The notes under the pieces were generated by a model. The model was not told where the DNA came from, made no database searches, and worked only from the letters and a program-made list of their open reading frames with translations. Shown here piece by piece: positions 1 through 48,502 of a DNA stretch of 48,502 nt (positions are counted from its first letter, which is position 1; the number at the start of each line of letters is the position of its first letter). Position numbers and translations under genes: made by a program. Source of the DNA: Cellulomonas sp. (lineage in GTDB: Bacteria; Actinomycetota; Actinomycetes; Actinomycetales; Cellulomonadaceae); the NCBI GenBank assembly GCA_031178625.1, contig JAPSIR010000005.1, positions 1 to 48,502 of the forward strand, read 5' to 3'.

Positions 1-538
1 CCAGGTGCCGCAGCCCGGCGGTCGACGCCCACGCGCAGTGCAGGTCGCCGGACACGAGGACGACGGGCACGTCGCCCGCGACCGCGTCGAGCAGCGCCGC
101 GGTCGGCCGGTCCGGCCACAGCGCGTCACGGAAGCCCTGCCCCACGAGCGGCACGCCGGGCGGCGCCGCAGGCGCCCCGGGCCCGCCCGGGCCGCGGTCC
201 GCCGCGACCCGGTCCGCGCCGACCCGGTCCCGCACGAGCCGCGCGGCGTGCGCGGCCGACGTCGCGCCCGACACGTCCAGCCGCGCCCGCGCGAGCGCCC
301 ACTGCGTGACGTGCGCGTGCGCGTCCCACAGGCCCGGCAGCACGGTCCGGCCGTCGACGTCGACGGGCTCCGCACGGCGGACCGCGTCGGCGGGCAGCGC
401 GCCCGTCGGGGCGACGGCGGCCACCCGCCCGCGCGTCAGCAGCACGTCGACGAGCCCCTCGCCGCCGTGGTCGTGCCCGTACCGCCGTGCGCGGCGCAGC
501 AGCACCGACGGCACCGCGCGGTCCCCCCGGCCCGTCAT
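1..538 (-). CDS. Amidohydrolase (YtcJ-like), N-terminal part, cut by window edge
   Basis: The reverse strand reads from an ATG at 538 to the left edge without a stop, giving about 179 residues of an N-terminal half. Near residue 67 it carries the amidohydrolase signature DGRTVLPGLWDAHVHVTQW, in which the HxH pair would bind the catalytic metal. A short beta-rich lead-in precedes it (DVLLTRGRVAAVAP), as in members of the amidohydrolase family 3/YtcJ group. The substrate cannot be told from this part. The gene starts 37 bases downstream of purD on the same strand and may be co-transcribed with it. The C-terminal half, with the remaining metal ligands, lies outside the window. Confidence 0.75.
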   Translation of the reverse strand, partial: MTGRGDRAVPSVLLRRARRYGHDHGGEGLVDVLLTRGRVAAVAPTGALPADAVRRAEPVDVDGRTVLPGLWDAHAHVTQWALARARLDVSGATSAAHAARLVRDRVGADRVAADRGPGGPGAPAAPPGVPLVGQGFRDALWPDRPTAALLDAVAGDVPVVLVSGDLHCAWASTAGLRHL

Positions 539-575
539 GCCGCCTCCTCGTCGCCGACGCGCCGCAGCGGCGCGG

Positions 576-1877
<1,302 letters not shown>

Positions 1878-1915
1878 GGGCGCCGAGCGTACCGGCCGGG
1901 ACGCGCCGTCCCTGC

Positions 1916-1943
1916 TGGACGCCCGTCCGCGGACGGGCGTCCA
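1916..1943. terminator. Perfect 28-bp palindrome between purA and purD
   Basis: Bases 1916-1943 form an uninterrupted inverted repeat centred on CCGCGG, all strong pairs except the outermost T-A. It lies 19 bases after the purA stop and 38 before the purD start. There is no U tract, as is usual in actinobacterial intrinsic terminators. It is best read as the purA terminator. Confidence 0.75.
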
Positions 1944-1961
1944 CGCACGGGCGTCCCGCGG

Positions 1962-3248
<1,287 letters not shown>

Positions 3249-3431
3249 GCAGATCACCACTTCCTGCTGCCTGCGGTGCGGCTCCGCCCGCAGACGGGCG
3301 CGAGCGGGCTCGCGGCGCGGGTGACCCGGGCGCGGGCGGCAGTGACCCGCGGCCACCCGGAAGGGTACCGGAGCGTGCCGTCCGGCCGCCGACCGGGTCC
3401 CGCCGCGGACGGCGGCAGGGCCGCGCCGGGG

Positions 3432-3848
3432 TCAGCGCAGCGCGCGGACCTCGTCCGCCGACGTGCCCGAGTCGGACAGGAACCGGCGGCAGCGCTCGCC
3501 CTCGTCCGTCTCCCCGATCGCGTCGGCCGCCTCCGCGAGCGCGAGCAGCGCGCGCAGGAACCCCTGGTTCGGCTCGTGCGCCGCCGGGATCGGCCCCTGC
3601 CCGCGCCAGCCGGCGCGGCGCAGCGCGTCGAGACCCCGGTGGTAGCCCGTCCGGGCGTACGCGTACGCCGCGACGGGGTCGTCCGCGCGCTCGGCGAGCA
3701 GCGCCCACGCCAGCGACGAGGCCGGCACGGCGCGCGCGGCGTCGCGGGCGTCGGCGCCGGTCCCGAGCGCGGTGCGCGCGGCACCGTCCGGGCCGTCGGC
3801 GGGCAGGAGCGTCGGGGCGGGGCCGTCCAGGAGGTTCTCGTGCGCCAT
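3432..3848 (-). CDS. DUF3151 family protein
   Basis: A 138-residue protein of an actinobacteria-specific family with no known function. The family's hallmarks are present: MAHENLLDGPAPTLLP at the N terminus, PASSLAWALLAE, AYAYARTGYHRGLDALRR, then HEPNQGFLRALLALA and GETDEGERCRRFL. The frame is open upstream to 3992, but homologous sequence begins at the ATG at 3848. It is predicted soluble and rich in helix, with a TPR-like look, though I would not assign a fold from this. It sits upstream of purA on the same strand, an order I recall from other actinobacteria, which hints at a housekeeping role. Confidence 0.9.
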   Translation of the reverse strand: MAHENLLDGPAPTLLPADGPDGAARTALGTGADARDAARAVPASSLAWALLAERADDPVAAYAYARTGYHRGLDALRRAGWRGQGPIPAAHEPNQGFLRALLALAEAADAIGETDEGERCRRFLSDSGTSADEVRALR

Positions 3849-4009
3849 GGCGTCAGTCTGCACCGCCCCCGCCCGGCGCCGCGCCCGCGCGCCGGAACCA
3901 CCCGCCCCGGGCGTGCGCCGCGTTGGGAGCGCGGCTACAGTCGAACGGCCGACCAGCAAGCCGTGACCGCGGCTCCCCCTCCCGGCCGGCACAGTCGCAC
4001 CGGAGCACC

Positions 4010-4375
4010 ATGATCGAGATCTCGACGTCGTCCACGACCACGACCCTCGTCATCGCGGGCGACCTCGACCTCGCGGAGCGCGACCAGTTCCCCGAGGTCA
4101 CCGCGCGTGTCGTCGGCCTGCGCCGGCAGCTGCTCGTCATCGACATGTGCCGCGTCACGTTCATGGACTCGACGGGCGCGGCGTTCCTCATCTCCCTCGC
4201 CGACGCCGGTCGGCGACGCGGTGGTGCCACCGTCCTGCGCGGCGCCGCGGAGCGCGACCTCTTCGTGCTCGAGATCTGCGGCGCGCTCGACCTGTTCCGC
4301 ATCGACACCGTGCACGGCTGCGAGGAGCCCGCCGACGGCGCGACGGAGCCGGACACGGCGGACGCCCCCGCCTGA
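4010..4375 (+). CDS. STAS-domain anti-anti-sigma factor
   Basis: A 121-residue single-domain STAS protein of the SpoIIAA/RsbV type. The motif TFMDSTGAAFL near residue 50 carries the Ser (or Thr) that partner-switch kinases phosphorylate. The ATG at 4010 has GGAG four bases upstream; the frame is open further up, but family similarity begins here. It converges with the phosphatase/kinase gene at 4440-6608, its likely partner: when dephosphorylated by that protein it would bind and sequester an anti-sigma kinase. No sigma factor gene is in the window, so the target regulon is unknown. The acidic tail is not conserved in the family. Confidence 0.9.
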   Translation: MIEISTSSTTTTLVIAGDLDLAERDQFPEVTARVVGLRRQLLVIDMCRVTFMDSTGAAFLISLADAGRRRGGATVLRGAAERDLFVLEICGALDLFRIDTVHGCEEPADGATEPDTADAPA

Positions 4376-4439
4376 CGGCACGGACGCCGCGCCCCGCGCC
4401 GCCCGCGCTCGGCGCGCGCCCCGCGCAGCCCTGCCCTGC

Positions 4440-6608
4440 TCAGGCCTCGCGCGCCGACCGCGGCAGCGCGCCGGGACGCACCTTCGCCCACACCACCTTG
4501 CCGCCGCGGGACTGCCGCCAGCCCCAGTCGGACAGCCGCTCGACGATCTGCATGCCGAACCCGCCGACGCGACCGGGGTGACCGTCGGTCGTCACCGGCG
4601 GCGTCGGGTTGGCGTCCTCCACCTCGATGCGCAGGCCGTCGCCCGTGTCGTGCAGCTGCAGCGCCACGTGCCCCCAGCCGTGCAGCACGGCGTTCGCCAC
4701 GAGCTCGCTGACCACCAGCTCGGCGTTCGACGCGTCGGTGACCTCCCACGCCTCGCAGGTGCGCAGCACCGCGTGCCGCGCCCGCGCGATGGACGCCGGC
4801 TCGCTCGGGAGCGACCAGCGCCGCCGCCGCGGGCTCGTCGTGCCCGCCAGGTGGTCGTCCGGGTCGGGGACGCGCACCACGACGACCGCGACGTCGTCCT
4901 CCGGGTGGTCCGCGAGGCGGGACAGCAGGTCCTCGCCGATGCCCGGCGCGTCGCGCGCGGTGATGCTCGCCGCCACCGTCTCCAGGACCGTGAGGCCGTC
5001 GCGCAGGCTGCGGTCCCGCCGCTCCACGAGCCCGTCGGTGTAGTACACGAGCACGTCGCCCGGCTCGAGCAGCACCTCGGCCGTGGTCCGCTCCCCCGAC
5101 CCGAAGCCGATGAGCGGGCCGCCCGCGTCGCGCAGCTGCGTCGCGTGGCCGTCGCGGACGTGCAGCACCGGCAGGTGCCCGGCACGTGCGTACCGCAGCA
5201 GCCAGCGGCCGTCCGCCAGGCGGTCGAGCGTGGACAGCACGAGGCTCGCGGCGCGCGGGATGCGCAGGCTGCCGAACAGCTGGTCGACCCGCTCCAGGAC
5301 CGGTCCGGGCGCCGTGACGTCGAGGCTGTACGAGCGCACGACCGAGCGCAGCTGCCCCATCGCCGCCGCGGCCTCGACGTCGTGCCCGACGACGTCGCCG
5401 ACCACCACGCCCACCGTGTCCGGGCCGATCTGCTGGACGTCGTACCAGTCGCCACCGACCTGGGCGTCGTCCGCGCTCGGCGAGTAGTACGTCCAGACGT
5501 CGACGCCGTCGACCTCGCCCTGCTCCGGCAGCATCGCGCGCTGCAGCGTCTCCGCGAGGCGGTGCTCGCGGTCGTAGAGCCGCACGTTGTCGATGGACAG
5601 GCCCACGCGCCGTGAGACGAGCTCCAGCACCGTCACGGTCGACGCGTCGAGCGCGGCGAGCCCGCCGCCGCCACGGGGCTGCACGACGAGCAGGCCCACC
5701 GTCCGGCGGCGTCCCGGCACGGGCAGCACGACCACGCGGTGGTCGGGGGCGTCCGCGACCCTGCGGCCGTCCGGGCCCACGACGTCGCGCACGCCCGGGC
5801 CGGCGTGCGCGGCGAGCCACTGCGCGTACGTGCCGTCGGGCTGCACGGCGGCCAGGTCGAGCTCGACGGCCTCGTCGAGCGACCCGCCCAGCAGCCGGCC
5901 GACCGGGTCGCGCGGGCACGACGTCGGCAGGCGCGGGCCCTGCCCGTCGGGACGCGGGGCGCCGCCCGGGCGGCGCGGGTCCAGCCCGTCCGCCGCCCAC
6001 AGCCCCCGGTCGTGCAGGTAGAAGCCCGCCCAGCCGACGACCTCGGCCGTCAGCAGCGTCGCGATCTCGCGCAGCCCGTGCGGTTCGTCGACGTCCATCA
6101 GCAGGTCCGACACGTGCGCGATCAGCGACAGGCTGCGCCGCTCGCGGCGCTCCGCCTCGACGAGCGCGACCTGCTCCGCGCGCTCGGTCAGCTGCGCCGT
6201 CATGTCCTGCAGCGCCACCACCCACGTGCCCACGCCGAGACCCGCCACGCCCACCGGCGACAGGTGCGCCATGCACTGCACGTACGCGCCCTCGGGGCGG
6301 CGCAGGACCACGCGCTGCACGAACGGCGCACCCGCCGTGAACCCCGCCCGGGCCGCCGCGGCGTCCACGGGTCGGACACGCGGGTCGGTCAGCACGTCGA
6401 GCGCGGCGACGACACTCGGGTCGTACCCGGTCGCGTCGGCGAGGGCGCGGTTCGCCCAGGTCACACGCACGGCGTCCGCCGAGGCCGTGAGCAGGGCGGT
6501 CGGCACGAGCGTCGCCGCGAGCGCGTCCGCGAGGAGCGCCGGTTTCACCCCGACGAGGGCGTCGGACGGGGGATCCAGGGGCGACGCGGGGGCGGAGGAG
6601 TTGACCAC
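4440..6608 (-). CDS. PAS-GAF-PP2C (SpoIIE)-HATPase signalling phosphatase
   Basis: A cytoplasmic protein of about 722 residues with four parts. Residues 30-140 form a PAS-like domain (VTWANRALADATGYDP). Residues 165-360 form a GAF-like region. Residues 385-590 form a SpoIIE/RsbU PP2C phosphatase with metal-binding VGGDWYDV, GDVVGHDVEAA, YARAGHLPVL and YYTDGLVERR. The C terminus is an RsbW-like ATPase with N-box ELVANAVLHG, EDANPTPP and GGFGMQIVERL. It therefore combines phosphatase and kinase folds, as in Streptomyces-type partner-switch proteins. The start lies in a run of three GTG codons (6614, 6611, 6608). GGAGG overlaps the first, and only the third has normal spacing, so 6608 is preferred. 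STAS genes lie on both sides, one convergent and one divergent. Confidence 0.93.
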   Translation of the reverse strand: MVNSSAPASPLDPPSDALVGVKPALLADALAATLVPTALLTASADAVRVTWANRALADATGYDPSVVAALDVLTDPRVRPVDAAAARAGFTAGAPFVQRVVLRRPEGAYVQCMAHLSPVGVAGLGVGTWVVALQDMTAQLTERAEQVALVEAERRERRSLSLIAHVSDLLMDVDEPHGLREIATLLTAEVVGWAGFYLHDRGLWAADGLDPRRPGGAPRPDGQGPRLPTSCPRDPVGRLLGGSLDEAVELDLAAVQPDGTYAQWLAAHAGPGVRDVVGPDGRRVADAPDHRVVVLPVPGRRRTVGLLVVQPRGGGGLAALDASTVTVLELVSRRVGLSIDNVRLYDREHRLAETLQRAMLPEQGEVDGVDVWTYYSPSADDAQVGGDWYDVQQIGPDTVGVVVGDVVGHDVEAAAAMGQLRSVVRSYSLDVTAPGPVLERVDQLFGSLRIPRAASLVLSTLDRLADGRWLLRYARAGHLPVLHVRDGHATQLRDAGGPLIGFGSGERTTAEVLLEPGDVLVYYTDGLVERRDRSLRDGLTVLETVAASITARDAPGIGEDLLSRLADHPEDDVAVVVVRVPDPDDHLAGTTSPRRRRWSLPSEPASIARARHAVLRTCEAWEVTDASNAELVVSELVANAVLHGWGHVALQLHDTGDGLRIEVEDANPTPPVTTDGHPGRVGGFGMQIVERLSDWGWRQSRGGKVVWAKVRPGALPRSAREA

Positions 6609-6694
6609 CACCACCTCCGATCGTCTAGCGTGCCGAGCGGACGGACAAACTCGACCAGACGGCGAGCCCCTCCCCCTGCGCCGGAAGGAGCAAC

Positions 6695-7114
6695 GTGCGA
6701 GACGGTAACAGCCCCGACCAGGGCGAGCCCACGCACACGACGGAGTCGGGCGGGGGGCCTGCCGCCGGCGAGCCCGGTGCCGTGCACGTCATCGTCGGGA
6801 CGGACCGCACCCGCATCGTCCTGTCGGGCGAGGTGGACGCCGACCTGGGCCCCGAGCTCCAGGAGGCGACCGCCGAGGCGGAGCAGCGCGGTCTGCCCAT
6901 CGAGGTCGACGCGCACCACGTGACGTTCATGGACTCGTCGGGCGTCGCGTTCCTCGCCCGCCTGTCGATCCGCAGCGAGCACCGCGTGCGCCTGCTGCGC
7001 GTGCCGCCCACCGTGCGGTTCCTCCTCGAGGTGACGCGCATCGGCGAGCTGCTCGACGTGGTCGACGACGACAGCGCCGAGCCGTTCGAGCCCGTGGACT
7101 CGGCCACCCCCTGA
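6695..7114 (+). CDS. STAS-domain anti-anti-sigma factor (second copy)
   Basis: A 139-residue protein with a disordered N-terminal 28 residues and then a STAS domain containing TFMDSSGVAFL, whose Ser is the predicted phosphorylation site. It starts with GTG at 6695, preceded by AAGGAG with four-base spacing. It diverges from the PAS-GAF-PP2C-ATPase gene, and the 80-base gap (6615-6694) must hold both promoters, so the two are probably co-regulated. It resembles the STAS protein at 4010 in the core motif but differs elsewhere, so the pair looks like two distinct inputs or outputs of one switch, not a recent duplication. Confidence 0.9.
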   Translation: MRDGNSPDQGEPTHTTESGGGPAAGEPGAVHVIVGTDRTRIVLSGEVDADLGPELQEATAEAEQRGLPIEVDAHHVTFMDSSGVAFLARLSIRSEHRVRLLRVPPTVRFLLEVTRIGELLDVVDDDSAEPFEPVDSATP

Positions 7115-7143
7115 CGCCTCTGCGCGCGGGTCGCACCCGTGCG

Positions 7144-7187
7144 CACGACGACGGCCCCGGACCTGCAGGTCCGGGGCCGTCGTCGTG
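7144..7187. terminator. Perfect 44-bp palindrome, bidirectional terminator
   Basis: Bases 7144-7187 are a perfect inverted repeat centred on CCTGCAGG. It lies between the stops of the second STAS gene (plus strand) and the aldolase gene (minus strand), so it can terminate both convergent transcripts. No U tract is present on either strand. Confidence 0.9.
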
Positions 7188-7203
7188 GCTGGTGCGGGGC
7201 CGG

Positions 7204-8226
<1,023 letters not shown>

Positions 8227-8345
8227 CGCGGCATCTCCTGCACGTAGACGGATGCGGTACGCCCGCAGTCTGCCACCCCGGACGCACCCCCCGTCGGGAC
8301 GTCCGCCCCGCCTCCGCACGCCTGCCCGGAGGCCCCCGACGGCGC

Positions 8346-8420
8346 GTGTCCACGGCGGACGGTGTCCGGCGTGCGCTCCACGGCGTGCAGACGTACGCCA
8401 GACCCCGTTCGTGGTGGGAC
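8346..8420. repeat. Dispersed palindromic element, copy A
   Basis: A 75-base imperfect inverted repeat with arms 8356-8375 and 8392-8411 (16 of 20 positions pair) around a 16-base loop. The same sequence recurs at 9577-9650 and 42893-42966. It lies between the aldolase gene and the stop of the DUF559 gene, and a G-rich stretch follows on its right side. Confidence 0.85.
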
Positions 8421-8447
8421 GTGGCCGTGGGGTGCTGCGTGGGCGGG

Positions 8448-9386
8448 TCATCGGGGACGTGGGAGCAGGGCTGCTCGGACGAGGGGGGCGACGGCTCGAC
8501 GGGACACGTCCGTGGACGTGACACGCAGGACCGTGTGGCCGAGGACCGCGAGGGCGTTCTGCCGGTGGCGGTCGTGCATGACGGCCGCCGGCACGTCGTG
8601 GAACTCGCGCCCGTCCACCTCCACGAGCAACCACGTGCTGTCCGCCCGCCGCCACGCCAGGTCGCAGCGCGCGACCTGCCGGCCGTCCGGCGCGCGGACG
8701 ACCGGCTGGAGCTCGTCCGGCGCGATGCCGGCGTCGACGCACTGCAGCCGCGCGAACGTCTCCAGCGGCGACTCCGCGCGGCGGTCGGCGAGCCCCCAGC
8801 ACGCGTGGAGACCCGCGGCCCCGCGACGCCCGCCCGTCGCGGCGCGGACGCGCGCCATCTCGGCGTCGGGCACGAGCCGTCGGTGCAGCACGTCGTCGAG
8901 CACGGCGACCGCGTTGTCGCGCGGGAGCTCCGGCAGCGCCTGGACGAGCGCCTCCGGCAACGGGGCGACGAAGGCTGCGCCGTACGGCCGCACGACGGTC
9001 GAGAACCGTCGCACCCGGATGCCGTCCCGTCCGGCCGTGTGCCGCAGGCCGCGCAGCACCACCTCGGGCGTGATCGTCGTGGGCAGACCGGCGACGCCGT
9101 GCAGGACCAGCGCGCTGGTCCCCACGGCCGCGGCTCCCGGGCCGTACGCCAGCACACCGGTCCACGCGGCGCGCCGACGTCGCAGCTCGGCACCGACGGG
9201 TGCGTGCGGGTCCACGACGTAGACCCCCGTCGTGGTGCGGCCCCAGCGGCCGGACCGCACGAGACGTCCCCGCCGGGCCTGTGCCACGCCGGCGACGTCG
9301 CACTGCGCGGCGGACACCAGCCCGCCCTGCGCCTCGGCGAGGCGGAGGAGCGAGTCGGGCAGCGGCAAGGACCGGGGCACGGGCAC
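8448..9386 (-). CDS. AbiEi-like / DUF559 domain protein, putative nuclease
   Basis: About 312 residues. The N-terminal part (LLRLAEAQGGLVSAAQCDVAGV, about residues 12-32; GRWGRTTTGVYVV) resembles the winged-helix start of AbiEi-type antitoxin-like proteins. The C-terminal 100 residues resemble DUF559, a Vsr/restriction-endonuclease-like fold: SPLETFARL, CDLAWRRADSTWLLVEVDG, then HDRHRQNALAVLGHTVLRVT. In that fold the first Glu, the Asp of CDLAW and the Glu of LVEVDG are candidate metal ligands. No toxin or partner gene is adjacent. GTG at 9386 or 9380 could be the start, and neither has a strong ribosome site. Copies of a palindromic element lie on both sides (8346-8420, 9577-9650). The function is unknown. 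Confidence 0.8.
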   Translation of the reverse strand: MPVPRSLPLPDSLLRLAEAQGGLVSAAQCDVAGVAQARRGRLVRSGRWGRTTTGVYVVDPHAPVGAELRRRRAAWTGVLAYGPGAAAVGTSALVLHGVAGLPTTITPEVVLRGLRHTAGRDGIRVRRFSTVVRPYGAAFVAPLPEALVQALPELPRDNAVAVLDDVLHRRLVPDAEMARVRAATGGRRGAAGLHACWGLADRRAESPLETFARLQCVDAGIAPDELQPVVRAPDGRQVARCDLAWRRADSTWLLVEVDGREFHDVPAAVMHDRHRQNALAVLGHTVLRVTSTDVSRRAVAPLVRAALLPRPR

Positions 9387-9576
9387 ACCCCACCCGCGCG
9401 GCGCGGAAGCGCGCCGGCACGGCCTCACGCCCTGTGGACCGCGGCGCCCCTCCACAACCGGTGGTCGGCTCGACCCCCGCCACGCAGCCTCGCCACCCGA
9501 CCACGCCCCACCCCCACGTCGCCCTACCGCCACCCTTCCCCATGCCGACGCGACACACGCCCCCCCGACTCCACCC
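9387..9576. other. Non-coding, pyrimidine-rich stretch upstream of DUF559 gene
   Basis: This stretch is C-rich on the plus strand with several short CCACCC-type runs. I see no credible open frame, RNA gene or clear promoter box. Together with the repeat and the G-rich tract to its right it makes a gene-free gap of about 360 bases (9387-9745). Confidence 0.5.
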
Positions 9577-9650
9577 CGTCCACGACGAGCGGGGCCTGGC
9601 GTGCGCTTCCGACGTGCCGGACGTACGCCGGGCCCCGTTCGCCACGAGAC
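9577..9650. repeat. Dispersed palindromic element, copy B
   Basis: A 74-base inverted repeat with arms 9586-9605 and 9622-9641 (17 of 20 positions pair). It matches copies A (8346-8420) and C (42893-42966) along its length, including the conserved core GGCGTGCG in the left arm and CCCCGTTCG in the right arm. It lies upstream of the DUF559 gene. Confidence 0.85.
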
Positions 9651-9690
9651 GGAGGCGAGGCAGCCGGACGGTGGGACGGGACGCCGAGGA

Positions 9691-9755
9691 GGCCAGGGGC
9701 GGGGGCAGGGGCGGGGGGCAGGGGCGAGAAGGGCAGGGCGTGGGGTCAGGGGTGG
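9691..9755 (+). other. G-run tract with G-quadruplex potential
   Basis: The plus strand carries at least six runs of four or more G separated by one to several bases, for example AGGGGCGGGGGCAGGGGC from 9695. The tract reaches into the last codons of the RNA methylase gene. On the coding (minus) strand it is C-rich. Confidence 0.55.
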
Positions 9756-10462
9756 GCGTGCGTGAGGGCCCACGTGTGCATCGCGATGGCCGCGGCGGCG
9801 CCCGCGTTCAGGGAGCGGGTGCTGCCGTGCTGCGTGATGTGGAGGACGACGTCGCAGGCGGCCTGCGCCTGCGGCGTCAGGCCCGTCGACTCCTGGCCCA
9901 GCAGCAGGACGCACGCGCGCGGCAGCGCGTACCCCTCGATCGGGACGGAGCCCGGGACGTTGTCGAGACCGACGACGGGCAGCCGGCCGCCGTCCGGCCC
10001 GGCCTCCGCCGCCCACGTCGCGAGCGCCGCTGCGTCGGGGTGGTGGTGCACGTGCAGGTACCGGTCGGTGACCATCGCGCCCCGCCGGTTCCAGCGCCGG
10101 CGGCCGACCACGTGCACGCCCGCCGCGTTGAAGGCGTTGGCGGTGCGCACCACCGAGCCGATGTTGAGGTCGTGCGCCCAGTTCTCGATCGCCACGTGGA
10201 ACGGGTTGCGGCGGGTGTCGAGGTCGGCGACGACCGCCTCGACGGTCCAGTAGCGGTACCGGTCCACGACGTTGCGGCGGTCGCCGTGCGCGAGCAGCTC
10301 GGGGTCGTAGCGTGGGTCGAGCGCCGAGCCGGGCCCCGCGACGCGCGGCCACGCGTCGGACCCGCCCGGCCACGGGCCGACGCCCACCTCGCGCTCGTCG
10401 TCGCCCGCCGCCCCGGGCAGCGCCCCGTCCGGCGTGGTCCCGTCGGTCCCCTCAGCGCTCAT
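9746..10462 (-). CDS. TrmH/SpoU family RNA methyltransferase
   Basis: A 238-residue SPOUT-fold enzyme that would 2'-O-methylate tRNA or rRNA using SAM. Motif 1 is NWAHDLNIGSVVRTANAF (around residue 84). Motifs 2 and 3 are LLLGQESTGLTPQAQAAC and ITQHGSTRSLNAGAAAAIAM, which form the knotted SAM site. The N-terminal 45 residues are low-complexity and acidic. The ATG at 10462 is the most upstream credible start. It lies 131 bases downstream of the GH51 gene on the same strand; no function links it to that operon. The exact target nucleotide is not deducible. Confidence 0.92.
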   Translation of the reverse strand: MSAEGTDGTTPDGALPGAAGDDEREVGVGPWPGGSDAWPRVAGPGSALDPRYDPELLAHGDRRNVVDRYRYWTVEAVVADLDTRRNPFHVAIENWAHDLNIGSVVRTANAFNAAGVHVVGRRRWNRRGAMVTDRYLHVHHHPDAAALATWAAEAGPDGGRLPVVGLDNVPGSVPIEGYALPRACVLLLGQESTGLTPQAQAACDVVLHITQHGSTRSLNAGAAAAIAMHTWALTHAHP

Positions 10463-10593
10463 GCCGCCATCATCCCGGCGTGGCCGCCCCCCGTCGGCCA
10501 CGGCCAGACGCCCGTGCGGTCCGCCCCCTGCGCTCCCGCGCGCGTGCCCCTCCCCGGCCCGAGCCGGTCGAACCCGGCCGGAGCCCCGTTGCC

Positions 10594-12135
10594 TCAGGCC
10601 GGCGTCGCCTCCACCTGCACGACCGCCCACGACAGCGGCGGCAGCCGCAGCGCGACCGCCTCGCCGTCGACCTGCACGCCGTCCAGCCCGCGCAGGCCGA
10701 CGGTGTCGGGCCGCTCCTGCGTGTTGGCCGTCCACCGGTCGCCGCCCTCGGGCACGTCGAGCACCTCGGAGCGCAGCACGCGCCCGAGCGTCCAGCCTCG
10801 CAGCGTCAGCGCGACGTCGGCCGGCTCGTCGAGGCCGCGGTGCGCGAGGAACAGCGCTACGGAGCCCGCCTCCTCGTCCCACGTCGCGGCGACGTCCACG
10901 AGGTCCACGTCGCCGAACCGGGCGGCCTCGTACCGGTCGGACCGGACGACGGGACGCAGGATCTCGCCGCGCGCGAGGGCCGCGGTCCGGGCGAACGGCC
11001 AGAAGATCGTCTGCCGCCACGCCGGCCCGCCCTCCTCGGAGCGGATGGGGGCGATGACGTTGACGAGCTGCGCCTGGTTGGCGACCTTGACCCGGTCGCC
11101 GTGCCGCAGCAGCGAGTTGAGCAGCGTCCCGACCACGACCGCGTCGGCGACGCCGTACTCGTCCTCGATGATCCGCGGGTGCTCGCGCCAGACGGCCTCG
11201 CGCTCGATGACGTGAGGCTGGTCGGGGGTCTCCTTGCCGGTCTGGTACCAGACGTTCCACTCGTCGAACGAGAGGTGCACGTGCTTGCGGTGCTTGCCGG
11301 CCGCGCGCACGGCGTCGGCCGTGGCGACGACGGACTCGATGAAGTAGTCCATGTCGACGGCGGACGCCAGGAACGACCCGTGGTCGCCCTCCGTCTCCTG
11401 GTAGTAGGCGTGCGCGGAGACGTAGTCCACGTACTCGTACGCGTGCCGCAGGACCGTCTGCTCCCAGGACCCGAACGTGGGCATGCCCGAGTTCGACGAC
11501 CCGCACGCCACGAGCTCGATCGTCGGGTCGACGAGCCGCATCGCCTTGGCGGCCTCCGTCGCGATGCGCCCGTACTCCTCCGCGGTCTTCTGGCCCATCT
11601 GCCACGGGCCGTCCATCTCGTTGCCGAGGCACCACAGCCGGATGTCGAACGGCTCGGGGTGCCCGTTGGCCGCCCGCAGGTCGGACCACGCCGTGCCGCC
11701 GGGGTGGTTGGCGTACTCGACGAGCGCGCGCGCCGCGTCGACGCCGCGCGTGCCGAGGTTGACGGCCTCCATGATCTCGACGTCGGCGGTCCTGGCCCAG
11801 TCGACGAACTCGTGCAGCCCGAACGCGTTGGTCTCGACGGTGTGCCACGCGCCGTCGAGCCGCACGGGCCGCTGGTCGCGCGGTCCGACGCCGTCCTCCC
11901 AGTTGTAGCCGGACACGAAGTTGCCGCCGGGGTACCGCACCACCGTCGGGCCCATCTCGCGCACCAGGTCGAGCACGTCGGTGCGGAACCCGTTCTCGTC
12001 GGCGGCCGGGTGCCCGGGCTCGTAGATGCCGGTGTAGACGCACCGGCCCATGTGCTCGACGAACGAGCCGAAGAGGCGGCGGGGCACCGGCCCGGCCGTG
12101 AAGTCGCGGTCGAGCGTGATGCGTGCGCGGGTCAT
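10594..12135 (-). CDS. Alpha-L-arabinofuranosidase, GH51
   Basis: A 513-residue retaining glycosidase that removes terminal L-arabinofuranose from arabinoxylan or arabinan oligosaccharides. The catalytic acid/base is Glu173 in WCLGNEMDGPWQ and the nucleophile is Glu292 in LSFDEWNVWYQTG. The N-terminal FGSFVEHMGRCVYTGIYEP and RYPGGNFVSGYNWEDG are family signatures, and the C terminus is the usual beta domain. There is no signal peptide, so it acts in the cytoplasm. The ATG at 12135 follows GAGGAG. It is the last gene of an operon (binding protein, two permeases, this enzyme), which implies that the transporter brings in arabinose-bearing oligosaccharides. Confidence 0.96.
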   Translation of the reverse strand: MTRARITLDRDFTAGPVPRRLFGSFVEHMGRCVYTGIYEPGHPAADENGFRTDVLDLVREMGPTVVRYPGGNFVSGYNWEDGVGPRDQRPVRLDGAWHTVETNAFGLHEFVDWARTADVEIMEAVNLGTRGVDAARALVEYANHPGGTAWSDLRAANGHPEPFDIRLWCLGNEMDGPWQMGQKTAEEYGRIATEAAKAMRLVDPTIELVACGSSNSGMPTFGSWEQTVLRHAYEYVDYVSAHAYYQETEGDHGSFLASAVDMDYFIESVVATADAVRAAGKHRKHVHLSFDEWNVWYQTGKETPDQPHVIEREAVWREHPRIIEDEYGVADAVVVGTLLNSLLRHGDRVKVANQAQLVNVIAPIRSEEGGPAWRQTIFWPFARTAALARGEILRPVVRSDRYEAARFGDVDLVDVAATWDEEAGSVALFLAHRGLDEPADVALTLRGWTLGRVLRSEVLDVPEGGDRWTANTQERPDTVGLRGLDGVQVDGEAVALRLPPLSWAVVQVEATPA

Positions 12136-12228
12136 GGGGCTCCTCGGGTGGGACGGGCCGCCGGCGCGCCCGGTGGGTGCGGCGGGGCGCCGGCGGCGGT
12201 GGTGCGTGGTGCGGTGGTGGGACGGGCG

Positions 12229-13155
12229 TCACTGACCGCCGAAGCCGGTCGTGGAGAACCCGCGGATGATCTGCCGCTGGAAGAACAGGAAGACGATGAT
12301 CAGCGGCAGGGCTGCAAGGACGGCCGCGGCCATCGTCTGCGCGTACTGCAGGCCGTACGCGCTCTTCACCGTCTGCAGGCCGACCGGCAGCGTCATGAGG
12401 GACGCGTCGGACGTGATGATGAACGGCCACAGGAAGTTGTTCCACGCGGCGATGAAGACGAAGATCCCGACGGCCGCGAGGATGGGCCGCGACAGCGGCA
12501 GCACGATGTTCCAGAACACGCGCAGCCGCCCGGCACCGTCCATGCGCGCGGCGTCCTCGAGCTCGATCGGCACCTGCTCGAAGAACTTCTTCAGGATGAA
12601 CACCATGGCGGGGTTCACGACCTGCGGCAGGATGATCGCCCAGTACGTGTCGACGAGGTTGAGCGCGAGCATCTCGTAGAACAGCGGCACGATGAGCACC
12701 GGCGGCGGCACGATGATCGACGCGACGATCACCCAGAACAGCCACTTGCGGCCGGTGAAGTCGACCCGGGCGAGGGCGTAGGCCGCGAGCGCCGAGACGG
12801 CGAGCGTCAGGGCGGTGATCGCGACGGCGGTGACGAGGCTGTTCCACGTCCACAGCGGCACGTTGCCCTCGCGCAGCACGCTCGTGTACGCGTCGGTGGT
12901 GAAGCCGTCGGGCGGCAGCAGGGTGACCGGTGTCGCGGCCGCCGTGGCCTCCGACTTGAACGACGTGACGACGGCCCACAGGAAGGGCAGCAGCCACCCG
13001 ACCGCCATGACGACCAGGGCGACGATCGCGACGATGCGGCCGGGGCTGGCGAACCGCTCGCCCACCCGCAGGTTCGCCGCGGCGGACAGCCGCCCGGTGC
13101 GGCGCGGCCCGGGACGGTAGGCGGCGTTCGGCTGGGGTGCGACGGTGGTGGTCAT
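12229..13155 (-). CDS. ABC sugar permease, CUT1 (MalG-like)
   Basis: A 308-residue inner-membrane subunit with about six transmembrane segments, the first at residues 40-62. The ATPase-contact EAA loop is ELEDAARMDGAGRLRVFWNI (around residue 205). The start ATG at 13155 overlaps the previous permease stop by four bases (ATGA), which indicates translational coupling. The C terminus (RQIIRGFSTTGFGG) resembles GLTSGAVKG-type MalG ends. It pairs with the permease at 13152-14102. No ATPase is encoded in the operon. Confidence 0.95.
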   Translation of the reverse strand: MTTTVAPQPNAAYRPGPRRTGRLSAAANLRVGERFASPGRIVAIVALVVMAVGWLLPFLWAVVTSFKSEATAAATPVTLLPPDGFTTDAYTSVLREGNVPLWTWNSLVTAVAITALTLAVSALAAYALARVDFTGRKWLFWVIVASIIVPPPVLIVPLFYEMLALNLVDTYWAIILPQVVNPAMVFILKKFFEQVPIELEDAARMDGAGRLRVFWNIVLPLSRPILAAVGIFVFIAAWNNFLWPFIITSDASLMTLPVGLQTVKSAYGLQYAQTMAAAVLAALPLIIVFLFFQRQIIRGFSTTGFGGQ

Positions 13156-14102
13156 GCGTGGTCCCTCCGCGTCGTGAACCGCAGCTGCGCGACGGCGATG
13201 ATGACGATGACCGCGAAGAACACGTACGCGATCGCCGACGCGTAGCCGAACCGGTAGCCCGTGAACCCGGACTCGAAGATGTACTGGACGACGGGGCGCG
13301 TGGTCCCGCCGGGGCCGCCCTGGGTCATGATGTAGATCTGGTCGAAGACCTTGAGCGAGGCCAGGACCTGCAGCAGGACGATGAGCACGGTGGTCGGGCC
13401 GAGCTGCGGGAGCGTGATGGCCCACAGCTGGCGCCACCGGCCGGCGCCGTCGAGCGCGGACGCCTCGTACTGCTGCTCGGGGATGTTCTGCAGAGCCGTC
13501 AGGTAGAGCAGGAAGTTGAACCCGACGGTCCACCACAGGGTCTCGACGACGACGGCGATCATGGCCCACTGCGGGTCCTGCAACCACGCCTGCCCCTCGA
13601 TGCCGACGACGCCGAGCATGGCGTTCACGAGCCCGAGCTGGGGGTTGTACATCCAGATCCAGAACTGCGCCGCGACCGTGGACGCGAGCAGGAACGGCAT
13701 GAAGAACGACAGCCGCCACAGCCACTGCCCGGGCAGGCCCTGGAAGACCAGCAGCGCCATGACGAGGCCCACGAGGACGAGCGGGATGGTCGACAGCACC
13801 GTGAACCACACGGTGTTCAGCATGGAGCGCCACATGATCGGGTCGGACAGCGCCTCGGCGTAGTTCGCGAAGCCGATGAACTCCCCCCCGGCGCCGGTGA
13901 TGCTCTGGCCGGTGAAGCTCAGCCAGAGGCCGTGCAGCAGGGGCCAGAGCAGGAACATGACGAAGACGACGAGGAACGGTGCGACGAACGCCCACCCGAT
14001 GCGGGTGTCGCGGGTGCGCAGGGCTCCGGTGACGGTGGGTGCCGGGGCGGCGCTGCCCGTGCGGCCGCGGCCGGTCCGGGCGCCGAGTGTTGCGGAGGAC
14101 AC
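13152..14102 (-). CDS. ABC sugar permease, CUT1 (MalF-like)
   Basis: A 316-residue membrane protein with about six transmembrane segments beginning near residue 36 (GWAFVAPFLVVFVMFLLWP). The EAA loop is YEASALDGAGRWRQLWAITL. It starts with GTG at 14102, preceded by AAGGAG with seven-base spacing, and lies 49 bases after the binding-protein gene. With the MalG-like partner it forms the channel of an oligosaccharide importer whose substrate is suggested by the GH51 gene downstream. Confidence 0.95.
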   Translation of the reverse strand: MSSATLGARTGRGRTGSAAPAPTVTGALRTRDTRIGWAFVAPFLVVFVMFLLWPLLHGLWLSFTGQSITGAGGEFIGFANYAEALSDPIMWRSMLNTVWFTVLSTIPLVLVGLVMALLVFQGLPGQWLWRLSFFMPFLLASTVAAQFWIWMYNPQLGLVNAMLGVVGIEGQAWLQDPQWAMIAVVVETLWWTVGFNFLLYLTALQNIPEQQYEASALDGAGRWRQLWAITLPQLGPTTVLIVLLQVLASLKVFDQIYIMTQGGPGGTTRPVVQYIFESGFTGYRFGYASAIAYVFFAVIVIIAVAQLRFTTRRDHA

Positions 14103-14151
14103 GATCGGACTCCTTCGTCGGATCGGGGGAAGGGCTCGGGTCGGGACCGGG

Positions 14152-15534
14152 TCAGACGGGGTTCGGCTTGGCGAGCTGGACGTCGATGCGCCGGACGAAG
14201 GCCTCGAAGCCCGCGCGCGGGTCGGCGCCCCCGAGGAACACGTTCTGCACGGTCTCGAGGAAGTAGCCCTGGAAGTCCGAGCCCGACCCGGTGAACCACG
14301 CCTCCGGGTCGTAGTTGAGGATCTCCGCGGCCGGTGCGTAGTTCACCTGCGGCGTGAGCGCGCCGTAGTCCTCGCTGTCGATGACCGGCTGGAACGCCGG
14401 GATGTGCCCGGCCTCCGCCCAGGGCAGCGAGTTCTTCAGCAGGTCGGCGACGAACTCGTACGTCGCGCGGCGCTGCTCGGGGTCCGGGTTGGTCTGGTGC
14501 GGCAGCGTGAACGCGTGCGAGTCCGCGTACGCGGCCGGGGTGCCGAACAGCGTGGGGATGGGCTGCGCGTCGAACGGGAAGCCCGCGGCCTGGACGGTCG
14601 GCAGCTCCCACACGCCGGTGAGGAACATGCCGGTGGCGCCGGTCACGAACTGCGACACCGCGGTGCCGTAGTCGCCGTTCGGGGTCGCCACCGTGCCGTC
14701 GAGCATCCGCTGGATGTACTCGAGCGACGACACCGCCGCGTCCATGTCGACGACGGCCTTGTCGCCCGACAGGTCGAACTCGGCACCGTGCTGCTTGTAG
14801 AACGTGTAGAAGAGCCGCCACATCTGGGCGCCGTCCCCGAGGTACCCGTACGCGATGCCCTGGCCGCCCGTGACGCCCTGCATCGCCCGCGCCACCTCGA
14901 GGAACGTCTCCGGGTCCTCGATGGGCACCAGCCGCCCGTCGGGGCCGAGGACACCGGCCTGCTCGGCGACGTCCGTGTTGTACATGAGGATGAACGGGTG
15001 CGAGTCGAGGGCGATCGAGTACACGTTCCCGTCGAGCATGCCCTTCTCCCACACCCGCTCGAGGAAGTCGCCCTCCTGCACGCCGACGTCGGCGAGGAGG
15101 TCGAGGTCCCACGGGTCCAGGAGCCCGCCCGGGGCGTACCCGGCGATGCGTGACGCGTGCATGACCGCGACGTCGGGGGCACGCCCGCCGACGCTCGCCA
15201 TGGCGAGCTTGGTGTAGTACGGCGCCCCCCACGCGAGCACGGTCTGCGTCGCCTGGTAGCCGCGGTCGAGCGCGTTGGCCTCCTCGACGAGCCCGGCCAT
15301 GACGACGCCGTCGCCGCCGCTGAGCAGGTGCCAGTAGGACAGGGGGCGGTCGCCGCCGGCGGCGACCGCGGCCGGGCTGCAGCCGCCGAGCGCGCCGACC
15401 GTCGCGACACCGCCGGCCGCGGCGAGCGAGCCGAGCAGCACCTGGCGCCTGGTGAGACCGCCGCCGGGGTCCGGCGGGCGGCCGGCTGCGCGGTGCGGCG
15501 GGACGGGATGGCGGAGGGGTCGTCGCAGGCCCAT
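14152..15534 (-). CDS. Tat-exported lipoprotein, ABC sugar-binding protein
   Basis: A 460-residue extracellular solute-binding protein (family 1). The N terminus has a twin-arginine signal (LTRRQVLLGSLAAAGG, from about residue 27) and ends in a lipobox, LGGCS, so it is probably exported folded and anchored to the membrane by lipid. The mature part has typical features such as WHLLSGGDG near its start and FVTGATGMFLTGVWELP. The ATG at 15534 has AAGGAG eight bases upstream. It is the first gene of the arabino-oligosaccharide operon and would determine its specificity. Confidence 0.93.
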   Translation of the reverse strand: MGLRRPLRHPVPPHRAAGRPPDPGGGLTRRQVLLGSLAAAGGVATVGALGGCSPAAVAAGGDRPLSYWHLLSGGDGVVMAGLVEEANALDRGYQATQTVLAWGAPYYTKLAMASVGGRAPDVAVMHASRIAGYAPGGLLDPWDLDLLADVGVQEGDFLERVWEKGMLDGNVYSIALDSHPFILMYNTDVAEQAGVLGPDGRLVPIEDPETFLEVARAMQGVTGGQGIAYGYLGDGAQMWRLFYTFYKQHGAEFDLSGDKAVVDMDAAVSSLEYIQRMLDGTVATPNGDYGTAVSQFVTGATGMFLTGVWELPTVQAAGFPFDAQPIPTLFGTPAAYADSHAFTLPHQTNPDPEQRRATYEFVADLLKNSLPWAEAGHIPAFQPVIDSEDYGALTPQVNYAPAAEILNYDPEAWFTGSGSDFQGYFLETVQNVFLGGADPRAGFEAFVRRIDVQLAKPNPV

Positions 15535-15628
15535 GTCGTCACTCCTTCGTGAGACATCGCGGTCCATCGGCGCCGACGGCGGCACCGCCGGGTCCTCCCC
15601 GACCTGCGGCACCGTCGCCGACCTCGTG

Positions 15629-15657
15629 ATCATTACATCGTTAGAACCACCGGACAA
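15629..15657 (-). promoter_or_regulatory. Probable promoter of the arabino-oligosaccharide operon
   Basis: On the minus strand TTGTCC (15657-15652) is followed after 17 bases by AATGAT (15634-15629), a fair vegetative promoter. It is the only AT-rich island in the 15535-15690 gap, just downstream of the LacI gene. I looked for a CG-centred palindrome over it and found none that was convincing. Confidence 0.45.
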
Positions 15658-15690
15658 GCAGGAGGGACCGGACACGCCGGGCACGCACGG

Positions 15691-16707
15691 TCAGCCGCCC
15701 GTGCTCGCGCGCACGACCACGCCGTGCGGCACGACGACACGGCGCGGGGGCCGGTCCCGGTCGTCGATGCGCGCGCCGAGCAGGTCGAGCGTCGTCGCGG
15801 CGAACCGGCGCAGGTCGAACGACACCGTCGTCAGCGGCGGCACCGCGTGCCGTGCCGGCGCGACGTCGTCGAACCCGGCCACCGCGACGTCGTCCGGCAC
15901 CCGCACGCCCCGGCGCCACAGCAGGCCGAGCACGCCGAGCGCCATCGAGTCGGTGAAGCAGAAGAACGCGTCCGGCAGCGGCGCGCGGGCCAGGAACGCC
16001 TCGACCGCCGCCACCGCGGCCTCCGTCGTCCAGGCGGGCGCCGGGATCTCGAGCGTCGGGTCGTGCGGCACGCCCGCCGCGGCGAGCGCCCGCCGGTACC
16101 CCTCCGTGCGCTGCCGCGCCGCCGCGGTCTCCGCGGGCGCCGGCGACCCCACCACCGCGACGCGCCGCCGCCCCCCGGCCAGCAGGTGCGCGGTCATGTC
16201 ACGGGCGGCCGCCACGCTGTCCACGCCCACCTGGTCGGTGCGGTCCTGCTCGACCTCGCCGATGAGCACGGTCGGCGGCAGCGGCGCACGCCCCGGCCCG
16301 ACGTGGTCGGCCACCACCGAGTCCTCGAGCGACACCGGGTTGAGCACCAGCCCGTCGACGAGCTGCGAGCGCGCCCGCGAGAGCAGCTCGCGCTCGCGCC
16401 GGGGCTCGGCCGCCGTCTCCTCGACCTGCACGCCCCAGCCGCGCGCGTGCCCCTCCTCCACGAAGTGGTGCGCCAGCTCGGCCGAGTACGCCGTCGACAG
16501 GTCCGGCAGGGCGAGCGCGATCAGCCCGTACCGGCCGCTGCGCAGGCCGCGCGCCACGAGGTTCGGCACGTAGTCCAGCTCCGCGAGCGCGCGCTCCACC
16601 CGCGCACGCGTCTCCGGGCGCACGAACACGCGCCCGTGGATGACGTTCGACACCGTCTTCGGCGAGACGCCGGCGCGCGTGGCGACGTCCTTCACGGTCG
16701 GGCGCAT
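15691..16707 (-). CDS. LacI-family transcriptional regulator (arabino operon)
   Basis: A 338-residue repressor. The N terminus is a LacI helix-turn-helix with hinge: TVKDVATRAGVSPKTVSNVI, then a hinge ending in ALAELDYVPNLVARGLRSGR. A periplasmic-binding-protein-like sensor domain follows (ALPDLSTAYSAEL; FCFTDSMALGVLGLL; VAGFDDVAPARHA). It lies directly upstream of the binding-protein/permease/GH51 operon on the same strand and is its natural regulator; the effector is probably arabinose or an arabino-oligosaccharide. It begins 15 bases after the DUF368 gene and may be read through from it. Confidence 0.93.
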   Translation of the reverse strand: MRPTVKDVATRAGVSPKTVSNVIHGRVFVRPETRARVERALAELDYVPNLVARGLRSGRYGLIALALPDLSTAYSAELAHHFVEEGHARGWGVQVEETAAEPRRERELLSRARSQLVDGLVLNPVSLEDSVVADHVGPGRAPLPPTVLIGEVEQDRTDQVGVDSVAAARDMTAHLLAGGRRRVAVVGSPAPAETAAARQRTEGYRRALAAAGVPHDPTLEIPAPAWTTEAAVAAVEAFLARAPLPDAFFCFTDSMALGVLGLLWRRGVRVPDDVAVAGFDDVAPARHAVPPLTTVSFDLRRFAATTLDLLGARIDDRDRPPRRVVVPHGVVVRASTGG

Positions 16708-16722
16708 GCGCGGCGCCTCGGG

Positions 16723-17718
16723 TCAGCTGGTCTCGGCGCGCGCGATCCGGCGGCGCTCCCAGACGACGAGGACGAGCACGACCGCCGCACCGGCGACCGC
16801 GAGCAGCACCGGCCCGAGCAGGTCGCCCGACGGCGCCAGCAGACCCCGCTCCTCGTCCTGCCACGGCCACAGCGCACGCAGCGAGCCGATCATCAGGCCG
16901 GCGAGCACCGCCATCGTCCCCTGCCGGCGCTGGTGCAGGAGCCACTGCAGCAGCTTGACGAACGACGCGAGACCGACCGCCGCGCCGAGCATGAAGACGC
17001 CCACGAACGCCAGGTCCCGGTCGTCCAGCGCGGCCTGCACGGGCACGTAGAGGCCGAGCACGACGAGCAGCGCCGACCCCGACACGCCGGGCAGGACGAG
17101 GGCGTTGATCGCCAGCGCGGCGCCGAGGAACACGTACCAGAGCGACGGGTTCGCGACCTCCGCCGGCGCCAGCCCGGCGAGCACGAACGCCACGCCCGCA
17201 CCCACCACGAGCAGCACCGCGTCGAGCGCCCGGAAGCGTCGCGGCATCATCTGCAGCGGGACGACGACCGACGCCGCGATCATGCCGAGGAAGACCGACC
17301 GGGTCGGCACCGGGTGGCTCTCGAGCAGCGGCGCGATGGTGCGCAGCGAGACGAGCAGCACGACGACCATGCCGACCAGCACGGGCACGAGCAGGCGCCA
17401 GTCCACGCGCCGCAGCGCCGCGACGGCCTCGCCCGTGCCCTCGCGCCGGGTCACGCCGGTGACCAGCGCCCGTGCGGCGTGCACCACGTGGCCGGCGGCG
17501 TCGACCAGGCGGTCGTAGAGGCCGACGACCAGCGCGATCGTGCCCCCGGAGATGCCCGGCACGGACTCCGCCGCACCGATCAGGCCGCCGCGCAGCGCGT
17601 CCAGCGGGGCGTGCGACCACGACCTGCGACGCCCCGCCGCGGGGTCGGCAGCACCGGGGTCGGCGGCGGGGTCGGGTCGCGTGGGCAGGCTGGCGCGGTG
17701 GGCGTCGTCGGCGGTCAC
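16723..17718 (-). CDS. DUF368 membrane protein, putative undecaprenyl-phosphate translocase
   Basis: A 331-residue polytopic membrane protein with eight to ten segments. The family signature is RGGLIGAAESVPGISGGTIA, and a second, inverted-repeat copy of the PGxSGS motif occurs at LVLPGVSGSALLVVLG. DUF368 proteins (PopT) have recently been shown to recycle undecaprenyl phosphate across the membrane for cell-wall synthesis; that role is transferred from the family. The GTG at 17718 follows a poor ribosome site, but family similarity begins shortly after it. It diverges from the HAD gene with only 37 bases between them. Confidence 0.9.
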   Translation of the reverse strand: MTADDAHRASLPTRPDPAADPGAADPAAGRRRSWSHAPLDALRGGLIGAAESVPGISGGTIALVVGLYDRLVDAAGHVVHAARALVTGVTRREGTGEAVAALRRVDWRLLVPVLVGMVVVLLVSLRTIAPLLESHPVPTRSVFLGMIAASVVVPLQMMPRRFRALDAVLLVVGAGVAFVLAGLAPAEVANPSLWYVFLGAALAINALVLPGVSGSALLVVLGLYVPVQAALDDRDLAFVGVFMLGAAVGLASFVKLLQWLLHQRRQGTMAVLAGLMIGSLRALWPWQDEERGLLAPSGDLLGPVLLAVAGAAVVLVLVVWERRRIARAETS

Positions 17719-17755
17719 CCCGGCAGCGTAGCCACGCGGGACTACCCTGACCGAC

Positions 17756-18532
17756 GTGACGGAACGGACGGTCGACTCCTGGCTCACCGACATGGACGGC
17801 GTGCTCGTGCACGAGGGCACCGCGCTGCCGGGCGCCGTCGAGTTCGTGCGGACGCTGCGCGAGCGCGAACGGCCGTTCCTCGTCCTCACCAACAACTCGA
17901 TCTTCACGCCGCGCGACCTGCGCGCGCGGCTGGCCGCCACGGGCATCGACCTGCCGGAGGGGGCGATCTGGACGTCGGCGCTCGCCACCGCGCAGTTCCT
18001 CACCGACCAGATGCCCGGCGGCTCCGCGTACGTCATCGGCGAGGCGGGCCTGACCACGGCGCTGTACGAGGCCGGCTACACGCTGACCGCGGCGCGGCCC
18101 GACTTCGTCGTGCTCGGCGAGACCCGCACGTACTCGTTCGAGGCGATCACGCAGGCGATCCGGCTCATCCAGGGCGGCGCGCGGTTCATCGCGACGAACC
18201 CCGACGTCACGGGCCCGAGCGCCGAGGGCGACCTGCCGGCGACCGGCGCCGTGGCGGCGATGATCAGCGCCGCCACCGGGCGCAAGCCCTACTTCGTCGG
18301 CAAGCCGAACCCGATGATGATCCGCTCGGCGCTCAACCGCATCGACGCGCACTCCGAGACGACCGTGATGGTCGGCGACCGCATGGACACCGACGTCGTC
18401 GCCGGCATCGAGGCGGGCCTGCGGACGTACCTGGTGCTCACGGGCTCGACGCGGGCGCAGGACGTGGAGCGGTTCCCGTTCCGGCCGACGGCGGTGCTCG
18501 ACTCGGTCGCGGACCTGGTCGAGCTGGTCTGA
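17756..18532 (+). CDS. HAD-superfamily IIA phosphatase (NagD/PGP-like)
   Basis: A 258-residue cytoplasmic phosphatase. Motif I is LTDMDGVLVHEG with nucleophile Asp12 and acid/base Asp14; motif II is LTNNS; the motif III Lys is in VGKPNPMM; motif IV is MVGDRMDTDV. The C2a cap between motifs II and III marks it as NagD/4-nitrophenylphosphatase-like. Substrates of this group are often small sugar or nucleotide phosphates, and the specific one is unknown here. It starts at GTG 17756. Its stop lies only four bases from the LemA stop on the other strand, so the two transcripts must overlap. Confidence 0.92.
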   Translation: MTERTVDSWLTDMDGVLVHEGTALPGAVEFVRTLRERERPFLVLTNNSIFTPRDLRARLAATGIDLPEGAIWTSALATAQFLTDQMPGGSAYVIGEAGLTTALYEAGYTLTAARPDFVVLGETRTYSFEAITQAIRLIQGGARFIATNPDVTGPSAEGDLPATGAVAAMISAATGRKPYFVGKPNPMMIRSALNRIDAHSETTVMVGDRMDTDVVAGIEAGLRTYLVLTGSTRAQDVERFPFRPTAVLDSVADLVELV

Positions 18533-18536
18533 CCCG

Positions 18537-19106
18537 TCAGAAGCTGACGGTCGGCGCCTGCCGCACCTGCGGGTCCTCGGCCTCGAAGTACTCGGCGCGG
18601 GTGAACCCGAACATCTTCGCGATGATGTTGGGCGGGAACGTCTCGACCTTCGTGTTCATCGCCCGGACGTTCGCGTTGTAGAACCGGCGCCCGGCGGCGA
18701 TGCGGTCCTCGGTGTTGGTGAGCTCCGCCTGCAGCTGCTGGAAGTTCTCGCTCGCGCGCAGCGCGGGGTACGCCTCGGCCACGGCGAACAGCCGGCCGAG
18801 CGCAGCGGTGAGCTGGTTCTCCTGCGCGGCCTGCTGCGCCGGGCCCGCGGCGGGGCCGGCCGCGGCGGCACGCGCCCGCGTGACCTCGTCGAACACGGCG
18901 CGCTCGTGGGCCGCGTAGCCCTTGACCGACTCCACGAGGTTCGGGATGAGGTCGTGCCGGCGGTGCAGCTCGACGTCGATCTGCCGCCACGCCTCCTGCA
19001 CGAGGTTCCGCAGCCGGACGAAGCCGTTGTACTGCGCCACCGCCCAGAGCAGCACGATCACGACGATCGCGACGACGACGAGCAGGGCGATGGTGCCACC
19101 GGTCAC
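18537..19106 (-). CDS. lemA: LemA family protein
   Basis: A 189-residue protein with one N-terminal transmembrane helix (IALLVVVAIVVIVLLWAVAQ) followed by a cytoplasmic or surface four-helix bundle. Signatures are YNGFVRLRNLVQEAWRQIDV, ELHRRHDLIPNLVESVKGYA and FYNANVRAMNTKVETFP. The GTG at 19106 is preceded by GGAGG at seven bases; frames further upstream lack the family N terminus. The function of LemA proteins is not settled. It is followed upstream by a membrane-anchored protein gene (19221-19925) on the same strand, and the two may be co-transcribed. Confidence 0.95.
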   Translation of the reverse strand: MTGGTIALLVVVAIVVIVLLWAVAQYNGFVRLRNLVQEAWRQIDVELHRRHDLIPNLVESVKGYAAHERAVFDEVTRARAAAAGPAAGPAQQAAQENQLTAALGRLFAVAEAYPALRASENFQQLQAELTNTEDRIAAGRRFYNANVRAMNTKVETFPPNIIAKMFGFTRAEYFEAEDPQVRQAPTVSF

Positions 19107-19220
19107 GGGAAGGCCTCCGCAGGGGTCGGGACGGTCACCGGATCGTACCGACCGCCGGGCCGCCCGCGGCACCGCGCACGCCGCCACGGCGCTGCCGTCC
19201 GGCGCACGGCAGCCCGGGGC

Positions 19221-19925
19221 TCAGCCGTTCGGCGCAACGCCGTGCGTCAGCGGGTCGTACCCGTGGTCCTGCCACACGTGCCGCGGCACGCCGCGCACGA
19301 CGGCGTGCATGACGCCCAGGCGCGGTGCGATGCGCGCGGTGTCGGTGCGGCCGGACCGCCAGGACGCGATCCACGTGCCCTCGATGCGCCAGTCGGTGCC
19401 GAGGGCGTCGTCCTGCAGCAGGCGCTCCATGAGGCGGGGGTGCAGGATCGCGTGCCCCACGCGCTCGTCCCCGGCGACGACCCGGTACGCGTCGTTGAAG
19501 GCCACCGACTCGGTCTGCATGTCGCGCGCGCCGAGCGCCTTCGCGATCCGTGCGCCGACGCCCTCCGCGGTCAGCTCGAGCACCGGCAGGTACGCGGGCA
19601 GCGCGAGGGCGACGACGTGCGCGTGGTACGTCTTCTTCTCCTTGCCGCTGCCCGTCGACCACTCGTACGTGTACGACACGGCGGGCAGGCCCTGCCAGCG
19701 GCCCGTCAGCACCTCGGACGCCCGCCGGCTGTGCCCCTGCTCGAACGGCTGGTTGCGGTGCAGCCGCACGAGACCGAGCCCGGGGTCGGTGCGCACGTAC
19801 TCCCACCCGGTGGCGGCCGCCCACGCGGCGAGCTGCTCGTGGCGCTTCTTCTGCAGCCACCACACGAGCGCGAAGAACGCGGGCAGGCCGACGACGAGCA
19901 GCAGGACGAGGAGCGTCTGGTCCAT
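19221..19925 (-). CDS. Membrane-anchored protein of unknown function (DUF3137-like)
   Basis: A 234-residue protein with a single N-terminal membrane helix (LLVLLLVVGLPAFFALVWWL) followed by a basic stop-transfer KKRHEQ and a soluble domain. The soluble part begins AAATGWEYVRTDPGLGLVR and includes SYTYEWSTGSGKEKKTYHAH, a pattern I associate with DUF3137-like proteins that neighbour lemA. I do not recognise catalytic residues. It lies between pyrE (12 bases upstream) and lemA. The ATG at 19925 gives the membrane helix at the right place. Confidence 0.7.
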   Translation of the reverse strand: MDQTLLVLLLVVGLPAFFALVWWLQKKRHEQLAAWAAATGWEYVRTDPGLGLVRLHRNQPFEQGHSRRASEVLTGRWQGLPAVSYTYEWSTGSGKEKKTYHAHVVALALPAYLPVLELTAEGVGARIAKALGARDMQTESVAFNDAYRVVAGDERVGHAILHPRLMERLLQDDALGTDWRIEGTWIASWRSGRTDTARIAPRLGVMHAVVRGVPRHVWQDHGYDPLTHGVAPNG

Positions 19926-19937
19926 CGCGGACGCCGG

Positions 19938-20513
19938 TCAGGCGAGCCCGAGGTCGCCGAGGCCGAACAGGGGGTGGTACGGCACGCCGAGCGCCTCGAT
20001 CGCCTCCCGCGCACCGGTCGCCCGGTCGACGATCGTCGCCACGCCGAGGACCTCGCCGCCGGCCTCGCGCACGGCCTCGACCGCGGCGATCGGGGAGCCG
20101 CCGGTGGTCGACGTGTCCTCGACGACGACGACGCGGCGGCCGGCGACGTCGGGGCCCTCGATGCGCCGCTGCATGCCGTGCGCCTTCGCCTCCTTGCGGA
20201 CGACGAACGCGTCGAGGTCCTGCCCGCGCGACGCGGCCGCGTGCAGCAGCGCGGTCGCGACGGGGTCCGCGCCGAGCGTGAGCCCGCCGACCGCGTCGAC
20301 CTCCGCCGTGCCGAGCCCGGCCTCCTCGAGCATGTCCAGCATCAGGTGGCCGATCAGGGGGGCGGCGCGGTGGTGCAGCGTCGCGCGGCGCAGGTCGACG
20401 TAGTAGTCGGCCTCCCGGCCCGACGACAGCGTCACCCGCCCGCGCACGACGGCGAGCTCGACGATCAGGTCCCGCAGCTGCTCGCGCGGGGTGGGCGACA
20501 GGTCGGAGGTCAC
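19938..20513 (-). CDS. pyrE: Orotate phosphoribosyltransferase
   Basis: This enzyme transfers ribose-5-phosphate from PRPP to orotate in UMP synthesis. The 191-residue length is typical. The PRPP-binding motif is VVVVEDTSTTGGSP (around residue 128), preceded by the flexible catalytic loop VVRKEAKAHGMQRRIEG with its conserved Lys residues. It begins with GTG at 20513; the ribosome site is weak. The short region upstream (20514-20575) should hold its promoter and merges with the 15-base tandem repeat at 20576-20650. Confidence 0.95.
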   Translation of the reverse strand: MTSDLSPTPREQLRDLIVELAVVRGRVTLSSGREADYYVDLRRATLHHRAAPLIGHLMLDMLEEAGLGTAEVDAVGGLTLGADPVATALLHAAASRGQDLDAFVVRKEAKAHGMQRRIEGPDVAGRRVVVVEDTSTTGGSPIAAVEAVREAGGEVLGVATIVDRATGAREAIEALGVPYHPLFGLGDLGLA

Positions 20514-20575
20514 GGCGGACAGCGTAGCGACGCGCGCCCGCCCGGCCGGTGTGCGCTCGGCCGGCCGGGTGCCGT

Positions 20576-20650
20576 CGGCGTGCGCTCAGTCGGTGTGCGG
20601 CCGGTCGGTGTGCGAGGGGTCGGTGTGCGACCGGTCGGTCTGCGCGGGGC
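20576..20650. repeat. Five tandem 15-bp units across the SDR stop codon
   Basis: Units start at 20576, 20591, 20606, 20621 and 20636, with consensus CGGTGTGCGNCCGGT. The SDR stop (20586-20588) falls in the first unit. Translated on the minus strand, the array gives an S/R-H-T-D-P/R-type repeat at the end of the SDR protein. Confidence 0.85.
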
Positions 20651-21452
20651 CCTCGTCCACGGCCTCCGACGCCGTCGGCTCGTCGGGCAGCTCGACGGCC
20701 TTGCGGTACCGCCCGATCGCCCGCACCGCGGACCGCGGCAGCACCCGCACCAGCGCGGACGTCGCCTTGTACCGCAGGCTCGGCGTCGAGATCACGACGC
20801 CGCGGCGCACGTCCGCGAGCGCGGTGGCCACCACGTCCTCGGGGTCGAGCCACGCCACGTCCGGGTAGGCGCTCGTGTCGATGTCCCCGCGCGCGTGGAA
20901 CTCCGTGTGCGTGAAGCCCGGGCAGACGACGGTGGCGGTGACGCCGGTCCCCTGCAGCTCGACCGCCAGGCCCTCGGTGAACGAGCGCACCCACGCCTTG
21001 TGGGCGGAGTACGTGCCGGAGGCGAGCAGCGCGGCGACGGAGGCGACGTTGAGGACCGCGCCGCGGCCGCGCTCGACCATCGCGCCCGCGGCCGCGTGCG
21101 ACAGCACCATGACGGCCCGGACCATGACGTCCAGGCCCTCCTCCTCGCGGCGGACGTCGCCGCCGACGAAGCGCTGGTGGATGCCGAAGCCGGCGTTGTT
21201 GACGAGCAGGCCGACGGGGCGCTCGGTGGCCCGCAGGCGGTCGGCGACGCGCTCGACGTCGGCGCGGTCCGTCAGGTCGGCGACGAGGACCTCGGCGTGC
21301 ACGCCGGCGGCGGCCTCGAGCTGGCGGGCGAGGCGCGTGAGGCGCTGCCCGTCACGGGCGACGAGCACGACGTCGTGCCGGGCTGTCGCGAGCTGCCAGG
21401 CGAACTCGAGCCCGAGGCCGGCGCTCGCCCCGGTGACCAGTGCGGTTCCCAT
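20586..21452 (-). CDS. Short-chain dehydrogenase/reductase (SDR)
   Basis: A 288-residue NAD(P)-dependent oxidoreductase of the classical SDR type. The cofactor loop is TGASAGLGLEF, followed by VNNAGFG and the catalytic Ser with TYSAHKAW (the Tyr-x-x-x-Lys pair). The chain runs past the Rossmann core into a basic amphipathic region and a repetitive tail ending SHTDRPHTD, encoded by the 15-base repeat; that tail is probably dispensable. The ATG at 21452 directly precedes the cofactor loop (MGTALVTGAS). It diverges from recQ. The substrate is unknown. Confidence 0.92.
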   Translation of the reverse strand: MGTALVTGASAGLGLEFAWQLATARHDVVLVARDGQRLTRLARQLEAAAGVHAEVLVADLTDRADVERVADRLRATERPVGLLVNNAGFGIHQRFVGGDVRREEEGLDVMVRAVMVLSHAAAGAMVERGRGAVLNVASVAALLASGTYSAHKAWVRSFTEGLAVELQGTGVTATVVCPGFTHTEFHARGDIDTSAYPDVAWLDPEDVVATALADVRRGVVISTPSLRYKATSALVRVLPRSAVRAIGRYRKAVELPDEPTASEAVDEGPAQTDRSHTDPSHTDRPHTD

Positions 21453-21593
21453 GGGCGCCACCCTACGGAACCTCCCGGTGCCCGCGCGGCCCGTCGGGGA
21501 TCGGCGGGCGGGACGGCGGGCGAGGTCCGCGTGCCGGTCCACAGGGAGAGCCGGGGGCCACCGCGCCCGGGCGCGGGCTCGTAGGGTGGTCGC

Positions 21594-23645
21594 GTGCTGC
21601 CGGACCCCACCTCCCCCGACGCGCCGCCGGACGTCCCGCCGGACCCGTTCGCCGGTGGCGACGAGCCGCCGTGGTGGGACGTCGAGCCCCCCGCCGACGC
21701 GTGGGAGCCGCCCGCCGACCCGTGGGAAGCCCCGGGCGGCGCGGTCGCCGCGCGGCCCCGGCGTGCCGGGAGCGTCGCGTCGCGGGACCCCGGTCGCCCG
21801 GCGCCGTCGCACGGCGACGCGCGCACGGTGCTGCACCGCGTGTGGGGGTACGACGCGTTCCGCGGGGACCAGGAGGCGGTCGTCGACACGGTCGTCGGCG
21901 GCGGCGACGCGGTGGTGCTCATGCCGACCGGCGGCGGCAAGTCGCTCTGCTACCAGGTGCCCGCGCTGGTCCGCGAGGGCACGGGCGTCGTGGTGTCCCC
22001 GCTGATCGCGCTCATGCAGGACCAGGTCGACGCCCTGTCGGCGCTGGGCGTGCGGGCCGGGTTCCTCAACTCCACGCAGGAGCGGGACCAGCGACGGGCC
22101 GTCGAGGACGCGTTCCTCGCGGGCGAGCTGGACCTGCTGTACCTGGCGCCCGAGCGGCTGCGCGTGCCGGAGACGCTGGACCTGCTCGGGCGCGGGCACG
22201 TCGCCCTGTTCGCGATCGACGAGGCGCACTGCGTGAGCCAGTGGGGCCACGACTTCCGCCCCGACTACCTGCAGCTGTCGGTGCTGCACGAGCGCTGGCC
22301 CGACGTCCCCCGCATCGCGCTCACCGCGACGGCGACCCCGGCGACGCACCGGGAGATCTGCCAGCGCCTGCAGCTCGAGGACGCGCGGCAGTTCGTCGCG
22401 AGCTTCGACCGCCCGAACATCCGCTACCGCATCGTCGGCAAGGACGACCCGCGCCGCCAGCTGCTGCACCTGCTGCGCACCGAGCACGACGGCGACTCCG
22501 GCATCGTCTACTGCCTCTCGCGGGCGTCGGTCGAGCAGACGGCGGAGTGGCTGGTCCGCAACGGCGTCGACGCGCTGCCGTACCACGCGGGCCTCGACCG
22601 CCGCGTGCGGGCGCAGAACCAGTCACGGTTCCTGCGCGAGGACGGCCTCGTGATGGTCGCGACGATCGCGTTCGGCATGGGCATCGACAAGCCGGACGTG
22701 CGGTTCGTCGCCCACCTCGACCTGCCCAAGTCGGTGGAGGGGTACTACCAGGAGACGGGCCGCGCGGGGCGCGACGGGCTGCCGTCGACGGCGTGGCTGG
22801 CGTACGGGCTCGCGGACGTCGTGCAGCAGCGCAAGATGATCGACGGCTCCGAGGGCGACGCCGAGCACCGCCGCCGCCTCACGCAGCACCTCGACGCGAT
22901 GCTCGCGCTGTGCGAGACGGTCGACTGCCGCCGCGTGCAGCTGCTCGCGTACTTCGGCCAGCCGTCGGACGGGCCGTGCGGCAACTGCGACACGTGCCTC
23001 GAGCCCCCGGAGTCGTGGGACGGCACGGTCCCCACGCAGAAGCTGCTGTCGACGGTGGTGCGCCTCGACCAGCGCGGGCAGCGGTACGGCGTCGGCCACG
23101 TGGTCGACATCCTGCGCGGCAAGGAGACGCCGCGCGTGCGCCAGCTCGGGCACGAGCAGCTCTCGACGTTCGGCATCGGGCAGGACCTGTCCGACGGCGA
23201 GTGGCGCGGTGTGGTGCGCCAGCTGCTGGCGGCGGAGCTGCTGGCGGTCGACACGCAGGGGTACGGCACGCTGCGGATCACGCCCGCGTCGGCGGACGTG
23301 CTGCGCGGCGAGCGGGAGGTGCGGCTCCGGCGGGAGCCGGAGCGCACCGGACGGGTCGCCCGCGAGCGCCGGGGCGGCGGCCGGTCGGCGGCCGCGGCAG
23401 ACCTCACGGGCGGCGACGCGTCGGCGTTCGAGGCGCTGCGTGCGTGGCGCGCGGGCGCGGCCAAGGAGCAGGGCGTCCCCGCGTACGTGGTGTTCCACGA
23501 CGCGACGCTGCGGGAGATCGCGACGCGCCGGCCGACGTCCCGCGCCGAGCTCGGCACGATCGGCGGCGTCGGCGCCGCCAAGCTCGACCGCTACGCGGAC
23601 GGGGTGCTGGCGACCATCGCCGGCCTGGGGGACGACCCGGCCTGA
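21594..23645 (+). CDS. recQ: ATP-dependent DNA helicase RecQ
   Basis: A 683-residue 3'-5' helicase for recombination and repair. An acidic, Pro/Trp-rich N-terminal 70 residues precede the helicase core, with Walker [20 protein letters not shown] box [20 protein letters not shown] and motif [14 protein letters not shown]. The RecQ-C zinc site uses Cys in ETVDCRR and [10 protein letters not shown] winged helix and a C-terminal HRDC domain ([19 protein letters not shown], then [11 protein letters not shown]) complete the full bacterial RecQ plan. The GTG at 21594 is the likely start; the extra N terminus is unusual but common in related actinobacteria. Confidence 0.96.
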
Positions 23646-23684
23646 CCCGCCCGGACCTCGGCCGTCAGCGCCGTGCGCAGTGCG

Positions 23685-24692
23685 TCAGGCGGGGGCGGGG
23701 CCCGTCGAGCCGCGGATGACCAGGTGCGTGGGCAGGACCGACGGGTCGCTGCCGTGCCCGGCGTAGGGGCCGGTGCCCTCGAGCCGTGAGATGAGCAGGT
23801 CGGCGGCGAGGCGGCCGGCGCGCTCCATGGGCGACGCGACGGTCGTCAGGGCGGGGCGGACCAGGTCGGCGCCGAAGACGTCGTCGCAGCCGACGACGCT
23901 CATCCGCGCCGGCACGTCGACCCCGCGCGCGTCGAGCCGCTCGAGGATGCCGAACGCGAGCAGGTCGTTGAACGCGACCACGGCGGTGACGTCCGCCTGG
24001 ACGGCGGCGTCGGCGGCGGCGGGCCCGGCCGTGCGCACCGGCGCGTACGGGCCGAGGACGGTGACGTCGAGGCCGAGGCGCGCGGCGGCGGGGTGCAGGG
24101 CCGCCTGCCGGCGGGTGTCCGACCACGACGTGCGCGGGCCGGACGCGTACGCGACCCGGCGGTGCCCCAGCGAGGCGAGGTGCTCGAGCGCCTGCACGAG
24201 CCCGCCGGGGGTGTCGATGAGCACGCTCGGCGCCGACAGCGACGGGCTGGTGCGGTTGACCGCGACGACCGGCAGGTCCGCGGCGAGCTCGGCGAGACGC
24301 GCGTCGGCGAGGCGCGACGCGGCGAGGACCGCGCCGTCGACGGTGCCGCGCAGGCCGACGAGCGCACGGGCCTCCGCCTCGGCGGACTCCTCGGTGTCGA
24401 CGAGCACCTGCACGTACCCGCCCTCGCGGAGGCGCGCGCCCGTGCCCCGCACGAGCCCGAAGTAGAACGGGTTGGTGACGTCGGGGACGACCAGTGCCAC
24501 CGTGGTGGTGCGCCCCGACGACAGCGCGCGGGCGGAGGCGCTGGGCGTGTACCCGAGGGCGTCCGCGGCGGCGCGGACCCGCTCGGTGGTGTGCGCGCTG
24601 ATGCGTCCGGGACGCGTGAGTGCGCGCGAGGCCGTCGAGACGGCGACGCCCGCCTTCTCCGCGACGTCGCGCAGCGTGGGCTGCCTGCTCAC
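23685..24692 (-). CDS. LacI-family regulator of the ManD/GH67 module
   Basis: A 335-residue repressor. The helix-turn-helix is [20 protein letters not shown] and the hinge ends [19 protein letters not shown]. The sensor domain follows ([47 protein letters not shown]). The GTG at 24692 has GGAGG five bases upstream. It diverges from manD and its promoter faces the operator at 24779-24794, so it most likely represses the glucuronoxylan genes and perhaps itself. The inducer may be a uronate or an aldouronic acid; this is inferred from its neighbours. Confidence 0.94.
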
Positions 24693-24778
24693 GCGGTCCT
24701 CCGTTCGCTGCGTGTCGTGACGGGCCCGGCGCGCCGCCGGCGAGGCGGTGCGCCCGTGGCACATCGGGTGGCAAATCA

Positions 24779-24794
24779 TGGCACACGATTGCCA
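24779..24794. promoter_or_regulatory. LacI-type operator upstream of manD
   Basis: TGGCACACGATTGCCA is a 16-base palindrome with perfect 5-base arms and the central CG typical of LacI-family operators. Two further TGGCA half-sites lie at 24757-24761 and 24769-24773. The operator overlaps the -35 box of the promoter at 24789-24818. Confidence 0.75.
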
Positions 24795-24818
24795 TCTCGC
24801 GGCAGCCCTGCCTACGCT
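24789..24818 (+). promoter_or_regulatory. Predicted promoter of manD-GH67
   Basis: TTGCCA (24789-24794) matches the -35 consensus at five of six positions and is followed after 18 bases by TACGCT (24813-24818). The -35 is the right arm of the LacI-type operator. Transcription would start about 40 bases before the manD ATG. Confidence 0.55.
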
Positions 24819-24862
24819 CGCCGCAGCCCGCCGACGACGTGCGGGCGGGAGGAGCGACAAGG

Positions 24863-26095
24863 ATGTCCACCGCGATCCGCACCGCCGAGGTGCTGGTCTC
24901 CAGCCCCGGCCGCAACTTCGTGACCCTGCGCGTGGTCACCGAGGACGGTGTCGTCGGGCTCGGCGACGCGACGCTGAACGGCCGCGAGCTGTCCGTCGCC
25001 AGCTACCTGACCGACCACGTGGTCCCCCTGCTCACCGGCAGGGACGCGCACCGGATCGAGGACACCTGGCAGTTCCTCTACCGCAGCGCGTACTGGCGTC
25101 GCGGCCCGGTGACCATGGCCGCCATCGCCGCCGTCGACATGGCCCTGTGGGACATCAAGGCGCGCCTCGCCGGCATGCCGCTGTACCAGCTCCTCGGCGG
25201 CGCGAGCCGGACCGGGCTCATGGCGTACGGGCACGCGTCCGGCCGCGACCTGCCGGAGCTGTTCGACTCGATCCGCCGGCACCTCGACGAGGGCTTCCGC
25301 TCGATCCGCGTGCAGACGTCCGTGCCCGGCATCACCGCCGTCTACGGGGTCGCCGCGCAGCCGTCCACGTCCGGCCGGTACGACTACGAGCCCGCGCAGC
25401 GCGCGCCGCTGCCCGCCGAGGAGGACTGGGACACGCGCGCGTACATGCGGCACCTGCCCGGCGTCTTCGAGGCCGTGCGCAACGAGTTCGGGCCCGACCT
25501 GCCGCTGCTCCACGACGGCCACCACCGCATGACCCCGATCCAGGCGGCACGCCTCGGCAAGGACCTCGAGCCGTACGACCTGTTCTGGCTCGAGGACTGC
25601 ACGCCGGCGGAGAACCAGGAGGCGCTGCGGCTGGTCCGCCAGCACACCGTCACGCCGCTCGCGATCGGCGAGGTCTTCAACACCGTCTGGGACTACCAGA
25701 CGATCATCCGCGAGCAGCTGATCGACTACGTGCGCTCCTCCGTGACGCACGCCGGCGGCATCACCGCCCTGCGCCGGATCGTCGACTACGCGGCCCAGTA
25801 CCAGATCAAGTCGGGCTTCCACGGGCCGACCGACATCTCCCCCGTCGGCATGGCGGCGGCGCTGCACCTCGGGCTCGCGATCCACAACTTCGGGATCCAG
25901 GAGTACATGCAGCACTCGGCGACGACGCACGAGGTGTTCCGCACGTCGTTCACGTTCGTCGACGGGTACCTGCACCCCTCGGACGAGCCGGGCCTGGGCG
26001 TCGTGCACGACGACGACGCGGCCGCGCGGTTCCCGTACGAGACGGCGTACCTGCCGTTCAACCGGCTCAAGGACGGGACGGTGCACGACTGGTGA
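24863..26095 (+). CDS. manD: D-mannonate dehydratase, enolase superfamily (ManD)
   Basis: A 410-residue cytoplasmic enzyme that dehydrates D-mannonate to 2-keto-3-deoxygluconate in glucuronate breakdown. It is the enolase-superfamily type, not UxuA. Metal ligands are Asp218 (LLHDGHHRM), Glu244 (FWLEDCTP) and Glu270 (AIGEVFNT). His220, Arg149 (SIRVQTS), Tyr161 (AVYGVA) and His320 (GFHGPTD) fit the catalytic set of known ManD enzymes. Some ManD homologues have low activity and other roles, so the exact substrate is not certain. The ATG at 24863 gives the family N terminus. Its stop overlaps the GH67 start (GTGA). Confidence 0.92.
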
Positions 26096-28305
26096 GCGCC
26101 ACGACGACGCAGCAGAGCTGGCAGGACGTCCCCTGGCAGGACCGCGGCTGGCACGACGCCTGGCTGCCCGACGCGGCGTTCCGGCCGCTCGGCTCCCGGC
26201 GGGTGCTCGTGGCACTCGGTCCGGACGCCGGGCCGGTCGGCGACACCGTGGTCGCGGAGGTGCGCCGGGCGACGCGGCTGTTCGGCGGCTCGCTGACGGT
26301 GAGCACGGCGGACGCGCCCGTCGAGGCCGAGGCGGTCGACGCGCACGACGTCACGCTGGTGGTCGCGGTCCGGGCGGCCGGCGTCAGCGGGGTGGCGATG
26401 CAGTTCGCGCACCCCACGACCGATCCGAACGCGCACCTCGTCGGGGCCGCGAGCGGCGGCGCCCTGGACGGGTCCGCGAGCGCCCCGATCGGCGAGGAGG
26501 CGTTCCTGCTGGGGCGCCGCGACGGCCGGGCCTACGTCGTGGCGGGCGGCCATCGCGGGCTCCTGTACGGCCTGCACGCGCTGGTGCGCGCCGGTGAGCG
26601 CGCCTGGGCGGCGGACGAGGACCCGGTGTTCGACCTGCCCGTGTCGTCGCTGCGCATGCTCGACCACTGGGACAACGTCGACGTGCACCCCGTCATGGGC
26701 CAGGTCGAGCGCGGCTACGCCGGCGGGTCGCTCTGGTTCGAGGCGGGGCGCGTCCGCGAGGACCTCACCCGCGTCGCCGCGTACGCGCGGCTGCTGGGCT
26801 CGGTGGGCATCAACGCCGTCTCGCTGAACAACGTCAACGTCGGCCGCACCGAGGCGCGGCTGCTCACCGACGGCCTGGGCGACGTCGCCCGGCTCGCTGA
26901 CGTGTTCCGCCCGCACGGCGTCCGCACGTACCTGTCGGTGTCGTTCGCGGCGCCGATGACGATCGGCGGCCTGCCGACGTCGGACCCGCTCGACCCGGAC
27001 GTGCAGCGCTGGTGGGCCGCGGCCGCGGACCGCGTGTGGGCGACGGTCCCGGACTTCGGCGGGTTCGTCGTCAAGGCGGACTCCGAGGGGCAGCCGGGGC
27101 CGTTCGCGTACGGGCGCGACCACGCCGACGGCGCGAACCTGCTGGCGCGCGCGGTGGCACCGCACAGCGGCACGGTGTTCTGGCGGGCGTTCGTCTACAA
27201 CCACACGCAGGACTGGCGGGACCGGTCGACCGACCGCGCCCGCGCGGCGTACGACCACTTCCACCCGCTCGACGGGCGGTTCGACGAGAACGTCGTGCTG
27301 CAGGTCAAGCACGGGCCGCTCGACTTCCAGACGCGCGAGGCCGTCTCCCCCGTCATCGGCGCGATGCCGCGCACGCGCGTCGCCGTCGAGCTGCAGGTGA
27401 CGCAGGAGTACACCGGGCACCAGAAGCACGTCTGCTACCTGGGGCCGTGGTGGAGCGAGATCCTGGGCTTCCCCCTGACGGAGGATGCGACCCGGACGGT
27501 CGCGGAGATCGCCACGGGGCTCCCGGGCGGACCGGAGGGCACCGTCCACGGTCCCGAGGTCGAGGGCCTGCGGGAGGGCGGCATCGTCGCCGTCGCGAAC
27601 GCCGGCGACGACGTCTTCTGGACCGGCCACCCGCTCGCCCAGGCCAACCTCTACGCGTTCGCACGGCTCGCGTGGAGCCCGGGGGCGGACCCGGTCGCGG
27701 TCCTCGACGAGTGGATCGGCCTGACGTTCCCCGACGCCGACCCGCGCGTGCGCGCGACGCTGCACCGCCTCATGGACGGCTCGTGGCGCACCTACGAGGC
27801 GTACACCGCGCCGCTCGGCGTCGGCTTCATGGTGACGCCGGGCTCGCACTACGGGCCGTCGGTCGACGGGTACGAGTACAGCCCGTGGGGCACGTACCAC
27901 TTCGCCGATCGCGACGGCATCGGCGTCGACCGCACCCGCGCGACCGGCACCGGGTACACCGGCCAGTACGAGGCGCCGTGGCGGGACGTCTACGAGGACG
28001 TCGCAACCTGCCCCGACGAGCTGCTGCTCTTCTTCCACCACGTCCCGTGGGAGCACCGGCTGCACTCCGGCACGACCGTCGCGCAGCACGTGTACGACTC
28101 GCGCGCCGACGCCGTCGACGAGGTCGAGCGCATGGTGGCCGCGTGGGTGGACGTCGCCGGTCTCGTCGACGACGCCCTGCACGCCCGCGTCACCGAGCGG
28201 CTCGCGGAGCAGCTGCGCTCGGCCACCGAGTGGCGCGACCAGGTGCGCACGTACGTGTTCCGCAAGAGCGGCGTGCCCGACGCGTCGGGCCGACCGATCT
28301 ACTGA
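26092..28305 (+). CDS. aguA: Alpha-glucuronidase, GH67
   Basis: A 737-residue inverting glycosidase that removes (4-O-methyl)glucuronic acid from the non-reducing end of xylo-oligosaccharides. Family blocks are [11 protein letters not shown] and [11 protein letters not shown]. The predicted general acid is Glu332 in [17 protein letters not shown], and the base pair is Asp411 ([10 protein letters not shown]) and Glu439 ([10 protein letters not shown]). The spacings of 79 and 28 residues equal those in the Geobacillus enzyme. There is no signal peptide, in line with the cytoplasmic family. It starts at GTG 26092, overlapping the manD stop, so translation is coupled and the freed glucuronate can pass to the ManD branch. 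A strong terminator follows at 28320. Confidence 0.96.
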
Positions 28306-28319
28306 CCGCCCACGGACGA

Positions 28320-28355
28320 CGTGAGGGTGCGGCCCGCGCGGGCCGCACCCTCACG
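28320..28355. terminator. Perfect 36-bp palindrome, bidirectional terminator
   Basis: Bases 28320-28355 are a perfect inverted repeat centred on CCGCGCGG. It lies between the convergent GH67 and aldo/keto reductase stops and can end both transcripts. Confidence 0.9.
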
Positions 28356-28373
28356 CACGTCGAGGCCCGACCG

Positions 28374-29414
28374 TCAGCGGCCCGTGCCGTCGACCGCGTG
28401 CTCCTCGATCGCGGCGATCTCGTCCGCGGTGAGCGGCGCCGCAGCGAGCGCCTGCACGTTGTCCTCGAGCTGCGCGACCGAGCTCGCGCCGATCAGCGCC
28501 GAGGTCACTCGCTCGTCCCGCAGCACCCACGACAGCGCCAGCTGCGCGAGGCTCTGCCCGCGCCCGGCCGCGATCTCGTCGAGCGCCCGCGCCCGCGTCA
28601 GGTACGTCTCCGACAGCGCCTGCGACGACAGGAACGGGCTGGCGCCCGCCGCGCGCGACCCGGCCGGCGCCTCCCCGCCGAGGTACTTGCCCGTGAGCAG
28701 CCCCTGCGCGAGCGGCGAGAACACGATCATGCCGACGCCCAGGTCCCCGACCGCGTCGAGCAGCGACTCCGTCTGCCCCTCGCCGACCAGCTCGACGTGC
28801 CGGTTGAACATCGAGTAGCTGGGCTGGTGGATGAGCAGGCGCGTGCCCATCTCGCCGAGGATGCGGTGCGCCTCGCGCGTCTGCGCCGGCGTGTAGTTGG
28901 AGACGCCGGCGTACAGCGCCTTCCCGCTCGTCACCGCGTGGTGCAGCGCGCCCATCGTCTCCTCGAGGGGCGTCGTCGGGTCCGGGCGGTGGTGGTAGAA
29001 GACGTCGACGTACTCCAGCCCCATGCGGCTCAGCGACGCGTCGAGCGAGGACAGCAGGTACTTGCGCGACCCGCCGTCCTGGTAGGGGCCCGACCACATG
29101 TCGTAGCCGGCCTTCGTCGAGATGACGAGCTCGTCGCGGTACGGGCGCAGGTCGCGCGCCAGGTGCCGGCCGAAGTTCTCCTCCGCGGCACCCGGCAGCG
29201 GCCCGTAGTTGTTCGCGAGGTCCATGTGCGTGACGCCGAGGTCGAACGCGCGGCGCAGCACGGCACGCTGGGTCTCGAACGGCGTCTGGTCGCCGAAGTT
29301 GTGCCACAGGCCGAGCGACAGCGCCGGCAGGTCGAGGCCGGAGCGACCGGTCCGGCGGTACGTCATCGCGTCGTACCGGGCGTCGTCGGCACGGTACGGC
29401 TGCAGGCTCGGCAT
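28374..29414 (-). CDS. Aldo/keto reductase (YghZ-like)
   Basis: A 346-residue NADPH-dependent reductase, the same length as E. coli YghZ (L-glyceraldehyde 3-phosphate reductase), which it resembles throughout. Features are YRRTGRSGLDLPALSLGLWH near the start, Asp and Tyr of MDLANNYGP, Lys of STKAGYDMW, His of FYHHRPDP, and the cofactor-binding NYTPAQTREAH and LIGASSVAQLEDN. The ATG at 29414 is used, with GAGG nine bases upstream; a GTG at 29429 is also possible. It lies convergent to GH67 and downstream of terC. A role in sugar or methylglyoxal-type aldehyde reduction is likely; the in vivo substrate is unknown. Confidence 0.93.
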   Translation of the reverse strand: MPSLQPYRADDARYDAMTYRRTGRSGLDLPALSLGLWHNFGDQTPFETQRAVLRRAFDLGVTHMDLANNYGPLPGAAEENFGRHLARDLRPYRDELVISTKAGYDMWSGPYQDGGSRKYLLSSLDASLSRMGLEYVDVFYHHRPDPTTPLEETMGALHHAVTSGKALYAGVSNYTPAQTREAHRILGEMGTRLLIHQPSYSMFNRHVELVGEGQTESLLDAVGDLGVGMIVFSPLAQGLLTGKYLGGEAPAGSRAAGASPFLSSQALSETYLTRARALDEIAAGRGQSLAQLALSWVLRDERVTSALIGASSVAQLEDNVQALAAAPLTADEIAAIEEHAVDGTGR

Positions 29415-29455
29415 CGGTGGCGTCCTCACGTGGCTCGGCGGCGGCGCCCGCTGCG

Positions 29456-29491
29456 GGCGCCGCCCGCCAGGCTAGCCGGGCGGGCGGCGCC
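29456..29491. terminator. 36-bp near-perfect palindrome, terC terminator
   Basis: Arms 29456-29468 and 29479-29491 are 13 bases each and perfect, around GGCTAGCC with one mismatch. It lies downstream of terC and just upstream of the aldo/keto reductase start, so it most likely ends the terC transcript. Confidence 0.8.
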
Positions 29492-29563
29492 GGCCGCCGC
29501 CGACCCGTCCGCAGCGCCGCCTCTCCTCCCCTCCGCCACCACCCTCCTCGCCGAGCGCGGTAC

Positions 29564-29695
29564 GTCCCGCCGGGGTTGGCAGTCGCATCTACCGCAGTCG
29601 AGCGCAGGTACCGCACTCGGCGGGGACGGGCGCGCGCGGACGAGGGTGCGCGCCGGGTTGGCGCGGGGGGCGTTGGAGGTCCCGCCGGGGTTGGC
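29564..29695. repeat. 17-bp direct repeat in a 370-base gene-free gap
   Basis: GTCCCGCCGGGGTTGGC occurs exactly at 29564-29580 and 29679-29695, and a degenerate third copy lies at about 29651-29662. Between them, TACCGCAGTCG and TACCGCACTCG form another near-repeat. The gap 29415-29787 otherwise contains only the terminator at 29456-29491; no gene is evident in it. Confidence 0.7.
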
Positions 29696-29787
29696 GCGCG
29701 GGCGCGGACAGGACGACGACGCCCGGCGGCCGGCGGGTGCCGGCGACCGGGCGGTCGTGGTGCTGCGGTGCGGGTGGTGCCGGGGCG

Positions 29788-30840
29788 TCAGTGCTTCCGC
29801 GACCCCGGCTCGGCGACGTGCGCGGAGTCCTCCGGCGCGTCGCCGTCCTTGCCGCGCGTCGCGTACAGGCTGGTCGCGGTGACGACGCCGAGGATGGCGA
29901 CGATGACGACGAGCGACCAGACGGTCGGCACCTCGGGCGTCGCGGGCCAGATGCCGTGCGCCCAGTGCAGGACGAGCTTCACGCCGATGAAGCCGAGGAT
30001 CGCCGCGAGGCCGTAGCCGAGGTGCACGAGCTTGGACAGCGCGCCCTGGAGCACGAAGTACAGGGCGCGCAGGCCCAGCAGCGCGAAGGCGTTGGTCGCG
30101 AACACGAGGTACGGGTCGCCGGTGATGCCGTAGACGGCCGGCACGGAGTCGACCGCGAACACGATGTCGGTGGCGAACACGGCGACGACCACGACGGCGA
30201 GCGGCGTGAGCATCCGCTTGCCGTTCTCGACGACCGAGAACCGGGTCCCGCGGTAGTCGTCGGTGACCGGCATGAAGCGGCGGATGAGCTTGACGGACCG
30301 CATGTTCGCGACGTCGACGTCGTGGCCCGCCCCGGTGACCTGGTCCCGCAGGATCTTGACCCCCGTGAGCAGCAGGATCAGCCCGAACACGAGGAACGCG
30401 ATCGCGAAGTTCGCGAGGAACGCCGCCCCGAGCGCGATGAAGATGCCGCGCAGCACGAGCGCGCCGATGATCCCCCACAGCAGCACCCGCTGCTGGAGGA
30501 CCGCCGGCACGGCGAACGCGGTGAGCAGCAGCATGAACACGAACAGGTTGTCGACGGACAGCGACTTCTCGACGAGGTACCCGGTGAGGTACTCGACGCC
30601 GGTCTGCTGCCCGTACTGCGACCAGATCCAGCCGCCGAACGCGAGCGGCAGCGCGATGTAGAAGGCCGACCAGCCGGCCGCCTCCTTCATCGACACCTCG
30701 TGCGGCTTGCGGGTCACGAGGAAGTCGAGCGCGAGCAGCGCGATCACGCCCGCGATGGTGACGCCCCACAACGTGGGGGTCGCGATGGTGCTGATGGCCG
30801 AGCCGGACGCGGCGTCGGCGGCAGCGAGAACTGGGGTCAA
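29788..30840 (-). CDS. TerC-family metal exporter
   Basis: A 350-residue membrane protein with eight to nine segments. TerC signatures are VEKSLSVDNLFVFMLLL and FATDIVFAVDSVPAVYGITG, whose membrane-buried Asp residues are thought to bind metal; FATNAFALLGLRALYFVL follows. Related TerC/Alx proteins export manganese, or load it onto secreted enzymes, so manganese efflux is the best guess, strongly backed by the riboswitch upstream. The start is TTG at 30840, preceded by AGGAG with six-base spacing; no better start is present. Monocistronic. Confidence 0.94.
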   Translation of the reverse strand: MTPVLAAADAASGSAISTIATPTLWGVTIAGVIALLALDFLVTRKPHEVSMKEAAGWSAFYIALPLAFGGWIWSQYGQQTGVEYLTGYLVEKSLSVDNLFVFMLLLTAFAVPAVLQQRVLLWGIIGALVLRGIFIALGAAFLANFAIAFLVFGLILLLTGVKILRDQVTGAGHDVDVANMRSVKLIRRFMPVTDDYRGTRFSVVENGKRMLTPLAVVVVAVFATDIVFAVDSVPAVYGITGDPYLVFATNAFALLGLRALYFVLQGALSKLVHLGYGLAAILGFIGVKLVLHWAHGIWPATPEVPTVWSLVVIVAILGVVTATSLYATRGKDGDAPEDSAHVAEPGSRKH

Positions 30841-30871
30841 CGGAGTCTCCTACCGGGGAAGTGGTGTGGCT

Positions 30872-30969
30872 CCGAGGTCTCCTTCACCCGCCGTGCGGCG
30901 GGCCACCGCCCGAGGTCGCACCGGGTGCGCCGTACTGACCGGGTCGGTGCGGGGAAGTACTCCCCTCGA
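30872..30969 (-). promoter_or_regulatory. yybP-ykoY manganese riboswitch upstream of terC
   Basis: Read on the minus strand, P1 pairs UCGAGG (30969-30964) with CCUCGG (30877-30872). The 5' P1 strand runs directly into the invariant GGGGAGUA (30966-30959), the 3' strand is preceded by AGA (AGACC), and a GUCAGUAC segment lies in the middle (about 30939-30932). These are the two manganese-contacting loop regions of the yybP-ykoY aptamer, which typically precedes terC, mntP and P-type ATPase genes. The 98-base length fits. The P1 3' strand runs into CGGAG, which can pair with CUCCG (30845-30841), placed between the ribosome site and the TTG start. Confidence 0.82.
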
Positions 30970-31023
30970 CAGGGGAAAGGGTACGGGACGGACGTCCCGG
31001 TGACACGCGCGGCGGACGCGCCG

Positions 31024-33084
31024 TCAGCAGGCCGCGCCCTGCCGCAGCACCATGACCTGCGCCGGCGCGAGCGTCAGCTCCTCCCCCACGGCGACCTCGC
31101 GACCGGTGAGCAGGTCGGTCCCGCCGACCTCGAGCGTGACGGTGCGCAGGGCGTCGCCGTGGTGCAGCAGGAAGCGGTAGCAGGTGCCGTCGGGCGCGAC
31201 GCGGTCCGCGACCTCGACGCCGTCGTCGGCGGCGTGCGGGCCGACCAGCCCGTGCCGGTCGAGCACCGCGCGGAGCACGGCCGCGACGCCGTCGTCGTCG
31301 AGACCGGTGCCGACGTGCCACGCCGCGCCCTCGCCGCGGGCCGCCCGCGTGACGGCCGGCGTGCCCGCGTAGAAGTCCGCGCCGTACGTGCCGACCACCT
31401 CGGTACCCGCGTGCGGCACGAGCAGCTCGAACACCAGCTCCGCCTCGTGCACGACCTCGGCCCCGCCCAGCCGCAGCGTGACCGGGTTGGCCGCGCCCGG
31501 CGCCGCCGAGTCGGTCTCCTCGACGCGCACGCCGAGCAACCGGTCGAGCGGCGGCTCCCCGAGGAACGCGTTGGTGTCCTCGTCGACCCGCCCGCCGTAG
31601 AACGTCGTGACGAGCGACCCGCCGCCCTCGACGTGCGCGGTCAGCCGCTCGACGACGTCGCCCTTGAGCATGTGCAGCAGCGGCGCGACGACGACGTCGT
31701 ACGCCGTCAGGTCCGCGGTCACCGGCACGACGTCGACCTGCACGTTCGCGTGCCACAGGGCGCGGTGGTAGCGCAGGAGCGTCGCGACGTAGCCGACGTG
31801 CCGGTTGTAGCCGTCGGTCATCTCGACGGCCCACCACGAGTCCCAGTCGAGCAGCAGCGCGACGCGGGCGGGCGTGCGGGCCCCCAGCAGCGCGTCGCCC
31901 GTGACGGCAAGAGCGCCGCCCAGCTCGGCGACCTCGCGGAACACGCGCGTGTCCGTGCGGCCCGAGTGGTCGATGACCGCGCCGTGGTACTTCTCGCACG
32001 CCCCGCGGGACTGGCGCATCTGGAAGTACAGGGTCGCGTCGGCGCCGTGCGCGACGGACTGCCACGTCCACAGCGCGAGCACGCCGGGGCGCTTGACCGG
32101 GTTGACGTCGCGCGACGCCGTGATCGACGGCGTCTGCTCCATCACCCAGAACGGCTGGCCGTCCTTGAGCCCCCGCATCGCGGCGTGCGTGGCGGCCATC
32201 CGGGCGGCCGTGCGGACCGGGTCGTCGGCGGGCGGGTAGTTGTCCCACGACGCGAAGTCCAGGTGCTCGGCCCAGCGGTGGTAGTCGATCGGCTGGTAGA
32301 GGCCCATGAAGTTGGTCGTGACGGGCGTCGTGGCGTCGTGCGCGCGGATCGCCGCCTTCTCGGCGACGAAGCCGGCCAGGAGCTGGTCGGACAGGAACCG
32401 GCGGTGGTCGAGCGTGATGCCCTGGAACGCGGTGTGGTTCGGGCCGCGCCAGTGCTCCGAGAGCATCGAGGGCGCCGGGATCTCGTCCCAGTCGGTGAAG
32501 ACGTGCGACCAGAAGAGGGTGTTCCACGCGTCGTTGAGCCGGTCGAGGGTGCCGTACCGCTCGCGCAGCCAGACCCGGAACGCGGCGGTGCACGGGTCGC
32601 ACCAGCACCCGCCGCCGTACTCGTTGCCGACGTGCCACGCGACGACCGCGGGGTGGCCGGCGTACCGCTCCGCGAGCCGGTCGGCCATCGCGACCGACAG
32701 GCGCCGGAAGTCCGGCGACGACGGGCAGTGGTTGTGCCGCTGGCCGTAGACGTGCCGCCGTCCCTCGAGGTCGACGCGGCAGGCGTCCGGGTAGGCGCGC
32801 GCCAGCCACGGCGGCATCGCGCCGCTCGGCGTCGCCAGGACGACCTGGCGCCCCTCGGCGGCGACGCGCTCGACGATCGCGTCGAGCCGCGCGAAGTCGT
32901 ACGTGTCCTCCGCGGGCTGCAGGTGCGCCCACGCGAACACGCCGACGGTCAGCGTCGAGATGCGCGCCGCGGAGAACGCGGCGTGGTCGGCGTCCCAGAC
33001 GTGCTCGGGCCACTGCTCGGGGTTGTAGTCACCGCCGTAGCGCAGGTGGTCGGACAGCGGGAGACCGGGGCCGTGCAGGGGCAT
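31024..33084 (-). CDS. Beta-galactosidase / alpha-L-arabinopyranosidase, GH42
   Basis: A 686-residue retaining glycosidase without a signal peptide. The N terminus DHLRYGGDYNPEQWPEHVW is a GH42 hallmark. The acid/base is Glu155 (AWHVGNEYGGG) and the nucleophile Glu316 (FWVMEQTPS). Cys120, Cys160, Cys162 and Cys165 form the structural zinc site. It is followed by the trimerisation and C-terminal beta domains (GLN-type end). Some GH42 enzymes cleave alpha-L-arabinopyranosides instead of galactosides. A start at 33099 (ATGA overlap with the DUF624 stop) is possible, but 33084 has GAGG upstream. It is the last gene of the GH3-to-GH42 operon. Confidence 0.94.
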   Translation of the reverse strand: MPLHGPGLPLSDHLRYGGDYNPEQWPEHVWDADHAAFSAARISTLTVGVFAWAHLQPAEDTYDFARLDAIVERVAAEGRQVVLATPSGAMPPWLARAYPDACRVDLEGRRHVYGQRHNHCPSSPDFRRLSVAMADRLAERYAGHPAVVAWHVGNEYGGGCWCDPCTAAFRVWLRERYGTLDRLNDAWNTLFWSHVFTDWDEIPAPSMLSEHWRGPNHTAFQGITLDHRRFLSDQLLAGFVAEKAAIRAHDATTPVTTNFMGLYQPIDYHRWAEHLDFASWDNYPPADDPVRTAARMAATHAAMRGLKDGQPFWVMEQTPSITASRDVNPVKRPGVLALWTWQSVAHGADATLYFQMRQSRGACEKYHGAVIDHSGRTDTRVFREVAELGGALAVTGDALLGARTPARVALLLDWDSWWAVEMTDGYNRHVGYVATLLRYHRALWHANVQVDVVPVTADLTAYDVVVAPLLHMLKGDVVERLTAHVEGGGSLVTTFYGGRVDEDTNAFLGEPPLDRLLGVRVEETDSAAPGAANPVTLRLGGAEVVHEAELVFELLVPHAGTEVVGTYGADFYAGTPAVTRAARGEGAAWHVGTGLDDDGVAAVLRAVLDRHGLVGPHAADDGVEVADRVAPDGTCYRFLLHHGDALRTVTLEVGGTDLLTGREVAVGEELTLAPAQVMVLRQGAAC

Positions 33085-33095
33085 GCGGGAGGACC

Positions 33096-33824
33096 TCATC
33101 CGTGGTCGGCGGGGCGGGTGAAACGGGCCGTCGCGTCGCGCAGCACCGGTGCGGCGTTGCGCGTCAGGGCGAGGGCGAAGGGGCCGAGCAGGGCGACCAG
33201 CACCCAGTCGGACGTGAGCACGACGACGCCGACGCACAGGACGAGCAGCGACAGCGTGCCGAGGGTGACGAGCGGGCGCGCGGCCAGGTAGTAGGCGGCG
33301 AGGCGGGCGACGTCGCGGGTGCGCAGGCTCAGCGTGGCGGACAGCACGAGCGCGTTGGCCGCCCACAGCAGCACGGCCGCCGCGACGACGGCCAGCACGA
33401 CGCCGTACCCGGCGGGGACGCGCGCCTGCCCGAGGTTGCCCGTGGTGAACCCGACGACGGCGAGCACGGCGACCGTCGGCACCCACCAGCGCAGCACGTC
33501 CAGCGCGTTCAGCCGGTACCCGCGCCAGAAGTGGCGGCCGGGCCCGAGGTCGCGGTCGGCGAGGAACCGGCGCCACGCGAACACGGCCGCCGCGAGCGCC
33601 GGCGCCAGCGGCACGAACGCGAGCGCGACGAGCGGCGCGTTGCTCGCGTCGCCGAGCAGCAGCGGGACGACGGCCAGCGGCACGCCGCCGGTGAGCACGG
33701 TCAGCCCGCTCACCACCAGCACCCACCACACCACCGCGGCCGCCTGCGACAGCGGGCCGGCACCGATCTCGTCGTCCGGGGCGCCGCGCCGCGCCCCCGT
33801 ACCGTCGTAGGTCATGGCGGTCAT
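33096..33824 (-). CDS. DUF624 (YesL-like) membrane protein
   Basis: A 242-residue polytopic protein with five to six membrane segments, including GPLSQAAAVVWWVLVVSGLT (from about residue 23) and VVLAVVAAAVLLWAANALVL. The pattern FWRGYRLNALDVLRWWV is typical of YesL/DUF624 proteins, which travel with LplB/YtcP-type oligosaccharide transporters and glycosidases, as here. The role is unknown; help in transporter assembly is only a guess. The ATG at 33824 overlaps the GH39 stop by four bases, and a second ATG lies at 33815. Confidence 0.85.
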   Translation of the reverse strand: MTAMTYDGTGARRGAPDDEIGAGPLSQAAAVVWWVLVVSGLTVLTGGVPLAVVPLLLGDASNAPLVALAFVPLAPALAAAVFAWRRFLADRDLGPGRHFWRGYRLNALDVLRWWVPTVAVLAVVGFTTGNLGQARVPAGYGVVLAVVAAAVLLWAANALVLSATLSLRTRDVARLAAYYLAARPLVTLGTLSLLVLCVGVVVLTSDWVLVALLGPFALALTRNAAPVLRDATARFTRPADHG

Positions 33825-35371
33825 GCTCGCAGCCGCTCGTGCGGCGCCACGAGCCGGTCGTCGTCGACGCCGAGCAGGCGCCGGTCGTCGACGCCCTCGT
33901 GGTGCGCCGGCGTCACGGGCAGCACCTCGACGAACGTCACCTCGTGCCGGGACAGCACCAGGTCGAGGTCGACGCGGTCGCCGTGCACGGGCGCGTGGGC
34001 GTGCGACGTCGCGGGGGCGGCGCACGCGTGCAGCAGGTCGAGCTCGCGCGGGGTGGGCGAGAACGGGCGGCCCAGCTCGCGCCACGCGGCGTACGCGTTG
34101 CCGTCGTGCTCGTTGACGCGGTCACGGCGCACGAACGCGGCCGGGGTGCCGGCGGGCACCGGCAGCGACAGGGACACGCGGTGGTCGGCGGGCACGTCGG
34201 CGGCCTCCGTGCCGCCCACCGGCTGCCAGGCGAGCACGGTCACGCGCCCGTCGGGGTCGACGCACACGAGGTGGTCGTCGCCGCGCGCGAGGACGTCGCG
34301 GCCCATCCGGGCCATGAACGCGTACAGGTGGTAGGTCGGCTTGGCGACCTGCCGGTGCGTGAGCATGCCGAACCCGCCGTGGAAGAACGACGTCGGGATG
34401 TTGGTCTCCTCGAACACGTCGCAGAACGTCCAGTAGGAGAACGAGTCGACGAGGTCGCCGCCGCCGGCCAGGACGGGTGCCAGGTAGGCGGCGTTGTAGG
34501 CGGTGTCGTGCACCGGGTTGTCCGGGCGGTACGACGTGTTGAACTCGGTGATGTGCACCGGCAGGCCGGCGAGCCGCGTGCCCTCGACGTGCCGGCGCGG
34601 GGCGTCGAACTGCTCGAGCAGGTGCTGCGGCGGCATGAGCGTCTGGTACGTGCCGAACGGCACGTGCTGCGCCGGGCCCGACGTGTAGGCGTGCCGGGAC
34701 AGGAAGTCGACGGGCACGTCGCGCGACGTCACGAAGTCGGTGAACGGTGCCCACCACTCGTCCGACCCGGGCGAGATGGCGGGGCCGCCGACCTGCAGGT
34801 CCGCGTCGACGTCCTTGACCGCGCGCGCGGTCTCCTCGTAGAGGCGGAAGTACGCCTCCTGGTCGGCGTCCTTCCAGAACACGGTGAGGTTCGGCTCGTT
34901 CCAGACCTCGACGGGCCAGCGGCGCACCTCCTCGATGCCGTACCGGTCGATCTGGTGGCGCAGCAGCGCCCGGACGAGCGCCACCCACTCCCGGTGGTCG
35001 CGCGGCGGCGTGATGTTGCCCTTCCACCAGAAGACGGTGTCGTCGCCCGAGGCGAGCTGCGACGGCATGAAGCCCAGCTCGAGGAACGGCCGGACGCCCA
35101 CCGAGAGGAAGAAGTCGTGCACCTGGTCGACGTAGGAGAACGCGTACCGCGTGTGCGTGCGGCCGTCGACCTCGTCCGTGCGCAGCACGCCCATGTCGTC
35201 CGAGAGCAGCCCGTGCCCGCGGATGTGCCGGAAGCCGACGTCCCGCTGCACCTGCGCGAGCGAGTCGCGGTAGTCGGCGCGCAGCGCGAGGTTCATCCGG
35301 CCGGTGCCGACGCAGGCGCGCCAGGCGTCGGGCAGGGGACCGCTGGGCTGGGTGGGGACGACGGTGCGCAC
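33821..35371 (-). CDS. xynB: Beta-xylosidase, GH39
   Basis: A 516-residue retaining glycosidase. The acid/base is Glu159 in VEVWNEPNLTVFW and the nucleophile is Glu276 in VHITEFNTSY. RHIRGHGLLSDDMGV near residue 48 and SYWTFCDVFEE are standard for GH39 xylosidases, which release xylose from short xylo-oligosaccharides. It has no signal peptide. It starts with GTG at 35371, with GGAAGG at good spacing. It follows the binding-protein gene after a stable hairpin (35429-35460) and is translationally coupled to the DUF624 gene. With GH3 it gives the operon two potential xylosidases. Confidence 0.93.
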   Translation of the reverse strand: MRTVVPTQPSGPLPDAWRACVGTGRMNLALRADYRDSLAQVQRDVGFRHIRGHGLLSDDMGVLRTDEVDGRTHTRYAFSYVDQVHDFFLSVGVRPFLELGFMPSQLASGDDTVFWWKGNITPPRDHREWVALVRALLRHQIDRYGIEEVRRWPVEVWNEPNLTVFWKDADQEAYFRLYEETARAVKDVDADLQVGGPAISPGSDEWWAPFTDFVTSRDVPVDFLSRHAYTSGPAQHVPFGTYQTLMPPQHLLEQFDAPRRHVEGTRLAGLPVHITEFNTSYRPDNPVHDTAYNAAYLAPVLAGGGDLVDSFSYWTFCDVFEETNIPTSFFHGGFGMLTHRQVAKPTYHLYAFMARMGRDVLARGDDHLVCVDPDGRVTVLAWQPVGGTEAADVPADHRVSLSLPVPAGTPAAFVRRDRVNEHDGNAYAAWRELGRPFSPTPRELDLLHACAAPATSHAHAPVHGDRVDLDLVLSRHEVTFVEVLPVTPAHHEGVDDRRLLGVDDDRLVAPHERLRA

Positions 35372-35428
35372 AGGTGGCCTTCCGGTCGTGCGGTCCTCGA
35401 CGTCGAGGACGCGGGCGGGGGAACGCTG

Positions 35429-35460
35429 CGGCCCGGCCCCTGCGAGCAGGGACCGGGCCG
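35429..35460 (-). terminator. Intra-operon hairpin after binding-protein gene
   Basis: Arms 35429-35443 and 35446-35460 pair along 15 positions with one G-U. It lies 19 bases beyond the binding-protein stop, inside the operon. It could be a partial terminator or protect the upstream mRNA from 3' decay. Confidence 0.65.
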
Positions 35461-35478
35461 TCGCGTCGGTCGGACGGG

Positions 35479-37143
35479 TCAGCCGTTCGCCTCGGCGAAC
35501 CGCTGCTGCGCGCCGTTCACGACGTCGAGGTACTGCTGCATGTTCTTGCCCTCGAGCTCCGTGACGTACGCGTCCCACTCGGACAGCGGGCGCTGGCCGA
35601 GGATGAACGCGGCCGTGTTCTGGTAGACGTGGTCGCGCAGGGCCGTCTGCCACAGCGAGACCTGCTCGCGCTCGAGCTCGTTCAGCGGCGCCGGCGGGGC
35701 GACCGGGGCGAGCTCCTTGTCGGACATCGACTCGACGAAGTCCACGACCTCCGGCCGCAGCATCGACCGGTCGAGGTCGTCCGTGGAGCCGTGCTCGAGC
35801 ATCCACACGCCGTTGTGGTAGCCGTAGTCGACGTTGAGCGACTTCGGCGCACCGGGGTTGAGGCCGTTCTGGTCGATCTCGGGCACCAGCGTGCGGGTGC
35901 CGTCCTCGGCCTTCGTGAACGTCTCGCCCTCGACGCCCCACTTGGCGAACTCGAGGCCCTCGTCGGAGTAGTACAGCCAGTCGAGGAACTGCAGCATCGC
36001 GAGGAAGTCGTCCTCCTCGGCGGCCGTCGACGCCAGCATCAGGCCGCTGACGAGACGCTGACCGCCCTCGATGTCGCCCGCCGGGCCCGCCGGGACGCGG
36101 ATCATCGCGACCTCACCCGGCGTGCCGAGCTCGGTCAGGGTGCTGCGGATCTTGAGGATCTCCTGGTCGTTCGTCAGCTGCGCGAACGTCTGGCCGGAAC
36201 CCATCTTCTGCAGGGCCTGGTCGTCCTCCTGCGTGAGGCTCTCCGGGTCCATGAGGCCGTCAGCGACGAGCCCGTTGTAGTACTCGAGCAGGTCGCGGTA
36301 CTCGTCCGTGGCGCCCGCGTAGACGAACTCCTCGGCGTCCTCGTCCCACTGCACGCCCTCGCCGAAGCCCCAGCCGGCGATGGTGCCGAACGCCGGCGCC
36401 GCGACGTTGAGCGTCGCCTCGAGGGGGCCGTTGGCCGACCACCGGTCGGAGATCGGGTACCGGTCGGGGTACGCGGCCTTGACCTTCTCCAGGTCGGCCT
36501 GGAAGTCCTCGAACGTCTCCGGTTCCAGGCTGAGACCGAGCTGGTCCCAGACGTCCTTGCGGACGGCGTAGGTGTACATCGGCCGGACCGACTCGCGCAG
36601 GCCGGGCAGGAGGTAGAACTTGCCGTCCTCCTGGCGCAGACGGTCGATGTCCGCCGCCAGGTCCCACCTCTCGACCTTGTCCTGGAAGTTCGGCATGTGC
36701 TCGACGTAGTCGCTGACGGGCAGGATCGCGCCGCCGGCGACGAACGGCACCTCCTGGCCGGGGTACGTCACCGAGATGATGTCCGGGGCGTTGCCGGCGC
36801 CGATCGCGATCGACTGCGCCTGCTGCCAGTCGGACAGCGGCGCGGTCTGGATGTCGAACTCGACGTTCTGGTTCTCCTTGAGCTTCGTCAGGATGTCCCA
36901 GTCCGCCTTGAGCGGGTAGTTCGGGTGGTCGCGGTACATGAGACCGAACGTCACGGGCTCGGTGGCCTGGAAGGTCGTGCCGACCTCGTAGTCCTCCATC
37001 GCACCGACCTGGCCGAGCTCGCTCGCCTCGGGGGTGTCGCCGCCCTCGCCGCCGTCCGAGCCGCCGGAGCAGGCGGCCAGGGTCAGGGCCAGGGTCGCCG
37101 CGGTCGCGACGACCGCCAGCGGCCGCCTCTTCGTGGTCCTCAT
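35479..37143 (-). CDS. ABC oligosaccharide-binding lipoprotein (LplA-like)
   Basis: A 554-residue lipoprotein with a Sec signal (RPLAVVATAATLALTLAACS, lipobox LAAC with Cys at about residue 25). The large size and motifs such as KENQNVEFDIQTAP, DIISVTYPG and TYAVRKDVWDQLGL place it with the LplA/YtcQ type, which binds longer or branched oligosaccharides and pairs with LplB/LplC permeases. The ATG at 37143 has GGAAGGAG upstream. It follows the two permeases and precedes GH39 across a hairpin. No ATPase is adjacent, so it probably relies on a shared MsiK-like ATPase elsewhere. Confidence 0.94.
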   Translation of the reverse strand: MRTTKRRPLAVVATAATLALTLAACSGGSDGGEGGDTPEASELGQVGAMEDYEVGTTFQATEPVTFGLMYRDHPNYPLKADWDILTKLKENQNVEFDIQTAPLSDWQQAQSIAIGAGNAPDIISVTYPGQEVPFVAGGAILPVSDYVEHMPNFQDKVERWDLAADIDRLRQEDGKFYLLPGLRESVRPMYTYAVRKDVWDQLGLSLEPETFEDFQADLEKVKAAYPDRYPISDRWSANGPLEATLNVAAPAFGTIAGWGFGEGVQWDEDAEEFVYAGATDEYRDLLEYYNGLVADGLMDPESLTQEDDQALQKMGSGQTFAQLTNDQEILKIRSTLTELGTPGEVAMIRVPAGPAGDIEGGQRLVSGLMLASTAAEEDDFLAMLQFLDWLYYSDEGLEFAKWGVEGETFTKAEDGTRTLVPEIDQNGLNPGAPKSLNVDYGYHNGVWMLEHGSTDDLDRSMLRPEVVDFVESMSDKELAPVAPPAPLNELEREQVSLWQTALRDHVYQNTAAFILGQRPLSEWDAYVTELEGKNMQQYLDVVNGAQQRFAEANG

Positions 37144-37219
37144 CGTTCTCCTTCCGAATGGAACGCCGTCGTCCTGCATCCGAGTGGGCCGCGGGCCGGG
37201 ACGGACCGCGGGAAGTGCG

Positions 37220-38146
37220 TCACTGCTTGACCGAGCCGAGCATCACGCCCGACACGAAGTACCTCTGGATGAACGGGTAGAGGCACACGATCGGCAGGAC
37301 GGTGAGCAGCATCGTCACCGCCTTGACGTTCGCCGCGATCTGCGTCGCCTCGGCCGACCCGGCGGCGCCGTCCACGCTGGTCGCACCCGCGATGAGGTTC
37401 CGCAGGTACACCGTCACCGGGTACAGCTCGCGGTGGTCCATGTAGAGGAACGCGGCGAACCACGAGTTCCAGAACGACACCGCGTAGAACAGCACCATCG
37501 TCGCGATGACCGCCTTGCTCAGCGGCAGGACGATGCGCCAGAGCTTCCCGTACGTGCTCAGGCCGTCGATCTCGGCGGCCTCCTCGAGCTCGGTCGAGAA
37601 GCTCTCGAAGAACGACTTCATGACGAGCAGGTTGAACACGCTGATCGCGTTCGGCAGCGCGATGGCCCACACGGAGTTGCGCAGGCCGAGCTCGTTCACG
37701 AGGACGTAGTTCGGGATCAGGCCGCCGTTGAAGAACATGGTGAACACGGCGATGCCGATGAACACCTTGCGACCCTTGAGGTGGTGCTTGGAGATCGCGT
37801 ACGCGAACGTCGTCGTCAGCACCATCGCCACGAGGGTCGCGACGACCGTGTAGTAGACGGTGTTCTGGTAGTTGCGCCAGAACATCCGGTCGCTCATCAC
37901 CAGGTCGAACGTCGTGAGGTTGAAGCCCTTGGGCCAGAGGTTCACCTGGCCGGCGTTGATGTAGGCCTCGGAGCTGAACGCCTGCGCCGCCAGGTTGACG
38001 AACGGGTACAGCGTGACGGCCGCGATGACGACCAGCAGGGTCGCGTTGATCACGCGGAACGCCGTGTAGGCGCGCGTGTCCTTGACCCCCCGGACCGTGG
38101 AGGCGGACAGCCGCTCGTCGAGGCGTGTGACGTCGGTGGTCACCAC
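37220..38146 (-). CDS. ABC permease, CUT1 (LplC/YtcP-like)
   Basis: A 308-residue membrane protein of six segments, beginning with VINATLLVVIAAVTLYPFVN. The EAA loop is ELEEAAEIDGLSTYGKLWRI, and the tail is YPFIQRYFVSGVMLGSVKQ, the typical GxxLGSVKG end of YtcP-type permeases. GTG at 38146 or 38143 may be the start: the second gives a GTGA overlap with the preceding stop, while the first has better spacing from GGGAG. It partners the permease at 38140-39204. Confidence 0.95.
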   Translation of the reverse strand: MVTTDVTRLDERLSASTVRGVKDTRAYTAFRVINATLLVVIAAVTLYPFVNLAAQAFSSEAYINAGQVNLWPKGFNLTTFDLVMSDRMFWRNYQNTVYYTVVATLVAMVLTTTFAYAISKHHLKGRKVFIGIAVFTMFFNGGLIPNYVLVNELGLRNSVWAIALPNAISVFNLLVMKSFFESFSTELEEAAEIDGLSTYGKLWRIVLPLSKAVIATMVLFYAVSFWNSWFAAFLYMDHRELYPVTVYLRNLIAGATSVDGAAGSAEATQIAANVKAVTMLLTVLPIVCLYPFIQRYFVSGVMLGSVKQ

Positions 38147-39204
38147 AGGGACGCTCCCACCACTCGGCGCGAGATCGCGTTGGCGGACAGGACGAGGGTG
38201 AGGCCGATGATCGCCTCGAACAGGCCGATGGCCGTGGCGTAGGAGAACTGGCTGGACCCGATGCCGACCCGGTACAGGTACGTGGCGATGACGTCGGCCG
38301 TCGGGAACAGCAGGGGGTTGTACAGGAGCAGGATCTTCTCGAACCCGACCGCCATGAACGTGCCGATGTTGAGGATGAGCAGCACGACCATCGTGGGGCG
38401 GATGCCGGGCAGCGTGACGTGCCAGGTCTGGCGCCAGCGGTTCGCGCCGTCGATCCGCGCGGCCTCGTACAGCTGCGGGTCGATCGTCGACAGCGCGGCG
38501 AGGTAGAGGATCGTGCCCCACCCGACCGTCTGCCAGATCTCCGAGCCGATGTACACCGTGCGGAACCACTCGGGCAGCTGCATGAACGCGACCGGGCTGC
38601 TGCCCAGCGCCGTCATGACCTGGTTGATGGTGCCGCGCACCGCGGTGAGCTGGAACACCAGGCCGGCCACGATGACGACCGACATGAAGTGCGGCAGGTA
38701 CGAGATGGTCTGGATGACCCGCTTGAACCGGCTCGAGCGCAGCTCGTTGAGCATCAGCGCGAGGACCACGGGCAGCGGGAAGATGATGACCAGGCTGAGG
38801 ACGCCGAGGATCAGGGTGTTCTGGAAGACGTTCCAGAACGTCTGGTCCTGGATGAACATCCGCACGTAGTGCAGGCCCACCCACTCCTCGCCGAAGATCG
38901 AGCCGCCGGGCCGGAAGCGGCGGAACGCGATGACGTTCCCCAGCATCGGCACGTAGCGGAAGATCGCGAAGAACACGAGCGGCAGGACCAGCAGCGAGTA
39001 CAGCTGCCAGTCGCGGCGCAGGGCCTTGCGCCAGCTGGTGCGGGCGCCGCGGTCGTGCCGGCGGTCGCGGCCGAACCGGCGCCGTCCCGGCGTGGCGGCA
39101 CCGGCGACCATGCCGATGGTGGCCGCCGCGGCCGGGCCGGAGCCGCCCCCGGTCGGCGTCGCCGACGTGGTCTGCCCCGCGGGCAGGGGGTCGTGCACGG
39201 TCAT
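38140..39204 (-). CDS. ABC permease, CUT1 (LplB/YteP-like)
   Basis: A 354-residue membrane protein with a disordered, basic N-terminal 65 residues and then six segments starting at LYSLLVLPLVFFAIFRYVPM. Signatures of the LplB type are FRRFRPGGSIFGEEWVGL, SYLPHFMSVVIVAGLV and the EAA loop YEAARIDGANRWRQTWHVTL. The ATG at 39204 overlaps the GH3 stop (ATGA), so its translation is coupled to GH3. With the LplC-like partner it forms the importer channel. Confidence 0.95.
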   Translation of the reverse strand: MTVHDPLPAGQTTSATPTGGGSGPAAAATIGMVAGAATPGRRRFGRDRRHDRGARTSWRKALRRDWQLYSLLVLPLVFFAIFRYVPMLGNVIAFRRFRPGGSIFGEEWVGLHYVRMFIQDQTFWNVFQNTLILGVLSLVIIFPLPVVLALMLNELRSSRFKRVIQTISYLPHFMSVVIVAGLVFQLTAVRGTINQVMTALGSSPVAFMQLPEWFRTVYIGSEIWQTVGWGTILYLAALSTIDPQLYEAARIDGANRWRQTWHVTLPGIRPTMVVLLILNIGTFMAVGFEKILLLYNPLLFPTADVIATYLYRVGIGSSQFSYATAIGLFEAIIGLTLVLSANAISRRVVGASLW

Positions 39205-41594
39205 GAGGTCACCGCCCTGGAGGTGGGGAGCACGCGTGCCGTGCTCAGCAGGTGACGGTCGTCGCCGACCGTCCGGACGGGGCCGTCCACGCGCAGACGG
39301 ACGGCGTGCTCGGCGTCCGCGCTGTGACGGGCGAGCCGCAGCTCGAGGTCGCCGGGCTCCACGACCCGGGTGCCGTCGCGCCGCGGGAACGACGCGAGGT
39401 CGGCGTGCACCGTGAGCTCGACGGTCGCGCGCTCCCCCGGCGCCAGGTCGACCCGCGCGAGCCCGACGAGCCGGACGACGGGACGCACCGCCGACGCGAC
39501 CGGGTCGTGCAGGTACAGCTGGACGACCTCCGTGCCCGCTCGGTCGCCGTCGTTGGTGACGTCGACGGCCACGCGGGTGGTCCCGTCGACGGGCCAGACG
39601 TCGCCGTCGAGGGCGCGCGCGGCCGACCACGTGAACGTCGTGTACGACAGGCCGTGGCCGAACGGGTACAGCGGCGTGGGGTCGACGTCGGAGACGCCGG
39701 AGCGCCGGCCGAGCGGCTGCGACAGGTACGTCCCCGGCTGACCCGACGGGTCGCGGGGCATGCTCACGGGCAGCCGCCCGGACGGCGCGACCGCGCCGGT
39801 CAGGACCTCGGCGACCGCCTGGCCGCCCCGCTGCCCGGGGAAGAACGCCTGCACGACCGCGGCCGCGCCCTCGGCGAGGTCGCCGATCGCGTACGGCCGC
39901 CCGGTGAGCAGCACGAGCACCACCGGGGTGCCGGTCGCGAGCACCGCGCGCACCAGGTCGCCCTGCTGGCCCGGCAGGTGCAGGTCGGTGGCGTCGCAGC
40001 CCTCGCCCGACGTGCCGCGCCCGAACAGGCCGGCGCGGTCCCCGACCGCGACCACCACGACGTCCGCGTCGCGCGCCGCCGCCACGGCCGCGTCGAACCC
40101 CGACCGGTCGTCGGACTCGACGTCGCACCCGCGGGCCGTCGGCACGTCGCCGAGGCGCTCGCGCAGGGCGGCGAGCACGCTGGGCACGTCGACGCCCATC
40201 GGGACGTCGGGGTGCTGCGCGCCGACGTGGGCGGGGAACGTGTAGCAGCCGAGCATCGCCATCGCGTCGTCCGCCAGCGGCCCGACGACCGCGACGCGGG
40301 CGCCCGGGGCGAGCGGCAGGACGCCGTCGCGGTTCTCGAGGAGCACGACCGACGCGCGGGCCAGGCGCAGCGCGACGTCCTGGCTCACCGGGTCGTCGAG
40401 CGTCACGGCGTCGCCGGCGGGCGGGGTCGGGTCCCAGTCCTCGTCGAGGAGGCCGAGCTCCGCCTTCTGCTCCAGCACGCGGCGCAGCGCACGGTCGACG
40501 AGGCCCGCGTCGACCGTGCCGTCGCGCAGCGCGGCGAGCAGCGGGGCGCCGTACGCGTCGACGGACGGCAGCTCGACGTCGACGCCCGCGCGCAGCGCGA
40601 GCCCGGCGGCCTCGCCGCGGGAGCCGGCGACCCCGTGCAGGCTCTGCAGGAACGCGACGCCGAAGTAGTCGGCCACGACGGTGCCCCGGAAGCCCCACCG
40701 CCCGCGCAGCAGGTCGGTGAGCAGCCACTCGTCCGCGGCCGCGGGCACGCCGTCGATCTCGGCGTAGGAGTGCATGACGGAGCGCGCGCCGCCGTGCCGC
40801 AGCGCGACCTCGAACGGCGGCAGGATCACGTCGGCGAGCTCGGCGGGCCCCATCGAGACGGGCGCGAGGTTGCGCCCGGCGCGGGACGCCGAGTAGCCGG
40901 CGAAGTGCTTGAGGGTCGCGACGACGCCGGTGCTCTCGAGGCCGCGCACGTACGCGGCGCCGACGAGGCCGACGAGGTACGGGTCCTCGCCGATCGTCTC
41001 CTCGGTGCGGCCCCAGCGGTAGTCGCGCGTGACGTCGAGGACGGGCGCGAGGCCCTGGTGCACGCCGGCCGCGCGCATCGACGCGCCGATCCGGGTCGCC
41101 ATCTCCTCGACGAGGTCGGGGTCGAACGACGCGCCCCACGCGAGCGGCGTCGGGTACGTCGTCGCGGTCCACGCGGCGAAGCCGGTGAGGCACTCCTCGT
41201 GCACCTGGGCCGGGATGCCGAAGCGGCTGGCGGCGACGACGTCGCGCTGGCTGGCCGCGAGCGAGCGCGCCGCGACGACGGGGTCCACGGGGGCCGTGCC
41301 GAACGGGCGCGTGAGCTGGCCGAGGCCGTGCGCGATGACGTCGGACCACGCCGGCACGTTCCCGCTCATGTCCGCCTGGTGCGGGGCGACGCCGCCGCCG
41401 GAGGCGTCCGCGCCGACCCACAGGCCGACCAGCTGGGCGACCTTCTCCTCGGGCGTCATGGCGGCGACGAGCTCGTCCACGCGGGCGCGGCGACGCGCGG
41501 CCACCCCGGCGGGGACCGACGCCGCGGACGTCGCGTCCGCCCCGCCGTCCACGGCGAGCGGTCGCACGTCCTCCTGCTGTGCCGACACTGGCAA
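39201..41594 (-). CDS. GH3 beta-xylosidase/beta-glucosidase
   Basis: A protein of about 797 residues. The catalytic (alpha/beta)8 domain carries IPAQVHEECLTGF, LAPVLDVTRDYRWGRTEET and KHFAGYSASRAGRN. The nucleophile is Asp309 in GTVVADYFGV. The second domain and a C-terminal fibronectin III-like domain (RVAVDVTNDGDRAGTEVVQL) complete it. The HEECLTG block resembles actinobacterial BxlA xylosidases, so xylosidase is the first choice. There is no signal peptide. TTG at 41594 has AAGGA at seven bases; GTG at 41600 is too close to that site and GTG at 41588 is rather far. It is the first gene of the large operon, under the promoter/operator at 41654-41683. Confidence 0.94.
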   Translation of the reverse strand: MPVSAQQEDVRPLAVDGGADATSAASVPAGVAARRRARVDELVAAMTPEEKVAQLVGLWVGADASGGGVAPHQADMSGNVPAWSDVIAHGLGQLTRPFGTAPVDPVVAARSLAASQRDVVAASRFGIPAQVHEECLTGFAAWTATTYPTPLAWGASFDPDLVEEMATRIGASMRAAGVHQGLAPVLDVTRDYRWGRTEETIGEDPYLVGLVGAAYVRGLESTGVVATLKHFAGYSASRAGRNLAPVSMGPAELADVILPPFEVALRHGGARSVMHSYAEIDGVPAAADEWLLTDLLRGRWGFRGTVVADYFGVAFLQSLHGVAGSRGEAAGLALRAGVDVELPSVDAYGAPLLAALRDGTVDAGLVDRALRRVLEQKAELGLLDEDWDPTPPAGDAVTLDDPVSQDVALRLARASVVLLENRDGVLPLAPGARVAVVGPLADDAMAMLGCYTFPAHVGAQHPDVPMGVDVPSVLAALRERLGDVPTARGCDVESDDRSGFDAAVAAARDADVVVVAVGDRAGLFGRGTSGEGCDATDLHLPGQQGDLVRAVLATGTPVVLVLLTGRPYAIGDLAEGAAAVVQAFFPGQRGGQAVAEVLTGAVAPSGRLPVSMPRDPSGQPGTYLSQPLGRRSGVSDVDPTPLYPFGHGLSYTTFTWSAARALDGDVWPVDGTTRVAVDVTNDGDRAGTEVVQLYLHDPVASAVRPVVRLVGLARVDLAPGERATVELTVHADLASFPRRDGTRVVEPGDLELRLARHSADAEHAVRLRVDGPVRTVGDDRHLLSTARVLPTSRAVTS

Positions 41595-41653
41595 CCCCAC
41601 ATCCTTGTGGTATCGGAAACTTTCGGCATGTTGCCCGAAATCCTGTGGCCGTC

Positions 41654-41683
41654 AACCTAGGCAAGCGTTTGCACACACGTCAA
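41654..41683 (-). promoter_or_regulatory. GH3 operon promoter with embedded LacI operator
   Basis: On the minus strand TTGACG (41683-41678) and TAGGTT (41659-41654) are separated by 18 bases, a good promoter. Within that spacer, 41661-41672 reads GCAAACGCTTGC, a CG-centred palindrome with one mismatched pair, as expected for a LacI-family operator. Downstream, in the leader, CGAAAGTTTC (41625-41616) is a second inverted motif. Confidence 0.75.
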
Positions 41684-41807
41684 CCCCGGTGACCGAACCG
41701 AGACCTTCCGGGGATTCGCCCGACTGCTGACCCCGGACGGGCGCGGGTGCTACGGTCGCAGCCGAAACTTGCGCAACGGCTGCGCAGGCGTGACCGAAGG
41801 GGACGCG

Positions 41808-42845
41808 GTGACCGCATCCACCGAACCGACGGGCGACGTGCGCGCGGTGACCATCGCGGACGTCGCGGCGCTCGCGGGCGTCTCGGTGCCCACCGTGTCC
41901 AAGGTCCTCAACGGCCGGGCCGACGTCGCACCCACCACGCGGGCCCGCGTCGAGGCGATCCTCGAGCAGCACAGCTACCGGCGCCGGCGTGCCCGCACGT
42001 CCACCGACCCGTCGCTCATCGACCTCGTCTTCCACGAGCTCGACAACGCGTGGGCGCAGGAGGTCATCAAGGGCGTCGAGGACGCCGCGTCCGCGCGCCG
42101 CGTCGGCGTCGTGCTGTCGGAGCTGGGCGGGTCGCACCGGCCGCAGCAGGACCTCATCGACGACATCCTCGCCCGCCGCCCGCTCGGCGTGCTGCTCGTG
42201 CTGTCGTCCCTCGACGCCACCCAGCGCCACCAGCTCGAGTCGCGGTCCATCCCGTTCGTCGTCGTCGACACGTGGGGCGAGCCGCCCGCCGGCGTGCCCA
42301 CCGTCGGCTCGAACAACTGGAACGGCGGGCTCATCGCCACGCGGCACCTGCTCTCGCTCGGGCACCGCCGCATCGGCGTCATCGCCGGCCCCGCCGACGT
42401 GCTCTGCTCCCGCGCGCGCGTCGACGGGTACCGCAGCGCCCTCGAGGAGGCGGGCATCCGGCCCGACCCGGCGCTCACCCGGTGGGGCGACTTCCACGTG
42501 CTCGGCGGGTACACGCACGGCATCGACCTGCTGTCGCGCCCCGACCGGCCGACCGCGATCTTCGCCGGCTCGGACTACCAGTCCCTCGGCGTCATGCGCG
42601 CCGCGCGCGAGCTCGGCCTCAGCATCCCCGAGGACCTCTCGGTCGTCGGGTACGACGACATCCCGCTCGCGCAGTGGCTCGGCCCGTCCCTGACGACCGT
42701 GCGGCAGCCGCTGCGCGAGATGGCCGCCACCGCCACGCAGATGCTGCTCAGCCTCGCCGGCGGCGAGCACCCCGCCAACCTGCGCATCGACCTCGCCACC
42801 GAGCTGGTGGTCCGCGAGTCCACGGCGCCGTACCGCACGGCCTGA
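41808..42845 (+). CDS. LacI-family regulator of the GH3-GH42 operon
   Basis: A 345-residue repressor. The helix-turn-helix is TIADVAALAGVSVPTVSKVL, with hinge sequence EAILEQHSYRRRRART. The sensor domain includes LIDLVFHELDNAWAQEVIKG, GSNNWNGGLIATRHLLSLGH and VVGYDDIPLAQWLGPSLTTV. The GTG at 41808 has GAAGGGG at good spacing; an upstream TTG at 41769 and GTG at 41790 are less likely. It diverges from the GH3 operon and sits next to that operon's operator, so it is the probable repressor. TTGCGCAA at 41769-41776, just upstream, may serve autoregulation. The effector is unknown, perhaps xylobiose. Confidence 0.94.
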   Translation: MTASTEPTGDVRAVTIADVAALAGVSVPTVSKVLNGRADVAPTTRARVEAILEQHSYRRRRARTSTDPSLIDLVFHELDNAWAQEVIKGVEDAASARRVGVVLSELGGSHRPQQDLIDDILARRPLGVLLVLSSLDATQRHQLESRSIPFVVVDTWGEPPAGVPTVGSNNWNGGLIATRHLLSLGHRRIGVIAGPADVLCSRARVDGYRSALEEAGIRPDPALTRWGDFHVLGGYTHGIDLLSRPDRPTAIFAGSDYQSLGVMRAARELGLSIPEDLSVVGYDDIPLAQWLGPSLTTVRQPLREMAATATQMLLSLAGGEHPANLRIDLATELVVRESTAPYRTA

Positions 42846-42892
42846 GGGACCCGCCCCGCCGCCCGTCCACCTGGCCGGCTCCGTCACGCCGC

Positions 42893-42966
42893 GTGTCCGT
42901 GGCGAACGGGGTCCGGCGTGCGTCTGCGGGCGCCGAAGCGCACGCCGGACCCCGTTCGCCGTGGAC
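42893..42966. repeat. Dispersed palindromic element, copy C
   Basis: This is the best-preserved copy. Arms 42901-42922 and 42939-42960 are 22 bases each and pair perfectly around a 16-base loop. It lies between the convergent LacI and GH95 stops, where it may also act as a terminator. A G/T-rich tract rich in GGTGGG follows to its right. Copies A and B are at 8346-8420 and 9577-9650. Confidence 0.9.
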
Positions 42967-43048
42967 GTCGGCGTGGGCGGCGGCGGTGGTGGGACGGTCG
43001 CGGTGGTGGGCGACGGTGGCGGTGGGCGACGGCAGGGGTGGGGCGGCG

Positions 43049-45676
43049 TCAGAGGGGGACCGTGACCGGGCTGCCCGCGGGGAGGTCGAGGCGGTGCCGC
43101 GCCGGGTCGTCGGTCGCGCGGACGCGGACCGCGGCCGGCCGGTCGGCGGTCAGCGCCGCGCGCGTCACGCGGCCCGCGCGCCACACCAGCTCCGTGACGC
43201 GCACGCCGCCGCGCAGGCGCAGGCCGCGGACGTGCCCGTCCGGCCACGCGGCCGGCAGCGCGGGCAGCAGGTGCACCTCGCGCACGCCGTCGGCGTCGAC
43301 GCGGTGCGCCTGGACCAGCGCCTCGGCGACGCCCGCGGTGAAGCCGAGGTTCCCGTCCACCTGGAACGGCGGGTGCGCGCACAGCAGGGACCGGTAGACC
43401 CCGCCCGCGTGCCGGGGCGTCGGGCCGTCGTGCGGACGCCCGGCGCGGGCGGCGTCGGCGAGGTCCTGGTCCACGGGGTGCAGGAACGCGTCGACGAGCG
43501 CCGCGACGCCCTTCGGGTCGCGCAGCCGCGCGCGCAGCGCGAGCCGCCACGCCAAGGACCAGCCGGTGGAGTCGGGGCCGCGCGCGTCCAGCGTGCGCCG
43601 GGCCGCCGCGGCGAGCGCCGGCGCCTGGTCGGGGTCGATCGACGTGCCCGGGAACACCCGGTACAGGTGCGACTGGTGGCGGTGCCCCGGCTCCGCGTCG
43701 GCGACGTCGGCCGACCACTCCGCGACGCGGCCGTCGGGCGCGACGCGCTCGGCGGGCAGCCGGTCGAGGGCGTCGTCGACGGCGGCCCGCAGGTCCGCGT
43801 CGTCGTCGCCCGCGACCGGGGCGAGGCGTCGCACGTGCTCCAGCAGGTCCCGGGTCATCGCCAGGTCCGACGTCGTCGAGACCCCGACGCTCGCCACCGT
43901 GCCGTCGGCGAGCAGGTACTGGTTCTCCGGGCTCGTGGCGGGCGCCGTGCCGAGCGACCCGTCCGGCAGCGGCACGAGCCAGTCGAGCAGGAACAGCGCC
44001 GCGCCGCGGACCACCGCCCAGTGCCGGCGCAGCGCGTCGTCGTCGCCGGTCCAGTCGTGGTGGTCGACGACGTGCCGCGCGAGCCACACGCCGCCGAACG
44101 GCCACGTCGACCAGCTCGCGCTGTCGCGGCCCGCGCCGACCGGCGCGCTGAAGCACCACGGGTCGCTGTTGTGGTGCGCCACCCAGCCGCGCGCGCCGTA
44201 GAGCTCGCGCGCCGTGCGCCGGCCCGCGACGGCGAGGCGGTCCAGCCACGCGAGCAGGGGCTCGTGGCACTCGGCGAGGTCGCCGACGAGGGTCGGCCAG
44301 TAGTTCATCTCCGTGTTGATGTTGATCGTGTAGTTGGCGTTCCACGGCGGCTGCACGTGCGGGTTCCAGATGCCCTGCAGGTGCATCGGCAGCGTGCCGG
44401 GCCGCGAGCCGGCGACGGTGAGGTAGCGGCCGTGCTGGAACGCGAGCACCGCGAGGTGCGGGTCGGCGGCGCCGCGGGCGTGCGCGACGAGCCGCGCGTC
44501 GAGCGGGGCGTCCGGCGGCACGTCGTCCGGCACGTCGGTCGCCGAGGCGCCGAGCCGCAGGTCGACGCGCCCCATGAGGGACCGGTGGTCGGCGACGTGG
44601 CGTGCCGGGACACCGTCGAGGTCGGGCAGGACGGCGGTCAGCCGGGCGACGGCGTCGGCGACGACACGGTCGGCGTCACCGTGCAGGCGCGCGTCGGCGA
44701 CGACGTGGTCGGTGGCCGTCGCCACGACGACGCGGACCCGCCCGGCGCCGGCGACCTCGACGGCGCCGTCCACCACGGCCGTGCCGCCCGGTCCCCCGTC
44801 CGCGACGACCGCGAGCGCGACCGCCGCCAGCACGCCCGGCCCGTCGTACGACACCGGGTCGGGGGCGTCCAGGTAGTCCGGCAGCACGCGCGCGGGCATC
44901 CGCACCAGCGCGACGACACCCACGGCGCCGGCCGGCAGCGGCACGGACGGCGCGGCGGGCGGTCGCACCCACGGGTGCGGGCTGGTGAGGGCCACGACCA
45001 CCGGCGCGGGGCCGGCCGCGCCGGTGGGACGCGTGCCGGTGGGGTCGGTGCCGGTCGGGTCGCTGCCGGTCGGTTCGGTGCCGGGCACCGGCGCCTGCGC
45101 GCGGCGGTCGAGCAGCAGGACGCCGTCGGGGTGGCTGACGAGCACGTCCTGCCGCCACGCCGTGCCGTCCGCCGCTGTCCAGGCGGTCGTCGCCACGCCG
45201 TCGCCGAGGTGGAGCGTGCGGCGGTACGCCCGCGGCTCCCCCGCCTCGGGGTGGGTCAGCAGCACGTCGACGAGCGGCTGGTTCGCCTGCGTGTAGCCGG
45301 ACTGCAGGCGGCTGACGTGCTGCTCCGCCGCGGGGACGTCGCCATCGGCCAGCGCGCGGCGTGCCGCGGTCAGCACCGCGCCGGGGCCGTCGCGGCCCGC
45401 GAGCGGCGCGAGGTCGGGCGCGCCGGGCGCCCCCGTCCAGCACGTGTCGTCGTTGACCTGCAGCCGCTCGTGCGCGGTGCCGCCGGCGACCATCGCGCCG
45501 ATGCGCCCGTCGCCGACCGGGAACCCGTCGGTCCACTCCCGCGCCGGCGCGTCCAGCCGCAGCACGAGACCGTCGTCCCGGGGACCGGTGGCCCCTTCCG
45601 CGACCGGCTCACCCGCGACCGGCTCCGCGCCGGACCGGTGCTGCCCGTCGCCCGTCCGGTCCACCGCGTCGCCCAT
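43049..45676 (-). CDS. GH95 alpha-L-fucosidase / alpha-L-galactosidase
   Basis: An 875-residue inverting glycosidase. The N-terminal beta domain starts WTDGFPVGDGRIGAMVAGG. The catalytic (alpha/alpha)6 barrel has NANYTININTEMNYWPT, whose Asn residues assist the catalytic water, and downstream WSLAWRLALRARL and FQVDGNLGFTAGVAEAL. GH95 members cleave alpha-1,2-L-fucose or alpha-L-galactose; which one applies cannot be read here. No signal peptide is visible. The ATG at 45676 follows GGAGG. The N-terminal domain carries a fourfold (S/T)xPTG repeat encoded at 45020-45079. It is monocistronic and converges with the LacI gene across palindromic copy C. Confidence 0.94.
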   Translation of the reverse strand: MGDAVDRTGDGQHRSGAEPVAGEPVAEGATGPRDDGLVLRLDAPAREWTDGFPVGDGRIGAMVAGGTAHERLQVNDDTCWTGAPGAPDLAPLAGRDGPGAVLTAARRALADGDVPAAEQHVSRLQSGYTQANQPLVDVLLTHPEAGEPRAYRRTLHLGDGVATTAWTAADGTAWRQDVLVSHPDGVLLLDRRAQAPVPGTEPTGSDPTGTDPTGTRPTGAAGPAPVVVALTSPHPWVRPPAAPSVPLPAGAVGVVALVRMPARVLPDYLDAPDPVSYDGPGVLAAVALAVVADGGPGGTAVVDGAVEVAGAGRVRVVVATATDHVVADARLHGDADRVVADAVARLTAVLPDLDGVPARHVADHRSLMGRVDLRLGASATDVPDDVPPDAPLDARLVAHARGAADPHLAVLAFQHGRYLTVAGSRPGTLPMHLQGIWNPHVQPPWNANYTININTEMNYWPTLVGDLAECHEPLLAWLDRLAVAGRRTARELYGARGWVAHHNSDPWCFSAPVGAGRDSASWSTWPFGGVWLARHVVDHHDWTGDDDALRRHWAVVRGAALFLLDWLVPLPDGSLGTAPATSPENQYLLADGTVASVGVSTTSDLAMTRDLLEHVRRLAPVAGDDDADLRAAVDDALDRLPAERVAPDGRVAEWSADVADAEPGHRHQSHLYRVFPGTSIDPDQAPALAAAARRTLDARGPDSTGWSLAWRLALRARLRDPKGVAALVDAFLHPVDQDLADAARAGRPHDGPTPRHAGGVYRSLLCAHPPFQVDGNLGFTAGVAEALVQAHRVDADGVREVHLLPALPAAWPDGHVRGLRLRGGVRVTELVWRAGRVTRAALTADRPAAVRVRATDDPARHRLDLPAGSPVTVPL
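45020..45079. repeat. Four tandem 15-bp units inside the GH95 gene
   Basis: Units begin at 45020, 45035, 45050 and 45065, with consensus GCCGGTCGGGTCGGT. On the coding strand they give TEPTG, SDPTG, TDPTG and TRPTG, a flexible Thr/Pro linker inside the N-terminal beta domain. Confidence 0.9.
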
Positions 45677-45780
45677 CCGTCCTCCGCACGCCCCGTCACG
45701 TCCTCGGCCGTCCGGCACGCTAGCAGCGGTGCCCCGCGTGCCCGGGTGCCCGGCGCGCCTCGCGCCCCCTCGGACGGGCG

Positions 45781-46647
45781 GTGCGTCCGGCAGCGGTCGG
45801 GGCAGCCGGTGCGGCCGCGGAAGGTGGCGCGCATGAGCACGGAGACCCCGCACCCGGGCTGACCGCCCTCGTCCTCGTCGGCACGCTGACGCCGTCGCCG
45901 AGCCCGTCGAGCTCCGAGCTGCCCGGCCGCCAGGTGCTCGCCGCGCTCGGTGCGCACGGCGTCACCGGCGAGGTCGTCCGCGTCGTCGACCACGACGTGA
46001 AGCCCGGCGTGCAGAAGGACATGGGCGACGGTGACGCCTGGCCGGCGATCCGCGAGAAGGTCATGGCCGCCGACATCCTCGTCATGGCGACGCCCATCTG
46101 GATGGGGCAGCCGTCGAGCGTGACCAAGCGTGCGCTCGAGCGGCTCGACGCCGAGCTGTCCGAGCAGGACGACTCGGGCCGGCTCCCGACCTACGGCAAG
46201 GTCGCGGCCGTGGCGGTCGTCGGCAACGAGGACGGTGCGCACCACGTCAGCGCCGAGCTGTTCCAGGCGCTCGACGACGTGGGCTTCACCATCCCCGCCG
46301 CGGCGATCACCTACTGGGTCGGCGAGGCGATGGGCGGCACCGACTACCAGGACCTCGACGAGACGCCCGAGGCGGTGACGACGGCGACGCGGACGCTCGC
46401 GGCGAACACCGCCCACCTGGCGCGGCTGCTCGAGCGGCAGCAGTACCCGGCCGTCGGACGAGCGCGCCGGCGCCGCCGACGAGGCACAGGGCGGCGGCCA
46501 CCACGGCGAGCACCACCGGGTCGAGCGCGCTCCGCGCGACGCCGAACCCGGCCGAGCCGACCGCCTGCCCGGTGGCCAGCGCCACGAACAGGACCGAGGT
46601 GGCGGCGCCGGCGCCCGTGGGCCGCACCTCGCGCGCCCACAGGATGA
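45781..46647 (+). CDS. NADPH-dependent FMN reductase (flavodoxin fold), probably frameshifted at the N terminus
   Basis: The body is a flavodoxin-like NAD(P)H:FMN reductase: LTALVLVGTLTPSPSPSS near the start, then DILVMATPIWMGQPSSVTK (FMN contact), VGNEDGAHHVSAELFQALDD and ITYWVGEAMGGTDYQDL. The uninterrupted frame starts at GTG 45781 without a ribosome site. The natural start is instead ATG at 45833, with GGAAGG eight bases upstream, giving MSTETPHPG; that frame hits TGA at 45860 and would join the body if one G were added to the run at 45856-45858. At the other end family similarity stops near residue 221 (LLERQQYP). An Arg-rich tail of about 67 residues then runs into the opposite gene. 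Confidence 0.75.
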   Translation: MRPAAVGAAGAAAEGGAHEHGDPAPGLTALVLVGTLTPSPSPSSSELPGRQVLAALGAHGVTGEVVRVVDHDVKPGVQKDMGDGDAWPAIREKVMAADILVMATPIWMGQPSSVTKRALERLDAELSEQDDSGRLPTYGKVAAVAVVGNEDGAHHVSAELFQALDDVGFTIPAAAITYWVGEAMGGTDYQDLDETPEAVTTATRTLAANTAHLARLLERQQYPAVGRARRRRRRGTGRRPPRRAPPGRARSARRRTRPSRPPARWPAPRTGPRWRRRRPWAAPRAPTG

Positions 46648-47683
46648 GCACGCCCGAGGCGGCCATGTAGGCGGCGCCGAACAGCGCCATGCCCGCGTAC
46701 GCCGGCGCGGGCCCGGCGGTCGCGACGGAGAGCGCGACGCCGGCCGTCGCCAGCGCGAGCGCGGCGGCGCACACGCACCAGGACCGTCGCAGCCCGAGCC
46801 GGGCGACGAGCGCGCCCGTCAGCACGCCCAGCACGCCGCCCACACCGAGGGCGACCCACAACCACCCGACCCGTGCGGGCACGACGGCGTCCGCCGCGGT
46901 GAGGAGCAGCGGCCCGAACGTCCACGTCAGCGCCGAACCTGCGCCGACGGTGACGGCGGCCGCGGCGGGTGCGAGCAGCGGTCGCCGGGCGGGCGAGGAC
47001 GCGTCCACGGCGGTCCCGGTCGGGACGTCGTGCGCGACGGCGACCGGGCCGTCGCCCCCGCGCGCCCCGGCACCCGAGCCCGCCGGCCCGCACCGCCCCG
47101 GGCCGACCGCCCGCGCCGACCACCGCGCGGCGGCGGCCGTCCCCGCGCACAGCAGCGCCATGAGGACCCAGGCCGGCGCCACCGCCGGGGCGCCGGCCGC
47201 CACGAGGCCCGCGCCGACCACGCCGACGGCCGTCCCCGCGTTGACGACCGACTGGGCGGTCGGCCGCGCCCGCGGCGCCACGACCGCGTGGACGACGGGC
47301 ACGAGCGCGGGCGACGCGAACCCGCCACCCATGCCGGCGACGAAGACCGCCACGACGAGCACCGCGGGCGTGGTGGCGGCCGCGACGCCGAGGCAGCCGA
47401 CCGTCGCGGTGACCCCCGCGAGGACGAGCCCGGCGCGGGGGCGGCGGTCGACGAGGCGCGCCGCCGCGAGCGCCGCGACGGAGTACGACGTGAACTGCGC
47501 GGCGGCCGCCCAGCCGAGCACGTCGGCCAGCTGCGGGCGCTCGTCCGCGAGCGCGGGCGCGAACAGGCCGACGCCGAACCGCGCCATGCCGTACGTCGTC
47601 GCCACGAGCAGCATCCCGGCGACCGTGGCCACGGCGCCCTTCGTCCGAGGCTCCGTGCCCGCCGGTCGCGCCGTCGTGGTCAT
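46307..47683 (-). CDS. MFS transporter, YbfB/YjiJ type
   Basis: A 458-residue membrane protein with about twelve segments. The start GMLLVATTYGMARFGVGLFA is typical of YbfB/YjiJ-type MFS proteins, and the second half begins near ALTWTFGPLLL. A hydrophilic loop of about 50 residues joins the halves. The last membrane segment is VVLAVVAAALCLVGGAGALV. After it, a Pro/Arg/Ser-rich tail of about 45 residues is antisense to the FMN reductase and probably not functional. It diverges from the TetR gene across twin operators, so it is very likely the exporter that TetR controls. The substrate is unknown. Confidence 0.9.
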   Translation of the reverse strand: MTTTARPAGTEPRTKGAVATVAGMLLVATTYGMARFGVGLFAPALADERPQLADVLGWAAAAQFTSYSVAALAAARLVDRRPRAGLVLAGVTATVGCLGVAAATTPAVLVVAVFVAGMGGGFASPALVPVVHAVVAPRARPTAQSVVNAGTAVGVVGAGLVAAGAPAVAPAWVLMALLCAGTAAAARWSARAVGPGRCGPAGSGAGARGGDGPVAVAHDVPTGTAVDASSPARRPLLAPAAAAVTVGAGSALTWTFGPLLLTAADAVVPARVGWLWVALGVGGVLGVLTGALVARLGLRRSWCVCAAALALATAGVALSVATAGPAPAYAGMALFGAAYMAASGVLILWAREVRPTGAGAATSVLFVALATGQAVGSAGFGVARSALDPVVLAVVAAALCLVGGAGALVRRPGTAAARAAAPGGRCSPRASASPSSPPRASRRGPGSRCRPSPRRPSR

Positions 47684-47701
47684 GCCGCACCGCCCGGGTA
47701 C

Positions 47702-47729
47702 AACGCTCGTTTCACCATAACGGTCGTTA
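47702..47729. promoter_or_regulatory. Twin TetR-type operators between MFS and tetR genes
   Basis: AACGCTCGTT (47702-47711) and AACGGTCGTT (47719-47728) are inverted repeats with AACG/CGTT arms and a two-base centre. The second extends to TAACGGTCGTTA (47718-47729). They are 17 bases apart, start to start, in the 56-base gap between divergent genes. Confidence 0.8.
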
Positions 47730-47739
47730 CGCTAGCGGC

Positions 47740-48345
47740 ATGGCGGCGGCGCGGCACACGCAGCACACCCGGGACCGGGTCCTCGACGCGGCCGAGGGCC
47801 TCTTCTTCCGCGACGGCATCGCCGTGACCGGGGTCGACGCCGTCGCGGCCGCGGCCGGGGTCGCCGTCGTGACGCTCTACAAGCACTTCGGCTCCAAGGA
47901 CAACCTGCTGCACGCGGTGCTCCGGCGCCGCCTCGACGCGTGGCTCGCGCACTGGGACGCCGCCGTCGCCCGCGCCGGCACGCCGCGCGACCGGCTGCTC
48001 GCCGTCTTCGACGCCGTGGCGACGTTCCGGGCGGCGAGCGGCCCGACGCAGTGGTGCTGCTTCCTGGCGACGGCGTCCGAGCGGCCCGTGCCCGCCGCGC
48101 CCGGCGCCGACCCCGTCCTCGAGCTGGTCCGGCAGGACACGCGGCTCGTCACGGACCGGCTCGTCGCGCTGGCGGCGGACGCCGGCCACGCGGACCCCGC
48201 CCGCACGGCCGACGCGCTCCTCCTGCTCTACAACGGGGCGCTCGCCAGCCTGCTGCGCGGGGCGCCGACAGATCCCGTCGAGCTGGCGCGGCGCACCGCC
48301 GCGACGCTGCTGGCGGCACAGGACGGGGCGTCCGCGCAGGCCTGA
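47740..48345 (+). CDS. TetR-family repressor
   Basis: A 201-residue regulator. The N-terminal helix-turn-helix is [20 protein letters not shown], then [21 protein letters not shown], the canonical TetR recognition region. A helical ligand-binding domain follows, with [12 protein letters not shown] and [13 protein letters not shown]. The ATG at 47740 lies 11 bases after the second operator, so the protein should repress its own gene and the divergent MFS gene. A perfect palindrome at 48361-48384 ends the transcript. Confidence 0.95.
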
Positions 48346-48360
48346 CCGGACACCCCGGCG

Positions 48361-48384
48361 GCCACCCGGCCGCGGCCGGGTGGC
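48361..48384. terminator. Perfect 24-bp palindrome after tetR
   Basis: Bases 48361-48384 are a perfect inverted repeat centred on CCGCGG. It lies 15 bases beyond the tetR stop and 11 before the trmL start. Confidence 0.85.
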
Positions 48385-48395
48385 AGGATGCACCC

Positions 48396-48502
48396 GTGCT
48401 GCACGTCGCCCTGTTCGAGCCGCGGATCCCCGGCAACACGGGCAACGCGATCCGCATGTGCGCCGGCACGGGCGCGACCCTGCACCTCGTCGAGCCCCTC
48501 GG
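48396..48502 (+). CDS. trmL: tRNA (cytidine/uridine-34-2'-O)-methyltransferase TrmL, N-terminal part
   Basis: From GTG at 48396 to the right edge the frame encodes 35 residues beginning [20 protein letters not shown], then [16 protein letters not shown]. This is the highly conserved N terminus of TrmL/CspR SPOUT enzymes, which methylate the wobble-base ribose of certain leucine tRNAs; the Glu-Pro and Asn-Thr-Gly-Asn residues help form the active site. The SAM knot lies beyond the window. It is preceded by the tetR terminator and so has its own promoter or relies on read-through. Confidence 0.93.

Follow-up and report, generated by a model that had tools for sequence, protein, structure and literature searches.

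Dispersed palindromes linked to an AbiEi-Vsr type nuclease gene in Cellulomonas and related genera

In this work, we describe a dispersed palindrome, present in three copies (A, B and C) within a 48,502-nucleotide stretch of a Cellulomonas genome, hereafter the window, and a nuclease gene (8448-9386) bracketed by two of these copies, A and B, which lie 1.2 kb apart. The copies of the dispersed palindrome reported by a first-pass annotation of the window proved to be real, but their bracketing of the nuclease gene, the main finding of this work, had been missed. The link between nuclease and palindrome is general, recurring in soil bacteria of many genera of the order, and the sequence of each palindrome is particular to its nuclease. 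Searches of open-licence PMC papers turned up no report that connects a nuclease of this kind with palindromes. We consider it rather probable that the two form a two-part system, in which a nuclease dimer spreads or maintains the copies of a palindrome of about 60 bp, and in which these copies are tolerated, and perhaps used, as terminators.

The palindrome and its copies

Copy C is a 76-bp palindrome, whose inner 60 bp consist of two perfect 22-bp arms and a 16-base centre. Its predicted RNA fold has an energy of -69.3 kcal/mol (z -8.2), equalled by none of 200 shuffles, and C ranks third among the 56 inverted repeats of the window. The description of C as a third copy with the layout of A and B, perfect 22-base arms and a loop of about 16 bases was borne out, its 22 out of 22 pairs being beyond chance, as was its position between two convergent genes, the stops being those of a LacI-type regulator and a GH95 glycosidase (Table 1). 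A G-rich tract to the right, also described, was not seen as a feature common to the palindrome family. A perfect, loopless 22-bp inverted repeat, unrelated in sequence to the palindromes, is found directly behind another gene at 7144-7187 of the window, and is probably an ordinary terminator.

Table 1. Position of the features discussed, in window coordinates.
Feature	Position	Strand	Evidence or remarks
Class II fructose-bisphosphate aldolase gene, adjoining copy A; landmark of the insertion site in relatives	7204..8226	-	Pfam E 2.3e-75
Copy A, 3' side of nuclease gene	8346..8421	.	R1 E 1.3e-13; 16/22 inner pairs
Nuclease-fusion gene, 312 aa; predicted AbiEi-like DNA-binding part (residues ~5-201) and Vsr/I-Bth0305I-like nuclease part (205-312)	8448..9386	-	Pfam, PADLOC, AlphaFold2
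Copy B, 5' side of nuclease gene	9576..9651	.	R1 E 1.6e-13; 18/22 inner pairs
SpoU-type RNA methylase gene, adjoining copy B; other border of the site	9746..10462	-	Pfam E 2.3e-22
LacI-type regulator gene	41790..42845	+	stop 42845, 55 bp before core of C
Copy C, solo palindrome between convergent genes	42893..42968	.	22/22 inner-arm pairs; model R1 E 1.6e-16
Left inner arm of C (proposed half-site)	42901..42922	.	
Centre of C, 16 bases	42923..42938	.	
Right inner arm of C (proposed half-site)	42939..42960	.	
GH95 glycosidase gene	43049..45676	-	stop 43049, 88 bp beyond core of C

Eight copies were retrieved from the whole genome by BLAST, and a covariance model built from them added a ninth, the next match having an E value of 0.24. 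These nine copies in 3.43 Mb (the assembly is 78.7% complete), three within the window and six on other contigs, do not bear out the hundreds per genome which had been extrapolated; the presence of three in one window is partly due to A and B flanking one and the same gene. All nine fit a 22-16-22 arrangement, with 16 to 22 arm pairs, the spacing being imposed in the fit. Mean identity is 0.81 for the arms and 0.47 for the centres, in agreement with the earlier remark that arms are conserved while loops differ. In several genomes, identity within a genome ranges from 0.81 to 0.93 for arms and from 0.47 to 0.69 for centres, which are less alike than the arms, yet not random in all genomes. A fixed 16-base centre was rejected as a general rule, being imposed by the models and the fit: palindromes found at other nucleases by a model-free procedure measure 40-80 bp, with other loops or none.

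The same layout, with other arm sequences, was recovered in relatives with two further models, at first in G006, G011 and G031. Among 297 genomes of the order, model R2 matches 12, in 6 of 94 genera, and model R3 matches 42, in 20 genera. Arms differ between lineages, with both sides changing together, although the rows compared were found with structure models and are biased towards pairing. This cross-lineage covariation is strong, but was discarded as support, since pairing itself had served to find or choose the rows (those of A8 either came from models or had 18 or more of the 22 pairs). Compensatory arm changes, proposed as a check by the first-pass annotation, are seen between species, in rows from structure models, but do not exceed shuffles within this genome, where eight copies gave 6 two-sided pairs against a shuffled mean of 5.5. 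When symmetric two-arm changes are counted over all nine copies, 5 are found against 0.97 expected, along with 34 one-arm changes. Symmetric changes exceed independence in Oerskovia douganii (9 against 0.23 expected, at the top of the ranked list) and number 5, 8 and 3 in three other genomes, against 0.13, 0.24 and 0.18 expected, again at the top of the ranked lists.

A search of Rfam returned nothing above the gathering score at the hairpins of five loci. Three copies of another, short inverted repeat, GGCGTACGCAC...GTGCG(T/C)ACGCC-like, were noticed in the window's genome (G000:C158:11956-11991, C167:41495-41530 and C374:23541-23576), and perhaps make up a second palindrome family.

The nuclease and its flanking palindromes

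Pfam matches of the protein encoded at 8448-9386 all fall below the cut-offs (REase_MTES_1575, E 1.1e-7; AbiEi_4, 5.2e-4; DUF559, 0.0025), and NCBIfam models are matched by none of 29 homologs. The PADLOC AbiEi model recognizes the window protein with an E value of 3.3e-11, and all four proteins tested match it. In the AlphaFold2 model (mean pLDDT 93.8), residues 205-312 superpose on the catalytic domain of I-Bth0305I (3r3p; Z 11.3 over 93 residues) and on Vsr (Z 8.8), while residues 5-201 superpose on an AbiEi antitoxin (6y8q; Z 8.6; Foldseek E 1.1e-5). The protein is thus predicted to join a DNA-binding part of AbiEi type to a nuclease part resembling Vsr and I-Bth0305I. Residues D242, E256 and D258 are the same in all 29 homologs compared. 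Two more close paralogs are encoded in the same genome (G000:C79:1198-2151 and C374:325-1263; loci L264 and L294), with no palindrome scoring at least 14 within 400 bp.

Palindrome pairs enclosing the same kind of gene were also found in relatives, 1.2 kb apart in G006, G031 and G125, and 1.1 kb apart in G181; in G031 and G125, the nuclease so flanked is more distantly related. G156 has two adjacent copies, both upstream of such a gene. In the genus of G031 and G125 (loci L090, L091, L049, L055 and L057), the arms are prolonged into 19-bp direct repeats in tandem, several copies having two units per side.

The association was measured in two samples of nuclease genes, by scoring palindromes in their neighbourhood without any model, with a threshold score of at least 16 within 300 bp and full flanks required; the resulting counts are free of pairing-based selection. 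The first sample derives from a scan of named genomes with a protein alignment, which yielded 48 loci, 42 of them in Cellulomonas, Oerskovia, Cellulosimicrobium, Isoptericola, Promicromonospora, Antribacter, Serinibacter and a Nanopelagicales assembly. A palindrome is found upstream of 18 of its 41 nuclease genes, downstream of 21 and on both sides of 13, as compared to 1, 11 and 0 for 91 control genes of the same loci; five distant nuclease homologs have none upstream and one downstream. For the second sample, 297 genomes were searched with a profile, and 60 of 66 rows, down to E 1.3e-66, were retained, 59 of which with full flanks; the six rows left out comprised three previously analysed loci and three copies that were incomplete or broken. 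Here palindromes lie upstream of 21 nuclease genes, downstream of 29 and on both sides of 14, against 0, 1 and 0 for 59 controls. The samples overlap in some genomes, and 3 of 75 loci were dropped as duplicates. Palindromes scoring at least 18 number 39 in 38 kb of 400-bp flanks, and 16 in 331 kb elsewhere. At the thresholds used, about half of the nuclease genes have no palindrome, including the two paralogs of this genome on contigs C79 and C374.

At the level of whole genomes (nuclease at E <=1e-40, palindrome at R3 E <=1e-4), 28 of the 297 carry both nuclease and palindrome, 14 the nuclease only, 14 the palindrome only and 241 neither (Fisher p 9e-19). Without the training genomes, as far as these were recognized, the figures become 19, 14, 13 and 241 (p 6e-13). 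A palindrome-model match in the absence of a nuclease hit at E <=1e-20 was recorded in G035, G050, G112, G140, G157, G167, G232, G243, G286 and G312, whose palindromes may be orphans, belong to an enzyme more distantly related, or be matches by chance. In the 25 genomes reached through named loci, R3 matches all 22 related ones (8-130 rows, both strands counted), some palindromes of which had gone into building the model, and none of the 3 distant ones.

Each nuclease tends to have a palindrome of its own. In 18 loci with a palindrome on either side, upstream and downstream elements of one locus match with a mean score of 38.1, against 12.7 across loci, a difference reached in none of 10,000 permutations; L106 is an exception. 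Paralogs within one genome do not share their palindrome (similarity of at least 0.5) in any of 26 pairs, the highest similarity being 0.32; these pairs come from the second sample only, since in the first each named locus of a species had been taken as a separate genome. Sharing, at the same level, is seen in 34.5% of 87 pairs of close nucleases, and the overall correlation of nuclease with palindrome similarity is low (Mantel r 0.16; 3 of 2,000 permutations as high). Sharing among close nucleases can be explained by common descent of the whole locus, which cannot, however, account for the matching pair peculiar to each paralog.

Gene ends, proposed mechanism and known systems

Genomic localization was evaluated on gene calls made by a purpose-written codon-usage script, rather than a standard gene finder. 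Among the 39 top-ranked copies of five relatives, 24 lie between convergent genes, 14 between tandem genes and none between divergent ones, one being unresolved. In 19 of the 24 convergent cases neither stop codon is more than 34 nt away, and in 13 of the 14 tandem ones the distance to the upstream stop does not exceed 28 nt; by comparison, 51 other gaps of the same loci comprise 4 convergent, 27 tandem and 20 divergent. An earlier set of 35 copies included 11 convergent, 18 tandem, 5 divergent and 1 unresolved, and of 16 tandem cases (two more were set aside) the copy was nearer the 3' end in 15. The bias is weaker in this genome, with 3 convergent, 4 tandem and 2 divergent copies. The palindromes, then, sit where terminators sit.

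This supports in part the suggestion, made for copy C, that it may double as a terminator: placement at gene ends, with no divergent case among 39 in relatives, agrees with such a role, while the weaker bias in this genome and the lack of a T-tract after the copies, whose hairpin is GC-rich, do not. Sense-strand mismatches, counted in three groups, are equally often G.T (49) and A.C (52); together with the missing T-tract, this leaves nothing that points to selection at the RNA level, and the proposed selection on the hairpin, as far as RNA is concerned, is not supported. It seems unlikely, on the whole, that the palindromes are simply two-way terminators, kept by selection for ending transcription, and that the nuclease gene merely happens to have one on each side. 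Their distribution and the nearby stops are what such an explanation predicts, but terminators need no fixed sequence, and the arms are both highly similar within a genome and particular to one nuclease. Neither a T-tract nor a G.T excess is present, 5 of 35 copies, and 2 of 9 in this genome, are in divergent position, and no account is given of the upstream palindromes at 18 of 41 nuclease genes, as compared to 1 of 91 controls.

The two-part system which we favour can be outlined by analogy with its presumed components. I-Bth0305I forms a dimer on a target of close to 60 bp (PMC3943268), and AbiEi proteins are described as binding inverted repeats, through which they regulate themselves (PMC7319586). 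On these grounds, a homodimer could occupy the palindrome, with one AbiEi-like part on each arm, taken as a half-site, and the two nuclease parts at the centre. If the centre were then broken or nicked, and mended with another copy as template, the palindrome would be copied, and so would a gene lying between two palindromes. Copies behind genes would be tolerated, being harmless there, and may act as two-way terminators. Free cutting of its own palindromes would break the chromosome many times and endanger the host, a danger which nicking, or action on extruded or mismatched palindromes alone, would avoid. A bolder version, which we advance only tentatively, would define a new class of elements, selfish or domesticated, in which an AbiEi-guided Vsr-type dimer copies its own palindrome of about 60 bp to gene ends and keeps the arms alike, each paralog having a private palindrome, and the palindromes become two-way terminators of the host; under this version, the repair-type fold of the nuclease suggests nicking of mismatched palindromes, with one arm corrected from the other.

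It might also be imagined that the palindromes are operators, through which the AbiEi-like part would keep its own gene, among others, repressed, the nuclease part being secondary. Autoregulation of AbiEi proteins through inverted repeats (PMC7319586) and the presence of an upstream palindrome at 18 of 41 and 21 of 59 nuclease genes would fit, but dispersed copies lie behind genes rather than before them, the nuclease genes have a palindrome downstream as often as upstream, and the invariance of D242, E256 and D258 in all 29 homologs indicates that the nuclease part is kept; we regard this explanation as very improbable.

Several known systems share features with the palindrome-nuclease pair. 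It works like REPIN-RAYT, without being a member: REPIN-RAYT, as described in PMC3733652 and PMC8049555, likewise features a population of intergenic palindromes, mostly behind genes, with conserved arms and a variable centre, and one associated enzyme gene flanked by palindromes. The enzyme is a different one here, an AbiEi-Vsr type nuclease; no GTAG tag was seen, and no Y1/HUH transposase was found in five of five genomes, which is why we do not assign the system to REP/RAYT. An excess of G.T, reported for REPs (PMC3733652), is also missing here. CGTC-tagged REPs are similar in that they are said to lack a dedicated transposase (PMC3733652), but the same account gives units of 20-40 bp and, where it deals with them, reports no link to a nuclease.

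The EDxHD homing endonuclease I-Bth0305I has the nuclease fold of the predicted model (Z 11.3), and the palindrome, at about 60 bp, fits its dimer target in length only (PMC3943268); the gene described here is, in contrast, free-standing, with an AbiEi-like DNA-binding part, two whole flanking palindromes and dozens of genomic copies. AbiE toxin-antitoxin systems share the DNA-binding part and fold of the AbiEi antitoxin (PADLOC E 3.3e-11; Z 8.6) and have inverted repeats as AbiEi targets (PMC7319586), a role which is putative for the fusion protein. Here, however, a nuclease part follows the AbiEi-like part and, at the window locus, no AbiEii toxin gene was noticed beside the nuclease gene, whose neighbours encode the aldolase and the SpoU methylase.

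The system looks like an undescribed counterpart of repeat-plus-enzyme systems known elsewhere. REPIN-RAYT has so far been the main example of an extragenic palindrome population kept with one enzyme gene; if our reading is true, a second, unrelated enzyme shows the same genome layout, and such systems arose more than once. It would also give a role to a protein family now named by domain alone, and open to experiment the question of why palindromes are kept at the ends of bacterial genes. The private pairs of palindrome and protein within one genome are also a ready-made set for studies of DNA reading by AbiEi-type proteins.

Insertion site, inheritance and signs of mobility

Of 40 relatives examined at the aldolase site, G006 alone carries the nuclease there. 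In 38 of the 39 lacking it, no palindrome scoring at least 15 is found near the aldolase gene (one of the 39 ends early, at a contig end), which argues that the gene did not simply enter a site already holding a solo copy. Flanks at the aldolase site are too diverged to define exact cassette ends. A clean empty site was sought and rejected, sister species carrying other DNA at this position. In G011 (L187), different DNA and another predicted gene occupy the place of the nuclease cassette found in G006 and the window, the site being an insertion hot spot.

Target-site duplications were searched for at 34 copies, with no excess of 2-9 nt direct repeats, a search by which decayed duplications would be missed. 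The Y1 transposase (PF01797) was found in none of five genomes with the element, while the control search was positive in 5 of 14 known genomes. That the copies are decayed MITE/REP-type miniature transposons, moved by an unrelated transposase with the nuclease gene as a passenger, agrees with their being short, palindromic, dispersed and decaying, but is hardly credible in the face of these two negative results and of the nuclease being the enzyme which accompanies palindromes in many genera. Insertion into the loop of an older terminator was also considered and rejected: outward pairing beyond 3 bp is not clearly copy-specific, 30 of 500 swaps being as high.

Comparison of the sister species G006 and G011 showed that four of the six copies of the former are found at the same places in the latter, and have therefore been inherited for long times. 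At the sites compared, the element changes as fast as its flanks, or faster; shared sites and a fast-changing element thus give no sign of recent movement in that lineage. A solo palindrome of G011 (L058; G011:C1:3107432-3107507) marks the join of a difference or rearrangement of about 11 kb between the two species, and offers no clean empty site either. In their complete chromosomes, the six copies of G006 and the five of G011 are clustered, at 1.39-2.23 and 1.91-3.11 Mb of 4.15 Mb, respectively.
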